Assembly: GCA_035283685.1 (NCBI GenBank)
Contig: DATETJ010000002.1
Coordinates: forward strand, 1 to 64,000
Direction: 5' to 3'
DNA length: 64,000 nt
From: Candidatus Bathyarchaeia archaeon
GTDB taxonomy: Archaea; Thermoproteota; Bathyarchaeia; Bathyarchaeales; Bathyarchaeaceae
How positions within the stretch are numbered: the stretch's first letter is position 1; every line of letters starts with the position of its first letter. The translations under genes were made by a program, and so were the position numbers. Positions 1-64,000 of this stretch are shown here, in pieces. Below the pieces are notes generated by a model, which worked only from the letters and a program-made list of their open reading frames with translations, was not told the origin of the DNA and did no database searches.

Positions 1-741
1 CGTCAACCGCATTTTCTTTTCCGCCACCGCAATGGGGTGTAACTCAACGCTGCCTATAACACTCTTCAGTTTCTCGTAGGATATGCCTCCAGGTCGCAGA
101 ATCTTGGGGATTGGAGTTGTCATGTCGATGACGGTTGATTCGACGCCGATTTTGGTGGGTCCTGCATCTAACACGATGTAGATTCTTCCGGCAAGGTCAT
201 TGATCACGTGTTGCGCCTCAGTTGGACTTGGTTTGCCAGCTAGGTTTGCGCTGGGGGCTGCAATGGGAGTGCCTGATTCCTTGATGAGAGCAAGGGCTAC
301 CTTGTTGCGTGGCATCCTGATCCCAATGGTGTCTAAGCCCACAACGGTTATATCTGGCACTAGACTCGATCGCTTCAAAATCAAAGTTAGAGGCCCAGGC
401 CAAAATTCAGTCATCAGTTTCTCCGCAACGTCTGGAACATCACTTGCCAATTTGTACACGTCTTTTTTGTTGGCGACGTGAACTATTATCGGATTGTCTG
501 CTGGACGCTCTTTTGCCTTGAATATCTTAGCTACCGCAACTGGGTTCAAGGCATCAGCACCGAGTCCATATACTGTCTCAGTTGGAAAAGCTACCAAGCC
601 GCCTGCTCTGATCATTTTCGCCGCAATTTGGATGATTTCGGCTTGAGGTTTTTCAGAGTTGACTTTGACCCAAAGCGTGCCCTTTACCTTTCTCCCAACA
701 CTCTTCCGTTTCAAGGCAGTTCTTTCGCCAGAAACAGGCAT
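1..741 (-). CDS. sua5: Threonylcarbamoyl-AMP synthase, Sua5/YrdC family (3' end cut by window)
   Basis: The minus frame is open from an ATG at 741 to the left edge, giving 247 residues without a stop, so the gene is partial. The YrdC fold is clear. It has the FPTETVYGLGADA segment, an FKAKERPADNP stretch with the conserved K and R of the KxR/S-x-N nucleotide site, and SANLAGKPSPT. YrdC/Sua5 enzymes condense threonine, bicarbonate and ATP to threonylcarbamoyl-AMP for t6A37 of ANN-decoding tRNAs. The chain runs past the roughly 200-residue YrdC domain, which suggests the longer Sua5 form with a C-terminal domain. The asnS gene lies 35 bases upstream on the same strand, so the two may be cotranscribed. 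Confidence 0.93.
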   Translation of the reverse strand, partial: MPVSGERTALKRKSVGRKVKGTLWVKVNSEKPQAEIIQIAAKMIRAGGLVAFPTETVYGLGADALNPVAVAKIFKAKERPADNPIIVHVANKKDVYKLASDVPDVAEKLMTEFWPGPLTLILKRSSLVPDITVVGLDTIGIRMPRNKVALALIKESGTPIAAPSANLAGKPSPTEAQHVINDLAGRIYIVLDAGPTKIGVESTVIDMTTPIPKILRPGGISYEKLKSVIGSVELHPIAVAEKKMRLT

Positions 742-776
742 CGTCTAGCCAAAAACTCCCAAAAGCGTTGCGAAGC

Positions 777-2060
777 CTACGGATGTGATCTTCGTGTTGT
801 GCGTGGGAAGGGGATGGAGTCAAATACGCTTTCTAGGTTAAGCATCCAAGCTAATAGGCGTTCAACTCCCATTCCGAAGCCGGTGTGCGGCACGCTGCCA
901 TACCGCCTGAGGTCGATGTACCATTCGTAATCTTCAGGCCGCAAGCCAAACTCCTGCAGGTTCCTTAACATCTCCTCTTTACTGTCTACACGGGCGCCGC
1001 CAGTTGACAGTTCGCCGATTCGGGGAACAAGAAGATCTGCAGACATCACGGTTTCCGGTCGGTCTGGATAGGCTTTAACATAGAACGCCTTGATCTTTTT
1101 TGGATACTTGTACACAAACACTGGCCCCCCAAACTCTTGCGTTAAGACTTTCTCCTCGTTGAAGCCGAAGTCTTCTCCCCACTGTATCTGGCAGCCTGCT
1201 TTCTGCAATCGCTGAATCGCCTCGTCATAAGTTATTTTCGGGAAAGGGGTCTTGATTTTGGCGAGCTCCTTGGGATCTAATCCCAACGCTTCGAGATGCT
1301 TCTTGCATTTTCGTGCAGCACTCTGGCAAATGAAGCTCACTAAGCCTTCTTCCAGACGCATGAGGTCATCGATCGTTGAGAAAGCTTCTTCCGATTCAAC
1401 GTGCCAATACTCTGTCAAGTGCCTAATCGTTCGACTTTTCTCCGCTCTGAATGAAGGTGCCACACAGTACACTTTTTCCAAAGAGTAGATCAGGACTTCT
1501 AGATGCAGTTGGGCGCTTTGAGTTAGATACATGACGTCGTCAAAGTATTTTACACCGAACAACGTGGCGCCGCCCTCAACCGCGCTCGAGATGAACATGG
1601 GCGGAGAAACCTCAGCAAACCTTTGTTTGTCGAAATACTCATGAACATACTTCAAGACTTCGCTTCGTATTTTCATGATGGTGTTCATTTTGCGGCTTCG
1701 CAGCCACAGGTGACGTACGTTTCGGAGAAATTCCTCACTCTTGTCCTTAGCTATAGGGAAATTCTCAGCCAACCCCATGATTTCTAGTTTGTCTACCGCG
1801 ATTTCATGCCCGCCTGGAGCCCGCTTGTCCAATTTGACAGACCCAGCCAAGGTAATAACAGATTCTATGGTTGCTTTCTCAGCTTCTGCCCACGCTGGGC
1901 TGTCCTTCTTGATTACGGTTTGGATGATGCCAGAAGCGTCTCTTATCACGAGAAAAATCGTGTCCTTGCTTTCACGTTTACGGTAGACCCATCCACGCAT
2001 CTCGACTTTCTTGCCTTTGACCTTGCCACTTAGGATGCTGTCTATGACAGTGTAGACCAT
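777..2060 (-). CDS. asnS: Asparaginyl-tRNA synthetase
   Basis: This 427-residue class II synthetase charges tRNA-Asn. The N-terminal OB-fold anticodon-binding domain covers about residues 15-100 (MRGWVYRKRES, FLVIRDASGIIQ). The catalytic core follows with motif 2 around SFRAEKSRTIRHLTEYWHVE and motif 3 GFGMGVERLLAWML near the C-terminus. YLTQSAQLHLE and the ending IPFPRTTRRSHP are typical of AsnRS rather than AspRS, which usually has a QSPQLYKQ-type stretch and a longer tail. The length matches archaeal AsnRS. The ATG start is supported by the OB fold beginning soon after it. It is divergent from the metal transporter at 2151. Confidence 0.93.
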   Translation of the reverse strand: MVYTVIDSILSGKVKGKKVEMRGWVYRKRESKDTIFLVIRDASGIIQTVIKKDSPAWAEAEKATIESVITLAGSVKLDKRAPGGHEIAVDKLEIMGLAENFPIAKDKSEEFLRNVRHLWLRSRKMNTIMKIRSEVLKYVHEYFDKQRFAEVSPPMFISSAVEGGATLFGVKYFDDVMYLTQSAQLHLEVLIYSLEKVYCVAPSFRAEKSRTIRHLTEYWHVESEEAFSTIDDLMRLEEGLVSFICQSAARKCKKHLEALGLDPKELAKIKTPFPKITYDEAIQRLQKAGCQIQWGEDFGFNEEKVLTQEFGGPVFVYKYPKKIKAFYVKAYPDRPETVMSADLLVPRIGELSTGGARVDSKEEMLRNLQEFGLRPEDYEWYIDLRRYGSVPHTGFGMGVERLLAWMLNLESVFDSIPFPRTTRRSHP

Positions 2061-2150
2061 GAACTAACTCGACCTTCAATATGCTACTTTCCCTTGACTT
2101 TTAAACTCTATCCCGCAGAGTGGACCTTAACCCTTAAATCTCCACGCAAA

Positions 2151-3551
2151 ATGTCTATGGATGACTACAGCATGTCCATTGGAAAAAGCATCAGCAACGT
2201 CAGAGCACTGCAACTTTCGTTTATCGCCATAGCCACAGTCGTAGTTTTCGAAGGTATGGTTGGGCTGATTACGAACAGCCTGGCCATAATAGGCGACTCG
2301 GCGCACGCCCTGCTCGACACAGTAACCACTCTCATTCTTCTCGTAACTACCAAACTCTCCATGAAACCACCAGACGACGAACATCTCTACGGACACGGCA
2401 AAATCGAACCTATAGGCGGCTTGATCGGAGGTGTGGCACTCATCGGCTTGGCGGCCTACCTTTTCTATGAAGCAGCAACGCGAATCTATACAATTACTTA
2501 CTTCGCAAGTGCTTTTGTACGCCATGAACCGATCGGCTTCGCAGCTGTTGCTTACACGTTGGCTGTCGATTTTTTCAGAATAGGAACCCTGTGGGGCAGA
2601 GATAAAGGCAGCGTTACTATAAAGGCTAGCCTTTACCATGCACTTTCAGACTTCGCATCGACCATGATCGCACTCTTGGGTTTCGGACTTCTTTTTCTTG
2701 GAGTCGACGATAGAGTTGACGCGACCGCCTCCATAGTCCTGAGCTTTTTGCTAGTTTATCTCACGATTGGACTCGTTCGAACCAGTGGCGCAGAGCTAAG
2801 CGACCAGATACCGAAAAGCACAGTCGCTGAAATCAGAAAGGAAATCATGGGCACTAAAGGGGCTCACATGTGCAAAGATTTGAAGGTGAGAAAAGTTGGC
2901 ACCAAAACTTTCGTGGAAACCACAATATGTGTACCCAGCGCTATGGAACTGGCTGAGGCACATGACGTTGCGTCACAGATAGAGAACAACATAACTCGCC
3001 TTTACGGCGACTCTTCCGTGACGGTTCATATAGAGCCAGTTGGAGCTGATAGGGCTGTTGACAAACAGATTGAAGGCTTGGCAACAGCGGTTGAAGGAGT
3101 CAGAGGAGTTCACAACCTTACGAGCGTCTATACTAAAGACAAGTTATACATCACACTGCACGCTTTGGTTGACCCGCAACTTCCCATTGAGCAAGCTCAT
3201 GACATAGCTGAGCGAATAGAAGCAAACTTGACTGGACAGATCACAGACATCGAAAACGTCACGGTTCACATCGAGCCGTTCACATCCACCCTACGTCGAG
3301 AGTTTGTAGTCGAAGAAGCGGATGTACGGAGGATTATCCGGCAAATAGTCGAGGCCCATCCAAATATCAGAAGAGCCAGAAGAGTTGTAACCTACGTCAG
3401 CGAAAAGAGACGCTATATTAACGTTGACTGCGTGTTTGACAAAGGCATTTCAGTCGAAGCTATGCACGACACGGTTTCACATGTTGAAGCCGAGATCAAG
3501 GGCAAATTCAAAGAAGCAGTAGTCACAATTCACGCAGAACCTTCGCCGTAG
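2151..3551 (+). CDS. Cation diffusion facilitator (CDF) metal transporter with three C-terminal domains
   Basis: This is a CDF-family exporter of divalent metals, about 466 residues. The membrane half (about residues 15-210) has the metal-site motif GDSAHALLD in TM2, HLYGHGKIEP after TM3, and HALSDFAST in TM5. The usual single cytosolic domain is replaced by three tandem copies ending in VTVHIEP, VTVHIEP and VTIHAEP. I chose the ATG at 2151 because an earlier possible TTG at 2094 coincides with a TATA-like CTTTTAAACT (2097-2106). The 3' end overlaps the convergent sdhE gene by 29 bases. Metal specificity cannot be read from the sequence. Confidence 0.9.
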   Translation: MSMDDYSMSIGKSISNVRALQLSFIAIATVVVFEGMVGLITNSLAIIGDSAHALLDTVTTLILLVTTKLSMKPPDDEHLYGHGKIEPIGGLIGGVALIGLAAYLFYEAATRIYTITYFASAFVRHEPIGFAAVAYTLAVDFFRIGTLWGRDKGSVTIKASLYHALSDFASTMIALLGFGLLFLGVDDRVDATASIVLSFLLVYLTIGLVRTSGAELSDQIPKSTVAEIRKEIMGTKGAHMCKDLKVRKVGTKTFVETTICVPSAMELAEAHDVASQIENNITRLYGDSSVTVHIEPVGADRAVDKQIEGLATAVEGVRGVHNLTSVYTKDKLYITLHALVDPQLPIEQAHDIAERIEANLTGQITDIENVTVHIEPFTSTLRREFVVEEADVRRIIRQIVEAHPNIRRARRVVTYVSEKRRYINVDCVFDKGISVEAMHDTVSHVEAEIKGKFKEAVVTIHAEPSP

Positions 3552-4392
3552 AAATCATATGCTTTGAGAAACCGAGTTTTTCAGGCTCTAAACCAAGAGC
3601 GTAGCCAACCATTTGAGACAAGTGTATCACTGGAAGGTTGATGTCGAATCCGGCTTGGCTCTGCGCTTTCTTCTGGTACAAGTCCAGCGAAATGTGGCAG
3701 AGTGGACACGGCGTCACCATCAAGTCTGCTTTTGCCTGTCTCGCATTGTTTAGATAGGTGGAAGCCATCTCAAACGCTGTGCTGCGCTGAACGAACAATA
3801 TAGGAAAGCCGCAGCATTTTGTCTTACCGTCATATTCGACTGGTTCGCCACCCAGCGCCGTTATCAACCGTTCAAACGACGTGGGTTTCTCATGACTCTC
3901 ATACTGCAATGCTTCAACTGGTCTAAGTATGTAACAACCATAGAATGGCGCAATCTTCAGGCCTTTTAACGGCTTGACCACTTGTTGCACGAGCTTGTCC
4001 AGCCCGTAGTCTTCAATCAACGCCCACAAAAGATGCTTTATCTTCACTCTGCCCTGATATTTCATGTTGATTTCAGCCAAAGCCTCATTCGTCTTCCCGA
4101 ACAGTTTTGGGTCGTTGTCCAGTTGCCACTGCACTTGACGCATGACGCCCTGACATGTACTGCAAATCGTTAAGATGTTCAAGCCCATGTTCTCAGCCAT
4201 GGCAAAGGTGCGTGCATTCAACACGGTGTTTAGGAAGGAGTTGCCTTCGTTTGTGACGCCTGCGCCGCAACACGATGCCGCCGTCAGCTCAACTAGCTCA
4301 ATTCCTAGTTTCTGTGCGATCAAAGCTGTAGAGTTATAGAGTTCGGGTGCAGTTGATTTGGCAACGCAGCCTGGATAATATGCGTATTTCAC
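3523..4392 (-). CDS. sdhE: Succinate dehydrogenase third subunit, HdrB-like CCG-domain protein (SdhE type)
   Basis: This 289-residue protein has two cysteine-rich CCG domains, as in heterodisulfide reductase subunit B. The signature stretches are YYPGCVAKS near the start, AASCCGAGV (about 39-47), CSTCQG, then YGCY, TKCCGFPI and TPCPLCH in the second half. In the non-classical succinate dehydrogenases of Sulfolobus-type archaea and in thiol:fumarate reductase such a subunit replaces the membrane SdhC/D anchors and handles quinone or thiol electrons. It is the last gene of sdhA-sdhB-sdhE and overlaps sdhB by four bases. Placement in the sdh operon is the main reason not to call it HdrB. Confidence 0.85.
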   Translation of the reverse strand: MKYAYYPGCVAKSTAPELYNSTALIAQKLGIELVELTAASCCGAGVTNEGNSFLNTVLNARTFAMAENMGLNILTICSTCQGVMRQVQWQLDNDPKLFGKTNEALAEINMKYQGRVKIKHLLWALIEDYGLDKLVQQVVKPLKGLKIAPFYGCYILRPVEALQYESHEKPTSFERLITALGGEPVEYDGKTKCCGFPILFVQRSTAFEMASTYLNNARQAKADLMVTPCPLCHISLDLYQKKAQSQAGFDINLPVIHLSQMVGYALGLEPEKLGFSKHMISTAKVLREL

Positions 4393-5342
4393 TTCTCTTT
4401 CACCTCATGCGCTAAGCGGAATATTGAGCGAATCTCGTCGATTTTGGGCACAGGTCGGGGAAACGGTAAGGGCGCCTTGCCTTTAACAGCCATCTTCAGG
4501 ATGAGGTCAAAGTCGCGGATAGTGGTCCAGCCCATGGTTCTTAAATACAGTGTAGCTTCGTTGAGCATGCCTGTGCGTTCAATTGAATTCATAAATGCGT
4601 TGACGTGGCGTGCGCCATGGCTTTCGTCACCTTGTTTGAACGACAAAGCTCTCAGTACAGAAATTGCAGCCACTGGTCTCACGTCTCTGGGACATTGTGA
4701 CCAGCAGAAATAGCAGTGCGTGCACGCCCACAAGCCTAACCCAACTAATGCTGGAACCCTGTTTGCTCCAACTTTGTCTCGAGGGTCAGCGACTAGCCGA
4801 TGAACTTTTGCCAGAGACGCTGGACCCGCGAAGTTCTTGTCAAAAATCCTTGAAACGCAGTCTGAGAAGCAGCATCCGCACATTATGCAGTCAGCTAATC
4901 TTCCTGAAACCTGTTGTTGTTCGTTTGTGAGCAGGTTTTCTTTGCTTGAGCCTTCTAAGGTATTGTCCCATTCAAGCCAAGGTGTTCCTCTATCGATTTC
5001 GCGCCAAAACTCGTTCATGTCGACGACTAGGTCTCTAATCAACGGCATGTTGTCCATGGGTTCAACCAGTACTTCGCCATGATTTTCCACTTCAGTCACG
5101 ACGCGTGTCTTGCACGCCAACTTAGCGAGGCTGTTGACTTTCATGGCGCACGAGCCGCAGATGCCGCTTCGACACGATCGCCTAAAGGAGAGCGACGCGT
5201 CCTGTTCGTGTTTGATGTCTTCAAGCGCGTCGAGCACGGTCATGCGATTGTCGATCTTTACACGATACGTTTCATAACGACGGCTTGCGTCTCTCTCTGG
5301 GTTGTACCGCAAGATTCGAAAAACCGCTTCTTGAGCCGTCAT
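4389..5342 (-). CDS. sdhB: Succinate dehydrogenase/fumarate reductase iron-sulfur subunit
   Basis: This 317-residue subunit carries electrons from the flavoprotein through its Fe-S clusters. The plant-type 2Fe-2S site is at Cys57, Cys62, Cys65 and Cys77 (CRSGICGSC). Two further cysteine groups lie at CIMCGCCFSDC (about 152-162) and CTHCYFCWSQCPRD (207-217). The extra Cys in the first group and the absence of a membrane-anchor gene fit the SdhE-type enzyme. Its start abuts the stop of sdhA with one base between, and its end overlaps sdhE, so the three genes are surely one operon. A fumarate reductase role is possible from sequence alone. Confidence 0.92.
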   Translation of the reverse strand: MTAQEAVFRILRYNPERDASRRYETYRVKIDNRMTVLDALEDIKHEQDASLSFRRSCRSGICGSCAMKVNSLAKLACKTRVVTEVENHGEVLVEPMDNMPLIRDLVVDMNEFWREIDRGTPWLEWDNTLEGSSKENLLTNEQQQVSGRLADCIMCGCCFSDCVSRIFDKNFAGPASLAKVHRLVADPRDKVGANRVPALVGLGLWACTHCYFCWSQCPRDVRPVAAISVLRALSFKQGDESHGARHVNAFMNSIERTGMLNEATLYLRTMGWTTIRDFDLILKMAVKGKAPLPFPRPVPKIDEIRSIFRLAHEVKEK

Positions 5343-5343
5343 T

Positions 5344-7017
5344 TTAGTAACCTCTTGCTTCAGGTTTGAAGCGGGTGATCGTTACAGGCTTGTATGAAAG
5401 TTTGGGGCCATCGGCAGTTCGGACTGCTAAAGTGTGCTTCAACCATTTGTCATCGTCCCGCTTCGGATAATCAGTGCGATGATGAGCCCCTCGGCTTTCC
5501 TTCCTCGCCAAGGCGCCAGCTACAATAACCTCAGCCAAGTCTAGCTCGAAGCCTAGTTCCAAGGTTTCAATCAAACTTGTGTTGAATTTGCGGCTTGAAT
5601 CCATGACTGAAACTGTTTCAATCTGACGCTTCAAGGCCGCTACGTTTTTGACAGCGGTTTCCCCATCGCGTTTTTGTCTGAAAATGCCTACTTTGTCAAA
5701 CATCGTGCTGCCCATTGCTCTCTTGATTTCCGAGGCTTTTACCCCGTCTTTGCGATTTAGCAACGTCTCGATGCGTTTCTGCTCGTTCTGCAGAGGTTTC
5801 TCAGGAAAACCGGTAGCCGAAGCTTCTTTCGCATATTCTGCCGCTTTTGCTCCAGCTCGTTTACCAAACACAACTGTGTCGAGCAGAGAGTTGCCGCCTA
5901 AGCGGTTGGCTCCGTGGACGCTTATGCAAGCGCATTCGCCTGCAGCGTAGAGCCCTTTAACTGGCGTCACCCCATTCATACCTGTGGGAACGCCCCCCAT
6001 GGTGTAATGTTGCGCTGGCTGAATAGGGATGGGCTCCTTTACGGGATCGACTCCCGCAAAGTAGATGGCTAACTCTCGAATCGTAGGGAGACGCTCGTTG
6101 ATTTTTGCCTCACCCAGATGGCGCAAGTCCAAGTGCACGTATTCGTTTGCGAAGCCTCGGCCTTCTGTGATCTCGGTTTCTATGGCGCGGGCAACAATGT
6201 CTCTGGGAGCTAACTCCATTTTGTCAGGCGCGTACTTTTTCATGAAGCGTTCGCCCTGAGCGTTGACTAGGTAGCCGCCTTCGCCTCTGGCGCCTTCGCT
6301 TACAAGAATGTTAGAACCATAAAGCGTGGTGGGATGAAACTGCACGAACTCCATGTCTTCAATGGGAATGCCAGCATTATATGCCATGGCAATGCCGTCG
6401 CCAGTTGTTGAAAGCGAATTTGAAGTCTTGTTGTAGACTTGCCCAGCGCCACCAGCAGCCAAGATAACAGCCTTGGCTTCGACAGCATGAACTTCGCCGG
6501 TCACGATTTCGATGGCGGTTAATCCCTTGCAGACATTGTCTTCAACAACTAGTGAAGTGGCAAACCACTCCTCGTACATCTGAACGCCGTTCTTGCGCGA
6601 TTGTTCAAAAATCGTTGTCTGCAACACATGCCCAGTTTTGTCAGCGGCAAAACACGTTCGCGGAAAACCTGCTCCCCCAAAAGGACGCTGAGCTATCCTG
6701 CCATTGTCAAAACGGGTGAAAAGTGCGCCCCAGTGTTCAAGTTCAATTATGGCTCTGGGCGCATCTTTGCACATGACTTCAACTGCATCTTGGTCGGCTA
6801 GGTAGTCGCTGCCTTTGATTGTGTCAAAGGTGTGTTTCTCCCAGCTGTCGTCTTCGCCTAGAGGGGCGTTTATTCCGCCCTGTGCTTGATCTGAATGCGA
6901 GCGCACTGGGTGTAGCTTCGACAGAACAGCGACGTCTGCGCCTTTTTCTCTGGCTTCAATCGCAGCTCGAAGTCCAGCTAGTCCGGCTCCAACCACAATT
7001 ACGTCATGTTTTATCAT
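5344..7017 (-). CDS. sdhA: Succinate dehydrogenase/fumarate reductase flavoprotein subunit
   Basis: This FAD-dependent subunit oxidises succinate or reduces fumarate; it is about 557 residues. The Rossmann GAGLAG is at residues 10-15, and His41 in RSHSDQAQGG is the expected covalent FAD ligand. Active-site segments FHPTTLYG, PRDIVARAIE and HGANRLGGNSLLDT are intact. The frame is open further upstream, but the ATG at 7017 places the dinucleotide fold at the N-terminus as in the family. The longer version would run through the opposite-strand trmO gene. It is the first gene of sdhA-sdhB-sdhE. Confidence 0.95.
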   Translation of the reverse strand: MIKHDVIVVGAGLAGLRAAIEAREKGADVAVLSKLHPVRSHSDQAQGGINAPLGEDDSWEKHTFDTIKGSDYLADQDAVEVMCKDAPRAIIELEHWGALFTRFDNGRIAQRPFGGAGFPRTCFAADKTGHVLQTTIFEQSRKNGVQMYEEWFATSLVVEDNVCKGLTAIEIVTGEVHAVEAKAVILAAGGAGQVYNKTSNSLSTTGDGIAMAYNAGIPIEDMEFVQFHPTTLYGSNILVSEGARGEGGYLVNAQGERFMKKYAPDKMELAPRDIVARAIETEITEGRGFANEYVHLDLRHLGEAKINERLPTIRELAIYFAGVDPVKEPIPIQPAQHYTMGGVPTGMNGVTPVKGLYAAGECACISVHGANRLGGNSLLDTVVFGKRAGAKAAEYAKEASATGFPEKPLQNEQKRIETLLNRKDGVKASEIKRAMGSTMFDKVGIFRQKRDGETAVKNVAALKRQIETVSVMDSSRKFNTSLIETLELGFELDLAEVIVAGALARKESRGAHHRTDYPKRDDDKWLKHTLAVRTADGPKLSYKPVTITRFKPEARGY

Positions 7018-7123
7018 GAAGAGAAACCTAACCCCTTCCTCAAGATTTAGTGGAAAAGCTCTATTAAAGCTATGACACTGATTCATCAGCAACAGGCAAT
7101 TCAACGATAGGAGCGCCAGAGAG

Positions 7124-7621
7124 TTGCCAACAAAATCAATCAAGATGGCCCCCATCGGCTACGTGCGCCGAGCATCAAAAAACGAAAATGTCAAAGATCG
7201 AAGCCTAGTCTGTCGAATCGTTATACGCAAAGATCTGATTGAAGCACTTGAGGGCGTCGAAGATTTCTCTCACCTATTCGTCATATTCTACATGCATAAG
7301 ATAAGAGACCGAGAAAAGGCACTGAAGGTGCACCCACGAGGAAGAACGGATCTGCCTTTGCTTGGCGTTTTCGCCACTCGAACAGCTCTCCGCCCTGATC
7401 CCATAGGCTTAACCTTGGTTGAACTCCTAGAGCGCAAAGGCAACATTCTGTATGTGAAGGGTTTGGATGCTCATGACCAGACTCCGGTCTTGGACTTGAA
7501 GCCCGCGGACAGCAGAGATCTGCCGGGAAGTGTAAGAATTCCGAAGTGGCTCGAATTCTTGGAGAAAGAACCGGCTGAGACTCGAAAAGCTGATTTGAAA
7601 CGATGCGCAGATGAATTATGA
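7124..7621 (+). CDS. trmO: tRNA (t6A37) N6-methyltransferase, TrmO family
   Basis: This 165-residue protein matches the TrmO/YaeB (UPF0066) fold, a SAM-dependent enzyme that methylates threonylcarbamoyladenosine at tRNA position 37. Visible family segments are IGYVRRA at the start, FSHLFVIFYMH, HPRGRTDLPLLGVFATRTALRPDPIGLT, and VKGLDAHDQTPVLDLKP. The start is probably TTG at 7124, with TAGGAG ten bases before it; an ATG at 7145 has no visible ribosome binding site. It is divergent from sdhA. It would act downstream of Sua5, whose gene lies 6.4 kb away. The methyl acceptor in archaea is less well established than in bacteria. Confidence 0.85.
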   Translation: MPTKSIKMAPIGYVRRASKNENVKDRSLVCRIVIRKDLIEALEGVEDFSHLFVIFYMHKIRDREKALKVHPRGRTDLPLLGVFATRTALRPDPIGLTLVELLERKGNILYVKGLDAHDQTPVLDLKPADSRDLPGSVRIPKWLEFLEKEPAETRKADLKRCADEL

Positions 7622-7631
7622 GGCGAGTGTT

Positions 7632-7868
7632 ATGAGCGAGCGCAAACTCAGTGATGAGGAATCCTTTGAATTAATTCTGTCGGTTCTTAAGGCGGCGGGC
7701 AAGCCCTTGACAACGAGGGATGTTGAAGGTGAAATCAGAAAGCGCTTGGTTTCATGTCCTGACAGTTTGCCAGTGCTTTTGAATAGGTTGAGGTTGAAGG
7801 GTCAGGTTAAAGGTCAACTGTCGCCTGAGCACAGAGGATGGATTTGGTGGACTGAGGAAAAACGTTAG
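7632..7868 (+). CDS. Small protein of unknown function, possible winged-helix fold
   Basis: This is about 78 residues from the ATG at 7632, which has GAGG eight bases upstream; an ATG at 7611 overlaps trmO and has no such site. The residues LILSVLKAAGKPLTTRDVEGEIRKR followed by PVLLNRLRLKGQVKG read like a small helix-turn-helix with a wing ending in GWIWWTEEKR. That suggests nucleic-acid or protein binding, but I do not recognise a named family. It follows trmO closely and is probably cotranscribed with it. Its last four bases overlap the convergent DsrH-like gene. Confidence 0.65.
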   Translation: MSERKLSDEESFELILSVLKAAGKPLTTRDVEGEIRKRLVSCPDSLPVLLNRLRLKGQVKGQLSPEHRGWIWWTEEKR

Positions 7869-8176
7869 CCTGTCCATGAAACGATTCTGTTGTGCTCGTT
7901 CATCAGAAGGTCGACCCATTGTTTGTAATCGATTAGTTTGACCTCTTTGTTGACTTTCTTTAGTAATCCTCTTGCTTCAAGATCGGCTTTCAGGGAATAC
8001 ACGCCTATCTTGCTTTTCACAAGTTCATCGCAATATTCCTTCATCGTGACAGCAATACTTGCGTCTTGAATATGCAGGACAGCAATGCTTTCGCCTTTCC
8101 TGCTTAGCTTCTCAGCTATCTGGAATATTGACTCGTGGGCTTCGGCTGTGGCGGGTCTGCTTAGAATGATTAGCAT
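7865..8176 (-). CDS. DsrH/TusB-like sulfur-relay protein
   Basis: This 103-residue protein is the third gene of a compact operon with DsrF-like and DsrE-like genes. It has the short DsrH/TusB pattern. A beta strand MLIILSRPATAEAHES opens it, HIQDASIAV lies in the middle, and the tail is IVSWTG, with the near-terminal Trp often seen in this family. TusB-type proteins form a hexamer with TusC and TusD that passes persulfide sulfur to tRNA thiolation or, in dissimilatory sulfur metabolism, to Dsr enzymes. No dsrAB, tusA or tusE is visible nearby, so the acceptor is unknown. Confidence 0.75.
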   Translation of the reverse strand: MLIILSRPATAEAHESIFQIAEKLSRKGESIAVLHIQDASIAVTMKEYCDELVKSKIGVYSLKADLEARGLLKKVNKEVKLIDYKQWVDLLMNEHNRIVSWTG

Positions 8177-8191
8177 AGGGCATTGTTCCTC

Positions 8192-8551
8192 CTAGAATGT
8201 TATCACGGAATCGCACTGGGCAAACAAGTCTGCTGTCTCATCGAGTGTCAGCGTCTTGACCTTGCAGTTGCCTTCCAAGTCGTCGTTCTTCACGCTTCTT
8301 TGATTCAAGGAATCAGAAAGAACATGAACACCGATCAGGTCGACAATTGCTTTCAATCGTTCCGCAAATGACGTGAGACCCACGGTTTCGGGTGTTTGAT
8401 TCTTCACAAGGCAGTAAACTCCATCGTCAACGAATAGAATTTGAGGCAGTACGTCCATGGCTATCATGGCGGTGGCCATGCGAAGCCCTTCAGTTGCCCT
8501 TCCCCCTCCGTAAGGAGCGCTTTTAATGACCAGAAGGATCTTACTTACCAA
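8192..8551 (-). CDS. DsrF/TusC-like sulfur-relay protein
   Basis: This 119-residue protein begins KILLVIKSAPYGGGRATEGLRMA, a pattern typical of TusC/DsrF (the KSAPYG segment followed by an EGLR helix). The middle has ILFVDDGVYCLVKNQ and the end CDSVITF. It sits between the DsrE-like and DsrH-like genes with gaps of 21 and 15 bases. That is the DsrEFH order for transcription on the minus strand. It is presumably the structural subunit of the heterohexamer; the persulfide-carrying Cys is expected in the DsrE-like partner. Confidence 0.8.
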   Translation of the reverse strand: MVSKILLVIKSAPYGGGRATEGLRMATAMIAMDVLPQILFVDDGVYCLVKNQTPETVGLTSFAERLKAIVDLIGVHVLSDSLNQRSVKNDDLEGNCKVKTLTLDETADLFAQCDSVITF

Positions 8552-8572
8552 TGTGTCTTATCACCTTGTTTC

Positions 8573-8905
8573 TCATCCAAATGCTACAACTCGATCATGC
8601 TGCTCCATCAGTTCAGCTAACCTTCCCAAGCTGCTCTCAACTACGCCCTCGATAAAATCGCTCTTAGTTTCAATGCCTCTGAGCCTTGCGCTTTCTCTGC
8701 AAGCATGAACATGAACTCCTGCCTTGATTAGCTCAGCGATTTTGCCAGCGGATGTTTGCTTTGCTAGGAGATTGTAAGTGGCGTCTACGTCGCAGAAAAT
8801 AGTGACCTCATGGTTCATTTCAACCGCGGCCTTTGACAAGGCATACACGGTGTTGGTGTTCTGAGACTCGGGTGGAGAGAACAAGATGATGAGGAGTTTC
8901 GCCAT
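8573..8905 (-). CDS. DsrE/TusD-like sulfur-relay protein with active-site Cys
   Basis: This 110-residue protein is the first gene of the DsrE-F-H-like operon. It starts AKLLIILFSPPESQNTNTVYALSKAA, and Cys69 lies in HACRESARLRGI. The C-x-x-x-A-x-x-RG context matches the persulfide-bearing Cys of TusD/DsrE. By family knowledge, it accepts sulfane sulfur and hands it on. A TATA-like AT-rich stretch about 40 bases upstream is shared with the divergent radical SAM gene. Whether it serves tRNA 2-thiouridine or another thiolation cannot be decided here. Confidence 0.8.
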   Translation of the reverse strand: MAKLLIILFSPPESQNTNTVYALSKAAVEMNHEVTIFCDVDATYNLLAKQTSAGKIAELIKAGVHVHACRESARLRGIETKSDFIEGVVESSLGRLAELMEQHDRVVAFG

Positions 8906-8942
8906 CGTGAGTCCCTATTGAAAGTTGAAAGATGCCTCTTGT

Positions 8943-8956
8943 TCTTATATTTAACC
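8943..8956. promoter_or_regulatory. Bidirectional TATA-like element between DsrE-like and radical SAM genes
   Basis: The AT-rich stretch TTCTTATATTTAACC lies about 32-45 bases from both divergent starts (8905 minus, 8988 plus). It reads TATATTTAA on one strand and TTAAATATAA on the other. It is the only candidate core promoter in this 82-base gap. An AAGGTG ribosome binding site precedes the radical SAM start. Confidence 0.5.
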
Positions 8957-8987
8957 ACATGTACAATTTGGATGAAGGTGCTGCCTT

Positions 8988-9878
8988 ATGGTTTTAAAAG
9001 GGTTACACTTTCTCCTGACGTACCAGTGCACGCAGGAGTGCGACCATTGCTTTGTGTGGAGTAGTCCGAGTTACCTTGAAACCATGACGCTCACGCAGAT
9101 TCGCGAGTTGCTTAAAGAAGCAAAGAAACTGGGAACGGTTGACATGATTTGGTTCGAAGGAGGAGAGCCCTTTCTCTACTATCGGACCTTGATTAAGGGA
9201 ATTGAGGAGGCTAAGAAGCTGGGTTTTAAGGTTGGGGCGCTGTCAAATGCTTACTGGGCTACGAGTTTTGAGGATGCAGTTGAATGGCTACGCCCACTAG
9301 CAGAGTCATCCATCGCTAGCCTAGGGTTGAGCAGCGATAACTATCATGGAGAAGATTCGATGGCTGAAAGAGTGAAAAACGGTGTTCTAGCAGCTAAAAA
9401 ACTCAACATACCTGTTGGAATAATGGCCACCACAGAAATGCCGCCGAAACTTGCGGAACTGCCCGGCGGCGCCAGCGAACTCTTGTACCGAGGGAGAGCA
9501 GCCAAGAAACTGCTGAAGGGCGCTCCCAGAAAGCCCTGGTTAGAATTCAACAAGTGCCCACACGAGAATTTAACTGCTCCCGAGAGAGTACACGTAGACC
9601 CGCTTGGATACATCCATGTATGCCAAGGACTCGCCATTGGAAACTGTTGGGAGAAGCCCTTGTCAGAAATCATTCAATCTTACGATGCGACATCTCATCC
9701 GATTATCAAATGGCTTGTGGAAGGCGGTCCAGCAGCCTTGGTTCAGCGACTCGGTTTGTCTCAAAAACGAAGCTACGCAGATGCGTGCCATTTATGCTAC
9801 GAAGCTAGACTTAAGCTAAGGTCAAGGTATCCCGAGTGGTTGGCACCGGGGCAGATGTATGGAGAAGGACTTAAGTAA
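8988..9878 (+). CDS. Radical SAM protein with extra C-terminal cysteines
   Basis: This 296-residue protein has the 4Fe-4S CxxxCxxC triad at Cys14, Cys18 and Cys21 (YQCTQECDHC) followed by WFEGGEPFLY, the glycine-rich SAM-binding strand. Further cysteines at NKCPHE, HVCQGLAIGNC and ACHLCYEA suggest an auxiliary cluster as in SPASM/Twitch proteins, although the spacing is not a standard SPASM. The ATG at 8988 has AAGGTG upstream. It is divergent from the DsrE-F-H-like operon and shares its promoter region, which hints at a sulfur- or peptide-modification role. The substrate is unknown. Confidence 0.85.
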   Translation: MVLKGLHFLLTYQCTQECDHCFVWSSPSYLETMTLTQIRELLKEAKKLGTVDMIWFEGGEPFLYYRTLIKGIEEAKKLGFKVGALSNAYWATSFEDAVEWLRPLAESSIASLGLSSDNYHGEDSMAERVKNGVLAAKKLNIPVGIMATTEMPPKLAELPGGASELLYRGRAAKKLLKGAPRKPWLEFNKCPHENLTAPERVHVDPLGYIHVCQGLAIGNCWEKPLSEIIQSYDATSHPIIKWLVEGGPAALVQRLGLSQKRSYADACHLCYEARLKLRSRYPEWLAPGQMYGEGLK

Positions 9879-9933
9879 ACTCTGACCTCGAGCACTGGCG
9901 CTTAAATAGAACAAAAGAGGAGGAATTGAGGTT

Positions 9934-10380
9934 TTACTTGGGTCGCATTTTGAGCAGTGTTTCCCATTTGTCAGCATGCTCTTCTTCAGTGGCAAGGATT
10001 TTTTCAAGCATTAACCGTGTCGTAGTGTCGCCGATTTCTCTGGCGATGTCAATCTGAGCCTTGTACAATCGTATGGCTTCATACTCGGTTGCCAAATCGT
10101 CTTTGATCATCTTTTCGAGTGTGCCGCCAACTTTGATCGGATTCGGCTTTGTGGTGGGCACGCCGCCTAAGTAATTGATTCTGTCTGAGAACTCCTCCAA
10201 ATGCTGCATTTCGTCGAGGGCTGTTTTCTCAAACATCTCTGATATAGCTGGACTGTTGATGCCTTCAGCCATCACGTGATGGTAGGAATACTGCACAATA
10301 GCTGTTATTTCCCGTGCTACGCCTTTGTTCAGTTCGTCAACCAGTTTTTTGCGCTGCTCTTTGGTCAGTAAAATGCTCAT
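9934..10380 (-). CDS. Ferritin-like diiron protein (bacterioferritin/Dps-like)
   Basis: This 148-residue four-helix-bundle protein has a clear diiron ligand set: Glu24 in helix 1, Glu57 and His60 (DEMQH), a Glu in EYEAIRLY (about 99-102), and Glu132 with His135 (TEEEH). Proteins like this oxidise ferrous iron and store it or detoxify peroxide. No heme-ligating Met could be assigned with confidence. It stands alone between convergent radical SAM and divergent SDR neighbours. A second, different ferritin-like protein is at 50015. Confidence 0.85.
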   Translation of the reverse strand: MSILLTKEQRKKLVDELNKGVAREITAIVQYSYHHVMAEGINSPAISEMFEKTALDEMQHLEEFSDRINYLGGVPTTKPNPIKVGGTLEKMIKDDLATEYEAIRLYKAQIDIAREIGDTTTRLMLEKILATEEEHADKWETLLKMRPK

Positions 10381-10431
10381 TGTACCATTTCCTCAACAAG
10401 ACTGAATAACAAACTTGCCCAGTTTCAACTA

Positions 10432-11148
10432 TTATGCTTTTCCATATACTGGAATACACGCGCCGCTTGTCACTTTCGACGAGTCTGACAACAGGAAAAG
10501 TATGACTTCGGCTATGTCTTTTGGGTCAACCCATTTTGAAAAGTCGGCTTTTGGAAAATTCCGTCTATTATCGGGTGTGTCAATTGTACTTGGCATTATG
10601 CAGTTAACGTTTATGTTATGGTTCCTCACCTCTTCAGCAATGGTCTCCGTTAGGATTATGATGCCAGCCTTTGAAACAGCGTAGGCCCCTGATTTGGCGC
10701 GACGACCTTTCTCCACTGCCGTTCTAGATGACACGCTGACTATTCTGCCATAATTCTGTCCCATCATGTGAGGCAGAACGGCTTTGGTGCAGAGAAAAGC
10801 AGATTTGAGGTTGACGCTCATCATGAAGTCCCATTGACTCTCATCCGTGGTTGATATGTCGCTTCCACCGGCATAAGCACCTGCGATGTTGAGGAGATAG
10901 TCTATTCGTCCATGCCTCTCTATGGCTTTCTTGACCAGGCTTTGGACACTCTGCTCATGAGTAACGTCTGCTTCAATCCCGGTCACATTCTCCTTTAATG
11001 CTCCTACGAACTTGAAGAGATCGTTCAACTTGTCTTTGTTTCGATATGTTGCGACAACCTTAACCCCGTTTTCAAGAAGCATTCTTGTAACGGTTCTTCC
11101 CAATGTTCCAGTCGCGCCAGTGACTAGGGCTACCTTGTTCTGCAACAA
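10432..11148 (-). CDS. Short-chain dehydrogenase/reductase (FabG-like)
   Basis: This 238-residue classical SDR has the cofactor motif TGATGTLGR (about 10-18), an NNAG-like NIAGAYAG, the catalytic Ser in SVSSRTA, and YAVSK with the Tyr and Lys. It should be an NAD(P)-dependent oxidoreductase. Sequence resembles 3-oxoacyl-ACP reductases, but archaea generally lack that fatty-acid pathway, so a sugar or short-acyl substrate is as likely. An Arg in ATYRNKD after the second strand would fit NADP preference. There is no operon partner. Confidence 0.88.
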   Translation of the reverse strand: MLQNKVALVTGATGTLGRTVTRMLLENGVKVVATYRNKDKLNDLFKFVGALKENVTGIEADVTHEQSVQSLVKKAIERHGRIDYLLNIAGAYAGGSDISTTDESQWDFMMSVNLKSAFLCTKAVLPHMMGQNYGRIVSVSSRTAVEKGRRAKSGAYAVSKAGIIILTETIAEEVRNHNINVNCIMPSTIDTPDNRRNFPKADFSKWVDPKDIAEVILFLLSDSSKVTSGACIPVYGKA

Positions 11149-11278
11149 TTGAATTCGCCTTAGCTAATACTCCCATGGGCACCGTTTAACATGCTTGTGG
11201 TCGCTGGGCGACACTGAAAACCTATAACAACACCAAGCCATACTTCTCATATTCGAACCAGACAGGTGCACGCCTTAC

Positions 11279-12517
11279 TTGCTCATGTTATGTAACTCGA
11301 TGACTCGTAAACTCGAGGAGTTTCAATCAGCAGATGGCAACAGAGTAAGTGTTTACACCTGTGGGCCTTCGATTTATCAGCTGCCGCACATTGGTAACTA
11401 TCGCACTTTCCTCTACGAAGACATTCTGTTACGCTACCTTGAATACTTGGGATACAGCGTGGATCGAACACTTTTCATAACCGACGTTGAAGACAAAGCC
11501 ATCGCAGAAGCAAAAAAACAAAACATGCCACTAAGGAAATTGACACAAAGCAACACCAGAGCTTTCCTAGACGAATTAAAAAAATTGGGGGCAAAGAAAC
11601 CCAAGCATATTGCCAAGTCTTCTGCAAGCGTAACCCAAGCTGTTCACATCATCGAGACACTGTTGAAACAAGACTACGCCTACTGGCACAAGGGCAACGT
11701 TTACTATGATGCCTTGACGTTCAAAGACTTCGGCAAACTCTTCCGCTTAGACATGAGTCGCTGGCCAAAAAGGAAGAAGCGTTTTCATAAAGACACCTAT
11801 CCGGGCAACCGGTGGAATCTCGGCGACTTCATACTCTGGCACGGCTACCGAAAAGGCGACAAGGTTTACTTTGACACAAATATTGGAAAGGGAAGACCCG
11901 CTTGGAACGTTCAGGATCCAGCTATGGCGCTTCAGACTCAGGGTTTAGGGGTAGACATCTACTGCGGCGCCGTAGACAACATGATTCGACATCACGACTA
12001 CGTGATAGCTATTGCCGAGGCAATTACAGGCAAGCAGATAGCGAGATTCTGGCTTCACGGCGAACACCTTTTTGTTGATGGAAAGAAAATGTCGAAAAGC
12101 TTGGGCAACATAGTCTACCCAAAAGACTTGATTGAACGAGGCTGCAAATGGCAACACATACGGTTCTTCCTCATCAACGGCTACTACCGCAAAAGACTGA
12201 ACTTCACATTCGCTAAATTCAAGAAAGCCTGCGATCGATTACACAAGTTCAAGGATATGGTTCACGAGCTTCAGAAAGTCAAATCAACGCCTAGCAAGCC
12301 TCACAGGAAAGCCCAGACGTTGATAGACAAGCTGAAAAACGACTTTGAGTCGAACATGAGCAACGACCTTCATGTTAAAGATGCTTTTGACTCTCTTTTC
12401 GAAACAGTCTTGAAACTGACTCTATTGGCAAAACGAGGGAAGATAGGCGCCTCAGACGCACAAAAGGCAGTGGCAGCCCTGAAGGACATAGATCAAGTTC
12501 TGCAGATCATCTTCTAA
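11279..12517 (+). CDS. cysS: Divergent cysteinyl-tRNA synthetase (zinc ligands altered)
   Basis: This 412-residue class I synthetase of CysRS type has YTCGPSIYQLPHIGNYRTF (HIGH region), FITDVEDK and KKMSKSLGN (KMSKS loop). It is shorter than the usual 450-480 residues. The zinc site that selects cysteine looks altered. The first Cys (CGPS) is kept, but the WHIECS-type second Cys is replaced in GRPAWNVQDPAMAL, and the HHEN-type Glu is Asp in HHDY. It may still charge tRNA-Cys, or be a paralogue using another thiol or amine. The TTG at 11279 has AGGTG ten bases upstream; an ATG follows at 11285. Confidence 0.85.
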   Translation: MLMLCNSMTRKLEEFQSADGNRVSVYTCGPSIYQLPHIGNYRTFLYEDILLRYLEYLGYSVDRTLFITDVEDKAIAEAKKQNMPLRKLTQSNTRAFLDELKKLGAKKPKHIAKSSASVTQAVHIIETLLKQDYAYWHKGNVYYDALTFKDFGKLFRLDMSRWPKRKKRFHKDTYPGNRWNLGDFILWHGYRKGDKVYFDTNIGKGRPAWNVQDPAMALQTQGLGVDIYCGAVDNMIRHHDYVIAIAEAITGKQIARFWLHGEHLFVDGKKMSKSLGNIVYPKDLIERGCKWQHIRFFLINGYYRKRLNFTFAKFKKACDRLHKFKDMVHELQKVKSTPSKPHRKAQTLIDKLKNDFESNMSNDLHVKDAFDSLFETVLKLTLLAKRGKIGASDAQKAVAALKDIDQVLQIIF

Positions 12518-12534
12518 GGAGATATTTCACAAAG

Positions 12535-13611
12535 ATGACTGCGCCTCAGCACAGAATCATCTTCCATGTAGACATGGACCAGTTTTTCGCTGCTGTTGAG
12601 GAGAAGCTACGCCCTGAGTTGAAGGGCAAACCTGTTGTGGTAGGTCATGATCCAAAGGGCGGAAAAGGTCGCGGCGTGGTCAGCACATGTAACTATGAAG
12701 CGCGAAAATACGGAATAAAATCGGGCATGCCCATTGCCAAAGCTTGGAGGCTTTGTCCAACTGCTGTCTTCCTGCCGGTTAACATTCCTCTATACTTGCA
12801 GGTTTCGTCGCGGATCATGAGCATTCTGAGCTCCTTTGCCGACAAGTTCGAGTCTTGGGGCATTGACGAGGCCTTCCTTGACGTGAGTTCCAAGGTTAGA
12901 AACTACGAGGAAGCTAAGCAACTGGCGTTGCAGATTAGGAAGGAGATTCATGAAAGAGAAGACTTGACATGCTCCATCGGTATTGGACCGAACAAGCTTG
13001 TGGCTAAGATTGCCAGCGACATGCAGAAACCTGACGGCTTGACGATGGATGAAGAAAAAGATGTTAAAGCATTCCTTGAACCATTGGATATTGACAAGCT
13101 GCTGTGGGTGGGCAAGAAAACCGCTCGCAAAATGAATGCTCTTGGAATCAGATCCATAGGCGACTTGGCTCGTTACGATCCTTCGGTCTTGGCTGAGAAA
13201 TTCGGAGTCATGGGCACGCAGTTGTATTTGTATGCCCATGGACTAGATTCTAGCGAAGTTGGATTCAAAGGCGAAGTCAAGTCCATCGGCAGGAACATCA
13301 CTTTCGAAAAAGACACATCAGACTGGGACTTTGTGCTCAAAGTTCTTGACAAACTATCTGAGGAAGTGCACAAAGAAGCCAAGGAGAATAATGTTCTCTT
13401 CAAAACAGTCACGATAACTGTTCGTTACGAAAACTTCGAAACCCACACTCACAGCAAGACCTTGCCGTTTCTAACAAATAGGCTTGAGGACTTCAAGAAA
13501 ACAGCGCATGAACTTATGCAGCCCTACCTACGACCCGAACGGAAGATACGCCTTGTCGGTGCACGAGTGTCCAGCCTAGTTTCAGCTGAGAAACAGACAA
13601 GACTTATTTAG
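12535..13611 (+). CDS. dinB: DNA polymerase IV, Y-family translesion polymerase (Dpo4/DinB)
   Basis: This 358-residue polymerase has the palm acidic residues Asp13 in FHVDMDQFF and Asp111/Glu112 in GIDEAFLD. It also has the CNYEARKYGIKSGMP segment that contacts the nucleotide and SIGIGPNKLVAKIASD in the thumb/palm. A little-finger domain fills the last 110 residues. It copies past DNA lesions at low fidelity. The C-terminus ends KQTRLI without an obvious PCNA-binding PIP box. It begins 17 bases after cysS with GGAG upstream, so it may be cotranscribed with it. Confidence 0.93.
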   Translation: MTAPQHRIIFHVDMDQFFAAVEEKLRPELKGKPVVVGHDPKGGKGRGVVSTCNYEARKYGIKSGMPIAKAWRLCPTAVFLPVNIPLYLQVSSRIMSILSSFADKFESWGIDEAFLDVSSKVRNYEEAKQLALQIRKEIHEREDLTCSIGIGPNKLVAKIASDMQKPDGLTMDEEKDVKAFLEPLDIDKLLWVGKKTARKMNALGIRSIGDLARYDPSVLAEKFGVMGTQLYLYAHGLDSSEVGFKGEVKSIGRNITFEKDTSDWDFVLKVLDKLSEEVHKEAKENNVLFKTVTITVRYENFETHTHSKTLPFLTNRLEDFKKTAHELMQPYLRPERKIRLVGARVSSLVSAEKQTRLI

Positions 13612-13680
13612 CTAGCTTCTGCTCTTCTGAAGTTTTTTATGCTCAAATAAACAGAAATAGATGAGTGAGGGAACACTGAT

Positions 13681-13920
13681 TTGGAAGCATACGTTCTCAT
13701 AGACGCTGAGCCGGGCTCGATTTGGGAAGTCGCTGAAGCAGCGGTTAAGATCAAGGGAGTCAAGAAGGCACACGCGGTAACGGGACAATATGACACAGTG
13801 GTTTTTGTGGAATTCCTGAAAATGGACGACCTTGGAAAGATCCTTGAAAAAATCCAAGGCTTAAAGGGCGTGCGTCGCACACAGACATTGATAGCTATAC
13901 CGCCAACCATCAGAGAATAA
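13681..13920 (+). CDS. Lrp/AsnC-type ligand-binding (RAM) domain protein
   Basis: This 79-residue protein is a stand-alone RAM domain. It has a beta-alpha-beta-beta-alpha-beta pattern with VLIDAEPGS, IKGVKKAHAVTGQYDTVVFVE and IQGLKGVRRTQTLIA. The G-x-YD segment is typical of the effector-binding loop. There is no DNA-binding helix-turn-helix. Such small proteins bind amino acids or co-assemble with full-length Lrp regulators. The start is TTG at 13681 with GTGAGGG upstream; no in-frame ATG is available nearby. Confidence 0.82.
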   Translation: MEAYVLIDAEPGSIWEVAEAAVKIKGVKKAHAVTGQYDTVVFVEFLKMDDLGKILEKIQGLKGVRRTQTLIAIPPTIRE

Positions 13921-14002
13921 GCAGGACATTGTTCTACTACCTCCTCTCGCCTTTTTTGTCAATAACCTGCATCTCCCGGAAACCTTTTTAACGCAGCGCT
14001 TC

Positions 14003-15139
14003 TTGACTTGGGCTTCAAATCACCGAGATGGCAGTTTGAAAGCATACATCATTCAGTTCCTATCCGGCGTTGCTCTGTCAGCTTCACTTCTATTCATTCC
14101 CAACCTAACCAAGGATCTAGGCGGAACTGAAAGCCACGCAGGAATCGTTGTGGCAGTTTACGCGTTAGCCATGTTCATTTCATCGTACCTGTTCGGACGG
14201 TTATCCGATATCCACAGCAGAAAATTCTTCATAAATCTAGGCTTGGCAATTAGTGCTGTGACCTTCCTTTTGCAGACCTTGACAGATCCGAATTTCGCAT
14301 TCCCCTTTTTGGCTAACACGCCACTGCTAGCCTTGATAAGAGCACTTGCTGGTTTTTCGCTGGGCATTTTTCCAGCCGCCCTGATGGTTTACGTATATGA
14401 CTCAGCAGGCCCTCTCGGCAGATTCGCATCTGTCGGTGCATTAGGATGGGCAGTGGGAACCTTTGTGGCGGGCGTAATAGCCCAAGCCACTTCTTACTAC
14501 GGGATATTCATCCTATCTTCGCTTTGCTTTTGGATCGCCTTCATTCTCTCATTGACAATGAAACAGGTTGATGGACCGAAGCCATATGTGCCGTTCTTTC
14601 CAAAAGAAGTGCTGAAGCGAAACTGGCGCGTCTACGTTCCCTATCTGCTTAGGCACACTGGCGCCAACATCATATGGGTCATTTACCCACTTTACATCGT
14701 GAGTCTCGGAGGCGACAAATTCTGGGTTGGCGCAATATACACTGTGAACTTGGGCACTCAATTTATTGTGATGCTGTTCCTCGACCGATTTCAAGATAAG
14801 CAATTGATAAAGGCAGGGCTACTCCTAGCAATAATGACCTTCTTCTCGTTCACATTAGCTCAAAACTTCCTGCATCTTCTGCCCATGCAAGTTCTCCTAG
14901 CCTGCTCGTGGGCCGGCATGTATGTTGGCTCGCTGCTTTATCTCATGAAAAACAACGTTGAAAAAGCTACATCATCAGGCATTTTGAACTCGGTGATAAA
15001 TGTCTCTCAAGTGTTTGGAGCACTCATAGGCGGCGCAGTTTCTCAACTATTCGGCGATTTCAGAGCCACAATGTACTTGGCGACAATAATGACGATTTTG
15101 GGATTCATCTTTTTCACTGTGGGCAGAAGAAGCGACTGA
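14003..15139 (+). CDS. Major facilitator superfamily transporter
   Basis: This 378-residue protein has about twelve hydrophobic segments in two six-helix halves. The loop 2-3 signature appears as SSYLFGRLSDIHSRK (G-x-x-x-D-x-x-x-R-K) and a weaker copy is in the second half. The substrate is unknown. The TTG at 14003 gives the listed frame, but CCTTTTTAAC at 13981-13990 looks like a TATA box. That would put transcription start near 14010-14015, and the in-frame TTG at 14036 (protein MKAYIIQFLSG) may be the true start. Confidence 0.88.
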   Translation: MTWASNHRDGSLKAYIIQFLSGVALSASLLFIPNLTKDLGGTESHAGIVVAVYALAMFISSYLFGRLSDIHSRKFFINLGLAISAVTFLLQTLTDPNFAFPFLANTPLLALIRALAGFSLGIFPAALMVYVYDSAGPLGRFASVGALGWAVGTFVAGVIAQATSYYGIFILSSLCFWIAFILSLTMKQVDGPKPYVPFFPKEVLKRNWRVYVPYLLRHTGANIIWVIYPLYIVSLGGDKFWVGAIYTVNLGTQFIVMLFLDRFQDKQLIKAGLLLAIMTFFSFTLAQNFLHLLPMQVLLACSWAGMYVGSLLYLMKNNVEKATSSGILNSVINVSQVFGALIGGAVSQLFGDFRATMYLATIMTILGFIFFTVGRRSD

Positions 15140-15162
15140 AGGCGCCAAGCAGCTTTTTGTGG

Positions 15163-15723
15163 CTACGCTTTGAACCATCTGAATATAAGATACCGAATCT
15201 TATCTGTCTCAGTGTCTGGGACTGCAATTATGAAGCGCTTGCGCACAGTTGTTGCAAGTCGGCCAGCTTTGACCAGTTCGGTGGCAGTTATCTTATCGTT
15301 CGCTTTTCTGACGGAGACCATAAAAGGCGCATGCTCAACACCTGGTCCTCGCTTGTACACGGCGAAGTCGCAGCCGAATTTTATTCCTGGCGTGACAATT
15401 AGCCCGTGGTCGCGGAGGTCTCGGTAAACTGTGTATCTCAGATCAAACTCTTCGTAGAGCTTGCGAGCTCTCTGTCTCAACTTTGCCAAGCTGACCGTTC
15501 TCTTCTTCGGAGCACCTTCTATGACGTGTAGGCTCTTTTTTTCAGCTAGGTACAGGCCTTCCATGAGGTCTAGGATGAGGGGCACGTTGAACTCCATGAG
15601 TTTGGGTTTCGGAATGCCAATTGGCTTGCCGTAATAGCCCCGCCTGTAAAGCTCCGAACCTTTAGCTGTGTCCCATACAACCAGAAAATTCTCAATAAAT
15701 TCAGCTTGAGTTTGCTCAGTCAT
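15163..15723 (-). CDS. endA: tRNA-splicing endonuclease
   Basis: This 186-residue archaeal EndA cuts bulge-helix-bulge introns from pre-tRNAs and pre-rRNA. The catalytic triad is Tyr123 (DFAVYKRG), His131 (VEHAPF) and Lys162 (TVRKRF), in the order and spacing of homodimer/homotetramer enzymes. The N-terminal domain (about 1-90) contains YRRGYYGKPIG. The single-copy length suggests the alpha-type subunit; whether it pairs with a beta subunit elsewhere cannot be seen. It is followed on the same strand by no linked gene and preceded, 20 bases upstream, by the DUF47 gene. Confidence 0.92.
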   Translation of the reverse strand: MTEQTQAEFIENFLVVWDTAKGSELYRRGYYGKPIGIPKPKLMEFNVPLILDLMEGLYLAEKKSLHVIEGAPKKRTVSLAKLRQRARKLYEEFDLRYTVYRDLRDHGLIVTPGIKFGCDFAVYKRGPGVEHAPFMVSVRKANDKITATELVKAGRLATTVRKRFIIAVPDTETDKIRYLIFRWFKA

Positions 15724-15743
15724 TTCGGTAGGTCGCCTTACTT

Positions 15744-16403
15744 CTATATGGCGAAAGCTAGGATGCGTGCCGCGTTTGAGGCATCTTCAGCCTTGTCAGC
15801 TATATCTTCCAAAAGCATCAAAACGTCCCTTAAGAGAAGAAGAGCAGGAATCTTGATTTGGCTGTTGAGAACTTTGACTTCCAACTCGCGGTACAGGTCG
15901 TCTACAACTCTTTCGGCAACCTCAACCTCGCGGGCTTTCTCCGCCGCTTTAGCTGCACCATAATTCAGCGTCATTGTGGTCTCTCGGAGTTTTGACACTG
16001 TTTCAAACGTAGCTTCAGACAGTCTGCACAATCCCTTCTTCACGTCTGCAGGCACTTTCCAGCCTCGCTCAACGGTTTCTAAGAGCCGAAACGCTATGCC
16101 TTCACAGAAGTCGGCGATTTCGCTCACAAGGCTGGTGAAGCGTAGAAAGTCTTCTCGACTTATGAGTATGGCGCCTATCTCAGCCAATTCCTGCGCCAGC
16201 CCTCGCCTGGCGATGTCAACCTCCTCCTCGGCTTTCCTTATCTCGGCGTGTAGTTGCTTCACCGAAGCTTTGTTACCTTTGACAAAATCGTCGCAGATCT
16301 GCGGCACCTTGCGCGTGATTTCCACAACCTTTCGCAAATGGTCTTGGCAGAGGCTTAAGGCTCTGCGTTTCACGCGCTCTTCTGTTTCAACTGGAAAGAC
16401 CAT
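15744..16403 (-). CDS. DUF47/PhoU-like phosphate-transport regulator
   Basis: This all-alpha protein is about 219 residues from the ATG at 16403, where GGGGGAAGAGG lies just upstream. The frame is open further, but that extension runs into the divergent HAD gene. The sequence is helical with acidic repeats such as VSEIADFCEGIAFRLLETVERG and DVLMLLEDIADKAEDASNAARI, the E-x-x-x-D pairs that bind metal clusters in PhoU and DUF47 proteins. Family members act beside Pit phosphate transporters, but none is adjacent here. endA is downstream on the same strand. Confidence 0.8.
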   Translation of the reverse strand: MVFPVETEERVKRRALSLCQDHLRKVVEITRKVPQICDDFVKGNKASVKQLHAEIRKAEEEVDIARRGLAQELAEIGAILISREDFLRFTSLVSEIADFCEGIAFRLLETVERGWKVPADVKKGLCRLSEATFETVSKLRETTMTLNYGAAKAAEKAREVEVAERVVDDLYRELEVKVLNSQIKIPALLLLRDVLMLLEDIADKAEDASNAARILAFAI

Positions 16404-16530
16404 GATCCTCTTCCCCCGACCGTAAGATAGCGGTAAGTTCTGAGACCTATGAGTGCGGTGAACCCTTATTAATGTTACATGAAACGTATCAGTGGAACTA
16501 GAATCTGAGAACTCGTCAAGATGATCGCTA

Positions 16531-17250
16531 TTGATTAAAGCTGTGCTTTTCGACCTTGGAAACACCTTGGTATATTCAAATCCCGAGGAAACTCTCCATA
16601 GAATCTTGGGTGAGCATGGCATGGTCAAACCGGTCGAGGAAGTCAGAGAGGCCATGGTTAAATGTAACAAGGAGTTTGACATCGAGAAACATGAAGGCCT
16701 TTCAGCTCACGAATTCTACACGCAATGGAACTTGGTTCAACTGAAGCATCTGGGTCTTAGAGGTCCTGAAGCGAGAGAGCTTGCAGAAGCGATTGATACT
16801 CAATGGTGGAAATTCGCCAAGATCTATGCCTATCCAGATGTGAAAGAAACACTACAGAGGCTTGGACATATGCGTTTGAAACTGGGAATAGTTACGGGGG
16901 GATTTGAAGAAGACATCGAGATGATACTGCCAAAAACAGGGCTGAGCAGATTCTTCGAAGCGAAGGTTGGAGCGAACACTACCGGAAAAAGAAAACCTCA
17001 TCCAGCGGCTTTCAAGTACGCGCTCAGACAGCTTGATGTAAGACCGCGAGAAGCCATTTTCATTGGAGACAACTTCGAAAATGACTACTTAGGAGCGCAG
17101 AAGGTGAGCATGGTGCCAATTCTAATTAAACGAAAAGGCTCGCCCACTCAGACGTTATACACCGGTAACTACCTCAGACTACCTTCAGAAGTCAGAACCA
17201 TTGAAAGTCTCGACGAAATCTTCACAGTTCTAGAAGAATTTAACTCTTGA
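16531..17250 (+). CDS. HAD-superfamily hydrolase
   Basis: This 239-residue HAD phosphatase reads VLFDLGNTLVY at the N-terminus. The normal DxD becomes DLGNT, so the second Asp is replaced by Asn, as in some HAD subgroups. Motif II is IVTGGF, motif III Lys is in TGKRKPHPAAF, and motif IV is GDNFENDYLGA. A helical C1-type cap lies between motifs I and II (about 15-95). The start is TTG at 16531. The substrate is unknown. The last 11 bases overlap the convergent glyS gene. Confidence 0.85.
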   Translation: MIKAVLFDLGNTLVYSNPEETLHRILGEHGMVKPVEEVREAMVKCNKEFDIEKHEGLSAHEFYTQWNLVQLKHLGLRGPEARELAEAIDTQWWKFAKIYAYPDVKETLQRLGHMRLKLGIVTGGFEEDIEMILPKTGLSRFFEAKVGANTTGKRKPHPAAFKYALRQLDVRPREAIFIGDNFENDYLGAQKVSMVPILIKRKGSPTQTLYTGNYLRLPSEVRTIESLDEIFTVLEEFNS

Positions 17251-18769
17251 CAAGCCGACCTAAATCCTCAAACTCTTTCTTGTGAAGGAAATAGTCTCTA
17301 AGCAGATCCGCAAGTTGACTTATTGGCGTTCGAACTTGCTTCCATGAGTCTCGGTCGCGTATCGTAACTGCATCGTCCTTGAATGTATCGTAGTCAATCG
17401 TTACGCCTAACGGTGTGCCTGCTTCATCCGCCCGGGCGTATCGGCGTCCAATTGAGCCGGATTCATCATACTCAACAGTGAACCCTTCTTTGAGCAATGT
17501 TTGATGGAGTTGCTGCGCTTTTTCGGGCAACCCGTCTTTACTAACTAAAGGATAGACGCCGACTTGCACAGGCGATAACTCTCTTGGAAAACTGAGCACA
17601 GCCCGATCTTTCTTCGCTTGATACGCGTATTCAACCACTATGTAAGCAAGGCGATCGGAGCCGAAGCTAGGCTCAACCACGTGTGGAATGAATCTTCTGC
17701 CTTCTTTGAACGTTTGCATGTCGACGCCGCTAGCATCCATGTGCTTCTTCAAATCATAGTCCGTGCGGTATGCATGTCCAGACACCTCTGTCCAGCCCCA
17801 GCGCTCCAAACAGATTTCCTGATCAAAGCTCTGCGCTGAATAGTGAGCGCGTTCCCAGTCGAGTTTCTCCATAAATCGCTGCTTTTCATCAGGGACGCCG
17901 AGTTCTTTCAGGAAGCGTTTAGCGAGAGCCATGAAGTAGGCTTGCCACTCGGCTTTGATGTATCCTTTCTGAAGAGCTTCCTTGACTGTGACGGTTATGG
18001 GTTCTTTTTCGCCTTTCAATTTGGCTTCAGCGCGCACCAGCTGCAAAGTTTCGTTTTCAATATCCTTCAACTGAGTGCAGTGGGGTTCCTCCGGGTCAAA
18101 GAAGAATTCAACATCCATAATGGTGAACTCACGAAGCCTTATCGGACCCTGTCTAGGCGAAATCTCATTCCTCAAAGCGTGCCCGATTTGGGCTACGCCG
18201 AAGGGTAATCGCTCGCGAGCTAATTCCCAGAGACGTCTAAACTCCACGAATATGCTTTGAGCGGCTTCAGGTCGCCCATACCCAACGGCGTCGGAGTAGG
18301 GTCCAATGGTTGTGGTGAACATGGTCATGAAATATTTGGGTTCGCCGAGAACTCCGCCGCATTCGGGGCAACGCGCCTTTCGTTTGTCGATTTCGATTTT
18401 CAGTTCTGTGAGGTTGAGTTTCTCGGTTTCTGTGTCGCTCATCTTTGCCTGTTCTTGTAGTAAGTGGTCTGCTCGGAATTTCCGCTTGCAGTTAACACAT
18501 TCGGCTAAGGGTTCCTTGAAATGCTCCACATGCCCGGAGGCTTCAAACACTTTTGATGGTAGAATCACAGACGACTCGATTTCCAAGATGCCTAGAGGAC
18601 GCGTGTAAAACTCACGGAATTTGTCTTCAATTCGACGTTTCAAGACGGCGCCTAATGGACCAAAAGTGACGAAGCCGCTGACGCCGCCGTAGATTTCGTA
18701 CGACGGCCAGAAAAGGCCTCGACGCTTTGCGAGTTCTATTATCCTATCGGCCTTCTCGGTGTTTAGCAA
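17240..18769 (-). CDS. glyS: Glycyl-tRNA synthetase (class II, dimeric type)
   Basis: This 509-residue enzyme charges tRNA-Gly. It has RGLFWPSYEIYGGVSGFVTFGPLG at the N-terminus, CVNCKRKF and CPECGG zinc-type cysteine pairs in the insertion, and motif 2 around IGHALRNEISPRQG. VVEPSFGSDR is motif 3, and the C-terminal anticodon domain begins near LSPVQVGVYPL. The start codon is TTG at 18769, backed by AGGGGAG seven bases upstream. The next upstream gene on the same strand is the DUF362 gene, 130 bases away. Confidence 0.94.
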   Translation of the reverse strand: MLNTEKADRIIELAKRRGLFWPSYEIYGGVSGFVTFGPLGAVLKRRIEDKFREFYTRPLGILEIESSVILPSKVFEASGHVEHFKEPLAECVNCKRKFRADHLLQEQAKMSDTETEKLNLTELKIEIDKRKARCPECGGVLGEPKYFMTMFTTTIGPYSDAVGYGRPEAAQSIFVEFRRLWELARERLPFGVAQIGHALRNEISPRQGPIRLREFTIMDVEFFFDPEEPHCTQLKDIENETLQLVRAEAKLKGEKEPITVTVKEALQKGYIKAEWQAYFMALAKRFLKELGVPDEKQRFMEKLDWERAHYSAQSFDQEICLERWGWTEVSGHAYRTDYDLKKHMDASGVDMQTFKEGRRFIPHVVEPSFGSDRLAYIVVEYAYQAKKDRAVLSFPRELSPVQVGVYPLVSKDGLPEKAQQLHQTLLKEGFTVEYDESGSIGRRYARADEAGTPLGVTIDYDTFKDDAVTIRDRDSWKQVRTPISQLADLLRDYFLHKKEFEDLGRLVKS

Positions 18770-18899
18770 ATGAGTGCTCCCCTGCTGATGTGGATGGATT
18801 TACAGACCCTTAGGTGCTCCTGAATAATAAAATTGTCTCGTATCACTATGGCTAATGCTGCAGAATGTTATTCAGGAAAATAGACAAGATCACAAAGCC

Positions 18900-19712
18900 T
18901 TAGCTCTTTTGGGCAATCAGTTGACGGAATTTCTCGCTGAGACTCTCCAGCGATGTTCCAGCGATTTCTATTTTGTCGATGTTGCTTTCGCCTGTGCCTC
19001 TTTTCATTGCTTCGTGTATAACCGGGACTTTTTCGGGTTTCAAGCCTGCAAGAGTTGCGCCGACTACTTCCACTGCCACGGCGTCCCTGCTAACTAGAAG
19101 AACGTTTGTGGCTATTCGCTTCGCTTTTGGGGCTACGCCTAACGCGATGTAAGTGCCATCTAGAACCGCCAGATCAATTCCGCCTATTGCCTCGTAAACG
19201 TCCATCAGCGTCGCTCCCAGCTTCTTGTGAAATCTAGCCTTCTTCCGATCTGGAATCATGCCTAACAGGTTTTTTAGAACGCTTCCTTGGTCAAAGGTGC
19301 GCAAAACATGAGTGCTCACGAGGACGTTGGGCTTGAAGAGCACGTGCGATAACGCTATTTTCTCATCGGCTATCTTCACTTGTTTCGTGTTTGTGTCCTC
19401 TGACAGGTTGAACGGCACGACGCGTTTAGAGAACAGCGATTTCCATTTTTGCAGCCTTTCTGAACCAGTGCCTCTGTAATTGTCAGATTCGGCAACGTAT
19501 ATTTTTGGAGCTTTGTCAAAACTCTTGATGATTGCATTTGTTATGTCAACGGAAGTGTGATGGTCTGCTTTGGGATCAAAGATGCCTACCTTGATAACGA
19601 CTGACCGTTTAGGAGTGCTCAGGTCGTCTATCTTACCAGCAAGCTTCAACGCTTCTTTGAACGCTTGTTCTGCCCCTTGCTCCAGATTGACCACAGCAAC
19701 TTTCGAACCCAT
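18900..19712 (-). CDS. DUF362 family protein
   Basis: This 270-residue protein matches the DUF362 pattern: VVIKVGIFDPKADHHTSVDITNAIIK, YVAESDNYRGTGS, KPNVLVSTHVLRTF, LKNLLGMIPDRKKARFHKKLG, and LAVLDGTYIALG. No ferredoxin-type cysteine motif is present, although some DUF362 proteins have one. The biochemical role is not established; members occur near redox and cofactor genes. The ATG at 19712 has GGTGA six bases upstream. It is divergent from the DUF917 gene. Confidence 0.82.
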   Translation of the reverse strand: MGSKVAVVNLEQGAEQAFKEALKLAGKIDDLSTPKRSVVIKVGIFDPKADHHTSVDITNAIIKSFDKAPKIYVAESDNYRGTGSERLQKWKSLFSKRVVPFNLSEDTNTKQVKIADEKIALSHVLFKPNVLVSTHVLRTFDQGSVLKNLLGMIPDRKKARFHKKLGATLMDVYEAIGGIDLAVLDGTYIALGVAPKAKRIATNVLLVSRDAVAVEVVGATLAGLKPEKVPVIHEAMKRGTGESNIDKIEIAGTSLESLSEKFRQLIAQKS

Positions 19713-19890
19713 GACTTGTCACCAAGGTAAGACTTCTCTCGTGCGTTGCCTGCAACATAAGCGTTTCCAATGGCTAAATCGAAGAGTCTCGACGTCAGAT
19801 TGGTCTTATTGCCAAAAAGCAAATCTATGTGCTAGTTGGCAGAATTGGAAAAATGACAACGAATCTGCGTGAAGCGGAAGTGCCAAAAAA

Positions 19891-20961
19891 GTGAAAACGC
19901 TTGCACCACAAGACTTGACAGATTTAGTTGAAGGAGCTGCCATATTCTCATCTGGTGGAGGAGGCGATCCACAGGTAGGTCTAAGCATAGTGGAGAGGCT
20001 GCTTGAGACCCGCTGCCCAGTTCAGTTTATCGATCCGAAAGAGGTTCCAGACAACGAGATTGTCATCAATTTTGCGTGTGTCGGCGCCACCTCAAACGTT
20101 GCATACCACAGCGATGCTGCAGTCAAGACTATGAAAACACTTGAAGCGTTCGTGGGCAAGAAAGCGTTCGCGGTTATTCCTGTAGAGTTAGGCGGATTCA
20201 ACACTTTGGCAGCTGTTGATGTTGCAGCGCGGCTCGGCATTCCCGTAGTTGACGCAGACGGCGCTGGAAGGGCTGTGCCGGAGGTGCACCTCAAAGTGTA
20301 CACGCTTGACAATATCCCTTTAGCGCCAATGGCGGTTGCAGACCTTGACGCCGAAAACATAGTTTTGATAAAACAGACACGTGATTTGAGAGAAGCCGAG
20401 AGAATTACTCGAGTCCTTGCAGCCGAGTGGAACCAGATGGCGTATACTGCCCGCCGAATTTTGACAGGTAAACAAGTGAAAACCTCACCCGTTCAGAACA
20501 CGTTGTCAATGTCGATTAGGATAGGCATGTTGCTTAGAAAGGCAGTTGACCCCTTGAAAGCCGCCTTGAAGGAGACAAAGGGATTCTCTCTTTTCGAGGG
20601 TGTCGTAACCAGTGCAGAGCGTGAAACCAAAGGTGGGTTCACATGGACTACGCTGAAACTAGATGGAGCAAATGAAAGCAAGGGATCTTCCTTCACTTTG
20701 AAGGCAAAGAATGAGTTTTTGGTCGCTCACAGGGATGGAAAACTTGCTGCATTGGCTCCAGACATCATCACTGCAGTGAAATCTGAAACCTGCAATGGCG
20801 TCACAGCTGAGAAGATAAAGAAAGACGACAGATTGATTGTAATCGGCATTCCAACGCCGGCAAAGTGGCGAAGTCGAGAAGGGCTGGAGCTGTGGCAGGA
20901 AGTCTTGACAAGGTCGGGAATAAACGAGCGTTACGTGCCTATTGAGCACTTAGCCAAATAA
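19891..20961 (+). CDS. DUF917 family protein
   Basis: This 356-residue protein reads as the DUF917 fold. It has GAAIFSSGGGGDPQVG at the N-terminus, PVELGGFNTLAAVDVAARLGIPVVDADGAGRAVPE in the middle, and a C-terminal half with DIITAVKSETCNGVTAEKIKKDDRLIVIGIP. DUF917 proteins often lie beside hydantoinase-type amidohydrolases or regulators, but neither is adjacent here. The start is GTG at 19891; the glycine-rich motif follows at the expected distance. No catalytic role has been assigned with confidence. Confidence 0.82.
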   Translation: MKTLAPQDLTDLVEGAAIFSSGGGGDPQVGLSIVERLLETRCPVQFIDPKEVPDNEIVINFACVGATSNVAYHSDAAVKTMKTLEAFVGKKAFAVIPVELGGFNTLAAVDVAARLGIPVVDADGAGRAVPEVHLKVYTLDNIPLAPMAVADLDAENIVLIKQTRDLREAERITRVLAAEWNQMAYTARRILTGKQVKTSPVQNTLSMSIRIGMLLRKAVDPLKAALKETKGFSLFEGVVTSAERETKGGFTWTTLKLDGANESKGSSFTLKAKNEFLVAHRDGKLAALAPDIITAVKSETCNGVTAEKIKKDDRLIVIGIPTPAKWRSREGLELWQEVLTRSGINERYVPIEHLAK

Positions 20962-20969
20962 AAACGAGA

Positions 20970-21200
20970 CTAGAAGTGCTTCTTGATTTCTGCTTTGTCG
21001 GCTTTCTCTCTTTCGTTCAAGGTGAGTTCAAGAATGAAGCGGTCAACTGCATGCTTCTTAGTGTTGAAGGTTTCGTGACAGGTGCCGCACTCAATGTCGG
21101 AGCCGATTTCAACAACATACCATGATGCGTCAGCATAATAGCGTCCGCAACTTGGGCATTTGACCATTGCTACGTCAAGCCACGCTTTTCGCTCGCTCAA
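20970..21200 (-). CDS. Small zinc-ribbon protein
   Basis: The frame gives 76 residues from a TTG at 21200, or 65 from the ATG at 21167. KCPSCGRYYADASWYVVEIGSDIECGTCHETF contains two CxxC pairs 22 residues apart, a zinc ribbon, followed by a charged helix (VDRFILELTLNEREKADKAEIKK). It has no recognisable enzymatic domain. Neither start has a convincing ribosome binding site. It is convergent with the DUF917 gene and divergent from ino1. Confidence 0.65.
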   Translation of the reverse strand: MSERKAWLDVAMVKCPSCGRYYADASWYVVEIGSDIECGTCHETFNTKKHAVDRFILELTLNEREKADKAEIKKHF

Positions 21201-21318
21201 CTAGCCCGCACCAAGTCTTCAGCAAAGCGTCCACGTATTTAAGGCGGTTGAGACAGCAAGTTTTTGAGCAAAGACGAATACAATACGTGCTTAAACTTGA
21301 TCTGCAGGAGCCTATTTC

Positions 21319-22386
21319 ATGTCTAAGATCCGTGTTGCCTTGGCAGGCGTTGGAAACTGCGCCTCAGCCTTTGTTCAAGGTGCAAACCACTATGCAGAGG
21401 CAGAGAAGGAAGAACAAGCATTGGGACTGAGACGCCTGTTCCTTGGCGGGTATCACCCAAGAGACGTCGAGTTTGTCTGCGCTTTCGATATTGAAGCCCG
21501 CAAGGTGGGCAAAGACCTGTCCTCAGCCATTTTCTCCAAGCCCAACAACACATTGAGGTTTGCCAACGTACCCAAACTTGAAGTGCCCGTGCTGAAAGGT
21601 CCCGCGCTGGACGGTGTTGGACCACTTGTGAAGAAAATCGTCAAGGAGAGCACGCAGCCTGAGGCTGATGTGGCAAAAGAGTTGAAACATAGCAAAGCTG
21701 AGATTTTGGTTGATCTTTTGCCAAGCGGCGCCGTCAAAGCCACAGAATGGTATGCTGGCCAAGCTTTGAAGGCAGATTGCGCCTTTGTTAACGCCACACC
21801 TGTGTTCATTGCAAGCAGCAAGGATTGGGCTGAACGCTTCGAGAAAGCCGATTTGCCTCTGGTCGGCGACGACTTGGCTGATCAAGTCGGGTCGACTGCT
21901 GTGCATAAGACGCTGCTGAAGTTGCTGTCTGAGCAAGGCGTGCGCATAAACGAAACATATCAACTGGACGTGGGCGGTGGAACCGAATCCTTGGACACCT
22001 TAGATCGCACGCGCGAATTGAAGCGCACAGTCAAAACTCAGTCGGTTGAATCCGTGCTGCCCTACAAAGCTTCAGTAGTCGCTGGTTCAACGGATTACGT
22101 TGACTTCTTGGAGAACCGGCGTGACAGCTTCTTCTGGATTAAGGGCTCGTATTTTGGCAAGGTGCCTATGCTACTTGATTTGCGCTTGAGCACGGTGGAC
22201 GCGCCTAACGCTGGTTCAGTGTTGTTCGATGTAGTCAGGGCGGTGAAGTTGGCGCTTGACCGCCGAATAGGCGGAGTTCTCACAAGCGTTTCAGCTTACG
22301 CTTTCAAGCATCCACTAGAGCCTTCAACGTTGGAAGTCTCTGAGCAGTGGCTTAACGAGTTCATTTTGGGGAAAAGAGAGCGCTAG
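21319..22386 (+). CDS. ino1: Inositol-3-phosphate synthase
   Basis: This 355-residue enzyme converts glucose 6-phosphate to inositol 3-phosphate using bound NAD. This is the first step toward archaetidylinositol lipids and inositol-based solutes. The N-terminus IRVALAGVGNCASAFVQG is the NAD-binding motif. Downstream are LVDLLPSGAVKATEWYAGQAL, FVNATPVFIAS, GDDLADQVGSTAVHKTLL, and the catalytic region with SVVAGSTDYVDFL. The length matches archaeal and actinobacterial forms. The SPOUT gene begins three bases after the stop, so the two form an operon. Confidence 0.93.
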   Translation: MSKIRVALAGVGNCASAFVQGANHYAEAEKEEQALGLRRLFLGGYHPRDVEFVCAFDIEARKVGKDLSSAIFSKPNNTLRFANVPKLEVPVLKGPALDGVGPLVKKIVKESTQPEADVAKELKHSKAEILVDLLPSGAVKATEWYAGQALKADCAFVNATPVFIASSKDWAERFEKADLPLVGDDLADQVGSTAVHKTLLKLLSEQGVRINETYQLDVGGGTESLDTLDRTRELKRTVKTQSVESVLPYKASVVAGSTDYVDFLENRRDSFFWIKGSYFGKVPMLLDLRLSTVDAPNAGSVLFDVVRAVKLALDRRIGGVLTSVSAYAFKHPLEPSTLEVSEQWLNEFILGKRER

Positions 22387-22388
22387 AA

Positions 22389-23255
22389 TTGGCAACTTCG
22401 CTAAGACATCCGTTCAATTACACAATTGCGATTCCTGCCTCATTTGTCTCTGATATTCCTCACTTGAGAGAGAAGACCTTTCGAATTGGGCTGATTGGCA
22501 GAGCAGCCGCCATGTTCCGAGTTGACGAAATAATCATCTACCCTGACATGCCCGATATGGATCAAAAAGCCGACATCAAACTAATTCACACCGTTCTTTC
22601 TTACATGGAAACCCCCCAATACCTGCGACGAAGACTGTTCAGACTAGTGCCAGAGCTACAGTATGCGGGTACTTTGCCGCCTTTGCGCACAGCTCACCAT
22701 CCCACAGCCGATAGGACCGAAGATCTGAGGCTGGGCGAATTCAGGGAAGGCGTGGTGATGTCAACATCAGAAGAAGGCTCATTGGTAGACATTGGTGTTG
22801 AAAAACCAACGCTGCTTCTTGGGACCAGACTGAAAGTAAACAGCCGAATTACGGTAAGAGTCACAGAATTAGGCAGACAGCCAACGGTTGCCTTAGTAGA
22901 CCCGAAAGCAATCAAGAGCTATTGGGGCTACAAAATCTCAGTTTCAAATGGTCCATTTGGACAACTCCTCAAAACCGGGCAGTTCGACCTTGTGGTTGCC
23001 ACTTCAAGAAAAGGCAAACAAATCACCAATGTAATGAATGATTTGACGGACAAATGGAAAAGATCACGTAGAACACTGGTTGCGTTTGGCGCGCCAACCC
23101 AAGGTCTTTATGAAATCGCTAACCGTGGGCATGCACGACTTGATGACATGGTTGATTTTGTTGTGAACACTATTTCTAATCAGGCAACTGAAACCGTTAG
23201 AACGGAAGAAGCCGTTTTCGCCACTTTGTCCATTTTAAACACGCTCGATAAATGA
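22389..23255 (+). CDS. SPOUT-fold RNA methyltransferase (DUF171/SPOUT1-like)
   Basis: This 288-residue protein is a SPOUT methyltransferase with an inserted OB-like domain (about residues 105-170). The N-terminal IAIPASFVSDIPHLREKTFRIGLIGRAAAMFRVDEIIIY and C-terminal LVAFGAPTQGLYEIANR carry the alpha/beta knot and SAM-binding loop. Archaeal and eukaryotic relatives (SPOUT1/CENP-32) are predicted or shown to methylate rRNA uridine at N3. The TTG start at 22389 follows the ino1 stop directly. The exact RNA target here is not known. Confidence 0.82.
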   Translation: MATSLRHPFNYTIAIPASFVSDIPHLREKTFRIGLIGRAAAMFRVDEIIIYPDMPDMDQKADIKLIHTVLSYMETPQYLRRRLFRLVPELQYAGTLPPLRTAHHPTADRTEDLRLGEFREGVVMSTSEEGSLVDIGVEKPTLLLGTRLKVNSRITVRVTELGRQPTVALVDPKAIKSYWGYKISVSNGPFGQLLKTGQFDLVVATSRKGKQITNVMNDLTDKWKRSRRTLVAFGAPTQGLYEIANRGHARLDDMVDFVVNTISNQATETVRTEEAVFATLSILNTLDK

Positions 23256-23288
23256 TAAAGCCAAGAGAATGAGAGCCCATTCGGTTTT

Positions 23289-23786
23289 CTACGTGAATTC
23301 AGCCTTTCGCGGATAAATGAACAGCGTTCCAGTTAAAGCAGGGAGGAGGACGGGAAGGAAATAGAAGAGAAAAGAATACCATGCGTACACGTACGGTATT
23401 ATCATGGATAAGATCCAAGCGCCCGCACCTGACAACGTGCATAAGACTGCGGAAATCATAGTCCACCTATAGCTTCTCCTTGACAACGAAAACAAACCAG
23501 CTGAAAAACCAAACAATAGACCTGTCAGAGAGAAGGCCGTTAACATTTGATCGTAGATAATCCAGTCGGCAGCCACTGACCTCGGATACCAACTGTAGAT
23601 TTGCACCAACGCTCGTAGCGACTGAATGAAGAAAATCAGCGATGCAATCCCAGCGACAAGCAACAAAGTGCCCGCAGCCGACACCTGCGTTGTCTTAGCG
23701 CTCGGCTGGATCCCGTAGCCGCAGTACGGGCAATAGACAGAATCACTTGGAACGTCTCTACTGCAGCGCGGACACTTGTGAATCAT
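23289..23786 (-). CDS. Zinc-ribbon membrane protein
   Basis: From the ATG at 23786 this is about 165 residues; AGGTTT just upstream supports that start over an earlier one. The N-terminus is a zinc ribbon (CPRCSRDVPSDSVYCPYCG). Four hydrophobic segments follow at about 35-60, 75-95, 105-125 and 130-155. Proteins with this layout are common in archaea and are usually of unknown function, possibly regulatory or membrane scaffolding. It is divergent from a secreted protein gene and may share a promoter region with it. Confidence 0.75.
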   Translation of the reverse strand: MIHKCPRCSRDVPSDSVYCPYCGYGIQPSAKTTQVSAAGTLLLVAGIASLIFFIQSLRALVQIYSWYPRSVAADWIIYDQMLTAFSLTGLLFGFSAGLFSLSRRSYRWTMISAVLCTLSGAGAWILSMIIPYVYAWYSFLFYFLPVLLPALTGTLFIYPRKAEFT

Positions 23787-23851
23787 AATGAAACCTTCGG
23801 TTAATGAGGTAATTAAGACTTCCAAAGCCATTTTATTCCTATTATCCGAAG

Positions 23852-24985
23852 GTGAAGAATGGGGTTCGCCGTTTGAAATTGGGCAATTTTCTCCTGCTCA
23901 TGCTCTTATTAGTCGCCGTCCCTTTAGCCGTAGCCTTCAACGCTTATGCTGCGGACACAGTTGGGTTGACTCCAACAGAGAATCACCATATTGCAGAGCT
24001 CAACTCAAATCAGCCTTACGTAGCAGGTTACCATGTTCAAGCTCCCGACCTGTACACCCGTGAAAGAGTTGACGCAACAGCCATCACCGTGAGCTTCCCT
24101 TCAATGGATGTCACTCGCTTTCCACCTGATGGTTGGCTTGGAGCAGGCATGTTTGTTCAGGGACAAGACAGCAAACTGGGATTCGTGGACTACGCATATT
24201 ACACCATGCTTGTGATAGACAGTTCAGGGCACCTCTACGTGGACATCGGCTTGCATCAAACCCGGGAATCAACCGCTCCGCTGCAAATGCCGACCACAGA
24301 ACGTATCTACGCTTACACTTGGCAGATCTCAGGGATAGACCCGGCTACGCCTATTACCCTGACTGCAGCGTGGGACACAGACGACTATCTGCACTATTCG
24401 GTTTCAACTGTCGAAACCAACACTACTTTGCTGTCCATCAGAGTTGTCAGCCTATCCAACTGTGAGAGCGTCATCAGCAAGTTTTACGCCGGCACCGCAG
24501 TAGCCGGCACTGGATTTCCGCTGGGTCATCATGTATACTATTTTCAGTTTGGGATTGTCAGCAACAAGATGATAGCAGACACTAATTGGTCTGCACATTT
24601 GAAAGAGCCACGGATCTTGAGAAAAGCTGGGTGGAACCTTGTTGAAACAGCTTTGACGATTCAGGGAGACATATCATATCTCGATCAGGACTGGATGTGG
24701 GGTGGCGCGCCTTACAATGGTGTCCACGCAAAATATCATCAAAACCTCCTTGACGACCCATACGAAGTTGTCTTTTCTTACACAGGTCAAACTCTTCAGC
24801 CTGGAACAATCCTCTGGGAAACTGGAAAAGCTAACAGTGTAGCAATGATTCCGCCAACAGTTCTCAGACAACCTTTCAGCATGGAGTCGGCGGTCATTGT
24901 CTCTTTCGAGGTTATGTTACTAGTAGGCGTAGCGATTGGAGCAGTCTATCACATCAAGCTACGGAAAAAGGGTGCCAAGCGGTAG
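23852..24985 (+). CDS. Secreted, membrane-anchored protein of unknown function
   Basis: This 377-residue protein starts with GTG at 23852. The N-terminus NFLLLMLLLVAVPLAVAFNAYAA is a signal peptide, and a hydrophobic helix (VIVSFEVMLLVGVAIGAVYHI) followed by KLRKKGAKR at the C-terminus anchors it with the body outside the cell. The outer part is beta-rich, with motifs such as DSSGHLYVDIGLHQ and FGIVSNKMIADTNWSAHL. I recognise no family. One Cys and several N-x-T/S sites suggest surface glycosylation is possible. Confidence 0.7.
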   Translation: MKNGVRRLKLGNFLLLMLLLVAVPLAVAFNAYAADTVGLTPTENHHIAELNSNQPYVAGYHVQAPDLYTRERVDATAITVSFPSMDVTRFPPDGWLGAGMFVQGQDSKLGFVDYAYYTMLVIDSSGHLYVDIGLHQTRESTAPLQMPTTERIYAYTWQISGIDPATPITLTAAWDTDDYLHYSVSTVETNTTLLSIRVVSLSNCESVISKFYAGTAVAGTGFPLGHHVYYFQFGIVSNKMIADTNWSAHLKEPRILRKAGWNLVETALTIQGDISYLDQDWMWGGAPYNGVHAKYHQNLLDDPYEVVFSYTGQTLQPGTILWETGKANSVAMIPPTVLRQPFSMESAVIVSFEVMLLVGVAIGAVYHIKLRKKGAKR

Positions 24986-25035
24986 TATTTGGGAGACCAT
25001 TCCAGCACCGAAAGTTGCCCGTCAAGCTAGAGAAC

Positions 25036-25854
25036 CTAACAAAACTTGCTCCTTTCCTCAGAGCGGACCTCAGAAAGATAACGCAGTAACCGTTCAAATC
25101 GCTTTGACGGAAACGACATGCCCTCGCTCTGACAAAGTCCTTGCGCTTCTTGCATGAAGATGACTGCGGCAGTGTGTATGGCTTCTGCAATGCTCTCAAA
25201 GTTGTACTTGCACAGAGTTTTCTGAAGGCTTCTGTTCACTTCGTTGTTCACGAGGGATTCGAGTTTTCGATATTCCTCTTCTACGTCGGTTTTGGTTCGC
25301 AAGCCGACTATACTGATTATTCGTTTCCGCAGTAGCTCAATTTGCCGAATGGACGACCAGTATTCCCCTCTGCCCAGCATGTTTACAGCGTGTAAGAGGT
25401 CGTAGGCTGCAAAGTCTAGATGCTCTGTCAGATGTTTCTTCACGTCGGTTTCATAAGAAATCGTGTGTTTCGATAAGAGTTCTTGCAGATTGCCTCTCTT
25501 ATCAACCACTATCTTGTATGGACCAAAAATCTCTAGTTGCTCTGGCTTGCAGTAGCACAGGTCGACTTCAATGCAGTTGTCTAAGATTACACCGTAAAGT
25601 TGGCAGTTGGGCCACTCGACCTCAAAAGTGCTTAGAACCTTGCCAATCTTTTCTGCAAAGGATGTTCGTTCGCTGTAGACCTGATCATAGTTGTCTTTTT
25701 CGACGAGCAGGTATAGGTCTAAGTCGGAGTATTTGTCGGCTTTTCCAGTTGCCATTGACCCGACAGTCCACATGCCTATGAGACGCGGATCATCTTCGAT
25801 TAGTGACTTCACCTTCTGAAGTATTATCTCCTGCGTGCTTGCTGAACTTTTCAC
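25036..25854 (-). CDS. Nucleotidyltransferase (pol beta superfamily, aminoglycoside-NTase-like)
   Basis: This 272-residue protein has the nucleotidyltransferase signature GSMATGKADKYSDLDLYLLV (about residues 32-51), with Asp pairs for metal binding, and a third acidic strand in CIEVDLCYC. A helical domain follows (FAAYDLLHAVNMLGRGEYWSSIRQIELLR). The build resembles small-molecule or lincosamide/aminoglycoside nucleotidyltransferases, but a resistance role cannot be inferred. The start is GTG at 25854. It is divergent from rpl7ae. Confidence 0.78.
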   Translation of the reverse strand: MKSSASTQEIILQKVKSLIEDDPRLIGMWTVGSMATGKADKYSDLDLYLLVEKDNYDQVYSERTSFAEKIGKVLSTFEVEWPNCQLYGVILDNCIEVDLCYCKPEQLEIFGPYKIVVDKRGNLQELLSKHTISYETDVKKHLTEHLDFAAYDLLHAVNMLGRGEYWSSIRQIELLRKRIISIVGLRTKTDVEEEYRKLESLVNNEVNRSLQKTLCKYNFESIAEAIHTAAVIFMQEAQGLCQSEGMSFPSKRFERLLRYLSEVRSEERSKFC

Positions 25855-25895
25855 AGAGTATCGCCCATCCTGAAAAGCACTGTTGTACCATTCTG

Positions 25896-25911
25896 AAAAT
25901 CCTTATAAATG
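25896..25911 (+). promoter_or_regulatory. BRE/TATA promoter of the L7Ae-S28e-L24e-Adk cluster
   Basis: GAAAATCCTTATAAATG has an A-rich BRE followed by CTTATAAAT, a good archaeal TATA box. It lies about 52 bases before the TTG start of rpl7ae, leaving a leader of about 25 bases. Confidence 0.65.
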
Positions 25912-25960
25912 TGTGTTGTTGAATAGACTCTGCACTTACGAATAAAAGGGTGAGGCAAAA

Positions 25961-26344
25961 TTGTCCAAACCGTTCTATGTTAAGCTGAGCGTTCCGAAAG
26001 AGGTCGCGGACGCCGCCTATGAAGCCCTGCAACTTGCCAATCAAACTGGCTCTGTTAGAAAGGGCACTAATGAGACAACAAAGGCTGTGGAGCGAGCTCA
26101 AGCTAAACTAGTCATTATAGCTGAGGATGTTGATCCACCTGAAGTTGTGGCGCACCTGCCATTAATCTGTGATGAACGCAAGATTCCATTCGTGTTTGTG
26201 CCAAACAAGCAGAAGATTGGTTCAGCCATTGGCATAGATGTCCCCGCTGCAGCAGCATGCATAGTTGAACTTGGCGACGCCGCAGGCCTTGTCAGAGAAA
26301 TCACCAAGCGACTCGAGGAGATCAAGAAGGCAGCTGTTCAATGA
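25961..26344 (+). CDS. rpl7ae: Ribosomal protein L7Ae
   Basis: This 127-residue K-turn-binding protein is part of the large subunit and, in archaea, of C/D and H/ACA RNPs and RNase P. Key segments are the [29 protein letters not shown] stretch that binds the kink-turn and [17 protein letters not shown]. The start is TTG at 25961. It overlaps rps28e by four bases and opens a translation cluster. L7Ae in archaea can repress its own mRNA through a K-turn; no obvious K-turn is visible in the short leader. Confidence 0.95.
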
Positions 26345-26601
26345 GCAAAGAATCCAAGGAAACCGTGGATGAGAAGCGAGCAGGCGGAAGAGAAGAGGTT
26401 GAAGAAGCCTTAACGCCCGCTGAAGTCATTCAGGTAATTGGCAGAACAGGCGTTACAGGCGAGATTAATCAGGTTCGGGTACGGGTTTTAGAAGGAAGAG
26501 ATAAAGGCCGCATCATCACGCGAAACGTGAAGGGACCAATCCGAGAGAATGACATGCTCATGTTAAGGGAGACGGAACGCGAAGCCAAGAAAGTCAGGTA
26601 A
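26341..26601 (+). CDS. rps28e: Ribosomal protein S28e
   Basis: This 86-residue small-subunit protein has the OB fold [51 protein letters not shown] and ends [12 protein letters not shown], the conserved C-terminal tail. An acidic and basic N-terminal extension of about 20 residues ([20 protein letters not shown]) precedes the usual start of the fold. Its ATG overlaps the rpl7ae stop in an ATGA arrangement, so translation is probably coupled. Confidence 0.95.
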
Positions 26602-26627
26602 GCAACATTCCAGTGAGGGATTAGCCT

Positions 26628-26825
26628 GTGCCTAAACTCCGCCGCTGCTCTTTCTGTGGCAAAGACTTTCCGCAAGGAACCGGCATGATGTATGTGCGCA
26701 ACGATGGCGCGTTATTCTGGTTCTGCTCCAGCAAATGCCGCAAGAACAACCTTGATCTAGGGCGAGACGCACGCAAACTGCGATGGACCAAGTACTACGG
26801 CAAAGAAGAGAAAGGACGAGCCTAA
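26628..26825 (+). CDS. rpl24e: Ribosomal protein L24e
   Basis: This 65-residue zinc-finger ribosomal protein has two Cys pairs, [10 protein letters not shown] and [10 protein letters not shown], with the [11 protein letters not shown] segment between them. The start is GTG at 26628. It sits 26 bases after rps28e. The stop TAA at 26823-26825 lies one base before the apparent ACG start of adk, so ribosomes ending here may restart on adk. Confidence 0.95.
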
Positions 26826-26826
26826 A

Positions 26827-27483
26827 ACGAACCTCGTTATTTTTGGTCCTCCTGGCGCTGGTAAGGGCACGTACGCGACTAAACTAGCTGAAAGATTTGG
26901 TCTTTCAGCCATTGCTACGGGAGACATTTTTCGAGCAGAAGTCAAGAGCAATTCAGCTTTAGGAAAGAAGGTTGCGAATTATCTGCAAAGCGGCAAGCTG
27001 GTCCCAGACAATATAGTCAATGGAGTATTGGAAGACTGTTTGAGCAAGCCTGAAAGCAGCCATGGCGTTATTCTGGATGGCTATCCTCGCACGGTTGAGC
27101 AAGCAAAGGCGCTCGATGCCATAACGAAGATTGACGCGATCATTACCTTAGCTGTGCCAGAATGGGTAGTGGTTGAACGCTTGTCCAATCGAAGGATTTG
27201 CCGAAGCTGCGGAGCAATATACAACATCAAATACTCGCCTAAACCCAAAGTTGACCTAAAGTGTGATAAGTGCGGTGGAGAGCTTTACCAACGTGAAGAC
27301 GACAGAGCCGAGGTCATCAGGGAACGCCTGAGGGTCTACGAGAGACAGACCCAGCCGTTGATTGATTATTATAAGAAGAAGAGAGCCAAGTTCATCACAA
27401 TCAAGAACATTCAGGTTGACTCCCCTATCAATGAGGTTTTCCAAGAAATATCGGATGGGCTGAAACAAGCCAAGCTAGTTTAA
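26827..27483 (+). CDS. adk: Adenylate kinase with an apparent non-AUG (ACG) start
   Basis: This nucleoside monophosphate kinase makes 2 ADP from ATP and AMP. It is about 218 residues of the bacterial-type (zinc-LID) form. The P-loop GPPGAGKGT follows NLVIF; ATGDIFRAE, LDGYPRT and the LID with two CxxC pairs (CRSCG, CDKCGG) are intact. The frame contains no ATG, GTG or TTG between its upstream stop at 26758 and residue 68. The codon aligning with the usual initiator Met is ACG at 26827. Translation may start at ACG, depend on coupling to rpl24e, or the base may be a sequencing error. Adk sits where archaeal clusters often have ndk. Confidence 0.85.
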   Translation, partial: TNLVIFGPPGAGKGTYATKLAERFGLSAIATGDIFRAEVKSNSALGKKVANYLQSGKLVPDNIVNGVLEDCLSKPESSHGVILDGYPRTVEQAKALDAITKIDAIITLAVPEWVVVERLSNRRICRSCGAIYNIKYSPKPKVDLKCDKCGGELYQREDDRAEVIRERLRVYERQTQPLIDYYKKKRAKFITIKNIQVDSPINEVFQEISDGLKQAKLV

Positions 27484-27516
27484 GTTCGAGGCAACCACGA
27501 TTTGCGCTGAGTCAAA

Positions 27517-27526
27517 TTATTTATAC
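27517..27526 (+). promoter_or_regulatory. TATA box of the aIF5B gene
   Basis: TTATTTATAC after GTCAAA lies 69 bases before the aIF5B ATG. It is the strongest AT-rich element in the 111-base gap after adk, so infB may have its own promoter in addition to read-through from the ribosomal genes. Confidence 0.5.
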
Positions 27527-27594
27527 GTTGAGACACACCTTCTGATGAAGAAACCTGATTTCGATCGGCTGGTGCGTTTTGAGGCTGCAAGGAA

Positions 27595-29376
27595 ATGCCT
27601 GTTCGGCAACCAATCGTATGCGTTCTCGGTCACATAGACAGTGGCAAGACTAGCCTTTTGGACAAGATTCGGAAGAGCAGTGTCCAAGCCAGAGAAGTTG
27701 GAGGCATGACTCAGCACATTGGCGCCAGCTTCTTCCCCGTAGCCACGTTAAAAGGTCTTGTTGGTCCTTTGCTGAAGCAGTGGAAGGCAAGAATCACTAT
27801 TCCGGGGCTACTTGTGATCGACACTCCTGGGCACGAGGCATTTGTCAACCTTCGTAAACGTGGCGGCGCGGCAGCGGACATTGCCATACTCGTTGTCGAT
27901 GTTTTACGTGGTTTTGAGGCGCAGACTTACGAGTGTGTAGAGATTTTGAAGTCAAGGAAGACACCGTTCTTGGTTGCTGCTAACAAAGTCGACCGGCTGC
28001 CAGGATGGGTGTCCAAGCCTGCGGAGCTTTTGCTCAAATCGTATCAGGGGCAGAACGCCTACGTGCGACAGGATCTTGACGAGCACCTGTATTCGATCAT
28101 GGGTAGTTTTTCGCAGCTGGGCTTCAGAGCTGACCGCTTCGACAAAATCATGGATTTTACCAAGAACGTGGCTATTGTGCCTGTCAGTGCCAAGACGGGC
28201 GAAGGCATTCCCGAGCTTTTAGCTGTGCTGGTGGGTTTGACTCAGCAGTTTCTGCGAAAGCAGTTGCGGACAACTAAGGGTGCAGCGCGGGGCACCATCC
28301 TGGAGGTTAAGGAGGAGCCTGGCTTAGGCGTCACAGTCAACGCAGTTATCTATGATGGCGTGCTCAAGAAGGGCGACACTGTGGTTATAGGCGGCAGAGA
28401 AAAACCCATCGTGACCAAGATTAGGGCGGTTCTGTTGCCCAAGCCTTTGGACGAAATTCGTGATCCCAGAGATAAGTTTTCGTCAGTTGATGAGGTAGCG
28501 GCTGCCAGCGGAGTTAAGATAGCTGCCCCCGATCTGGAGGGAGCAATTGCTGGCGCACCTCTTTACGCTGTGCCTTCTGAAGACCGTGTTGACGAGTTTG
28601 TGCAGATGGTTTCCGAAGAGGTGGAGAAGCTTCGCGTTGCCACGGACATTGAAGGCGTGGTTCTGAAAACGGACACTTTGGGTTCACTTGAAGCCATAGC
28701 CGACATTCTCAAACGGAACGAAATTCCCATTCGCTTGGCGGATGTGGGCGATGTTTCTAAACGAGATATCACCGAAGCTGCCGTGGTCAAGGAACATGAA
28801 CCCTTGTACGGTGCTGTCCTAGCCTTCAACTCCAAGATCCTTCCTGATGCCCAAGAAGAAGCCCGAAACCAAGGCGTCCAAGTCTTTGAACACAACATCA
28901 TCTATCACCTAGTTGACAACTACATGGACTGGATGAGGAAGGAGCAAGAGGCTCGCCTGTCCAAAGAGTTTGAGAGGTTTATCATACCGGCTAAGTTGAA
29001 AGTGTTGCCGGGATTTGTGTTTCGAAAGGCAAAGCCAGCCATATTCGGAGTCGAGATTATTGGTGGCACAATTAAGCCGAAGGTCCCTTTGATGGGCGCA
29101 GATGGAGAGGATTTGGGCGAAATTCTGCAGGTTCAGGATAAGGGTAAGGCGGTTTCAGAAGCTCGCACTGGCATGCAGGTGGCGGTTTCGTTGGAGAAAC
29201 CTGTTTTTGGGCGGCACATCAACGAAGGCGACACACTGCATGTTAAAGTGCCTGAATCTCATGCCAAATTCATGTTGACAAAGTTTCAAGCGCGCTTGGC
29301 ACCTGAAGAGCTTGAAGCTTTAAATGAGTACGTGAACCTGATGAGAAAAAAAACACCGTTCTGGGCAGCAACTTAG
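27595..29376 (+). CDS. infB: Translation initiation factor aIF5B (IF-2 family)
   Basis: This 593-residue GTPase promotes joining of ribosomal subunits. G1 is GHIDSGKT, the switch region GGMTQHIGASFFP, G3 DTPGHEAF, G4 NKVD and G5 SAKTGEG. Domains II and III follow, and the C-terminal domain (about 450-590) includes KLKVLPGFVFRKAKPAIFGVEI. There is no long N-terminal extension, as is normal for archaea. The ATG at 27595 is the only start with the G1 motif near the N-terminus; in-frame sequence above it meets a stop. The MFS gene begins two bases after its stop. Confidence 0.95.
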   Translation: MPVRQPIVCVLGHIDSGKTSLLDKIRKSSVQAREVGGMTQHIGASFFPVATLKGLVGPLLKQWKARITIPGLLVIDTPGHEAFVNLRKRGGAAADIAILVVDVLRGFEAQTYECVEILKSRKTPFLVAANKVDRLPGWVSKPAELLLKSYQGQNAYVRQDLDEHLYSIMGSFSQLGFRADRFDKIMDFTKNVAIVPVSAKTGEGIPELLAVLVGLTQQFLRKQLRTTKGAARGTILEVKEEPGLGVTVNAVIYDGVLKKGDTVVIGGREKPIVTKIRAVLLPKPLDEIRDPRDKFSSVDEVAAASGVKIAAPDLEGAIAGAPLYAVPSEDRVDEFVQMVSEEVEKLRVATDIEGVVLKTDTLGSLEAIADILKRNEIPIRLADVGDVSKRDITEAAVVKEHEPLYGAVLAFNSKILPDAQEEARNQGVQVFEHNIIYHLVDNYMDWMRKEQEARLSKEFERFIIPAKLKVLPGFVFRKAKPAIFGVEIIGGTIKPKVPLMGADGEDLGEILQVQDKGKAVSEARTGMQVAVSLEKPVFGRHINEGDTLHVKVPESHAKFMLTKFQARLAPEELEALNEYVNLMRKKTPFWAAT

Positions 29377-29378
29377 TT

Positions 29379-30608
29379 ATGGTGATGAAAACGGAAAGTA
29401 ACCCCAGCCCAGTAAAGGAAAAGCAACCGATCACGAAGCTGTTTCTCCCCTCAATGGCTGTGTCACAGTTCGCCACGAGCCCTTTGAGTGTTCTGACTAG
29501 CTTATTTCTGGTTGATTTGGCGCTTACTTTTCAAGTGCCCGTCGGCGTTATGGGGCAGATCAACACGGTTTTGTATGTTGTTGCAGTTGCGTTTGCCTTG
29601 CTGATGGGTGTTCTGAGCGTTAGATTCAGGCACAAATTGCTTTTGATGGCAGGTCTGGTTTTGCTAAGCGTATCGGGTTTAGGCTTTTTCGTTGCCACAG
29701 ATTTCAGTTTGATGTGCTTCTTCAACGCATTGAGTGGAGTGGGAATCGCTATGGTTGTTCCCATGACGATGGCGTTGGTGGGGGAACACTTGCCTTTTGA
29801 AAAAAGGTCAAACGCAATCGGCTGGATTGTCGCCAGCGGCGCGGTTGCCTACTTTGTAGGGGCACCTGCAATGAGCGCAATTGCAGGGATGGGTGGCTGG
29901 CGGCTAGCCATCCTTGGATTCGTGATGCCCGTGTCTTTCATGGGCGTGATAATGGCTCTTATCGGCGTGCCGTCGAAATCGTCAAACGCCGAGTATGCTG
30001 GCAGACAGGTTTATTTGATGAGTTTCAAAGAGGTTCTCTCAAACAGATCCGCACTTGCATCTTTGATCGGGAACGTTTTGCGTTTGGCCGCTTTCGCAGC
30101 TATTCTGCTTTACGGCGCTTCTTTTGTCAGACAGCAGTTTGCAATATCGGTGAACGTTGCTTCGATTGTTGTCCTAGGTGCAGCGTTATGTTACACATTG
30201 GGCAGCATCGTTACCGGTCCAATTGTAAACAGGTTCGGGAGAAAACGATCAACAATATTCACAGCTCTTCTGGCAGGAATGTTCACGATCACCTATGCGT
30301 ACACTGCAAACATGTGGCTTTCTCTGACACTTCTCTTCGTGGCAAGCTGGTTTTCTGGGATGGCAACGTCAGCGGCCACTAGCTTAACCTTAGAGCAGGT
30401 CCCGAAGTATCGTGGCACAATGATGTCAATAAACACAGCTGCCGTAAACTCAGGGTCAGCCCTTGGAGCGGCTATCGGTGGAGTTGCCCTTCTCGTCTAT
30501 GATTACCAGATTTTAGGAGCAGTTCTTGGAGGAATGGGCTTAGTCGCTGGACTGATCTTCTATCCTCTAACCCGAGACGTTCGAAAAGAAGAGTCAATGA
30601 GTGCGTGA
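29379..30608 (+). CDS. Major facilitator superfamily transporter
   Basis: This 409-residue membrane protein has about twelve hydrophobic helices. The second half carries NRFGRKRST (D/N-R-x-G-R-K/R) between helices 8 and 9, the clearest MFS signature. The first half has a weaker RFRHK equivalent. It looks like the sugar/drug type of carrier (DHA-like) but the substrate is unknown. It starts two bases after infB and is presumably transcribed with it, an association that is probably incidental. Confidence 0.88.
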   Translation: MVMKTESNPSPVKEKQPITKLFLPSMAVSQFATSPLSVLTSLFLVDLALTFQVPVGVMGQINTVLYVVAVAFALLMGVLSVRFRHKLLLMAGLVLLSVSGLGFFVATDFSLMCFFNALSGVGIAMVVPMTMALVGEHLPFEKRSNAIGWIVASGAVAYFVGAPAMSAIAGMGGWRLAILGFVMPVSFMGVIMALIGVPSKSSNAEYAGRQVYLMSFKEVLSNRSALASLIGNVLRLAAFAAILLYGASFVRQQFAISVNVASIVVLGAALCYTLGSIVTGPIVNRFGRKRSTIFTALLAGMFTITYAYTANMWLSLTLLFVASWFSGMATSAATSLTLEQVPKYRGTMMSINTAAVNSGSALGAAIGGVALLVYDYQILGAVLGGMGLVAGLIFYPLTRDVRKEESMSA

Positions 30609-30685
30609 GAAGCCTGCTCCTGTTTCTTGGCTAATCATATTAGGAACACGTTACGCAATAGTGAACTGCGACAGAGGAAGACAAA

Positions 30686-31753
30686 GTGAGCGAAAGAGCT
30701 TTTGAACAACTGGCAAAAGCCTTGGACAAACTTCCAAACGGTTTCCCCCAAACACCATCCCGCATCGAAATCCAGATTCTGAAGAAAATCTTTTCGCCCG
30801 ATGAGGCGTCATTAGCAGGTCAACTGGGCGGAAAAATGGAAACAGCCGAAGTCATCGCCGGACGCGTTGGACTTTCTGTGCAAGAAGCGTCAAGTAAGCT
30901 GATGAGCATGGCGGAACGTGGTCTCTTATGGTATTCCGAACGAGAAGGCAAGCCACGCTTTAGGCTTGCGCCCTTCGTGGTCGGCATCTATGAAGCACAG
31001 CTGGAGACCCTTGACCACGAGCTTGCCCATATGGTTGAGAAATACCTGTCCGAAGGCGGCGCAGCTGGAATCATGAAGCCACAGCCTGCTCTGCACCGTG
31101 TTATTCCAGCGCAGAAAGCCATGAAATCCGAGTGGATTCTCCCTTACGACGATGTCAAAGCGGTTCTGTTGGCTTCAAAAGTGTTCAACGTTCGAGATTG
31201 CATATGCAGAGCGCAACAGGATTACATTGGCAGAAAGTGCAGTTTTCCAGTGAAGATGTGTCTCAACTTCTCAGCAATCGAAAGACCTGCCAGCCCCGGA
31301 GACATCACACAAGAAGAAGCATTAGCTATACTTGACAAGGCTGAGGAAATCGGTTTAGTGCATACTGTGAGCAATGTCATGAAAGGCTTTGGCTACGTGT
31401 GCAACTGCTGTGGATGCTGCTGCGGCATACTACGAGGAATCACCGACTGGGGCATCGAAAATTCAGTAGCCTACGCCAACTACTACTCCGTAATCAACCC
31501 AGACGAGTGTCAAGGCTGCGGAACATGCATAACTAGATGCCAAGTCCACGCCATTACCGACCAAAACGGAATCTCAGTCGTAGATCGCGAGCGCTGCATA
31601 GGCTGCGGACTATGCGTCACAGGATGCCCAAACGGCGCAGCCCAGCTTGAACGAAAACCCGAAAGCCAAATAGTTAACCCTCCAGCGGACTTCACAACAT
31701 GGGAGCAACAGCGCCTACTGTACCGAGGGCTAGATCACCAAAGCGAAAAGTGA
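30686..31753 (+). CDS. Winged-helix/4Fe-4S ferredoxin-like protein
   Basis: This 355-residue protein has three parts. Residues about 20-110 look like a winged helix (ETAEVIAGRVGLSVQEASSKLMSMAERGLLWYSEREGKPRF). The middle has scattered cysteines, including VRDCICRAQ, RKCSFPVKMC and the cysteine-dense VCNCCGCCCG. The C-terminus has two 4Fe-4S motifs, CQGCGTCITRCQVH and CIGCGLCVTGCPNG. Proteins of this layout occur in anaerobes and may couple cluster state to regulation or electron transfer. The start is GTG at 30686 with GAGGAAG upstream. Confidence 0.85.
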   Translation: MSERAFEQLAKALDKLPNGFPQTPSRIEIQILKKIFSPDEASLAGQLGGKMETAEVIAGRVGLSVQEASSKLMSMAERGLLWYSEREGKPRFRLAPFVVGIYEAQLETLDHELAHMVEKYLSEGGAAGIMKPQPALHRVIPAQKAMKSEWILPYDDVKAVLLASKVFNVRDCICRAQQDYIGRKCSFPVKMCLNFSAIERPASPGDITQEEALAILDKAEEIGLVHTVSNVMKGFGYVCNCCGCCCGILRGITDWGIENSVAYANYYSVINPDECQGCGTCITRCQVHAITDQNGISVVDRERCIGCGLCVTGCPNGAAQLERKPESQIVNPPADFTTWEQQRLLYRGLDHQSEK

Positions 31754-31773
31754 TCAAAGCTTCAACCCTAACG

Positions 31774-33585
31774 CTATGGTTTAGCTTCATCCACTTCTAT
31801 TGGCGAGTCGCTCCGCTGCTTGTCTTGGATTTTTCTTATGAACGTCACTGCTTCGCCGAGTCCGTGTGGAAGATAGATGGGCTTCATTCCCTGTCCGTAC
31901 AGGTTGAAACCAATTCTTGCCTGAAGCCCAAATATGGCTAGTCCGATTGCGCATGGGACGAGTCCGAAAAGCATGGTCAGTGTCTGTTGCGAAATTAGTT
32001 GGGGAGAATGCGCAGCAAGTGTATTCAGCGATTGCTCGATCGATGAGATGAACGAGGATTTCAATATGGTTCTCCACAGAGGTTCAAGCAACACGGTTAC
32101 CGTTGGCACGAAGCTGGCTATCAATATCTTCCATGGGAATCTTCTTGTGTGCTCAATGTATGAAATGCTCGGGTAAGGAATCTCGGTGACTTTTCTTGAT
32201 ATGCGTCCATGCTTAACGAAGAGTCTTCTGTCCGTCGCTACAACAGCCCAACTGCCCGCCAACCAAGTCTTGAGGACATGTTCTGGCTCAGCCAAGGTGA
32301 GGAGGGCTTCAGGCGGTATGTGATTCATGCCGCTTTCCTTGATCATCTGTTCGGTTATAGCGTCATCGAGTTTTTTCATGATCTTGTAGGAAGTCAGATT
32401 TCTCGCTCTTTCCTTAGCGTTTGTTGAGAGTCGGTTCCATAAGTCATGGTCGTCAACTAGGCTCTGTATCGCCTTTGCTGCCCCTTCTGCATCTTCTGGG
32501 CCCTCTAGGTGCATGCCTTCACGACCGTTCTTGATCAGCCATGATTGCCCGCCAACTCCTGAGGTTATGACAGGGACGCCAACATACATGAATTCTAGTT
32601 GGCTCAACCCGAGCGCTTCAAGCCTGCTCATGAGTATGTTGATGAACGAGGATTTGATGAGCAGAATCTTGTCCTTATCGTCGAGTTCGCCGAGACAGGT
32701 GACGTTTTGCAGATGGCTGGCTTCCGCCTTAACCTTGTCCGCGTAGTGTGAATCTCCTCTTCCCGCTATGACGAAATGTATGTCTGGCCTGTTCTCGAGC
32801 ATTTCTGCCACCTTTAGAATAGCCATTGTGTTCTTTCTTTCTTCAAGGGTTCCAAGATAAGACACGATCTTGGCGTCGGGTGAAAGCTTGTGTTTTCTCA
32901 AGAAGGCTTTGGTGTCTGATGCTGCGTACTTCAAGTACAGTTCTTCGTTTACGCCGCCTGGAAAGAGAAGACATTTTTCCCCCTTTGCGCCCATCTTGAC
33001 CTTGGCATCTTTTTCCAGTGGTGTAACAACAAGCACTAGATTTGCAGTTTTGAGGATCTGAGACAATGACAATCGGTTCCACGCCATTCGGAAGGTTCGC
33101 TCAAGAAGAGAATAGCCTTTCGGAGACGGCTCCTGGAAATGCGACATGTGACAGAACACAATTGGATCTTTGTAACCGCCTAAATCTCTCATGTACCGCC
33201 TCCAAGCAACGAATTTGGCGACTTCTTCCGGGCCGTTCCAAAGTGTGCTGTGAGTAATGAGCACGTTCAATTTGAATTCATCAACAATCTTTTCTAACAC
33301 GTGCACACAATCTCTGAAGTTGATACGACGACGCGGCCACTTCACAAGATAACTGTCCACACGAATTATCGGAATGCCCAGCTCTTGATCATCCACGAAA
33401 ACGTAGCGTCTGGTTCTGGTGAGGCTTTTTGAAGGAATAACCTCAACCCCATCGTGATAAACGCTGGTAATCAGATACGCCTCATGTCCAAGAGCAATGA
33501 AGTCTCTAACCATTCGCTGGGCGACTAGTTCTTGACCCTTGCTTGTGCTCGTTTGATACATCAGCACGCCGATTCGTTTTTTCAA
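31774..33585 (-). CDS. GT4-family glycosyltransferase fused to a membrane PH-like tail
   Basis: This 603-residue protein has a GT-B glycosyltransferase of family 4 type at about 1-410. SKGQELVAQRMVRDFIALGHEAYLI begins it, LGTLEERKN is the donor strand, and SRLEALGLSQLEFMYVGVPVI contains the E-x7-E pair. After residue 420 there is a PH-like/bPH domain (WAVVATDRRLFVKHGRI) and then hydrophobic segments at about 495-515 and 545-565, so the enzyme is probably membrane-tethered. The upstream HAD gene overlaps it by four bases, so the two are cotranscribed. Confidence 0.85.
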   Translation of the reverse strand: MKKRIGVLMYQTSTSKGQELVAQRMVRDFIALGHEAYLITSVYHDGVEVIPSKSLTRTRRYVFVDDQELGIPIIRVDSYLVKWPRRRINFRDCVHVLEKIVDEFKLNVLITHSTLWNGPEEVAKFVAWRRYMRDLGGYKDPIVFCHMSHFQEPSPKGYSLLERTFRMAWNRLSLSQILKTANLVLVVTPLEKDAKVKMGAKGEKCLLFPGGVNEELYLKYAASDTKAFLRKHKLSPDAKIVSYLGTLEERKNTMAILKVAEMLENRPDIHFVIAGRGDSHYADKVKAEASHLQNVTCLGELDDKDKILLIKSSFINILMSRLEALGLSQLEFMYVGVPVITSGVGGQSWLIKNGREGMHLEGPEDAEGAAKAIQSLVDDHDLWNRLSTNAKERARNLTSYKIMKKLDDAITEQMIKESGMNHIPPEALLTLAEPEHVLKTWLAGSWAVVATDRRLFVKHGRISRKVTEIPYPSISYIEHTRRFPWKILIASFVPTVTVLLEPLWRTILKSSFISSIEQSLNTLAAHSPQLISQQTLTMLFGLVPCAIGLAIFGLQARIGFNLYGQGMKPIYLPHGLGEAVTFIRKIQDKQRSDSPIEVDEAKP

Positions 33586-34412
33586 TCTTCACCCATCCTG
33601 TATGGATTCGTTTTAACCATGGGGAAACCAGAATCGAACACAAGATCATTCGCCAGAAGCAGGGTCAAGAAATCTGCTACTTCCCTAGACTTCACAAAAT
33701 AGTCGCAAACAAGATTCTTCCAACTGTTGTCTTCACGAATCACTCCTAAGCTGACGTCGCATGCAGTAAATGCGGAGTTGTCCACTTCGGAGTCTCCCAT
33801 GCATAGCGCGGCGTCCTCCAATTTCAGTTCTTTGCGAATCTCTCTAACCGCCTTGCCCTTGTCCACCACAACTGGATAAACATCATAAAACGGTCGCCCC
33901 GGATATTCGATGACTTCCAGGTCTAGCTTCTTGCAGAAGCTGGCGATCATGTCAGCTTTCGATTTGGCTGCCCCTGTGTCAGAGGCTTGACGCCAGTCGA
34001 GGCAGAAAGCAACGGTTTGTCCATGTGAATCTTGTTTTTCTTCCACGAACAAGTCAGCATCCTTGGCATTTGGCTTCGCATACTGCAGGCCAAGGGCGAT
34101 ACGCTCAAGCGCCGTTTCGAGAAGAAAGTGTTCCTTGATAGTATTGCCGATTTTCTTCTCAATTCCCGCGATTCCACCCCAAGCGTGAGCAAAGGGGGTT
34201 CTCGGAAGTAGAAATGAGAGGTCTTTTGTGCTTACGATTATGATTGGAATGAATTTGCTGATGCGCTGAAGCACTGTGCGCGTTTTTGCTGGAACTTGTG
34301 AATGGCTTCTTGAAGCGTTCAATGGGCTTATGGTGCCATCATAATCTAGGAACAGGGATTTGACACGAATTTGGTAACATGAAGCTTTGTTGCATTTGCT
34401 CTTGTGAAGCAT
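33582..34412 (-). CDS. HAD-IIB hydrolase (trehalose-phosphatase/sucrose-phosphatase-like)
   Basis: This 276-residue HAD phosphatase has FLDYDGTISPL (motif I, DxD), IIIVSTKD (motif II), a Lys in VVDKGKAVREI (motif III), and CMGDSEVDNSAF (motif IV). The C2B-type cap lies between motifs II and III. The layout resembles trehalose-6-phosphate or mannosyl-3-phosphoglycerate phosphatases. Being cotranscribed with a GT4 enzyme, it may dephosphorylate the glycosylated product, which would fit a compatible-solute or glycolipid pathway. The substrate is an inference only. Confidence 0.82.
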   Translation of the reverse strand: MLHKSKCNKASCYQIRVKSLFLDYDGTISPLNASRSHSQVPAKTRTVLQRISKFIPIIIVSTKDLSFLLPRTPFAHAWGGIAGIEKKIGNTIKEHFLLETALERIALGLQYAKPNAKDADLFVEEKQDSHGQTVAFCLDWRQASDTGAAKSKADMIASFCKKLDLEVIEYPGRPFYDVYPVVVDKGKAVREIRKELKLEDAALCMGDSEVDNSAFTACDVSLGVIREDNSWKNLVCDYFVKSREVADFLTLLLANDLVFDSGFPMVKTNPYRMGED

Positions 34413-34547
34413 AAAATCCCCGTTCTAGATTGAGATGTAACAGAAGGATGTGTTTGACTGAATGTCTGCTATGCTGTTCTTGCTCTTATAAGCCTATATG
34501 AAAAGTGTTCTACAGAAATAACGAGAAAGGGTTAACCGCTTGATTTT

Positions 34548-34798
34548 TCACACGGGCATTACTATTGTTTGCTCACCAGCTCCGTAGGTGATGGTTTTTC
34601 CTTCTAGGAAGAGTTGTCCTACGAGTGCGCAGGCTACGGCGTCCAGTTCGTGTTCGTTCATCTTGTCGTTGAGTCCCGTTATTCCCTTCTTTTCCAAGCC
34701 TGCTCTCAGTTTTCTTTGTCCCTGTTGTTTTCAAGGGATTTTCGGAATGTCTTGAGCGCGTGCTTGGGAATCAACTGTGTGATTGTTGAACAGATATG
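34548..34798 (-). pseudogene. Decayed C-terminal remnant of a DUF429-type (RNase H-like) gene
   Basis: Two reading frames on the minus strand join into one plausible protein. Upstream is a stretch with LIPKHALKTFRKSLENNRDKEN ending in a stop near 34716. It is continued in a different frame by KLRAGLEKKGITGLNDK and NEHELDAVACALVGQLFLEGK, ending at TGA 34548. The HELDAVACAL segment is typical of the C-terminus of DUF429 predicted nucleases. The N-terminal two thirds are missing and there is a frameshift, so this is a fossil. The pilin promoter at 34801 now abuts the break. Confidence 0.6.
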
Positions 34799-34800
34799 CG

Positions 34801-34814
34801 AAAAGGTTTATCAC
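34801..34814 (+). promoter_or_regulatory. BRE/TATA promoter of the pilin-like gene
   Basis: GCGAAAAGGTTTATCAC (A-rich BRE then TTTATC) lies 45-58 bases before the ATG at 34859. An AAGGTG ribosome binding site follows at 34845. The region just downstream is very AT-rich. Confidence 0.55.
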
Positions 34815-34858
34815 ATATTACGATATAATAAACGCATATTTGCTAAGGTGTCAGACCT

Positions 34859-35260
34859 ATGTGGAAGATCATCAAAAGTAAGAAGGCGTTAAGTCCTGTC
34901 ATAGCAGCTGTCATTTTGATCGGCGTGACCATAGCAATAAGTGTAGCTGTGGGAGCGTGGACGAGTGCCCTAACGTTCAACTACATGAAGACCGAGGAAC
35001 TAAAGATCATTAGCCACACATGGAGCGCAAACAATGCCTACATCGATGTGTACGTTAAGAACACTGGGTCGGCAGCCTTGACCGTCCAGGATGTCAGAGT
35101 GAACGATGTAACGAACGGCACTGCGTTGAGTATCTCATTGAGCAGTGGGCAAAGCAAAACTGTCACCATAATTGGACCCTTCATCTCTGGTGCAAAATAC
35201 GAATTCGCACTACTAACTGCCACAGGCAACAAGTTCACGTACGCTGCCACAGCGCCTTGA
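34859..35260 (+). CDS. Type IV pilin-like surface protein (archaellin/pilin N-terminal domain)
   Basis: This 133-residue protein has the class III signal sequence of archaeal type IV pilins. A short basic head, WKIIKSKKA, is followed by the hydrophobic LSPVIAAVILIGVTIAISVAVGAW. The DUF1628/archaeal pilin cleavage site is expected after KKA. The rest is a beta-rich exposed domain with N-x-T sites (KNTGSAALTV, NGTALSI). It is presumably processed by a prepilin peptidase and assembled into a pilus or left membrane-bound. It stands alone; no assembly ATPase is nearby. Confidence 0.88.
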   Translation: MWKIIKSKKALSPVIAAVILIGVTIAISVAVGAWTSALTFNYMKTEELKIISHTWSANNAYIDVYVKNTGSAALTVQDVRVNDVTNGTALSISLSSGQSKTVTIIGPFISGAKYEFALLTATGNKFTYAATAP

Positions 35261-35579
35261 CCTGCGCGGGCACACTACTCCATACTCGATCCCTTCGAGA
35301 GACAAAGTGATCAGATTAACCGCCACGGGTCATTTTTCATCAGCAGAGCCCATTGGACCCGCCAAAAAACTGTTCTCCAGAGTAACGTGGGATAGACAAT
35401 TATTCCCCTTTTCCTCATTCTAACCAACGCTGGCGAGGACAAGCCTCAAGCTAGCTGACACAGTCTTCAGATATGTTACCAACATGGACGGAGCAGAGAC
35501 CGCGCTGCACAGGATATTGGACACCCAATGTCCGCTTGCTCCCGTAACTCTCCGTTTTTCTTATGTCAGAGAGGAAGTA
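35261..35579 (+). other. 319-base gap with an unassigned C-terminal-like fragment
   Basis: I see no full gene. One plus frame from a stop near 35428 reads PTLARTSLKLADTVFRYV, then an MDGAETALHRILD segment and LRFSYVREEVSYD before its stop at about 35588. It is protein-like in composition but has no recognised family, and I would not call it a gene. No tRNA or clear terminator is seen. Confidence 0.3.
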
Positions 35580-36278
35580 TCATACGATTAGTTCAGAAGT
35601 TTTGACAAGCTCAGTAAGGTCTTTAACTGTCGAGATTGAGGCGTTTTCCATGTCTTCTTTGCTGCTGAATCCCGTCAACACACCTATTGTCTTTATTCCC
35701 AGTTTCTTTGCTGGTTCTATTTCTCCGACTGCATCGCCTACACACAGCATCTCCTTAGGGTCTATTTTGGTCAATCCGATCACACACTCGTACAGTCTAG
35801 TTCTTTGTTCTTGAAAAGGAAGCAGTGGTATGTCTTTTACCCCGTAATATCTTGCGGCAACCTCTCGAGTAACAATCAACGCGAAGAATGCTTTGATGTT
35901 GAACCATCTCAGTTCCTCCTCTGTAGATGAGAGAGTGTTTCTAGACGTAACGAGAACCAGTTTGTATTTCTTGGAAAGAGTAGAGAGCGCATCGTATGCA
36001 TCAGCGTGGATTTTCGTCAAGTTTAGAGCGTTCTCTCTGTTTGTGAAATGAAGAAAGCTTGCTTCTATGTACTCTTTTTCCTGTTTTTCAGTGAATTTTA
36101 TTCCAAGCTCCTTAACTATGCCCATCGTTCCTATACCGTGTCGATAGTGTTTTTTCACGTCATTTAGAGTGATATCATAGCCGAGGTCGTTTAGAGCCTG
36201 ATATCGTGCGAAGGCGTCCCTTTCAGTGATGTCGAAAATTGTTCCATCCAAATCAAAGAGAATCGCTTTCACTTGCAT
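35580..36278 (-). CDS. HAD-superfamily hydrolase (phosphoglycolate-phosphatase-like)
   Basis: This 232-residue protein has all four HAD motifs. Motif I is ILFDLDGTIFD, with both Asps, motif II is LVTSRN, the motif III Lys is in GLTKIDPKEML, and motif IV is CVGDAVGEIEPAKKLG. A helical C1 cap lies at about 15-85 (KKHYRHGIGTMGIVKELG). The substrate is unknown; phosphoglycolate or a nucleoside monophosphate is typical. The ATG at 36278 has GGGAG upstream. Confidence 0.87.
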   Translation of the reverse strand: MQVKAILFDLDGTIFDITERDAFARYQALNDLGYDITLNDVKKHYRHGIGTMGIVKELGIKFTEKQEKEYIEASFLHFTNRENALNLTKIHADAYDALSTLSKKYKLVLVTSRNTLSSTEEELRWFNIKAFFALIVTREVAARYYGVKDIPLLPFQEQRTRLYECVIGLTKIDPKEMLCVGDAVGEIEPAKKLGIKTIGVLTGFSSKEDMENASISTVKDLTELVKTSELIV

Positions 36279-36340
36279 CTTCTCCCTTTCACAACAGTCC
36301 TCTTCTTTGATTGACTTTACAGTGCACTATGTATATGAGA

Positions 36341-36874
36341 TTAGACTGAATAGGTTCTGTTCTTCGGAGGAGAGTACGGATTTTCCCAGTCGATTGGCTT
36401 CCCCGTCGAGAACATGTGTTCCAGTCTTCCGAGAACGATGTCCCAAGCACGCATGAAATACTGGAACACCTTCTCCCATTCTTCACCTTCCTTCCAGCCT
36501 AAATGCGTTAACCTAACTTTCGTCTGGTCACGCGCGATAGGATAAAATTGGACAACTACCCACGTGTGTTTCTGCTTTTGCTCCTTCCGAACATTTGGAA
36601 ACTCAGGCGGCGCATTCCACTCAAACGACAACATCACCATAGGAAGAAAACTCAGCACCCTGCAGCCCTCGCCGCCCCGCGAGCCTTTCGAAGCTTCAAG
36701 ATCAAAGTACAACTCATAACGCCCACCCGGAGTAAGCTCAATTATAGCTTTAGGAGCAAAAAACTTCATAGCCCCTTCGTTCGTTGTCCACGCATTCCAC
36801 ACTTTCTCAATAGGAGCATTCACTTTCACTTCCTTTCGAACGACACGACCCAAAATTCCACTCGCTTCATCCAT
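36341..36874 (-). CDS. SRPBCC/START-domain protein (AHSA1-like)
   Basis: This protein of about 177 residues has the helix-grip fold of the AHSA1/CalC family. It has VRKEVKVNAPIEKVWNAWTTNEGAMKFF at the N-terminus, a strand-rich middle with GGRYELYFD, and a long C-terminal helix (GEEWEKVFQYFMRAWDIVLGRLE). Such domains bind hydrophobic ligands or act as co-chaperones. The reading frame also allows a GTG at 36880; the ATG at 36874 is used here. It has no visible partner gene. Confidence 0.8.
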   Translation of the reverse strand: MDEASGILGRVVRKEVKVNAPIEKVWNAWTTNEGAMKFFAPKAIIELTPGGRYELYFDLEASKGSRGGEGCRVLSFLPMVMLSFEWNAPPEFPNVRKEQKQKHTWVVVQFYPIARDQTKVRLTHLGWKEGEEWEKVFQYFMRAWDIVLGRLEHMFSTGKPIDWENPYSPPKNRTYSV

Positions 36875-37031
36875 AACCACAACACCACATGACTACGCAA
36901 GGGAGTCTCCTATCTTCATCGAGCCTTTTTATGGTTTCCAGAACCCACACTATCCAGAAAACCCCAATGTTAGAGAAGTTGCCAATACTGAAGTTAAGTC
37001 GAAGTTAAAAGCATCCAAACCAAAACCAACA

Positions 37032-37085
37032 GAAGAAGGCGTAAGGGACTTGCCTCCTTCTTCATCTGAAATTTCTCTTCCCACA
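37032..37085 (+). repeat. Stem-loop element, copy A
   Basis: The hairpin has eight perfect base pairs around an AGGGA-containing loop and continues into TGAAATTTCTCTTCCC. Copy B at 58388-58440 has GAAGAAGGC pairing with GCCTTCTTC, the same TAAAGGGA-type loop and TTGAAATTTGTTTTCCC after it. Both sit in AC-rich non-coding DNA. Confidence 0.6.
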
Positions 37086-37123
37086 GAGCTCACTCGCTCA
37101 ACATAGCCAATAGCCACGCATAG

Positions 37124-37163
37124 CAACATTAAACGTCACGCATGCCAACATTGAACGTCACGC
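37124..37163 (+). repeat. Tandem 22-base repeat, two units
   Basis: CAACATTAAACGTCACGC at 37124-37141 and CAACATTGAACGTCACGC at 37146-37163 differ at one base and are separated by four bases. Two copies are too few for a CRISPR array and there are no spacers. Confidence 0.6.
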
Positions 37164-37288
37164 TAAAACACCAACAAACAGCCCAAGAAACACCATACAG
37201 AACTGCGAACTGCGCCAAACCCACAAACTGAAAAGTCTAACTTTCACCGCAAAAAAATTTTTCTCCACTCGTACTAACGAGGTCACGC

Positions 37289-37567
37289 CTAGTCTTTTAT
37301 GGCTTCCAGTATGCTCATGACGTTCCACAGTTTAACTCGAGTGTAAGGCGGCATATTCGGATCCTGCAAAATCTCATCCAACATCGAAATCGCGTTACTA
37401 GCCCGAACCGCAGGCGAATACTGAGAACCCCTCAAAGTCTCAATACTGTTCTTAGCCGCCCTTCTAATATTCCTAGGCGTAGTCGTATCCTCGGAAACCA
37501 TGTCGAGAACAGCCACAGCCTCCTCGACACGCTGCTCGTACTCCTTCACCTTCTTCTTCCCAACCAA
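37289..37567 (-). CDS. UPF0147 family protein
   Basis: This 92-residue all-helical protein of a family found across archaea has VAVLDMVSEDTTTPRNIRRAAKNSIETL and SPAVRASNAISMLDEILQDPNMPPYTRVKLWNVMSILEAI, the family core. The start is TTG at 37567. GGAGGT eight bases upstream decides it against the ATG further up at 37618. The function of the family is not established. It is divergent from the p27-like gene at 37656. Confidence 0.9.
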   Translation of the reverse strand: MVGKKKVKEYEQRVEEAVAVLDMVSEDTTTPRNIRRAAKNSIETLRGSQYSPAVRASNAISMLDEILQDPNMPPYTRVKLWNVMSILEAIKD

Positions 37568-37655
37568 ACAACAAGACCTCCATACAAAATGGCACCGAGC
37601 GATACTCAAATAATCCACAACTCAATTAAACCTTTTCGCAAGAAGGCACAACCAC

Positions 37656-38009
37656 ATGACAGAGGAACAAAAAGACCTACAAAAGATGGCAGACCTACTC
37701 AAGCAAGGAGCCACACTCACCGAACTATCATGCCCAGCCTGCGCCTCACCGCTTTTCAAACTCAAAAGCGGCGAACTATGGTGCGCCAAATGCCAAAAAC
37801 GCGTTATCGTAATAAAAGAAGGAGAAACACAGGAAGAAGCCACTGAAAGTCTGATGCTCAGCGGACTAGAATCAACAGTCGTAACAAAAATAAAAGAAGT
37901 GCAGGCGAAAATCAACGAGGAAAAAGACCCAGCTCAACTGGAAAAACTCAGCACCACACTAGCATCGCTATTGGAGAACTTGGAAAAAATCAAGAAAATG
38001 AAACAGTGA
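37656..38009 (+). CDS. Autoantigen p27-like zinc-ribbon protein (Sjogren's/scleroderma autoantigen 1 family)
   Basis: This 117-residue protein has a zinc ribbon with two CxxC pairs (LSCPACASPLFK and WCAKCQKRV, about residues 26-47). A charged coiled-coil-like C-terminus follows (ESTVVTKIKEVQAKINEEKDPAQLEKLSTTLASLLENLEKIKK). This is the layout of the p27 autoantigen family, conserved in archaea and eukaryotes with an unclear role. The ATG at 37656 has AGAAGG about nine bases before it. Confidence 0.87.
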   Translation: MTEEQKDLQKMADLLKQGATLTELSCPACASPLFKLKSGELWCAKCQKRVIVIKEGETQEEATESLMLSGLESTVVTKIKEVQAKINEEKDPAQLEKLSTTLASLLENLEKIKKMKQ

Positions 38010-38023
38010 GTTGACACTAAAGA

Positions 38024-38629
38024 CTAGGCTTTCAACTTTTCCAACACAGTCTTCAGGATATCTTTTGCCACTTCCTTGATCGGCTTGTCACCGTCCAGCG
38101 AAATCATCCGTTGCCGCTGTGCCAACTCTAGATACACGTCCCTCACCTTCCTCAAATTCCGCATGTTCTCCATCACAGACTTCTTCTTCTTTAGTCGGCC
38201 AACCACCACGTCAGGAAGAACGTCCAGCAGCAAAGCCAAGTCAGGTTTCAAAGCAAACAGGTTAATGCAATCTATCCAGTCCAAATCCAGTCCACCTGCT
38301 CCCTGATACGCTAGGCTCGAGTAAATGTAGCGGTCACACACCACGATCTTGCCCTGTTTCAATAAAGGCTCAACCTCGGTCTCCACATGGTCTACTCTGT
38401 CAGCCGCGAACAACAGGGCTTCTAGAGCGATTGGCACACGCCTCTCACGGTCAAGCACATAACTGCGTATCAGTTTCCCAACCTTGCCAACACTGGGTTC
38501 AGTCGTGTAGACTGCATCAAAGCCTCGACGTCGAAGATTCCTGACCAGTAGTTTGGCTTGAGTTGTTTTCCCACAGCCGTCGACTCCTTCAATGCACACG
38601 AACTTGCCTGTCGTCTTGCGCCTTGCCAT
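38024..38629 (-). CDS. tmk: Thymidylate kinase
   Basis: This protein of about 201 residues phosphorylates dTMP to dTDP. From the ATG at 38629 it reads MARRKTTGKFVCIEGVDGCGKTTQAK, where GVDGCGKTT is the P-loop. The DRY-type motif is CDRYIYSSLAYQGAGGL, and the LID segment is near MRNLRKVRDVYLELAQ. The conserved Asp-Arg and Tyr that bind dTMP are in place. An earlier ATG at 38677 is open but has no ribosome binding site and would lengthen the enzyme beyond the family norm. Confidence 0.92.
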   Translation of the reverse strand: MARRKTTGKFVCIEGVDGCGKTTQAKLLVRNLRRRGFDAVYTTEPSVGKVGKLIRSYVLDRERRVPIALEALLFAADRVDHVETEVEPLLKQGKIVVCDRYIYSSLAYQGAGGLDLDWIDCINLFALKPDLALLLDVLPDVVVGRLKKKKSVMENMRNLRKVRDVYLELAQRQRMISLDGDKPIKEVAKDILKTVLEKLKA

Positions 38630-38765
38630 CCGGTTCTCAACTCGTAAGCTTCGCAACATGTTAAACCCATGGGGCATAAATGAGTTTCAGTCCTTTCTCC
38701 GAATAGGATCGATTGCTTTAATAACTTTGACAAAATCAAGCTTTCAGAAGAGAGGCGCCCATGGT

Positions 38766-40043
38766 ATGAGGCAGTATTGGGGCGAAATCAAAGACCCTGT
38801 TCACGGCTACGTATACATAACCGAAGCCGAAAAACAGATCATTGATTCTTTTCCAGTGCAACGGCTCAGAAGGCTTAGGCAACTAGCCGGAGCCGAATAC
38901 GTTTATCCAGCTGCCAACCACACACGGTTTGAACACTGCGTTGGCGTCATGCACCTAGCCGGTGTGATGGCTGAAAACCCCTTCCTGTCCAAACACTTCA
39001 ACGACAACGAATATCAGCTGATCCGCATCGCAGCCCTACTGCACGATGTTGGACATGGACCGTTCTCGCACATTTTTGAGCATTTGCTAGTCAAATTTCT
39101 CAACAAAACGCATGAAGACATCAACGTTTGGATTGTGCAGAAATCCGAATTGAAGGACATCATCAGCAAGCTAGGATTCAATGTTGACCAAGTGGCTAAG
39201 CTGTCGGTGGGATGGCTGCACAAGCCCAAACGGGCCTTCATGGATCAAATCATACGCAGCGCCGTTGATGTGGACAAGCTGGATTTCGTGGTTCGCGACA
39301 CGTATCACACAGGCGCCCAATATGGCTATGTTGATGTCTTCCGTCTGATTCAAACCTTAGACGTGCTGGACCAAAATCTAGCCGTTGACGCAGGCGCGTT
39401 ATCAGCGCTCGAATCCTTCATCCTAGCCCGAATTGAATCGTTCAAGAGCATATACTTCCACCGTGTCGGACGAGCCGTCCAACTCATGCTAGCCATGGCT
39501 ATGGAAGAAGCAAAAGACGAACTCGGCCTAGTTGACTTCAAAACGCCAGAAGAATACCTTGCCTTCGACGATTACACTGTTTGGACCATGCTCAAAAAAT
39601 CGAAAAAATCAAAAAAAGTCATCGAAAACCTTGAGAAACGACGACTACTCAAATGCGCCTACGACCGAACCTTTTACGTGCGCGACAAGACTGTCTCCAA
39701 CCTTTTCAGCCACGAAGAGATCCGCAATCAACTGCGTGACCAAATCGCTGAAAAAGCCAAAGTGAAACCGCGCGACGTAGTCATCGACGTACCCACGCTG
39801 CCCTCAGTGCCCTACAGCCACTCGGTTCTGCTTGAGCCTATGGAGATTCCAGTTTTCACCCGAACCCGTGAAGGTGAGAAGGTTCCGCAGCGGCTTAGCG
39901 ACATATCGGGTATATTTGACGTGTTAAAGGGGTTCATCAACATCTTGCGCGTATACACTGATGTGGAGCATAGAGAAAGGGTGAGCGCCGCCGCAGTCAA
40001 ACTCTTAGGCGACTTGCCATCATCCGCAAAAATATCTTTCTAG
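38766..40043 (+). CDS. HD-domain phosphohydrolase (SAMHD1/dGTPase-like)
   Basis: This protein of about 425 residues has the metal-binding HD residues in HTRFEHCVGVMHLAG and LLHDVGHGPFSH, then SAVDVDKLDFVVRDTYHTGAQYG, which completes the H-HD-D set. It also starts WGEIKDPVHGYVYIT, the characteristic N-terminus of dNTP triphosphohydrolase-like proteins in archaea. It may hydrolyse dNTPs. The ATG at 38766 has AGAGG ten bases upstream and a TATA-like CTTTAATAAC at about 38717. The next gene begins three bases after the stop. Confidence 0.9.
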   Translation: MRQYWGEIKDPVHGYVYITEAEKQIIDSFPVQRLRRLRQLAGAEYVYPAANHTRFEHCVGVMHLAGVMAENPFLSKHFNDNEYQLIRIAALLHDVGHGPFSHIFEHLLVKFLNKTHEDINVWIVQKSELKDIISKLGFNVDQVAKLSVGWLHKPKRAFMDQIIRSAVDVDKLDFVVRDTYHTGAQYGYVDVFRLIQTLDVLDQNLAVDAGALSALESFILARIESFKSIYFHRVGRAVQLMLAMAMEEAKDELGLVDFKTPEEYLAFDDYTVWTMLKKSKKSKKVIENLEKRRLLKCAYDRTFYVRDKTVSNLFSHEEIRNQLRDQIAEKAKVKPRDVVIDVPTLPSVPYSHSVLLEPMEIPVFTRTREGEKVPQRLSDISGIFDVLKGFINILRVYTDVEHRERVSAAAVKLLGDLPSSAKISF

Positions 40044-40046
40044 AAA

Positions 40047-40469
40047 ATGGCGGGAAGATTGTTGCCACGAGTCAAGAAGACCCTCAAAGGAAGAGGCATC
40101 GCAGGTGGTCGCAGCAGAGGAGTCGCTTTGGTTTCAAATATGCCTTTGAGCTTTTTGGGCGGAGTAGACTACGATTCCGGCGTTGTCATCGAAAAAAACC
40201 ACGACTTAAAAGGCCAACCGCTGAAAGATAAGATCCTCTGTTTCACGTCGGGGCATGGTTCAACAGTGGGCAGCTATGTATTGTATTCGCTGGCTAAGAA
40301 GGGAGCCGGCCCAAAAGCCATCGTCAATCACATAGCCGACACAGTCATAGTTGTGGGCGCCATAATCGCTGAAATTCCCATGGTTGACCAAATCGACATC
40401 AAACAGATCACAACGGGCAACGTAGTTGAGGTCGATGGCGACAAGGGCACAGTGAAAATCATAGAATAG
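40047..40469 (+). CDS. Phosphomevalonate dehydratase small subunit (aconitase X swivel, DUF126)
   Basis: This 140-residue protein is the swivel domain of aconitase X. GRGIAGGRSRGVALVSNMPLSFLGGVDYDSG opens it. ENHDLKGQ-like NHDLKGQPLKDKILCFTSGHGSTVGSYVLYSLAKKG contains the Ser of the substrate site (GSTVGS). With the large subunit at 40485 it should dehydrate mevalonate 5-phosphate to trans-anhydromevalonate phosphate, a step of the modified mevalonate pathway described in Aeropyrum. It lies 15 bases upstream of the large subunit and just after the HD gene. Confidence 0.88.
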   Translation: MAGRLLPRVKKTLKGRGIAGGRSRGVALVSNMPLSFLGGVDYDSGVVIEKNHDLKGQPLKDKILCFTSGHGSTVGSYVLYSLAKKGAGPKAIVNHIADTVIVVGAIIAEIPMVDQIDIKQITTGNVVEVDGDKGTVKIIE

Positions 40470-40484
40470 GAGACTGGGCCAAGC

Positions 40485-41651
40485 TTGTACCTAACCAAGG
40501 TTGAGGAGCGCACGTTAGACGGCGAACACGGCTGGGCTAACCAAATTGCCATGAAAATTCTTGTGAAACTAGGCGACTTGTTCGGCGCGACCCGACTGAT
40601 TCCCGTGCAGTCGGCGCATCTATCAGGCGTGTCCTACAAGCATTTAGGCGACGCGGCGATAGAGTTTCTCGGCGAGCTTGCAAGCAAGGGTGGTGAAGCT
40701 AAGGCGGCTTCGACGCTTAATCCGTCAAGCTTTGACCCAAAGTACTTAGTGAAACGTTACTCTAAGGAACGATTTGCCAAGCAAAAGCGCATACTCGAGC
40801 TTTACGGGCAAATGCGTATTCAGCCTACCCTGACTTGCACACCATATTATCTTCAAGAGCCCCAAGCTGGCCAGCATTTGGCTTGGGCAGAGTCCTCAGC
40901 CGTGGTGTACGCCAACTCAGTGTTAGACGCGTGGACTAATCGTGAAGGAAGCCCAAGTGCGTTGGCAGCCGCCTTAATCGGGAAAACCCCGAACTACGGT
41001 GTACATCAGCCGGAAAACCGCAAGCCCAACGTGCTAGTCAACGTCGAAGCCAAACTTAAGACGGAAACGGATTTCGGCGCGCTTGGAATCCATTTGGGCA
41101 AGTTACTGAAAGACAGGGTTCCTGCTTTTCAAGGGCTGCGAGGCTCAGACGATGAGTTGAAGCAGTTGGGCGCGGCAATGGCATCAAGCGGCATGACTGC
41201 ACTTTTTCACAGGACATCTCCAAGGGGCAAGGGGATGTTAGAGACAGTTTCAGTTGAAACCCGCGAAATTGAGGAGTCGGCTTCAAGTCTCTGTACTTCA
41301 GAAAAATCTCCAGACCTTGTTTTCATCGGATGCCCTCACTGCTCAGCAAACGAGGTTAAGGAAATCGCCGGTCTTCTTGAGAATAAGAAAGCTCGCAGAG
41401 ACGTTGAACTGTGGGTATGCACCTCAAGGTATGTGCGTGACAAGGCGAAAAAGCATGTTGAAGTCATCGAACGAGCTGGCGGACACGTGCTATGCGACAC
41501 ATGCGTTTTGGTTACATGGGTGAAGGACTTGGGCTTTGATACGCTTATGACGAATTCGGCAAAAACAGCCTTCTATGCGCCCACTTTGAATGAAGTGGAT
41601 GCTACTCTGAAGCCCGTACGCCACTGTATAGAAGCCGCGTGTCAACAGTAG
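40485..41651 (+). CDS. Phosphomevalonate dehydratase large subunit (aconitase X catalytic domain, DUF521)
   Basis: This 388-residue protein is the AcnX catalytic domain. The cysteine-bearing segments TLTCTPYYLQEPQAG, IGCPHCSAN and LCDTCVLVTW fit the 4Fe-4S ligands of AcnX enzymes. SSAVVYANSVLDAWTNREGSPSALAAALIGKTPNYG is a family hallmark. It starts with TTG at 40485, 15 bases after the small subunit, so the pair forms an operon. The neighbouring ubiD gene (41969) would use the product, which supports phosphomevalonate dehydratase rather than a hydroxyproline-type AcnX. Confidence 0.9.
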   Translation: MYLTKVEERTLDGEHGWANQIAMKILVKLGDLFGATRLIPVQSAHLSGVSYKHLGDAAIEFLGELASKGGEAKAASTLNPSSFDPKYLVKRYSKERFAKQKRILELYGQMRIQPTLTCTPYYLQEPQAGQHLAWAESSAVVYANSVLDAWTNREGSPSALAAALIGKTPNYGVHQPENRKPNVLVNVEAKLKTETDFGALGIHLGKLLKDRVPAFQGLRGSDDELKQLGAAMASSGMTALFHRTSPRGKGMLETVSVETREIEESASSLCTSEKSPDLVFIGCPHCSANEVKEIAGLLENKKARRDVELWVCTSRYVRDKAKKHVEVIERAGGHVLCDTCVLVTWVKDLGFDTLMTNSAKTAFYAPTLNEVDATLKPVRHCIEAACQQ

Positions 41652-41692
41652 TTTCGGGTCAGCTCCTGCAAGCTAAAGGCATGTTCTGAAGC

Positions 41693-41914
41693 TCATAAGT
41701 TTGAGGGGTTTTTTCTTCCCCAGTCGGTTTTGTTCCAGATTCTTTCATGAAGATAATATGCAATGCTAGTGTAGACATTGCTCACTATTGTAAACCCTAG
41801 TGAAATCTCAATTCTGCTTGTGAGAAGGTAGATTGTAGTGAAATCTAAGATTACTATCAGAATTCTGTACGTAACAGCTTTGGTCAACGACCTCTTTCGA
41901 GTTACGATACTCAT
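41693..41914 (-). CDS. Small DUF2061-type membrane protein
   Basis: This 73-residue protein has two hydrophobic segments (RILIVILDFTTIYLL and ISLGFTIVSNVYTSIAYYL) and ends HERIWNKTDWGR. That matches the DUF2061 family, whose HE-R-x-W-x-x-x-x-W-G ending is distinctive. The function is unknown. In some organisms the family is linked to sulfur assimilation, but nothing here supports that. The ATG at 41914 stands alone between the AcnX and UbiD genes. Confidence 0.82.
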   Translation of the reverse strand: MSIVTRKRSLTKAVTYRILIVILDFTTIYLLTSRIEISLGFTIVSNVYTSIAYYLHERIWNKTDWGRKNPSNL

Positions 41915-41968
41915 CTTGTTTCACAGGCACCTTTTGAAGTCTTGTTGAGTTAAGCAGCCATCTTAGAA

Positions 41969-43321
41969 TCATTGTTTCTTCAGAGCTTTTTTCAACTCAC
42001 TGATGGTCTCGGTTATTGACTTGCCGGCTGGGATTTTTGCCAGCTCAAACTTTTCCCGCGGCTTGTTCAACGGTCGAGTGGCGTCCACGCCGACTTTTGT
42101 AGTTAACCCTGTTTCCTGATCAGCTGAGGGGTCGAGTGTGGAGCCGCGAGCATGGGGGATAAGTAACAAGTCTTCGTTGGCTTGGAACCTTGTGGCGATG
42201 GCCCATTCAACCATATCTGGGTCGAAGACATCAATGTCTGTGTCAACCACAACCGCGTGCTTGAGGCTTGGATGGGCACTGAAGGTAGCGGCGAGGGCGT
42301 TTTTGGCGTCTCCGTCTACTTGTTTGTCAATTGAGACTATGGCGTGCAGCCAACCGCAGCCGCCGTTTGTCAGGTTCACGGCTTTGACTGTCGGGACGAC
42401 TTTTGACACGGCTTCCCAAATCATGGTTTCATGTGGCAAGCCCATGAGTAGTTTATGTTCTGAGCCTGAAGGCAACAGCGCTTGGTACATGTAGTCTCTT
42501 CGATGCATCATGCTGACAAGTTCCACTACGGGCTGCTTGCGTTGTACGTCGTAGGTGCCAGTGATGTCGACAAGCGGACCTTCAGTGACTTCTTTGTCGG
42601 TTAAAATTCTGCCTTCCAACACCAGCTCAGCTTCAGAGGGCGCGTAGGCCCTAACGTGTTCGCATTTGACTAGATTCATTTTGTTGTTGAGGAACGTGTT
42701 TGCCACGCCGAATTCGCTGACTCCGAAGGGCACTGGTGAAGCTGCGGCCAACATGACCGCTGGATGCGTGCCTATCGTGATGGCGACATCGAGGTTTTCT
42801 TTCTTTTCTTTGGCGGTTTTCCACATGTTGTACAAATGCCGTGGCACCAAGCGAATTGCCAAGTGATTGTCGTCTAAGACTTGGAGGCGATGAATGGATA
42901 CGTTTTCGATTTTTCCATCGGAGCTACGAGCTGAAATCACAGAAGATGTGATGTAAGCGCCTGCGTCGCGCTCAAAATGAGTAAGAATGGGAAGTTTGGA
43001 CAACCGCGCTTTCTCGACCACTTCGTTTACGGGTCCGCCTCGTACAATCTTGGGTGGCTGTGGCTCGCGCCAAGCTTTGGTTATTCGCTGGTGGAGCGCC
43101 TCTAGGCTTAAGCCCAGAGCCCAGCACAAGCGTTGGCGAGTCCCGCAGACTCCAGCTACGATTTTTGTGCGGCTGCCTTTCACGTTGTCAAAGTAAAGTA
43201 TTGGTCCGTTGTCGAATTCTTTCATGAAGGCTGAGACTTCAAAGCGTGGCGAAACTTCCCGGTCAACTTGCGTGAGTTGATTTTTCTTCTGCATTTCAGC
43301 CAAGAAACTTCGCAGACTCAC
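41969..43321 (-). CDS. UbiD-family decarboxylase, likely anhydromevalonate phosphate decarboxylase
   Basis: This 450-residue UbiD-type enzyme uses prenylated FMN. The family residues are present. YFDNVKGSRTKIVAGVCGTRQR, EFGVANTFLNNK and the C-terminal DTDIDVFDPDMVEWAIATRFQANEDLLLIP are all clear. Beside the AcnX pair, the likely reaction is decarboxylation of trans-anhydromevalonate 5-phosphate to isopentenyl phosphate, as for the Aeropyrum enzyme. The role rests on gene neighbourhood. The flavin prenyltransferase UbiX is not in this window. It overlaps the upstream small gene by four bases. Confidence 0.9.
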   Translation of the reverse strand: MSLRSFLAEMQKKNQLTQVDREVSPRFEVSAFMKEFDNGPILYFDNVKGSRTKIVAGVCGTRQRLCWALGLSLEALHQRITKAWREPQPPKIVRGGPVNEVVEKARLSKLPILTHFERDAGAYITSSVISARSSDGKIENVSIHRLQVLDDNHLAIRLVPRHLYNMWKTAKEKKENLDVAITIGTHPAVMLAAASPVPFGVSEFGVANTFLNNKMNLVKCEHVRAYAPSEAELVLEGRILTDKEVTEGPLVDITGTYDVQRKQPVVELVSMMHRRDYMYQALLPSGSEHKLLMGLPHETMIWEAVSKVVPTVKAVNLTNGGCGWLHAIVSIDKQVDGDAKNALAATFSAHPSLKHAVVVDTDIDVFDPDMVEWAIATRFQANEDLLLIPHARGSTLDPSADQETGLTTKVGVDATRPLNKPREKFELAKIPAGKSITETISELKKALKKQ

Positions 43322-43677
43322 TTCTTTGCAGCCTCCTTTTCCTGTTCGAATGTTTTGTCAAACAATTTGAGAAAAACTGCTCCTGCATCTTGGTCGCCTA
43401 GTCTGGTGAAAACTGATGCTAAGGCAAGTTTGCCTGTCTTGTGTGCTAGGCGTTCGGCTATCAGTCGGGCTATTATGATGTTTCTGTCTCCAAGCATTAT
43501 TGAAGACACTGGTGGCCCTATCATTTTTTCTGCGGGTGGCATGGCGACAGCCAAGGTGCCGAGTTGGTCTTCGGCTTCGCTTAGAAGTAGTAGGTTGGCG
43601 TTTTTGGTTTCAAGTCGCAAGGCGTAGAATGTGAGGTCGCCGTGTGTCATTTCCTCTTGCACGATTTTTGCGCGCAT
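43318..43677 (-). CDS. Small conserved protein, possible PAC3 (PSMG3)-like proteasome assembly chaperone
   Basis: This 119-residue protein lies just upstream of ubiD and overlaps it by four bases, so they are cotranscribed. The sequence order resembles PAC3/PSMG3. A strand NANLLLLSEAEDQLGTLAVAMPP matches the ILVLVTQ..KMGTL segment, followed by PVSSIMLGDRNIIIARLIAERLAHKTGKLALASVFTRLGDQD and a last helix GAVFLKLFDKTFEQEK. The match is from memory of the family pattern, not an alignment. It could equally be an uncharacterised beta-alpha protein linked to UbiD function. Confidence 0.4.
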   Translation of the reverse strand: MRAKIVQEEMTHGDLTFYALRLETKNANLLLLSEAEDQLGTLAVAMPPAEKMIGPPVSSIMLGDRNIIIARLIAERLAHKTGKLALASVFTRLGDQDAGAVFLKLFDKTFEQEKEAAKK

Positions 43678-43759
43678 TTTATTTTCGAACTCTACTAGGC
43701 TTATTTACTGCTTCGTATTACTATAACCTCCTTTTAAATCAAATTGGCGATCAGAGCGA

Positions 43760-44470
43760 ATGAGCGAAAGGAAGAGAGCGCAGAGGATTCTGCAGATACT
43801 TAGCAACGAGTTCGGGATTCCAAAGTGGACAGGCTCGAAGAGGGAGCCTTTCCAAACGCTAATAGGAACCGTCTTGTCTCAAGCTACCAACGATAGGAAC
43901 AGGGATCAAGCTTATGCCAATTTAGTGAAGAGATTTGAGATTGACCCCAAGGAGTTGGCCAGCGCTGACGTGAAGGAAATTGAGAAAGCCATCCGTGTTG
44001 GCGGGCTATATCGGAATAAGGCTTCGAAAATCAAAGCGTTGTCAAAGACCGTCTTGAAGGAGTTTAATGGCTCGCTTGACTTCATTTTCTCCGAGCCTCT
44101 CGAGAAGGCCAGAGAACTGTTGATGAGTATTCCGGGGGTTGGACCCAAAACAGCTGACGTAGTGCTCGTGTTTGCTGCGAATAAGTCCACGATTCCCGTG
44201 GATACTCATGTTAACCGTGTTTCGAGACGGCTGGGCTTGGCGCCGTTAAGGGGAGGCTACGAGGACGTTCGCAGGTCGTTGGAGTCCTTGTATCAGGCGC
44301 CCGACTATTTGGCGATCCATTTGTTGCTCATCAGCCTGGGAAGGAAGTATTGCAGGGCGCGTAACCCGCTTCACAAACCGTGCCCAGTAAAGGCTTTGTG
44401 CCCAACTGTCAAGAAAGAAGCTGCTCAACCAAGCTTGCATAGGCTTCATGGAAGCAGGGATTATCCTTGA
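43760..44470 (+). CDS. nth: Endonuclease III (DNA glycosylase/AP lyase)
   Basis: This 236-residue base-excision enzyme removes oxidised pyrimidines. The helix-hairpin-helix IPGVGPKTADVV contains the catalytic Lys130, and Asp148 lies in VDTHVNR. The C-terminal cluster region reads C198-x6-H205-x2-C208-x5-C214, so the second cluster cysteine is replaced by His. The ATG at 43760 follows a TATA-like CTTTTAAAT at about 43731. The XPD gene overlaps its end by four bases. Confidence 0.93.
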   Translation: MSERKRAQRILQILSNEFGIPKWTGSKREPFQTLIGTVLSQATNDRNRDQAYANLVKRFEIDPKELASADVKEIEKAIRVGGLYRNKASKIKALSKTVLKEFNGSLDFIFSEPLEKARELLMSIPGVGPKTADVVLVFAANKSTIPVDTHVNRVSRRLGLAPLRGGYEDVRRSLESLYQAPDYLAIHLLLISLGRKYCRARNPLHKPCPVKALCPTVKKEAAQPSLHRLHGSRDYP

Positions 44471-46413
44471 CTGCAGTTGCCCCGCCTAGACTTGAAGCCA
44501 GAATAGCGGAGTTTTTTCCTTATTCAAGCATAAGACCCTATCAAGATCTGTTCATCAACACCGTTTTTGAGGCGGTTGAAAACCGGCGACACGTGCTTAT
44601 CGAGGGCAGTAATGGTTTGGGCAAAACCGTTTCAGCATTGTCGGCTTGCTTGCCATTGGCGAAGGAGCACGGGCTTAAGATTCTTTATGTAGCTAAGACG
44701 CATCGGCAGCATGAGCGAGTTATTGAAGAACTGGATGCCATAGCTAAGCGGCAGAATGTTACGGGTCTCTCGGTTCGCGGGCGAACTGAAATGTGTTTTC
44801 ACCCATTTATCTTGCGTCATGCTCCGGATGCCACATCTGCCATGGAGATATGCGAACTGCTGAAAGCGAGACACGAGTGCCAGTACTACGAGAATATTGA
44901 GAGCAAAGAGCAGCGTTTCTCAGACCTGAAGGAGCACGTTGTTTCGCGTCCGTACAAGGCTTCTGAAGTGCAGGAGATATGTAAGGCTCAGAAATTCTGT
45001 CCCTATGAACTTGTTAAGAAGGCTCTGCCAGATGTGGATGTTTTAGCTTTAAGTTACATGTACGTTTTTGATCCTTCAGTCCGTGGCGTTTTCCTCAAGC
45101 ATTTAGGCAAATCGCTGGACAAAGCCATACTGATAGTTGACGAAGCTCACAATTTGCCTGATACGGCTGTGCAAATCGCCAGCGACAGCCTCACCGTTTT
45201 CGCTATGCGGCAAGCGCAGTTGGAGGCTGATAGGTTTCGACGGCATGAAATGGCTGAGTTCGCGGGTGAATTTAAGGCTCTGACCGAGAGTATGGCGGCA
45301 CAGATTGAAAGGGAAAGCTACGTTTCTCCACCACAACTGATTGACTCTTTGTCCAAGGCGGCAAGTGTTAGCGACCCGCAGGTTTTCTTTGAAGAGATGC
45401 ACGAAGTTGGCGCGTTGATCAAACAGCAGTTGCTTACGCAGGGCAAATATCCGCGCTCGTTCGTTCATCGCGTAGGCGAGTTTTTGCTGAAGTGGCTGGA
45501 AACGAACGGAGACGTTGCCTACACGCATGTTTTGAGTCGGTACATAGCGAAGACCGGTGTGCCTTCGGCTAAGTTGGAGGTTGTGGCGCTTGACCCAGCA
45601 AAGGTTACGGAGCCGGTTTTCTCGTCAGTCTATTGCAGTGTGAACATGTCGGGCACGCTTCAGCCGCTTGAATCCTACGTTAAGGTTACCAACATGCCCT
45701 CGTCAACGGTGTGTCAAGTTGTGCCTTCGCCGTTTCCCAAAGAGCACATCTTGAGCCTAGCTTGTTGCGGCGTGACCACCGCCATGGAGCAGCGCACGCC
45801 AGCCATGTACCACAAAATTGTCAAGCGTGTGGCAGAAGTTGTGCGCAACACGCCGGCGAATGTGGGCGTCTTCACGGCGTCGTACGAGGTTTTGGAGAGG
45901 CTTCGTGAGGCGGGAATGGAAGACCGTTTGGAGAAGCCTTTGTTGCATGAGCGCCGTGGCATGAAATCCCGTGAGAATGAGCGTTTGATTAGCAAGTTTA
46001 AATCGTTTTCTAAGCGTGATGGTGCAGTGCTATTAGGCGTTCAAGGCGGACGCTCTTCTGAAGGCGCAGATTATCCCGGTGATCAGATGAACGCGGTTGC
46101 GGTTGTGGGCGTTCCATATGCTGAGCCTACTCCGAAAGTGAAGGCGCAGATAGGATATTTCGAGCAGCGATTCCCAGAGCATGGAAGAGAGTATGGCTAT
46201 GTGGTGCCGGCGTTGAAGAAGGCGGCGCAGGCAGCGGGTAGACCCATACGCACGTTGGAGGATAGGGGCGCCATCATTTTTCTTGATCAACGCTACGCGA
46301 CTCCATACTGTCAACATTACCTGCCAGTTTGGCTGAGAAGAGGAATGAAAACGCTGCCCGACCAAGACAACATCATAGCATCTGAGCTCAAGGGCTTCTT
46401 CAAGCCGGAATAA
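44467..46413 (+). CDS. XPD/Rad3-type 5'-3' DNA helicase
   Basis: This 648-residue superfamily 2 helicase carries an iron-sulfur cluster. The Walker A is EGSNGLGKT (about 46-54) and Walker B DEAH is at 225-228. The four cluster cysteines are probably Cys110, Cys129, Cys138 and Cys178 (EMCFHP, MEICE, HECQYY, KFCPYE). Motif VI is QAAGRPIRTLEDRG. In archaea XPD unwinds DNA in repair. It starts with TTG at 44467 inside the last codons of nth (TTGA overlap), so nth and xpd form a repair operon. Confidence 0.93.
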   Translation: MTAVAPPRLEARIAEFFPYSSIRPYQDLFINTVFEAVENRRHVLIEGSNGLGKTVSALSACLPLAKEHGLKILYVAKTHRQHERVIEELDAIAKRQNVTGLSVRGRTEMCFHPFILRHAPDATSAMEICELLKARHECQYYENIESKEQRFSDLKEHVVSRPYKASEVQEICKAQKFCPYELVKKALPDVDVLALSYMYVFDPSVRGVFLKHLGKSLDKAILIVDEAHNLPDTAVQIASDSLTVFAMRQAQLEADRFRRHEMAEFAGEFKALTESMAAQIERESYVSPPQLIDSLSKAASVSDPQVFFEEMHEVGALIKQQLLTQGKYPRSFVHRVGEFLLKWLETNGDVAYTHVLSRYIAKTGVPSAKLEVVALDPAKVTEPVFSSVYCSVNMSGTLQPLESYVKVTNMPSSTVCQVVPSPFPKEHILSLACCGVTTAMEQRTPAMYHKIVKRVAEVVRNTPANVGVFTASYEVLERLREAGMEDRLEKPLLHERRGMKSRENERLISKFKSFSKRDGAVLLGVQGGRSSEGADYPGDQMNAVAVVGVPYAEPTPKVKAQIGYFEQRFPEHGREYGYVVPALKKAAQAAGRPIRTLEDRGAIIFLDQRYATPYCQHYLPVWLRRGMKTLPDQDNIIASELKGFFKPE

Positions 46414-46484
46414 GAGTAGTCGCCTAATGTCTAGGCGGCAAGGAATCGAAGGGGGACGATAAGTTCTCCAGATGATGCAAGAGA

Positions 46485-46967
46485 TTATTCTTGGCTAATT
46501 ACTCCTCCGCTTGAAAGATAAAAGGCAATGGCTCTTTGAATTGCTGCTTCGCCTTCTGGGTTCCACGGCGTTACCCACGCTTCTTTCATTCCGTTTTTCT
46601 TTAGCCATTTCAGGGCTGTTATGAGAAGCGTAGTTCCGATTCGTTGTCTGCGGTATTCAGGCAAAACGTGGACTCCACCGTCTAGCCGCCCTGACGCCAA
46701 TTCCCTGTCAAGTAAGGGGCAGACGGCTCCGACAGGTTTGCCTTCCAGATATGCGATGAACGGTTGCTCCAGACCTGCTTTCATCTTTGGTCCTACCCAT
46801 TTCACAGTTGTTTCAGGATCTTTGATGAACCCTCCCCAGGTGATAGCCAAAATCTTCCCAACCTCGATTAACTGACTTTTCCCTACGGGTTTAACTATAA
46901 TCTTCTCGTTCATTCTCAAGTTGGGAAGTGGCATCGTCAAATCCCAAGTAACCCTAACCTTTGTCAA
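46485..46967 (-). CDS. GNAT-family N-acetyltransferase
   Basis: This protein of about 160 residues has the GNAT acetyl-CoA motif in PEYRRQRIGTTLLITALKWLKK (R-x-x-R-x-G/A-type pyrophosphate loop) and a preceding strand HVLPEYR. The substrate is unknown. The TTG at 46967 has only weak AAGG upstream; ATGs at 46934 and 46913 are also in frame. The fold core begins after the last of them, so the start is uncertain. It is convergent with the XPD gene. Confidence 0.78.
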   Translation of the reverse strand: MTKVRVTWDLTMPLPNLRMNEKIIVKPVGKSQLIEVGKILAITWGGFIKDPETTVKWVGPKMKAGLEQPFIAYLEGKPVGAVCPLLDRELASGRLDGGVHVLPEYRRQRIGTTLLITALKWLKKNGMKEAWVTPWNPEGEAAIQRAIAFYLSSGGVISQE

Positions 46968-47092
46968 ACCTTGTTCTCTCCAAGTCTGTCCACCTGTCGG
47001 CTGAACATTCTTTCTTACTCTGAACTTCTTTGCCTACTCTATGAAACATTTTCGATCGGTATCCGCAAAAGAACCATTTTATTAGTTCTTTT

Positions 47093-47112
47093 GTACTTTA
47101 TGATATTTATAG
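47093..47112 (+). promoter_or_regulatory. AT-rich promoter of the beta-propeller surface protein
   Basis: GTACTTTATGATATTTATAG forms an AT-rich core (TATTTATA) about 85 bases before the ATG at 47195. It is embedded in a broader AT-rich tract (47070-47160), the most AT-rich gap in this part of the window. Confidence 0.45.
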
Positions 47113-47194
47113 AACATTTGTTTCCATTGTTATAGAAGACGTTTTCACAATTCTTATCTTGAATCCTCTCAGAGATACAACGCTTGTGGTTAAC

Positions 47195-48742
47195 ATGAAG
47201 AAAATGTCTATCGCACTTGTGCTAATGGCTGTTCTGCCGATTTCCCTCTTGGTTGCAGGCGTTCACGCATCCGTAGGATGGTCCAGATGGTACACCGCAC
47301 CCATAGACTCAGACGGATTTGTCGGTCGTGATACCTCTATAGCATTGGATTCGAGTGGCAGCCCACATATAAGATACTTCAACTGGACGAGTGGCGATCT
47401 GAAATATGCTACGTGGACTGATGCAGGTCCAGGATGGAGCATTGAAACCGTGGACTCAGGCAGCGAAGATGTCGGAGGCAGTGGAGGACGCTCAATTGAC
47501 TTAGATTCTGGTGGCAATCCACACATTAGCTACATAGGACCTAGCTACCAAGGCCTGAAGTATGCTACAAAAAGCGGCGGAACATGGAGCATCGACACCG
47601 TCGACTCTGCAGGCGAAGGCTGGCCATCTCTAGCTTTGGATTCCAGCAACAATCCGCACATAAGCTACTATAATTCTACTGAAGGTTTGAAATATGCGAG
47701 GTGGACAGGTTCAGCATGGAACATCGAAGTTGCGGACTCCACGAACGGTAGATATACATCTATTGCCCTCGACTCAAGCGATAACCCGCACATAAGCTAC
47801 CGTGGCGACGGTAATGCTGTGATGCATGCCAGAAAGAGCGGTGGCACATGGAACATCGAAACAGTTGACTCCACACCTGATGGAACCGCAGGTACAGGTA
47901 CCTCAATTGCTTTGGACTCGGGCAATAATCCACACATCAGTTATCAGGGATGGCCTGGTTTAAGATATGCTGAGAAGAGCGGTAGTTCATGGATTAATGA
48001 AACCGTGGACTCCTACGGCGACTTTGGTGCTTGGAACTCAATTGCAATTGACTCAAGCGATAACCCAAACATAGCTTACCGCGACGATTCGAATGGTCGT
48101 TTGAGATACGCGATGTGGACTGGGTCGGCGTGGAACCTTGAGACCGTTGACGAAGTAGGAAACGTCGGCAGCGGTGCGTCTATTGCCTTGGACTCGAACA
48201 ATAATCCGCACATAAGTTACTATGATGGCACAAACAGCGATTTGAAGTATGCATCTATACTATTGCCCGACGAAATATGGTCATCTGACGCTTCAGGCAA
48301 TCCTAAAGACGTGTTCGTGCCAGGTGAAACAGTGTACGTAACTTGTCCACAGCCGCGCACTTATTGGACTACTGTCACCATATACGTGGTGGCTGACCAA
48401 GCAGTTTGGAATGAAGGCGATTCTCTAACAGACGTCTCTGGTGGTGATGAGATGGTCACGGTATCTCCGGGTCCAACAGGAACAACTCAGACGTTCCAGA
48501 TTTGGCCTCCGCTGCTTGCTGTGGGAAGCTACGACATTGTTATGGACAAAGACAACGACGCGGTCTTTGATCAGGGGCTAGACCTCGTTGACTCGGTGCT
48601 CATAACAGGCTTTAATGTGATTCCGGAAGTGCCTTTTGGCACTGCCATGACGTTCCTCAGCATGTTCATCGCCTTCGTAGGGTTCCTAGGGTTCAAACGA
48701 TTAAGACCGAAGATACAACTGCAATTTAGAAAGACAGATTGA
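47195..48742 (+). CDS. Secreted beta-propeller-like surface protein with C-terminal anchor
   Basis: This protein of about 515 residues starts with a signal peptide (MKKMSIALVLMAVLPISLLVAGVHA). Seven repeats of 40-50 residues follow. Each contains SIALDSxxNPHISY and ends LKYAxWT or similar, fitting a seven-bladed propeller. A second domain (about 370-470) follows. The C-terminus has IPEVPFGTAMTFLSMFIAFVGFLGFKRLRPK, a Pro-Glu-x motif, one hydrophobic helix and a basic tail. This resembles archaeosortase-type PEF-CTERM signals. An upstream TTG at 47159 is possible, but the ATG gives a normal signal peptide. Confidence 0.8.
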   Translation: MKKMSIALVLMAVLPISLLVAGVHASVGWSRWYTAPIDSDGFVGRDTSIALDSSGSPHIRYFNWTSGDLKYATWTDAGPGWSIETVDSGSEDVGGSGGRSIDLDSGGNPHISYIGPSYQGLKYATKSGGTWSIDTVDSAGEGWPSLALDSSNNPHISYYNSTEGLKYARWTGSAWNIEVADSTNGRYTSIALDSSDNPHISYRGDGNAVMHARKSGGTWNIETVDSTPDGTAGTGTSIALDSGNNPHISYQGWPGLRYAEKSGSSWINETVDSYGDFGAWNSIAIDSSDNPNIAYRDDSNGRLRYAMWTGSAWNLETVDEVGNVGSGASIALDSNNNPHISYYDGTNSDLKYASILLPDEIWSSDASGNPKDVFVPGETVYVTCPQPRTYWTTVTIYVVADQAVWNEGDSLTDVSGGDEMVTVSPGPTGTTQTFQIWPPLLAVGSYDIVMDKDNDAVFDQGLDLVDSVLITGFNVIPEVPFGTAMTFLSMFIAFVGFLGFKRLRPKIQLQFRKTD

Positions 48743-48750
48743 CAGCACAA

Positions 48751-48772
48751 TTTTCTCCTTTTTTTCTGTTTT
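48751..48772 (+). terminator. Poly-T transcription terminator after the surface-protein gene
   Basis: TTTTCTCCTTTTTTTCTGTTTTG directly follows the stop of the surface-protein gene. T-rich tracts of this kind terminate archaeal RNA polymerase. The convergent cytochrome b5-like gene ends 124 bases further on. Confidence 0.55.
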
Positions 48773-48895
48773 GAAGCATCAATGATTTTGAACACAATTT
48801 CTTTTTGGGGTTCCACTTGCGCTTGCCGAGATTTTGCTGCCACTGTAGCCGCACATATGGCGCGCGGAATATGAACCTCAATAAACATCATATTT

Positions 48896-49159
48896 TCATA
48901 GTTTAAATGGCATTTTTGCCTTGCCTGCATCATATAGGATTCCGACAACAGGAAACTTTTCGAGGAAATTTTCACCATGTGGAGCTTGCTCTACGGCATC
49001 TGTTAAATCCACGCCGGCGCTGTGAAGAGCTTGATGATTTCCATCTTTCCAAAGAAAACTGGTTGACACGTTGTACACCTTTCCCTTGTATGCTACGTAT
49101 GCTGGTTTTCCGTTTTTCCCATTGTGTTGGGCAAGCTCTTCCTCGCTGAACTCTTTCAT
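48896..49159 (-). CDS. Cytochrome b5-like heme/steroid-binding domain protein
   Basis: This 87-residue protein matches the small prokaryotic cytochrome b5-like family. It has FSEEELAQHNGKNGKPAYVAYKGKVYNVS, then WKDGNHQALHSAGVDLTDAVEQAPHG. The usual HPGG heme motif appears as a GNHQALHSAG variant with two histidines, so heme binding is likely but not certain. The ATG at 49159 has GAAGGG eight bases upstream. In bacteria and archaea such proteins often accompany redox enzymes, but no partner is nearby. Confidence 0.85.
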   Translation of the reverse strand: MKEFSEEELAQHNGKNGKPAYVAYKGKVYNVSTSFLWKDGNHQALHSAGVDLTDAVEQAPHGENFLEKFPVVGILYDAGKAKMPFKL

Positions 49160-49195
49160 ACACTTGGCCCTTCAAAGTTGCGCTTTGATTTACTT

Positions 49196-49954
49196 TCAAG
49201 CAAATAGGGAGTCCAGCAGCATCATGATGACAAACCCGGCTATGAGGCCAAAGGTCGCTTCTCTCTCAAAGCCTTTCCTGTGGCTTTCAGGTATCATTTC
49301 ATCGCTCACGACGAAAAGCATGGCGCCTGCAGCAAAGGCAAGTGCCCAAGGTAGAATCGGATGGAAAATGGAGACCAATGCAACACCCAACAAACCTCCA
49401 ACAGGTTCAACCAACCCGGTCAATGTTCCATACCATAAAGCTCTTCGTCTGGTATATCCCTCTCTTACCAAGGGCAGTGCAACTGCAAGTCCTTCAGGCA
49501 TGTTTTGAAGCCCGATAGCCATGGCAACCACAAGTCCTGCCGCTACGTCTCCACTTCCGAAGCTGACTCCCACAGCTAACCCTTCAGGGAAGTTATGGAT
49601 GGTTATGGCGATCACAAACAGCCAGACTCTTGGCAGCTTTGTAGAAGGCCCTTCTGCACCTAATGCTGGATGAAAGTGTGGAATAGAGCGGTCGATCAAA
49701 TGTAGTACAAAAGCTCCTAAGACAATCCCGAAAACAGCAACCCAAGGACCGCTCAAATCGATTGCTGGAACTATCAGGCTAAATGAAGTTGCTGCCAGCA
49801 TAACACCAGCTGAAAAGCCAAGCATGACATCCATCAACTTATCTGAAATCTTCTTCGCAAATAGCACTGGTAAAGCTCCAGCACCAGTGGCTAAGCCGGC
49901 TGCTAGGCTGGCCGCAGAACCAAGCAAAATTGCTTCTTCGATCATCCGCAACAC
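49196..49954 (-). CDS. ZIP-family metal transporter
   Basis: This 252-residue membrane protein imports zinc, iron or related metals. It has about eight hydrophobic helices. The metal-binding signature HNFPEGLAVGVSFG in helix 4 and GLQNMPEGLAVALPLV in helix 5 is intact. A short His-bearing loop (HLIDRSIPHFHPALG) lies between helices 3 and 4. GTG at 49954 or ATG at 49945 may be used; AGGTTCG precedes the first. The cytochrome b5-like gene follows on the same strand, 36 bases on. Confidence 0.92.
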   Translation of the reverse strand: MLRMIEEAILLGSAASLAAGLATGAGALPVLFAKKISDKLMDVMLGFSAGVMLAATSFSLIVPAIDLSGPWVAVFGIVLGAFVLHLIDRSIPHFHPALGAEGPSTKLPRVWLFVIAITIHNFPEGLAVGVSFGSGDVAAGLVVAMAIGLQNMPEGLAVALPLVREGYTRRRALWYGTLTGLVEPVGGLLGVALVSIFHPILPWALAFAAGAMLFVVSDEMIPESHRKGFEREATFGLIAGFVIMMLLDSLFA

Positions 49955-50014
49955 ACGAACCTATATGATATAATGCTTGTTAGACGTAAGAAAAAGGGAT
50001 GGTGTGGAAAGGAC

Positions 50015-50566
50015 TTACCTGAGGAATTTGGAGACGAAGGGTGAAGTCTCGCCTCTGCGCATGAAGTGGCCTGATGGTCCTTCGCCTAGGAATTCGGAGA
50101 ACCATGACTCATGCTCGATTTCCTCGTTGAGGATTGCTTGAGATAGGTCGTATGTTCTGTGGTCTTTGCCGGCGGTCAGGTTGCAGATGTGGGTGTATCC
50201 TCTTACTGCGCATCTTTCTGCTTCCACCAGCACTGTCAGCATTGCCTTAATGTCGGTTGGGTCTTTTGGTAGTGTGGCTGGGGGACAAGCCGAGGCGTCG
50301 TGAAAAGCTTTCATGCCTTCTGGCAGTTTGCCTCCTAACTCGTATATGCGGGGAACCAGAGCCTCAAAGTGGTTGCGATCTTCGATGCGAGCCGTTTCTG
50401 CGATTTCCTTGATTCCTTCTCCTTCTAGTCCTATCAGGTTGCATCGAAGGATAGTGTAGTAATAGTAAGTTGTAAGTTCGGCTGCAGAATTCTTGACCAA
50501 CAACTCCACGAGCTGATCAACATTGATACCAGCTTTCTCCACCATTTCTCGCGCTACTCTAGCCAT
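50015..50566 (-). CDS. Dps-like ferritin (thioferritin/DPSL type)
   Basis: This 183-residue ferritin-fold protein has ligands Glu30, Asp/Glu62-63, His66, Glu115-117 and the EEIEHESW segment (Glu149, His152). Cys94 in SACPPATLP and Cys119 in EAERCAVRGY match the paired cysteines that mark Sulfolobus-type DPSL thioferritins. Those sit near the diiron site and protect against peroxide. The ATG at 50566 has GAGGTG just upstream. It is adjacent to the TrmB-family regulator and to the AhpD-like gene, together a plausible stress locus. Confidence 0.88.
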   Translation of the reverse strand: MARVAREMVEKAGINVDQLVELLVKNSAAELTTYYYYTILRCNLIGLEGEGIKEIAETARIEDRNHFEALVPRIYELGGKLPEGMKAFHDASACPPATLPKDPTDIKAMLTVLVEAERCAVRGYTHICNLTAGKDHRTYDLSQAILNEEIEHESWFSEFLGEGPSGHFMRRGETSPFVSKFLR

Positions 50567-50646
50567 ATTATCACCTCGCTGAGACTACAAGTGTGGATAG
50601 AAATCTATTTAATTTTACGCAATTGAGGATGGGCATGTGCCAAGGA

Positions 50647-51444
50647 CTACTGTGTGCAAGGTACGGTTCGGCAGCAGGTTGGGTTGTCGAAGTAGTTTCT
50701 GGAGACTCGGATTAGGTTCTGGTCTTGTGTCAGGATTGCGGTTTCATCAGCCCAGTTTGTTACTGTTAGAAGTGTTTTCACGTCGGTGATGAGCATGCCG
50801 AGGGTGTCAATTGAGCCTATGTCTTGCAGGCAACATAGTAAGCGAATCTGGCCGAGGTCTGAGAAGTCTTCTTTTTCGTAAACCTCTTGGGTTACGGCAA
50901 TGTTCAAATTGACTTTGCGTTTTTCTTTCGCTGTTATCAGGGAGTCTTTTAGTTCTTTGAAAACGCCTGTATATGAAATGAAAATTGTGATTTCTTTGCG
51001 GGCTGTTTCGATTAGGGCTTTCATGCGGTTTATTATGTTTCTTTGTCCGCGGATGATGTAGGCTATTTCGAGTTCGTCTGATTTTTCAACGCTTTCGTAG
51101 ATTGGTGTGAGTAGGTCGGCGAGTACGTCTGCTTCTTTGGTTTTCTCATTGAGTTCTTCTGTGAGCTGTTCTTTGAGGTTGACTACGGCGTCTTTTGGGG
51201 GCGTGGGGAGGTAGATGTTTGGGGTGCCTTTTTGGATTATGAGCATGCCTTTTCTTGAGAGTCCGTCTAGGGCGTAGTATATTTTGGAGTCTGGGATTCC
51301 TGTTTCTTTGCATAGTGTGCTTGCGGTCATGCTGGGGTGGCTTAGGAGTGTGGCGTAGGCTAAGGCTTCGTGAGTTGATAGTCCTAGTTCTCTGAGTCGG
51401 GAGACGATTCTGTCGCGTGCTACTGTTTCCATGCTGCTTTTCAT
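50647..51444 (-). CDS. TrmB-family transcriptional regulator
   Basis: This 265-residue protein starts with a TrmB-type winged helix. LRELGLSTHEALAYATLLSHPSMTASTLCKETGIPDSKIYYALDGLSRKGMLIIQKG is the recognition region. A coiled linker follows (VNLKEQLTEELNEKTKEADVLADL). The C-terminal half resembles the PLD-like sensor domain of the family (IIRGQRNIINRMKALIETARKEITIF). Several cysteines near the end (CCLQD, NPTCCRTVPC) could sense metal or redox state. It is divergent from the AhpD-like gene, and a perfect palindrome lies between them. Confidence 0.88.
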   Translation of the reverse strand: MKSSMETVARDRIVSRLRELGLSTHEALAYATLLSHPSMTASTLCKETGIPDSKIYYALDGLSRKGMLIIQKGTPNIYLPTPPKDAVVNLKEQLTEELNEKTKEADVLADLLTPIYESVEKSDELEIAYIIRGQRNIINRMKALIETARKEITIFISYTGVFKELKDSLITAKEKRKVNLNIAVTQEVYEKEDFSDLGQIRLLCCLQDIGSIDTLGMLITDVKTLLTVTNWADETAILTQDQNLIRVSRNYFDNPTCCRTVPCTQ

Positions 51445-51480
51445 CGTGGTTTCTTCCGTTTTCTAGTGAGTGATTGTCAG

Positions 51481-51496
51481 AGAAGGCTTAAATAGC
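51481..51496 (+). promoter_or_regulatory. BRE/TATA promoter of the AhpD-like gene
   Basis: AGAAGGCTTAAATAGC contains an A/G-rich BRE and a CTTAAATAG TATA box about 52 bases before the ATG at 51548. The palindromic operator candidate begins four bases downstream, over the likely transcription start. Confidence 0.6.
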
Positions 51497-51499
51497 TTT

Positions 51500-51519
51500 C
51501 TACTACTGTGAAGTAGTAG
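51500..51519. promoter_or_regulatory. Palindromic operator candidate for the TrmB-family regulator
   Basis: CTACTACT-GTGA-AGTAGTAG is a perfect inverted repeat with 8-base arms and a 4-base centre. It lies between the TATA box and the start of the AhpD-like gene, and 56 bases upstream of the divergent regulator start. A protein bound here would block the transcription start, so repression is the likely mode. Ownership by the TrmB protein is an inference from position. Confidence 0.55.
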
Positions 51520-51547
51520 TTAAATGGGAGAACATGGAGGTTCTGAC

Positions 51548-51841
51548 ATGGAAAACAAGACGAAAATGCTCATAGCCGTTGGAGCTGCAGTCACAGCGAA
51601 TTGCCAGCCCTGCCTGAAAACCGCGGTCAGCGAAGCCAAGGGAACAGGAGCAGATGAAAAAGAAATCATCGAGGCAATCGCGATAGGACGAGTTGTTAGA
51701 AAAGGTGCAATGGGCAAGATGGACAAGTTCGCGTCAACCCTGACCGGGAAAGACGTCGGCTCAGACGATTGTCCATTCGGTTCGACAGAGGAAGACGTCA
51801 AAGAATGGGTTAAGCAAGACGATCAATGCGGCTGCAGCTAA
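51548..51841 (+). CDS. AhpD-like CxxC protein (carboxymuconolactone decarboxylase fold)
   Basis: This is about 97 residues from the ATG at 51548, where GGAGG seven bases upstream decides the start over an ATG at 51524. The CMD fold is marked by AVTANCQPCLKTAV, whose CxxC is the AhpD-type disulfide site, followed by VSEAKGTGADEKEIIEAIAIGRVVRKGA. The C-terminus ends DDQCGCS with extra cysteines. Such proteins reduce peroxiredoxins or act as thiol peroxidases. It is divergent from the TrmB-family gene. Confidence 0.85.
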   Translation: MENKTKMLIAVGAAVTANCQPCLKTAVSEAKGTGADEKEIIEAIAIGRVVRKGAMGKMDKFASTLTGKDVGSDDCPFGSTEEDVKEWVKQDDQCGCS

Positions 51842-51902
51842 GAAAGCGTGCTTATGCCTTGAAGAATCGGGCGTTGGGATTTGACATAAAAGAGGTGAAA
51901 GC

Positions 51903-52181
51903 ATGAAAGAAGAGACCCATCATCATAGGCTGTTTGAGGAAAAGCGACATGTCTCAGCAGCCATCAATCAGCTGGCTATTGGCATTATCATCCTCGTGTG
52001 GGGCAGTTTGTTGACGCTGAAACAGGTTGGATTAATAGAGAAGAACGTGAGCACGTGGCCTTTTGTCTTAACAGCCTTCGGCGCACTGCTCATCTTTGGC
52101 GGCATCTACAAGTTATATGCTCGAGAAAAGACTGGCGGAGAAGACGTGAAAGAAGAGAGCATTCGGAACTCTAATATCTGA
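51903..52181 (+). CDS. Small two-helix membrane protein
   Basis: This 92-residue protein has a His-rich head (EETHHHRLFEEKRH). Two hydrophobic segments follow, at about 22-42 (INQLAIGIIILVWGSLLTL) and 52-70 (WPFVLTAFGALLIFGGIYKL). The tail is charged. It resembles DUF-type small membrane proteins of archaea but I do not recognise a named family. The ATG at 51903 has GAGGTG a few bases upstream. It follows the AhpD-like gene closely and could belong to the same transcript. Confidence 0.72.
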   Translation: MKEETHHHRLFEEKRHVSAAINQLAIGIIILVWGSLLTLKQVGLIEKNVSTWPFVLTAFGALLIFGGIYKLYAREKTGGEDVKEESIRNSNI

Positions 52182-52203
52182 AAGTGCTAGTCAAGTTACA
52201 GTT

Positions 52204-53172
52204 ATGATAACGTGTATTGATCTTGTTGACAATTCTGAAAAGAAGCTGAAACCAGAGGATTTGACGACTCTGGAGTTGTCGAATGTTTGGTTGCAGCTTG
52301 AGCAGCCTACAAAGGAGGAATTGGATGCTGTTTCAGAAAAGTCCGGAATAGACATCAACTTCATGCAGGTCAGAGAGGCAGTTCAGAATATTGGTTTGAG
52401 GTGGGAGCAGGATTGGGGAATAATCAACTTTGGGGTTATTTCGGAGATTGTTGATGCAAAGAGAGTTTTTCCGATAATTATCGCGTTTTCAAAAGACTTC
52501 ATGATCACGGTGGAGACCGGGGAATACAAGGGAATAATTGACTTGGCCAAGGCGAGGATGAGTAAGACTAAGGCTGATCCTCCGGCGATTACCGTATATT
52601 ATATCTTGGACGAGATGATCTCAAACAATTTTTCTCATCTGGAAAAGCTTGAGGGCGTCATCGCCAATTTGGAAGAGGAGATTATGGAGAAACCTGAGCC
52701 AACTACGGTTAGGAAGTTGTTTAAGTTGAAGTCTAGGATGGTGAGTTTCAACAAGATCTTGTGGTATGAGAGAGGTCTCGTTTTCAACCTTAGGAAGGCT
52801 GAGACAGCGTGCATGTCTGCGAAGGCTAGGAGTCATTTTGATACGGCGCATGAGTACTTGACGAGGCAGATCGACATTGTTGAGACCTATAGGGAGATTA
52901 TGACAGATGCGATCAACGTGTATCTTTCTGCGATTTCGAACAGGATTAACTCTGCCATTAAAGCTTTGACGGTTGTCATATTCTACTTGACTATCGTGAC
53001 GACGATTACTTCGTTTCCGAACACGGTTGCAACTTTTTTTGGGATATCGCAGTTTGGGAATACGAATGCTGTGGTGGTCTTTAGCGTTTTGGCGCTTTCT
53101 GTGGTTCTGCCCTTGTTGTGGCTGTGGAGAAGAAAATGGATAAGACTAGATGAGCAATCGGCGTCCGCGTGA
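52204..53172 (+). CDS. CorA-family divalent cation channel with altered GMN motif
   Basis: This 322-residue protein has the CorA cytoplasmic funnel. The long helix runs about 145-265 (SHLEKLEGVIANLEEEI, IDIVETYREIMTDAINVYLSAISNRINSAIKAL) and two C-terminal transmembrane helices end with WRRKWIR. CorA normally has Gly-Met-Asn at the end of TM1. Here TM1 ends FPNTVATFFGISQFG, so the GMN signature is not present as such. It may transport another cation or use a variant filter. It starts 22 bases after the small membrane protein. Confidence 0.88.
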   Translation: MITCIDLVDNSEKKLKPEDLTTLELSNVWLQLEQPTKEELDAVSEKSGIDINFMQVREAVQNIGLRWEQDWGIINFGVISEIVDAKRVFPIIIAFSKDFMITVETGEYKGIIDLAKARMSKTKADPPAITVYYILDEMISNNFSHLEKLEGVIANLEEEIMEKPEPTTVRKLFKLKSRMVSFNKILWYERGLVFNLRKAETACMSAKARSHFDTAHEYLTRQIDIVETYREIMTDAINVYLSAISNRINSAIKALTVVIFYLTIVTTITSFPNTVATFFGISQFGNTNAVVVFSVLALSVVLPLLWLWRRKWIRLDEQSASA

Positions 53173-53212
53173 AAGCAAGTCTTGGGTGCTAGGTTTTGAG
53201 TTGACGCGCTGA

Positions 53213-53482
53213 CTATTCAACGAGTTTTCTGGCTTCTTCTGCGGGTAGTGCCACGAGGGTCTCGGTGGATAGGAATTCTCGTCTTCGGATCATGGCTTTC
53301 ATGGCTGCCTTCACGTTAGGAGCCTCTAATACGACGACTGCGTCGTATTTGCCCAGTGTCCAGTATACGGCTACGTCTTTGATGCCTTCTTCTTTGGCTT
53401 CTTTTTCGCTGAGTTTACGGTTTTCGGCAATGGACTCTTTTGTGGGTTTCTTCTTGAATTTAGCCAATATAACGAAGAGCAT
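53213..53482 (-). CDS. GYD-domain protein
   Basis: This 89-residue protein matches the small GYD (alpha/beta dimeric) family: MLFVILAKFKKKPTKESIAENRKL, then VYWTLGKYDAVVVLEAPNVKAAMKAMI, where the GKYDAVVV segment is the hallmark. The function of the family is not known; members bind small ligands or act with stress proteins. GAGGCG precedes the ATG at 53482. It is convergent with the CorA-like gene and divergent from urocanase. Confidence 0.85.
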   Translation of the reverse strand: MLFVILAKFKKKPTKESIAENRKLSEKEAKEEGIKDVAVYWTLGKYDAVVVLEAPNVKAAMKAMIRRREFLSTETLVALPAEEARKLVE

Positions 53483-53625
53483 GTTATCGCCTCGATAGTA
53501 AGAAAGCCCGTATTGTTTAAAAGATTTGTCAAGGTGAGTGGGACGGGTTTATGAGGTTTTTCGGTTACAGTAATGATTATTACAAGCTTGAATGAATATG
53601 CGTCATTGCGGAGACGTTCCAAGAA

Positions 53626-55296
53626 ATGACGAAGCTTGAGGTTACGAAGCCGTTGAGGCATATTTCTGGTTCTGAATTGCATTGTCGGAATTGGCAGATT
53701 GAGGGCATTTTGCGCATGTTGTATAATATGGTTGATCCTGAGGTGGCGAAGGATCCGGAGAACCTGATTGTTTACGGCGGAACGGGTAAGGCTGCGCGTA
53801 ACTGGGAGTGCTTTCATGCTATTGCTGATACGTTGCAGAGTCTTGAGGCTGATGAGACTATGCTTGTGCAGAGTGGTAAGCCTGTGGCTGTGTTTCGGAC
53901 GCATGAGTGGGCGCCTCGGGCTTTGATTGTGAATTGTATGTTGGTGCCGAAGTGGGCTACCTGGGAGTATTTTTACGAGTTGGAGGAGAAAGGCTTGATT
54001 ATGTTTGGGCAGATGACGGCTGGTTCGTGGGCTTACATTGGCACGCAGGGCATTTTGCAGGGCACGTATGAAACGTTGGCTGCGGTGGCGAAGGAGCATT
54101 TTAAGGGCAGTTTGAAGGGCAGGGTGGTGTTGAGTGCAGGGCTTGGTGAGATGGGAGGAGCTCAACCGTTAGCGGTTACCATGAACGATGGCATCGCGCT
54201 AGTTGTGGAAATAGACAAGAGAGCAATTGACCGCAGGTTGAAGCATGGCTACTTGGAGATGTGGACTGATGATTTGGATGAAGCCGTTGACATAGCTAAG
54301 CAGGCGAAGGAAGAAGGCTCGCCTAAGAGTGTGGGTTTGCTGGGCAATGCGGCTGAGGTGCTTCCTGATCTGGTTCGCCGTGGCTTCGTGCCTGATGTGG
54401 TTATGGATCAGACTTCGGCTCATGACCCGTTGAATGGTTATTATCCTGCTGGCTTGTCTAAAGAGGATGCAGATAAACTGCGCCAGAAAGACCAAGCGAG
54501 TTACATTAAGAGGGCTAAGCAGAGTATGGCTGCGCATGTTAAGGCTATGGTTCAGATGATGGAGAAGGGCGCGGTGGCGTTTGAGTATGGTAATAATTTG
54601 AGGCAGCAGGCTTTGGACGCGGGATACAAGGACGCCTTCGAGTTCCCAGGCTTTGTGCAGCGGTATATTAGACCGATGTTTTGTGAGGGGCGTGGACCCT
54701 TCAGGTGGAACAGCCTCATCGACAGCAAAGAGGACATTTACACTTTGGACGATGTTGTTTTGAAGGAGTTTGCTTACAACAAGGAGCTCTGCAGGTGGAT
54801 AGAGAAGGCGAAGGAGCAGGTGAAGTTTCAGGGCTTGCCTGCCCGTGTTTGCTGGCTTGGGTTCGGCGAACGAGCCAAGTTTGGCAAAATCATCAATGAC
54901 ATGGTCAGTAAAGGCGACTTGAGTGGACCGGTGTGGATTGGGCGGGATCATTTGGACGGTGGCAGCGTGGCTTCGCCTAACCGTGAAACAGAGGGCATGA
55001 AAGACGGCAGCGACGCCATAGCTGACTGGCCCATACTGAATGCGTTGTTGAACGCGGTTGCGGGCGCCACGTGGGTTTCAGTTCATCATGGAGGCGGCGT
55101 GGGCTTGGGCTACAGCATACATGCGGGCATGTGTCTAGTGGCAGATGGAACAAAGGAAGCAGAAAAACGACTGGTTACTGTCTTGACAACTGACCCGGGG
55201 ACAGCCGTCGTACGTCATGCAGACGCAGGCTACATGAAAGCACAACAAATAGCCAGACAAAAACAAATCAAAATGCCCATGCTAAGAGACCTTTAA
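53626..55296 (+). CDS. hutU: Urocanate hydratase
   Basis: This 556-residue enzyme converts urocanate to imidazolonepropionate in histidine degradation, using tightly bound NAD. Conserved stretches include [63 protein letters not shown], and the C-terminal [15 protein letters not shown] and RHADAGY. Length fits the family. No histidase, imidazolonepropionase or formiminotransferase gene lies beside it, so its role here is uncertain. The reading strand is GT-rich, unlike the AC-rich genes beyond 58 kb. Confidence 0.95.
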
Positions 55297-55407
55297 AAAA
55301 CTACTCTTCAAAATAAGATGTTAGAAATTCATTCTCCTCGAATAATGAGAGGGGAAAGGCAAGAAATAGAGACGCTGATAAATGAAGAAGCTTTTCTTTT
55401 CGTCACG

Positions 55408-55542
55408 CTACCCTATTTTCTTTCCACACTCCTCACAGAAATCAGCATCAATTTTGCTTTCTGCTCCACAAAATCGACAGCGCGCGCTAAGCTCCAGCGA
55501 ATCAGCGTCAGCGTCGTCATGTGGGGGACATAGAAATTCTAT
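55408..55542 (-). pseudogene. Zinc-ribbon fragment without a usable start codon
   Basis: The minus frame ending at TAG 55408 reads LSARCRFCGAESKIDADFCEECGKKIG, a classic zinc ribbon with two CxxC pairs. Upstream it continues CPPHDDADADSLE to a stop, with no in-frame ATG, GTG or TTG. An ATG just upstream is in another frame and ends after ten codons. It looks like a small zinc-ribbon gene broken by a frameshift, or one using ATA. The surrounding 317-base gap (55297-55613) holds nothing else clear. Confidence 0.4.
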
Positions 55543-55613
55543 CCTTCATCCTTCCTTCTCTTGAGACCGTTTCTTTTAAGTGACGAGACTTCATAAGAAT
55601 CACTGGTGTTGCT

Positions 55614-55880
55614 ATGGCGAAGAAGGAAGACGAATACGAGGAAGAGCCCTTCTTTGAAGGACTTTCGAAATTTATCAAGGAAAACAAGGATTTTCTGCTT
55701 GAGTTACTGGGCAAGTGGTCAAAATCGTCTTCAAGACAATTCTATGCTAAGATAGTTTTGGTTGGGATAGTGGTTGTCATGAGTGGCTTGTTGGCTGGAT
55801 TTGACAAAATCAGCGGAGAAACGTTGGCTGGAATAATTGGCGTGGTGCTCGGCTACATTCTGGGCAAAGGTGTCTTGTAG
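55614..55880 (+). CDS. Small single-anchor membrane protein of unknown function
   Basis: This 88-residue protein has an acidic head (KKEDEYEEEPFFEG) and a helix with KWSKSSSRQFYAK. Two hydrophobic segments follow at about 44-62 (KIVLVGIVVVMSGLLAG) and 68-86 (GETLAGIIGVVLGYILGKG). I recognise no family. The ATG at 55614 is preceded by TGGTGTTGCT, without a strong ribosome binding site. Confidence 0.65.
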   Translation: MAKKEDEYEEEPFFEGLSKFIKENKDFLLELLGKWSKSSSRQFYAKIVLVGIVVVMSGLLAGFDKISGETLAGIIGVVLGYILGKGVL

Positions 55881-56030
55881 GCCTTTTCCTCTTTTCTTAA
55901 GCCTTCGAGAACGAGAGCCTTTTTTCGTGGTGGTTGGACTACTAAACCAGCGAAAGTGCAAGGTTCATTGAAACAGCAAGGGTTATAGTCAGAAACAGAG
56001 AAAAATGCTCAGAACAAGAGGGGACATTGA

Positions 56031-56246
56031 ATGAGTAATCTGGGAAAACGCTTCAATACTGGGCTGCTAATTGTTGGGGCTTCGTTTGTTGCTATCGGTT
56101 TCTATTTAATACTCTATCAAGAGGGCTACTATTACCAGAAACTCTATCCTTTCAGAGATGCTGGAATAGTGGTTTTTGTTGTAGGTGCCTTGTTTCTAAT
56201 GGCTGGGTTCATTCTTCCAGCCGTTCAAAAAGAAAAGAGAACTTGA
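56031..56246 (+). CDS. Small two-helix membrane protein of unknown function
   Basis: This 71-residue protein has two hydrophobic segments, at about 10-28 (GLLIVGASFVAIGFYLILY) and 45-65 (GIVVFVVGALFLMAGFILPAV). Between them is a Tyr-rich loop (QEGYYYQKLYPFRD), and the tail is basic. No family was recognised. The ATG at 56031 has AGAGGGGA upstream. Its 3' end overlaps the minus-strand L35Ae-like gene. Confidence 0.68.
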   Translation: MSNLGKRFNTGLLIVGASFVAIGFYLILYQEGYYYQKLYPFRDAGIVVFVVGALFLMAGFILPAVQKEKRT

Positions 56247-56436
56247 ATTCTTCAGCTAACCCAAGTGACCCCTTCCTATTCGATGGATTATTTTCTAGCG
56301 CGCGCGCTCGACCTATGAGTCGCGCCGCCCCGCCAACTGATTCAATGCCGGGAAAGCGGAGAATGTATTCTTTGGGTTTCTGGGTTTTCGGCCCCCTTCG
56401 ACAACTCACGATGACGCCTTCACTTTTTTTAGACAC
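56209..56436 (-). CDS. Truncated or frameshifted ribosomal protein L35Ae-like gene
   Basis: From the GTG at 56436 the frame gives about 75 residues. SEGVIVSCRRGPKTQKPKEYILRFPGIESVGGAARLIGR matches the N-terminal half of L35Ae (G-V-x-L-S-Y-R-x-G, the Q-x-P region, AAxLIGR). After LIGR the reading changes to RALENNPSNRKGSLG and loses the expected KVVW and HGxxGxVRARF parts, so the second half is missing or frame-shifted. It may be a pseudogene, a diverged short version, or contain an assembly error. A TATA-like CTTAACTATAAT lies about 40 bases upstream. Confidence 0.5.
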   Translation of the reverse strand: MSKKSEGVIVSCRRGPKTQKPKEYILRFPGIESVGGAARLIGRARALENNPSNRKGSLGLAEEFKFSFLFERLEE

Positions 56437-56558
56437 AGCACTCACTTCGCATTCAGGTGATAGATTATAGTTAAGTGTTGAAAACTTCGTATATAGCTTT
56501 TCAAAGGTGTGCACCAAACTCCTTCAAAAGCCGACTATTTTCGCGAGTAGCGCATAGA

Positions 56559-56592
56559 CCCAAATCATTGTGGCTCCCAAATCATTGTGGCT
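56559..56592 (+). repeat. Perfect tandem duplication of a 17-base unit
   Basis: CCCAAATCATTGTGGCT occurs twice without a gap (56559-56575 and 56576-56592). The 302-base gap (56518-56819) before tfe holds this, AT-rich stretches and a TTTAAACG promoter-like element near 56710, but no gene that I can support. Confidence 0.75.
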
Positions 56593-56819
56593 CCAATAAT
56601 TCCATACTTTTTCGTAGTTTTCTGTATGTTGGTGACATTTTTTGTCGACGGATTCTTTAACATATCGGCATATGGGCGTAGAGTTTTGACCACTTGCCCG
56701 GTATTTTTTGGTTTAAACGCGCGCATTTTATGGCTTTCTTAGGATGGAAAGGGTTAATCGCCTTGAGCGTTACTAAGTAAGTGGGCAGGATATTTTCCTG
56801 ATGTTCTCTTCGGCGGAGC

Positions 56820-57353
56820 TTGTCTACACACAGTATAGGCAGAGGCGCTTCAAAACTGTTCTTTGTAGATGGCGAGACGCTAAAGAAAGTGGCTGCGTTG
56901 TTCGGCGAGGACGCCGTTAGAGTAGTTGAGGTCCTCCAAGGGGTTCACGAGATTACAGATATTGAGATAGCGAACAAAACCCAAATACAACTCAAAATAG
57001 TTCGTAAGGCGCTTTACAGACTCTACGACCATTCCCTCGTTGCTCTCAGACAATCCCGCGACAAAGAAACAGGTTGGTTTATCTTCAACTGGAGACTCCA
57101 ACCCGACCAGCTGGAAGGCTTCATCGTAAACCAAAAGCGCCATGTTCTGGAAAAACTGGACATCCGGCTTGAATATGAGAAAAGCCACGAGTTCTACACC
57201 TGCCAAACGCCAGGCTGCAAGCGATTCACCTTCGAAGAGGCATTTGAGCTTCTCTTCAAATGTCCCACCTGCAACAAACCAATGGCGCACCTCAACAACG
57301 ACTTGATCGTTGAGGCCCTAACCCGAAAAATTGAGCAGATAAAAGTTTCGTGA
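56820..57353 (+). CDS. tfe: Transcription factor E (TFE/TFIIE-alpha)
   Basis: This 177-residue archaeal TFE assists promoter opening by RNA polymerase. The N-terminal winged helix is LFFVDGETLKKVAALFGEDAVRVVEVLQGVHEITDIEIANKTQIQLKIVRKALYRLYDHSLVALRQSRDKETGWFIFNW. It is followed by a coiled helix and the zinc ribbon CQTPGCKRFTFEEAFELLFKCPTCNKP. The start is TTG at 56820; GGAG is very close to it and other starts are not convincing. There is no operon partner. Confidence 0.92.
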   Translation: MSTHSIGRGASKLFFVDGETLKKVAALFGEDAVRVVEVLQGVHEITDIEIANKTQIQLKIVRKALYRLYDHSLVALRQSRDKETGWFIFNWRLQPDQLEGFIVNQKRHVLEKLDIRLEYEKSHEFYTCQTPGCKRFTFEEAFELLFKCPTCNKPMAHLNNDLIVEALTRKIEQIKVS

Positions 57354-57477
57354 GCGGTGAAATGTTAGAGAATTGTTCCATCCCGCATTTGCGCGCACGC
57401 CCTACCGCATTAGCGGCAGATGGTCATTGAATCGTGATTTATTGAGGGTGAATACGTGGATGTGACTTCAGGCATGA

Positions 57478-57918
57478 TTATTTGACTCGTAGAAAAACCT
57501 GTCGTTTAGCTAGGATTGACAGAGTTCCCTCATTCTCCGTCACCAAGATACGACACAGAACCCCGGAAATTCCCATAAGAAAAGCCATATCAACCGCATA
57601 CAAAGTTGAAGCCAATGAAAAAAGAGCCAAACCAAAATTAAGAGAATTCAACAAATACGGCTCAACAGCCACAAAAAACAACAGCACAATGTTGATAACA
57701 ACAACCTTCGACTTACCTGAACCAAGCTTAGACATAAGATCACTATGCCCCCACCACACCACAACCAAAATCACAAAACTCAAACCAAACATGAACAAGC
57801 CGCCCGCCATAGCCGACATCGTCTGAGGCTGAGCACCAGTTAAGGAAAGAGCACCAACCGCAAGCGCAAAACCAAAAATCACGTCAGTCAACTTCTCAAT
57901 CGGCGGCGAACCAGACAT
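57478..57918 (-). CDS. TMEM175/DUF1211-like membrane protein
   Basis: This protein of about 146 residues from the ATG at 57918 (GGTGAGGAG just before it) has four to five hydrophobic segments. The N-terminal helix EKLTDVIFGFALAVGALSLTG carries the F-x-x-x-x-D-like pattern of DUF1211, whose animal member TMEM175 is a lysosomal potassium/proton channel. WWGHSDLMSKLG and AVEPYLLNSL fit later helices. It is half the length of a two-repeat eukaryotic TMEM175. Ion selectivity is not known. Confidence 0.78.
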   Translation of the reverse strand: MSGSPPIEKLTDVIFGFALAVGALSLTGAQPQTMSAMAGGLFMFGLSFVILVVVWWGHSDLMSKLGSGKSKVVVINIVLLFFVAVEPYLLNSLNFGLALFSLASTLYAVDMAFLMGISGVLCRILVTENEGTLSILAKRQVFLRVK

Positions 57919-58035
57919 TCTCCTCACCCAAACAGACACTAAGATACCGCTCTTTCACCAGAAATGCTTTACCAAAAAAAGGCACAAGCCTACACAGCCA
58001 CAAGCACCCAGAAAGTCGGTATTGTTACTGTTTCC

Positions 58036-58219
58036 AAGCGAAAGTTAATAACATCTGAAAACACAGACCCGCCCAGGCAATGTAGCCAACATGGAAGTAT
58101 CAGTCAACAAACACGAGGCTCAGACTACTCCTTCTGAACAGAACTCCGCGCCGACAAAAAGCCTCGGTGTTATGACTCAGTCTAAGCGGAAATTAATAAC
58201 ATCTGAACAGAAACCCGCC
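58036..58219 (+). repeat. Pair of imperfect direct repeats
   Basis: AAGCGAAAGTTAATAACATC at 58036 and AAGCGGAAATTAATAACATC at 58184 continue as TGAAAACACAGACCCGCC and TGAACAGAAACCCGCC. The two copies are 38 and 36 bases long and 148 bases apart. A weaker relative, TAAGTCGAAGTTAAAAGCATC, is near 37000. Confidence 0.6.
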
Positions 58220-58387
58220 ACCCACAGTCTACGCCTCTATGTCCAAGCCAACACAACCATGCTGGATGATGATGTCACTAGGAACACTCTGACGACGACG
58301 CCCGCACAGCCACAGCCGCAAAACGTACTCCAACATGGAAAGACCCTTCTTATCGTAAGTTGAAACTCTTACTCTTCTTATTCAGTA

Positions 58388-58440
58388 GAAGAAGGCTAAA
58401 GGGAAAAGGCGCCTTCTTCTTTTGAAATTTGTTTTCCCGT
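58388..58440 (+). repeat. Stem-loop element, copy B
   Basis: GAAGAAGGC (58388-58396) pairs perfectly with GCCTTCTTC (58411-58419), with TAAAGGGAAAAG in the loop. TTGAAATTTGTTTTCCC follows. The same arrangement at 37032-37085 indicates homologous elements, possibly a small RNA, a terminator-like structure or a dispersed repeat. Confidence 0.6.
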
Positions 58441-58486
58441 AGCCCGTAACATACGCTCTAACATAGAGGCTCAGCAACAGCCAGTT

Positions 58487-58518
58487 GTTAGTGTTTCCTA
58501 GGCAACATCAACACTAAC
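58487..58518 (+). repeat. Hairpin with 9-base stem
   Basis: GTTAGTGTT (58487-58495) pairs with AACACTAAC (58510-58518) around a 14-base loop. It lies about 50 bases before the methyltransferase start, so it could be a regulatory structure or simply part of the repeat region. Confidence 0.5.
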
Positions 58519-58569
58519 ACCCACACTTCAAAAGCTTAATGCACATCCACATCCCATTGTGAACACCAT

Positions 58570-59133
58570 ATGAAACCATGGAACCAGAAACAACGCATAA
58601 TGCGCCGCTACAACCAATCAGCCCACACCTACGACACACAATACCACGAGGAACAGGAAGCCAAAATCACAACTATCATGCACAACATACACTTAAAACA
58701 CAACAGCACAGTCCTAGACGCAGGCTGCGGCACAGGCATACTCCTCAAACACCTCACAGACACAGTGAAACTCATCGTAGGCATAGACATCTCCCGAAAC
58801 CTACTCAAAAAAGCCAGAGAAAAAGCACAACACTACCAAAACGTGGCACTCGTCCTAGCCGACGCGGACAACCAACCCTTCCCACAACACACATTCGACG
58901 CCGCCTTCGCAGTCACACTACTACAAAACACACCAAGCCCCAAGGCAACACTGACCGAAATCCAGAGAGTCAGCAAACAGAATGCAATGATTGCAGTAAC
59001 AGGGCTGAGGAAAAAATTCACCCAGAACGGTTTCCTAGAGCTACTTAACCAAGCTGGCTTAACAATCGACTCGCTCAAACAGGACAAACACAACAGAGAA
59101 TACGTGGGCACATGCCACAAAACACAGAGTTAA
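58570..59133 (+). CDS. Class I SAM-dependent methyltransferase
   Basis: This 187-residue protein has the SAM-binding motif VLDAGCGTGILLKHL (about 50-64), an acidic residue in VGIDISRNLL at the end of the second strand, and ADADNQPFPQHTFDAAFAVTLLQNTP. It is Methyltransf_11-like. The substrate is unknown. The ATG at 58570 follows ACCAT without a strong ribosome binding site. Codon use is strongly C/A-ending, as in the two genes downstream. Confidence 0.87.
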   Translation: MKPWNQKQRIMRRYNQSAHTYDTQYHEEQEAKITTIMHNIHLKHNSTVLDAGCGTGILLKHLTDTVKLIVGIDISRNLLKKAREKAQHYQNVALVLADADNQPFPQHTFDAAFAVTLLQNTPSPKATLTEIQRVSKQNAMIAVTGLRKKFTQNGFLELLNQAGLTIDSLKQDKHNREYVGTCHKTQS

Positions 59134-59192
59134 ATCTAAATCCACCCCTTCACAGTCAAATACCCAAACACCATCCGAGGGAAAAACGCCAC

Positions 59193-60563
59193 ATGCCAAA
59201 AACCACCGTGCCCATGCACATCTTCCGCGCCTACGACATACGCGGCATCTACCAAAAAGACCTCACACCAAAAACAGCAGAAACCATCGGAAAAGCCTTC
59301 GGCACATACCTAGGCACCAACAAAAACCTAGCCGCCGCCCGAGACATACGCATCGGCGGCGAACCCCTCAAAAACGCCATGACTAGGGGCTTAACATCCA
59401 CAGGCAGCAACATTGTGGACTATGGAATAACCACCACGCCCGTATTCTACTTCGGCATAGCCCACCAAAACCGCGACGGCGGAGCCATGACAACCGCCTC
59501 ACACAACCCACCAGAATGGAACGGCTTCAAACTCTGCCGCGAAAACGGCACAATCATCGGACAAGGATCAGGCACCGAAAAAATACAACAAATAATCACA
59601 GAGGGAAAATTCACAGAATCACGCATTAAGGGAAAAGTCGAATCTTATGAGGGCATCATCGATGAATACAGCAACTTCGTCCTAGACAAAATCCACATCG
59701 AAAGAAAACTCAACATAGTCCTAGACACCGGAAACAGCGTATCAGCCCTCGTAGCACCACAACTCTTCCTAAAAACCGGATGCAAAACCAAAGTCATAAA
59801 CCAAAAACTCAACGGCACCTTCCCCTCACACCCACCCGAACCAACAGAAACAGCACTACAACAACTAATAACCGAAGTCAAAAAAACCCACGCAGACCTA
59901 GGCGTAGGATACGACGGCGACGGCGACAGAGCAGTATTCATCGACGACAAAGGCCGACTACTCACAGGCGACTACTCATCCATAATCTTCGCACGAAACC
60001 TCATAACCAAAAACAACAAAAAAGTCGTCATCGACGTAAGCTGCTCAACCGCCCTCGAAAGCGCCATCAAAGCAGCAAACGGCACACCACTCATCGAACG
60101 CATAGGACGCCCCTTCATGATGACCCGAGTCCTACACGAAAAAGCAGTCTTCGGCGGCGAACGAAGCGGACACTTCTACTTCCCACACATCTACGGCCTC
60201 GACGACGGAACCTTCGCCAGCCTAAAAATGGCAGAAATCCTGTCAAAAAGCGACACGCCGCTCTCAAAAATAATCGACCAAATCCAAAAACGCTACGCCC
60301 ACACAATCAACGTGCCATTCCCAGACGAGAAAAAATTCCAAACCATAGCGCGGCTCAAACCGAAACTCGAAAACATGGGCTTCACCATGCTCGACATCGA
60401 CGGAGTCAAAGCACAGAACAAAACAGGCTGGGTACTACTAAGACCATCCAACACAGAGCCAATCATACGCATATTCGCAGAAGCAAAAACCCAAAACAGA
60501 CTAAACCAACTCATGAACCTAGCCCAAAAAATGCTAACCGAAGAGGCAGAACACACCAAATGA
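59193..60563 (+). CDS. Phosphomannomutase/phosphoglucomutase
   Basis: This alpha-D-phosphohexomutase of about 456 residues has RAYDIRGIY near the start and the phosphoserine loop TTASHNPPEWNGFK. The metal loop is GYDGDGDRAVF, the sugar-binding loop GGERSGHFYF, and the phosphate-binding loop RPSNTEPIIRI. It interconverts hexose 1- and 6-phosphates. I used the ATG at 59193, with GAGG upstream; an earlier ATG adds an unmatched extension and an ATG at 59214 would also fit. The nucleotidyltransferase gene overlaps its last codons. Confidence 0.92.
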   Translation: MPKTTVPMHIFRAYDIRGIYQKDLTPKTAETIGKAFGTYLGTNKNLAAARDIRIGGEPLKNAMTRGLTSTGSNIVDYGITTTPVFYFGIAHQNRDGGAMTTASHNPPEWNGFKLCRENGTIIGQGSGTEKIQQIITEGKFTESRIKGKVESYEGIIDEYSNFVLDKIHIERKLNIVLDTGNSVSALVAPQLFLKTGCKTKVINQKLNGTFPSHPPEPTETALQQLITEVKKTHADLGVGYDGDGDRAVFIDDKGRLLTGDYSSIIFARNLITKNNKKVVIDVSCSTALESAIKAANGTPLIERIGRPFMMTRVLHEKAVFGGERSGHFYFPHIYGLDDGTFASLKMAEILSKSDTPLSKIIDQIQKRYAHTINVPFPDEKKFQTIARLKPKLENMGFTMLDIDGVKAQNKTGWVLLRPSNTEPIIRIFAEAKTQNRLNQLMNLAQKMLTEEAEHTK

Positions 60564-61255
60564 AAGCAATCGTACTTGCAGCTGGACTGGGAAAGAGACT
60601 AGCGACAATCACAGCTGACAAACCAAAAGTCCTAGTCAAAATCGGAGACAAAACCCTCATCGAACACAACCTAGCCAAACTGCGAAGCCTAGGCATAAAA
60701 CAAATCGCTGTAGTCATCGGCTACAAAGGCGAAATGGTCAAAGAGATCATCGGCGACACCGTGGACTACTACGAGCAGGAAGAACGACTGGGAACAGCAC
60801 ACGCATTCTATCAGGCTAAAAACTTCGTCGACGAACCCTTCTTCCTAGGCATAAACGGCGACATGTTCTTCACAGACCCACTCACCAAATTCATCAAACT
60901 CAAACCACCCGGCATAGCCGTCTACCGAGTCCAAGACTCAAGCAGATACGGCAAATTCGAAATCAAAAACGGCAAAGTCGTCTCAATCAGAGAAAAAGCA
61001 GCAGAGACAAAACCAGGATTCATCAACGCTGGCGTCTACCTATTCCCAAAAGAACTCTTCACCTACACCGAAAAAACACCACTCAGCCCAAGAAAAGAAT
61101 ACGAAGTAACCGACACCATCCAAACCATGATCAACGAAAACTGGAACTTCCAAGCCTACGAACTAAAAGGTTTCTGGAAAGACATAGCCTACACCACAGA
61201 CATAGAAGAGGCGCAGAAAGCCCTAAGTCAGACAGGAATCAGGCAAAAAGACTAA
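60560..61255 (+). CDS. Sugar-1-phosphate nucleotidyltransferase
   Basis: This 231-residue protein forms NDP-sugars from sugar 1-phosphates. The signature KAIVLAAGLGKRLATITADKPKVLVKI is at the start. LGTAHAFYQA and FLGINGDMFF (substrate and metal Asp) follow, then FINAGVYLFP and FWKDIAYTTD at the end. Its ATG overlaps the stop of the hexomutase in an ATGA arrangement, so the two act in one pathway. The sugar and base are undetermined; glucose-1-phosphate thymidylyl- or mannose-1-phosphate guanylyltransferase are the obvious candidates. Confidence 0.9.
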   Translation: MKAIVLAAGLGKRLATITADKPKVLVKIGDKTLIEHNLAKLRSLGIKQIAVVIGYKGEMVKEIIGDTVDYYEQEERLGTAHAFYQAKNFVDEPFFLGINGDMFFTDPLTKFIKLKPPGIAVYRVQDSSRYGKFEIKNGKVVSIREKAAETKPGFINAGVYLFPKELFTYTEKTPLSPRKEYEVTDTIQTMINENWNFQAYELKGFWKDIAYTTDIEEAQKALSQTGIRQKD

Positions 61256-61263
61256 CACAAGAC

Positions 61264-61788
61264 TCATTTTAATGGAACTAGTCTTGCCTTCATAGTCTTA
61301 GTGTCCAGAACAGCAACTGACGATTCGCCAGTTAGGTAACCACACACTTCACCAGGATTTACTATCAAAGTATTGCCTTTCTTGTACGCCTTAGCCTCAT
61401 GAACATGCCCATGAACAATCACATCATAGCACTTGGTCGAAAGCAAAGAACGCAGAAGTTCAGACGGCCCCGGAGCGCCTCCAGGCTCACCTCCATGCAG
61501 CAAAACAACACGCAGACCGCCCACGTTGACTTCAGCAAATATGCCTCTGATTTCTAAGCCGAACTCTGCAAAGCGCCTCTTCAAAAACTCGTGGTCGCCG
61601 TCGTTATTGCCGAATACCCCGATGAACTTCCCTCTGAAAGGCTTGAAGTGGGGTATAACGAAAGGCGACACATAATCGCCAGCATGCAGAACAAGCTCAA
61701 CTTTCTCGTCAAGCAGCTTCCTTACAGCCTTGTCAACCATGAGCAGATTGTCATGCGTATCCGACATTATCCCCACTAGCACTTCCAA
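61264..61788 (-). CDS. YfcE/MJ0936-type metallophosphoesterase
   Basis: This 174-residue protein is a calcineurin-like phosphodiesterase. It has MSDTHDN (D-x-H), HAGDYVSP (GD), FGNNDGDHE (GNND/H), LLHGGEPG and VHGHVHEAKAY (GH-x-H), all the metal ligands. MJ0936 and YfcE hydrolyse model phosphodiesters and cyclic nucleotides. The TTG at 61788 has GAGGT five bases upstream; an ATG at 61767 is also possible. It is convergent with the nucleotidyltransferase gene. Confidence 0.92.
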   Translation of the reverse strand: MEVLVGIMSDTHDNLLMVDKAVRKLLDEKVELVLHAGDYVSPFVIPHFKPFRGKFIGVFGNNDGDHEFLKRRFAEFGLEIRGIFAEVNVGGLRVVLLHGGEPGGAPGPSELLRSLLSTKCYDVIVHGHVHEAKAYKKGNTLIVNPGEVCGYLTGESSVAVLDTKTMKARLVPLK

Positions 61789-61826
61789 CTCGACCTCGCT
61801 TATTCAATTTCCCGAGAAATCTAGTC

Positions 61827-62378
61827 TTAGTTCGTTCCTTCCAAAAGCTTTTTGCCGTACTCGAAGCCTTTCTCAAACGCTGCCAAATTGAGCTTCTCAG
61901 TGCCCTTCGGAATATTGCTCAGAAGCGCATTTTTGAAGGCTTCGGAAGTCGTAATTTGTGAAACAGCAATCAAAGCGCCCAACATGACCACATTAGCCAC
62001 TATAGTCTTGCCCAACTCTTCAGCCATCTTCGTTGATGGAACCTTGAAAACTCGCGCGCCGTCTTTGAACTCATGTCGAGGCACCATATCAGGATCTAAA
62101 AGAAGCGTGCCCCCAGCCTTCAGCGTTTTAGCATAAGTTGTGAACGCTTCCTGCGACATAACCACGAGAACATCAGGCTCGACCACGCGGGGATAATCCA
62201 CCTCCTCATCAGAAATGACTACCTCAGACTTACACGAGCCACCCCGAGACTCAGGACCATAAGACTGGGTCTGCACCGCATTCTTATTATCGTGAATACA
62301 CGCCGCCATGGCTAGCATTAACCCAGCTCTGATTATGCCTTGTCCACCGAAGCCTGCCAATCTCACTTCAATTCGCAC
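61827..62378 (-). CDS. korC: 2-oxoacid:ferredoxin oxidoreductase gamma subunit
   Basis: This 183-residue gamma subunit has the hallmark RLAGFGGQGIIRAGLMLA at the N-terminus, the AVQTQSYGPESRGGSCKSEVVIS segment, and DPDMVP. It partners KorA and KorB to oxidise a 2-oxoacid (2-oxoglutarate is likely) to acyl-CoA, passing electrons to ferredoxin. The start is GTG at 62378, one base after the korB stop, and it closes the korA-korB-korC order on the minus strand. The GFGGQG motif is the part that binds the partner subunits. Confidence 0.9.
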   Translation of the reverse strand: MRIEVRLAGFGGQGIIRAGLMLAMAACIHDNKNAVQTQSYGPESRGGSCKSEVVISDEEVDYPRVVEPDVLVVMSQEAFTTYAKTLKAGGTLLLDPDMVPRHEFKDGARVFKVPSTKMAEELGKTIVANVVMLGALIAVSQITTSEAFKNALLSNIPKGTEKLNLAAFEKGFEYGKKLLEGTN

Positions 62379-63227
62379 TTAGGTCCCTCCGCCCGCCTTT
62401 CTCGAGGCTGCCTTCGTTTTCATGCCTTTCAGCAGTTGACCATAGCTCGGTTTTTCAATGTCCACGAATTCACCGACGACTATGCGATTAGGCGTGACCT
62501 CAGCCTTAGCTGGGTCAGTGAAATGCTGAACCACGGATGCTTCTCTGAACCACTTCATCATTTTAAGCGCTGTTTCCATTTTGTTGTATCTACCGAAGAT
62601 CTCGGGGCATTCAGAAATGACCTCTAAGAACGAGAAACCTTCCTTCTGCAACGCCTTCTTGATGGACTCTGTCAACCACCGCGTCTGAAGAGTTGTCCAA
62701 CGAGCAACATAAACTGCACCACAAGCTGCAGCCAAATGCACCAGATTGAAAGCTTGCTCGATGTTCCCATAAGGCGTGGTAGTAGTCCACGTTTCCAGCG
62801 GCGTAGTCGGTCCACCCTGCCCGCCAGTCATGCCATAAATGAAGTTATTGGCGCAAATGACCTTAATGTCCAAGTTCCTCCGGGCGGCATGAATGAAATG
62901 GTTGCCACCTATCGCAAAGAGGTCGCCATCGCCGCTGATGACAGCGACTGTCAGATCTGGGTTGGCAAGTTTGACGCCTGTTGCGAAGGCTATGGGTCTG
63001 CCATGGGTAGTGTGAAACGAGTCAGTGTTTGTGTAACCCGAAATCCGACCTATACAGCCTATTCCTGAGACCACAGCTACTTTGTCCAAATCCATGTTTA
63101 ACTCGTCGAGCGCGCGGGCAAAGCAGTTCAGGATAATGCCGTTGCCGCAGCCTTCACACCAGATATGCGGTATGCGGTCTCTGCGCAGAAACTTCTCGTA
63201 GGGGTGCCTCAATTCCTCTTCGATCAT
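62379..63227 (-). CDS. korB: 2-oxoacid:ferredoxin oxidoreductase beta subunit (thiamine diphosphate domain)
   Basis: This 282-residue beta subunit binds thiamine diphosphate through SGDGDLFAIGGNHFIHAARRN, with the GDGD and N residues for Mg. The N-terminus has WCEGCGNG, where C-x-x-C is near the cluster or substrate site, and NFIYGMTGGQGGPTT is the substrate loop typical of 2-oxoglutarate/2-ketoacid types. It overlaps korA by four bases. The exact 2-oxoacid is not settled by sequence. Confidence 0.92.
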   Translation of the reverse strand: MIEEELRHPYEKFLRRDRIPHIWCEGCGNGIILNCFARALDELNMDLDKVAVVSGIGCIGRISGYTNTDSFHTTHGRPIAFATGVKLANPDLTVAVISGDGDLFAIGGNHFIHAARRNLDIKVICANNFIYGMTGGQGGPTTPLETWTTTTPYGNIEQAFNLVHLAAACGAVYVARWTTLQTRWLTESIKKALQKEGFSFLEVISECPEIFGRYNKMETALKMMKWFREASVVQHFTDPAKAEVTPNRIVVGEFVDIEKPSYGQLLKGMKTKAASRKAGGGT

Positions 63228-64000
63228 TTCAACGCCTCTTTCATAGCCTCTAGGATTTCTCCGGGCTTGTGTGGCTCCTCGCCCAACTTCGATAAGAAGA
63301 CCACAGGCGTTTCTTTAGCCGCCCGCTCGACTTCACGCACGATTTGGCCGCAGTTCATCTCTGGAACCACAATTGCCTTCACTGTCTTGGCAACTCGACC
63401 AACTTGTTCATCTGGAAAAGGCCATAAGGTTAGGGGACGCAGCAGCCCAGCTTTGATGCCCGCCGTTCTGGCTTTTCGAACGGCACTCAACGCAGCTCGT
63501 GCCGCAATTCCATATGCGACAACAGCTACTTCGGCGTCTTCGATCATGTCTTGCTGAACTCGAATAATTTTTTCCTTGTTTTTGCGAATCTTGTTACAGA
63601 GACGCTGCACAAGCTTTGTTTGAGCCTCAACGCTCTCAGTTCTTGGATAACCGCGTTCATCATGAGTTAATCCTGTGGCGTGAAAATGATAGCCTTGCCC
63701 AAAGATAGCCATGGGCGGAACCAGATCAGCGTCAGGCTTAAACGGAGCAAAATTCGAAGATGGCGGGTCTCTTGGCTTCTTGCGGTTGACGATTTTTATG
63801 GTCTCCTCATACGGGATGTTCACACGTTCCCACATGTGCCCCACAATTTCGTCGGCAAGCACAAAAGTTGGCACGCGATAAGTCTCAGCCAGATTAAAGG
63901 CTTCAACGGTTAAATCGAACATTTCCTGAACTGAAGAGGGCGCCAAGGCAATGATTTCGTAGTCTCCATGCGAACCCCAACGCGCTTGCATCACATCCTG
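63224..64000 (-). CDS. korA: 2-oxoacid:ferredoxin oxidoreductase alpha subunit (N-terminus beyond the window)
   Basis: The frame is open through the right edge. The residues visible (about 259) begin QDVMQARWGSHGDYEIIALAPSSVQEMFDLTVEAFNLAETYRVPTFVLADEIVGHMWE, the middle of the pyrimidine-binding domain. The C-terminal transketolase-like domain follows, with LRPLTLWPFPDEQVGR and VPEMNCGQIVREVERAA. About 120 N-terminal residues are missing from view. It is the first visible gene of korA-korB-korC. A ferredoxin subunit korD, if present, would lie beyond 64000. Confidence 0.92.
   Translation of the reverse strand, partial: QDVMQARWGSHGDYEIIALAPSSVQEMFDLTVEAFNLAETYRVPTFVLADEIVGHMWERVNIPYEETIKIVNRKKPRDPPSSNFAPFKPDADLVPPMAIFGQGYHFHATGLTHDERGYPRTESVEAQTKLVQRLCNKIRKNKEKIIRVQQDMIEDAEVAVVAYGIAARAALSAVRKARTAGIKAGLLRPLTLWPFPDEQVGRVAKTVKAIVVPEMNCGQIVREVERAAKETPVVFLSKLGEEPHKPGEILEAMKEALK

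Follow-up and report, generated by a model that had tools for sequence, protein, structure and literature searches.

A probable AcnX–UbiD module of the modified mevalonate pathway in a Bathyarchaeia genome and its apparent displacement by a second version in relatives

Introduction

The archaeal modified mevalonate pathway was reportedly described in Aeropyrum pernix by Hayakawa et al. in 2018. The A. pernix pathway resembles that of the genome studied here in having a type II AcnX pair, a UbiD, a UbiX, a mevalonate kinase (MVK) and an isopentenyl phosphate kinase (IPK), with no phosphomevalonate kinase (PMK) or diphosphomevalonate decarboxylase (MDD) found. A. pernix was compared by description. 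In our locus, AcnX and UbiD are convergent between an HD-domain and a PAC4-like gene. The type IIb AcnX of T. kodakarensis (7cnr/7cns; PMC8184944) shares with our locus the two subunits, three cluster cysteines, the catalytic Glu and Lys and the backbone of the phosphate loop, but differs from it by an identity of 48% and by Asn53 and Ala47, which are replaced by His and Ser, respectively.

The window analysed is a stretch of 64,000 nucleotides (positions 1 to 64,000 of contig DATETJ010000002.1) from a Candidatus Bathyarchaeia archaeon. Taken jointly, the results make it very probable that its AcnX pair is a phosphomevalonate dehydratase and its UbiD the decarboxylase of the next step. This version of the module, termed A, looks resident and appears to have been displaced by a version B in several relatives.

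Results

Organization of the locus

An earlier note on this DNA had placed an AcnX pair and a UbiD gene on opposite strands within 3.3 kb, and all three ORFs were recovered there with family scores above the cut-offs, as shown in Table 1. The small subunit (AcnXS) scored 109.9 bits against PF01989 (cut-off 27) and 166.8 bits against NF003046 (cut-off 163), the large subunit (AcnXL) scored 450.6 bits against PF04412 (cut-off 31.5), and UbiD scored 424.1 bits against TIGR00148 (cut-off 244.85), with matches to PF20695, PF01977 and PF20696. The AcnX subunits run in the same direction with a gap of 15 nt. UbiD is convergent with them at a distance of 317 nt, and there is a 4-nt overlap between its start and the stop of the PAC4-like gene. 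AcnXL starts with TTG and UbiD with GTG. The PAC4-like gene scored 31.4 bits against PF16093 (cut-off 31). An HD gene also stands beside AcnX in Methanomethylicota, and the HD and PAC4-like genes mark the native locus but probably lie outside the pathway. The co-location of AcnX and UbiD is not due to chance, because the two adjoin in many related genomes and in more than one arrangement.

Table 1. Features of the AcnX–UbiD locus, with positions in the window
Feature	Position	Strand	Evidence
HD-domain gene, upstream of AcnX	38592..40043	+	PF19276, PF01966, conserved neighbour
AcnX small subunit (swivel domain), putative phosphomevalonate dehydratase	40047..40469	+	PF01989, NF003046, 7cnr_B alignment
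AcnX large (catalytic) subunit, putative phosphomevalonate dehydratase, type IIb, version A	40485..41651	+	PF04412, 7cnr_A, residues, tree
UbiD-family decarboxylase, probable trans-anhydromevalonate 5-phosphate decarboxylase, version A	41969..43321	-	TIGR00148, PF01977/PF20695/PF20696, tree
PAC4-like (proteasome assembly chaperone) gene, upstream of UbiD	43318..43677	-	PF16093, conserved neighbour
Nth-like DNA glycosylase, far flank of native locus	43760..44470	+	PF00730; flanks scar in B-type genomes

Pathway genes in the genome

The genome encodes MVK (TIGR00549, 276 bits, cut-off 163), IPK (NF040647, 244 bits, cut-off 120), the type 2 isomerase IDI2 (TIGR02151, 414 bits, cut-off 281) and UbiX (TIGR00421, 262 bits, cut-off 109), the last being a single copy on a contig other than that of UbiD. 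HMG-CoA reductase was detected with TIGR00532 (488.8 bits, cut-off 260), a class labelled degradative by NCBI, while the NADPH-type model TIGR00533 gave weak pieces only in this genome. PMK was not found, as judged from a GHMP-kinase search of the genome alone, in which the two matches at E ≤ 1 were the mevalonate kinase and a pantoate-kinase-like protein. Likewise, no MDD exceeded the TIGR01240 cut-off in the genome, the two weak matches being MVK and the pantoate-kinase-like gene; the same model passed its cut-off in two of 14 control genomes. A phosphomevalonate decarboxylase is reported for some Bathyarchaeia in PMC11052028, and the model for this enzyme reached only 20.5 bits in our genome (cut-off 475), in the pantoate-kinase-like protein. 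At a completeness of 98.13% and a contamination of 3.63%, the genome may hold a pathway gene that escaped detection.

The earlier note had predicted exactly this pattern, that is, PMK and MDD absent and IPK and UbiX present. With MVK also present, the gene content fits the archaeal modified mevalonate pathway and supports that reading of the locus, in which the substrate would be assigned by analogy.

Two versions of the module in Bathyarchaeia

Two versions of the AcnX/UbiD module occur in Bathyarchaeia, and the window carries version A. Confined to this order within the class, the survey took in 162 genomes, 27 from the family and 135 from outside it. Types were assigned manually according to how well the window proteins matched (lowest E-value among the matches listed), a procedure by which weaker second copies can be missed. 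Both genes could be assigned in 137 genomes, with 60 being A/A, 75 B/B and two carrying parts of both, and the AcnX type equalled the UbiD type in 135 of them. Four fragments (G002, G196, G159 and G167) were typed by identity. The other 25 genomes were not typed for both genes, and 12 of these had one gene typed (four AcnX-B and eight UbiD-A).

Version A looks like the resident version, while B appears to be a foreign, horizontally moved MVK-UbiD-AcnXL-AcnXS block that replaced A in several relatives. Version B is related to genes of Diapherotrites and Nitrososphaerota, with identities to the window proteins mostly of 43–48% for AcnX and 39–45% for UbiD. Unlike the convergent genes of the window, the B genes are operonic, with their own MVK in most loci examined; in six B loci (L085, L086, L158, L159, L166 and L174), UbiD-AcnXL-AcnXS lies between MVK and IPK, within the operon formed by these two genes. 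Both versions consist of the same three gene families and would carry out the same two reactions. The HD-gene tree needs five A/B changes, both in its first version and in one rebuilt without L151 (an absurd branch, most likely from a wrong reading frame), the outside rows L180 and L182 and the near copies G009 and G010.

Scars of version A were observed in seven genomes of the family, six of which carry B genes. HD adjoins PAC4 with AcnX and UbiD missing between them in G014, G023, G025 and G026, while G021 and G022, from two genera, have lost an identical internal piece of UbiD, and the junction and flanks also match. G021, the seventh genome and 75% complete, yielded neither an AcnX nor a complete UbiD. 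G001 has B genes and A-type AcnX genes together; it carries a broken A large subunit and lacks an A UbiD beside its PAC4 and Nth genes, as expected for redundancy with B. Displacement by a homologous module, together with these scars, supports equal function of A and B.

Assembly or binning artefacts might also produce such a pattern with its scars, as many of the genomes are metagenome-assembled, contamination amounts to 5% in G141 (which has two UbiD types) and 6% in G022, and a third UbiD-A piece in G022 lies at a contig end. We consider this very improbable, since the UbiD deletion is identical in two genera, the bare HD/PAC4 adjacency recurs in four genomes, and the gene types agree almost throughout.

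The two versions and the displacement were not found described in the accessible literature, including the parts consulted of PMC8184944, PMC10040528, PMC11052028, PMC9635834 and PMC7976604. Because this coverage stops short of most subscription journals and of supplements, the two versions and their displacement can be called new only weakly.

Conserved residues and phylogeny

AcnXL aligned with 7cnr chain A (E 2.1e-93), the first residues of the two being paired, and AcnXS with 7cnr_B (E 1.2e-37), an alignment in which the Ser-Thr-Val substrate motif of the small subunit is present. In T. kodakarensis numbering, with residue roles taken from PMC8184944, the window AcnXL keeps the cluster cysteines C110, C283 and C342 in the type IIb arrangement, E129 and K361, the substrate residues S130, S131, N79 and Y365, and the G48-V49-S50 loop. 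G48, S50, N79, the three cysteines, E129, S130, S131 and K361 are identical in all rows of a 76-row alignment comprising groups A, C, B and the outgroup, T. kodakarensis included. Among the contacts of mevalonate 5-phosphate, G48, V49, S50, N79, S130 and the small-subunit S62 and T63 are kept. At position 53, where T. kodakarensis has an Asn that contacts the phosphate, the window is the only one of the 76 rows to have His. His53 constitutes a weak objection, because this position varies in the family (Thr in 19 of the 20 A rows; N, T or S outside group A).

A second, divergent AcnX pair is encoded on another contig (C9) of the genome. It is unlikely to be the real phosphomevalonate dehydratase, because the phosphate loop is absent from all 12 sequences of its type.

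Version A could alternatively act on a shifted, related substrate, with the pathway step done elsewhere in the genome, for example by the C9 pair; the change at position 53, the second pair itself and the coexistence of B genes with A-type AcnX genes in G001 would agree with this. We give it hardly any credence, since G001 has a broken A large subunit and no A UbiD next to PAC4 and Nth, the C9 type lacks the loop and turned up in 12 of the 256 genomes of the class at E ≤ 1e-120, and UbiD is a single copy in the window genome (searched with the window UbiD as query), as is the UbiD match at E ≤ 1e-40 in 64 of the 69 order genomes typed UbiD-A, among the matches listed.

The separate small and large subunits, matching PF01989 and PF04412, are those of a type IIb enzyme. 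With one type I row as its root, the AcnXL tree placed the A rows in one clade of 20 (support 100/99) among archaeal rows, and the window sequence grouped with the archaeal enzymes apart from type I, with which the scores agree. The window UbiD has the full architecture and groups with the UbiDs whose genes neighbour AcnX in archaea. Its best PDB sequence match is 6h6v (350 bits), which we take to be the bacterial furandicarboxylate decarboxylase HmfF. This protein belongs to the same family, but in a tree rooted on it, a 100/100 branch separates 67 rows, including the window and one long paralog (L038), from HmfF and two paralogs. The earlier note had named a grouping of the AcnX subunits with hydroxyproline-type enzymes as a result that would refute its reading. 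That AcnX is a hydroxyproline-type enzyme lying near UbiD by accident, for which the 6h6v match might speak, is rejected as barely credible on score, residues and tree: both scores are far under the 700-bit cut-off (241 bits for the hydroxyproline-type model), the large subunit scored 316 bits against the archaeal 7cnr and 165 bits against the bacterial 7d2r and sits among archaeal rows in the tree with its one type I row, the hydroxyproline landmarks Asp47 and Ile50 are both Ser in the window, the UbiD branch sets HmfF apart, and the agreement of types across genomes speaks against accidental nearness.

Discussion

By analogy with the characterised systems of A. pernix and Methanosarcina, from which we infer the substrate, cofactor and activity of the window enzymes, the AcnXS/AcnXL heterodimer would use a [4Fe-4S] cluster, bound by the three cysteines, to dehydrate (R)-mevalonate 5-phosphate to trans-anhydromevalonate 5-phosphate. 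UbiD, with prenylated FMN supplied by UbiX, would decarboxylate this product to isopentenyl phosphate, which IPK would convert to IPP and IDI2 in turn to DMAPP, for use in membrane lipids. According to PMC10040528, the enzymes of Methanosarcina mazei have been studied in a carotenoid-reporter strain of E. coli.

The dehydratase and decarboxylase may function efficiently only when the two are matched to each other. The dehydration equilibrium lies towards mevalonate 5-phosphate (87.7%, PMC10040528), so partners that fit each other may pass the intermediate on between them. Such pairing would explain why A was displaced by B repeatedly and as a whole set, and why none of the 137 genomes typed for both genes showed a working A/B hybrid, even though the A genes are non-adjacent in several of these. 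We regard this idea as unlikely; a plainer reading would be that B arrives as one operon, making both A genes redundant together.

In an archaeon, AcnX and UbiD genes for lipid synthesis are to be expected, and the route is already known. According to section 3.2 of PMC11052028, the phylogenies of AMPD and AcnX1 are relatively conserved in most Euryarchaeota and Thermoproteota, a claim that the seemingly repeated module swaps within Bathyarchaeia would qualify. In a largely uncultured class, diverged versions that swap as a set, with the loser decaying, offer natural evidence for function.

Identity and conserved residues of the AcnX pair and UbiD

The earlier note had claimed an aconitase X (AcnX) pair and a UbiD gene within 3.3 kb, and all three genes are present there (see the table), each scoring above the curated cut-off of its named family. 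Among solved structures, those nearest to AcnXL and AcnXS are the large (E 2.1e-93) and small (E 1.2e-37) chains of T. kodakarensis AcnX, and the one nearest to UbiD is 6h6v (E 1.6e-103). With residue positions taken from PMC8184944, alignment revealed that the window AcnXL retains the cluster cysteines, Glu129, Lys361, Ser130, Ser131, Asn79, Tyr365 and the Gly48-Val49-Ser50 loop, and the small subunit retains Ser-Thr-Val. Position Asn53 is His in the window AcnXL, the sole His among 76 aligned rows; 19 of the 20 rows of the window's type (version A) have Thr there, and all remaining rows have N, T or S.

Coordinates of the features described
Feature	Location	Coordinates	Strand	Observation
AcnXS	window	40047-40469	+	
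AcnXL	window	40485-41651	+	
UbiD	window	41969-43321	-	
PAC4-like gene	window	43318-43677		proteasome-assembly-chaperone gene; 4-nt overlap with UbiD start
Secreted-looking protein	window	47159-48742		repeated 'SIALDSSxNPHISY'-like motifs and C-terminal hydrophobic segment, by eye
UbiX	region of L009, contig C11 of window genome	2788-5220		away from UbiD; slight overlap with both neighbours
AcnXL_2 and AcnXS_2	L073, contig C9 of window genome	5943-7567 (from about 385942)		divergent pair
Broken A-type AcnXL	L074, G001	5890-7079		three pieces
Second UbiD-AcnXL-AcnXS set	L170, G066	2320-5249		
UbiD nearest to window's (73%)	L161, G141	910-2280		

Pathway genes of the window genome

The window genome (2.28 Mb, 12 contigs, completeness 98.13%, contamination 3.63%) carries on the same contig one cluster (L007) of enolase, RpsB, a MEMO-like gene, mevalonate kinase (MVK), isopentenyl phosphate kinase (IPK), type 2 isomerase (IDI2) and prenyl synthase; the last four identities are backed by profile scores, and the first three are presumed from their sequences. 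Among five candidates scored in the GHMP search, two matched at E<=1, namely MVK and a pantoate-kinase-like protein that scores below its family cut-off. As predicted, no diphosphomevalonate decarboxylase scored above cut-off, its model giving only weak matches to these same two proteins; of 14 control genomes, 2 have a match that passes the model's cut-off. IPK and UbiX had been expected and were both found, IPK with UMP kinase as the AA-kinase matches and UbiX, like UbiD, as one gene in the genome. UbiX is flanked by genes that we take to be FAA-hydrolase-like on one side and Ftr-like on the other. The HMG-CoA reductase belongs to TIGR00532, a class described by NCBI as degradative.

This genome has a second AcnX pair, which at E<=1e-120 occurs in 12 of 256 class genomes. 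Its cysteines and Glu129 are conserved in 12 of 12 sequences, and in all 12 Ser-Ser-Gly replaces Gly48-Val49-Ser50 with a gap at 53, so that the phosphate loop is absent. Hydroxyproline dehydratase is its sole NCBIfam match (234 bits, far under the cut-off of 700), and its branch in the AcnXL tree is long and of unsure placement. It is followed by a presumed malate/lactate-dehydrogenase-like gene, and close by are genes we take to be Ftr-like, glutamine-synthetase-like and imidazolonepropionase-like.

Two versions of the gene set

Sequence searches, first within the family (27 genomes) and then across the class (256 genomes), revealed two gene sets in the order. Version A comprises an HD gene, AcnXS and AcnXL, plus UbiD adjoining the PAC4-like gene; UbiD and AcnX are apart in several genomes (134 kb in G118, separate contigs in G133 and G143). 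Version B has the order MVK_B-UbiD_B-AcnXL_B-AcnXS_B. At three loci (L085, L086 and L166) the B block lies between the MEMO-like gene and IPK, the site of native MVK in the window genome, and at L079 it adjoins the MEMO-like gene, reversed.

Both genes were typed in 137 of the 162 genomes of the order, giving 60 A/A, 75 B/B and two mixed, though the 137 are related by descent and represent fewer independent cases. Because types were assigned from the best match to the window's proteins, weaker second copies may escape; of the 69 genomes typed UbiD-A, 64 gave just one UbiD match at E<=1e-40. The mixed genomes are G001 (broken A-type AcnX with B-type AcnX and UbiD) and G141 (UbiD-A with B-type AcnX and UbiD); the latter is 5% contaminated, and its UbiD-A possibly sits on a stray contig. 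G066, which has a version A set (L169), also has a second set that clusters with class-level rows; the UbiD of this second set shares 56% identity, and its AcnXL 42%, with the window counterparts.

Probable origin and loss of version A

In the AcnXL tree (79 rows, rooted on a single bacterial type I row on a long branch), all 20 version A rows form a single clade (100/99) adjoining other Bathyarchaeia and Methanomethylicota with moderate support (91/85), while B rows fall elsewhere (98/88), alongside Nitrososphaerota, Diapherotrites and an unnamed archaeon, and make up at least two lineages. The UbiD tree (70 rows, rooted on 6h6v) repeats the split, with A beside Bathyarchaeia and Methanomethylicota (98/88) and B beside Thermoplasmata, DPANN and others (98/100). 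Methanomethylicota (L202, L210, L217, L250) show the order UbiD-AcnXL-AcnXS-HD, with a TMK gene farther on, and this shared AcnX-HD linkage indicates that the HD neighbourhood is old. We infer from these sequence comparisons that version A is resident and version B horizontally acquired. The HD-gene tree (19 family and six outside rows) contains five A/B changes, of which the starred branches force three or four, and the rows closest to the window come from G013 and G014, both of them B genomes (97/93).

Remnants of version A were found in several relatives. In G001, a frame change and a TGA break the A-type AcnXL, the adjoining small subunit is unbroken, and no UbiD lies beside the PAC4 and Nth genes; its B block, about 4 kb from the native MVK-IPK cluster, has complete MVK, AcnXL and AcnXS genes and a UbiD_B truncated where the contig ends. 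G021 and G022, from different genera, share an internal deletion (about residues 57-380) in a UbiD-A flanked by PAC4 and a threonine-dehydratase-like gene. Besides B, G022 carries a third fragment of UbiD-A, located at the end of a contig, and a search for AcnX in G021 (75% complete) found none. In four further genomes (G014, G023, G025, G026), only 164-221 nt separate the HD match from the PAC4 match, Nth comes next, and AcnXS, AcnXL and UbiD are absent from the locus; all four have B-type AcnX, G014 retains UbiD residues 1-43 there, and the search of family genomes found no UbiD in G025.

An HD match occurs in 19 family genomes without version A; in four of them (G003, G007, G015, G018) it is fragmentary or runs up to, or close to, the end of its contig. 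The other 15 have no AcnX in the roughly 1-1.5 kb examined beside it, nor any trace of the A locus there except in G014, G023, G025 and G026, described above, and in G024, where Nth adjoins HD. The PAC4-like gene persists where UbiD is lost or decayed in seven relatives (G001, G014, G021, G022, G023, G025, G026).

Functional implications

The gene set is of a known kind, and the archaea-type pathway is described as dominant in archaea in PMC11052028. No earlier description of the A-by-B displacement pattern was found in the literature searched, whose coverage left out most subscription journals. MVK_B scores 224.6 bits against the mevalonate kinase cut-off of 163, so where the B block lies between the MEMO-like gene and IPK, the proposed dehydratase and decarboxylase genes are flanked by those of the preceding and following kinases, which is the best context evidence for these roles. 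Judged by sequence, versions A and B very probably share the same job, and by the same means we infer that the window's AcnX pair and UbiD would serve as phosphomevalonate dehydratase and trans-anhydromevalonate 5-phosphate decarboxylase. As neither a B set nor a second UbiD was found in the window genome, version A must act there if the pathway takes this route.
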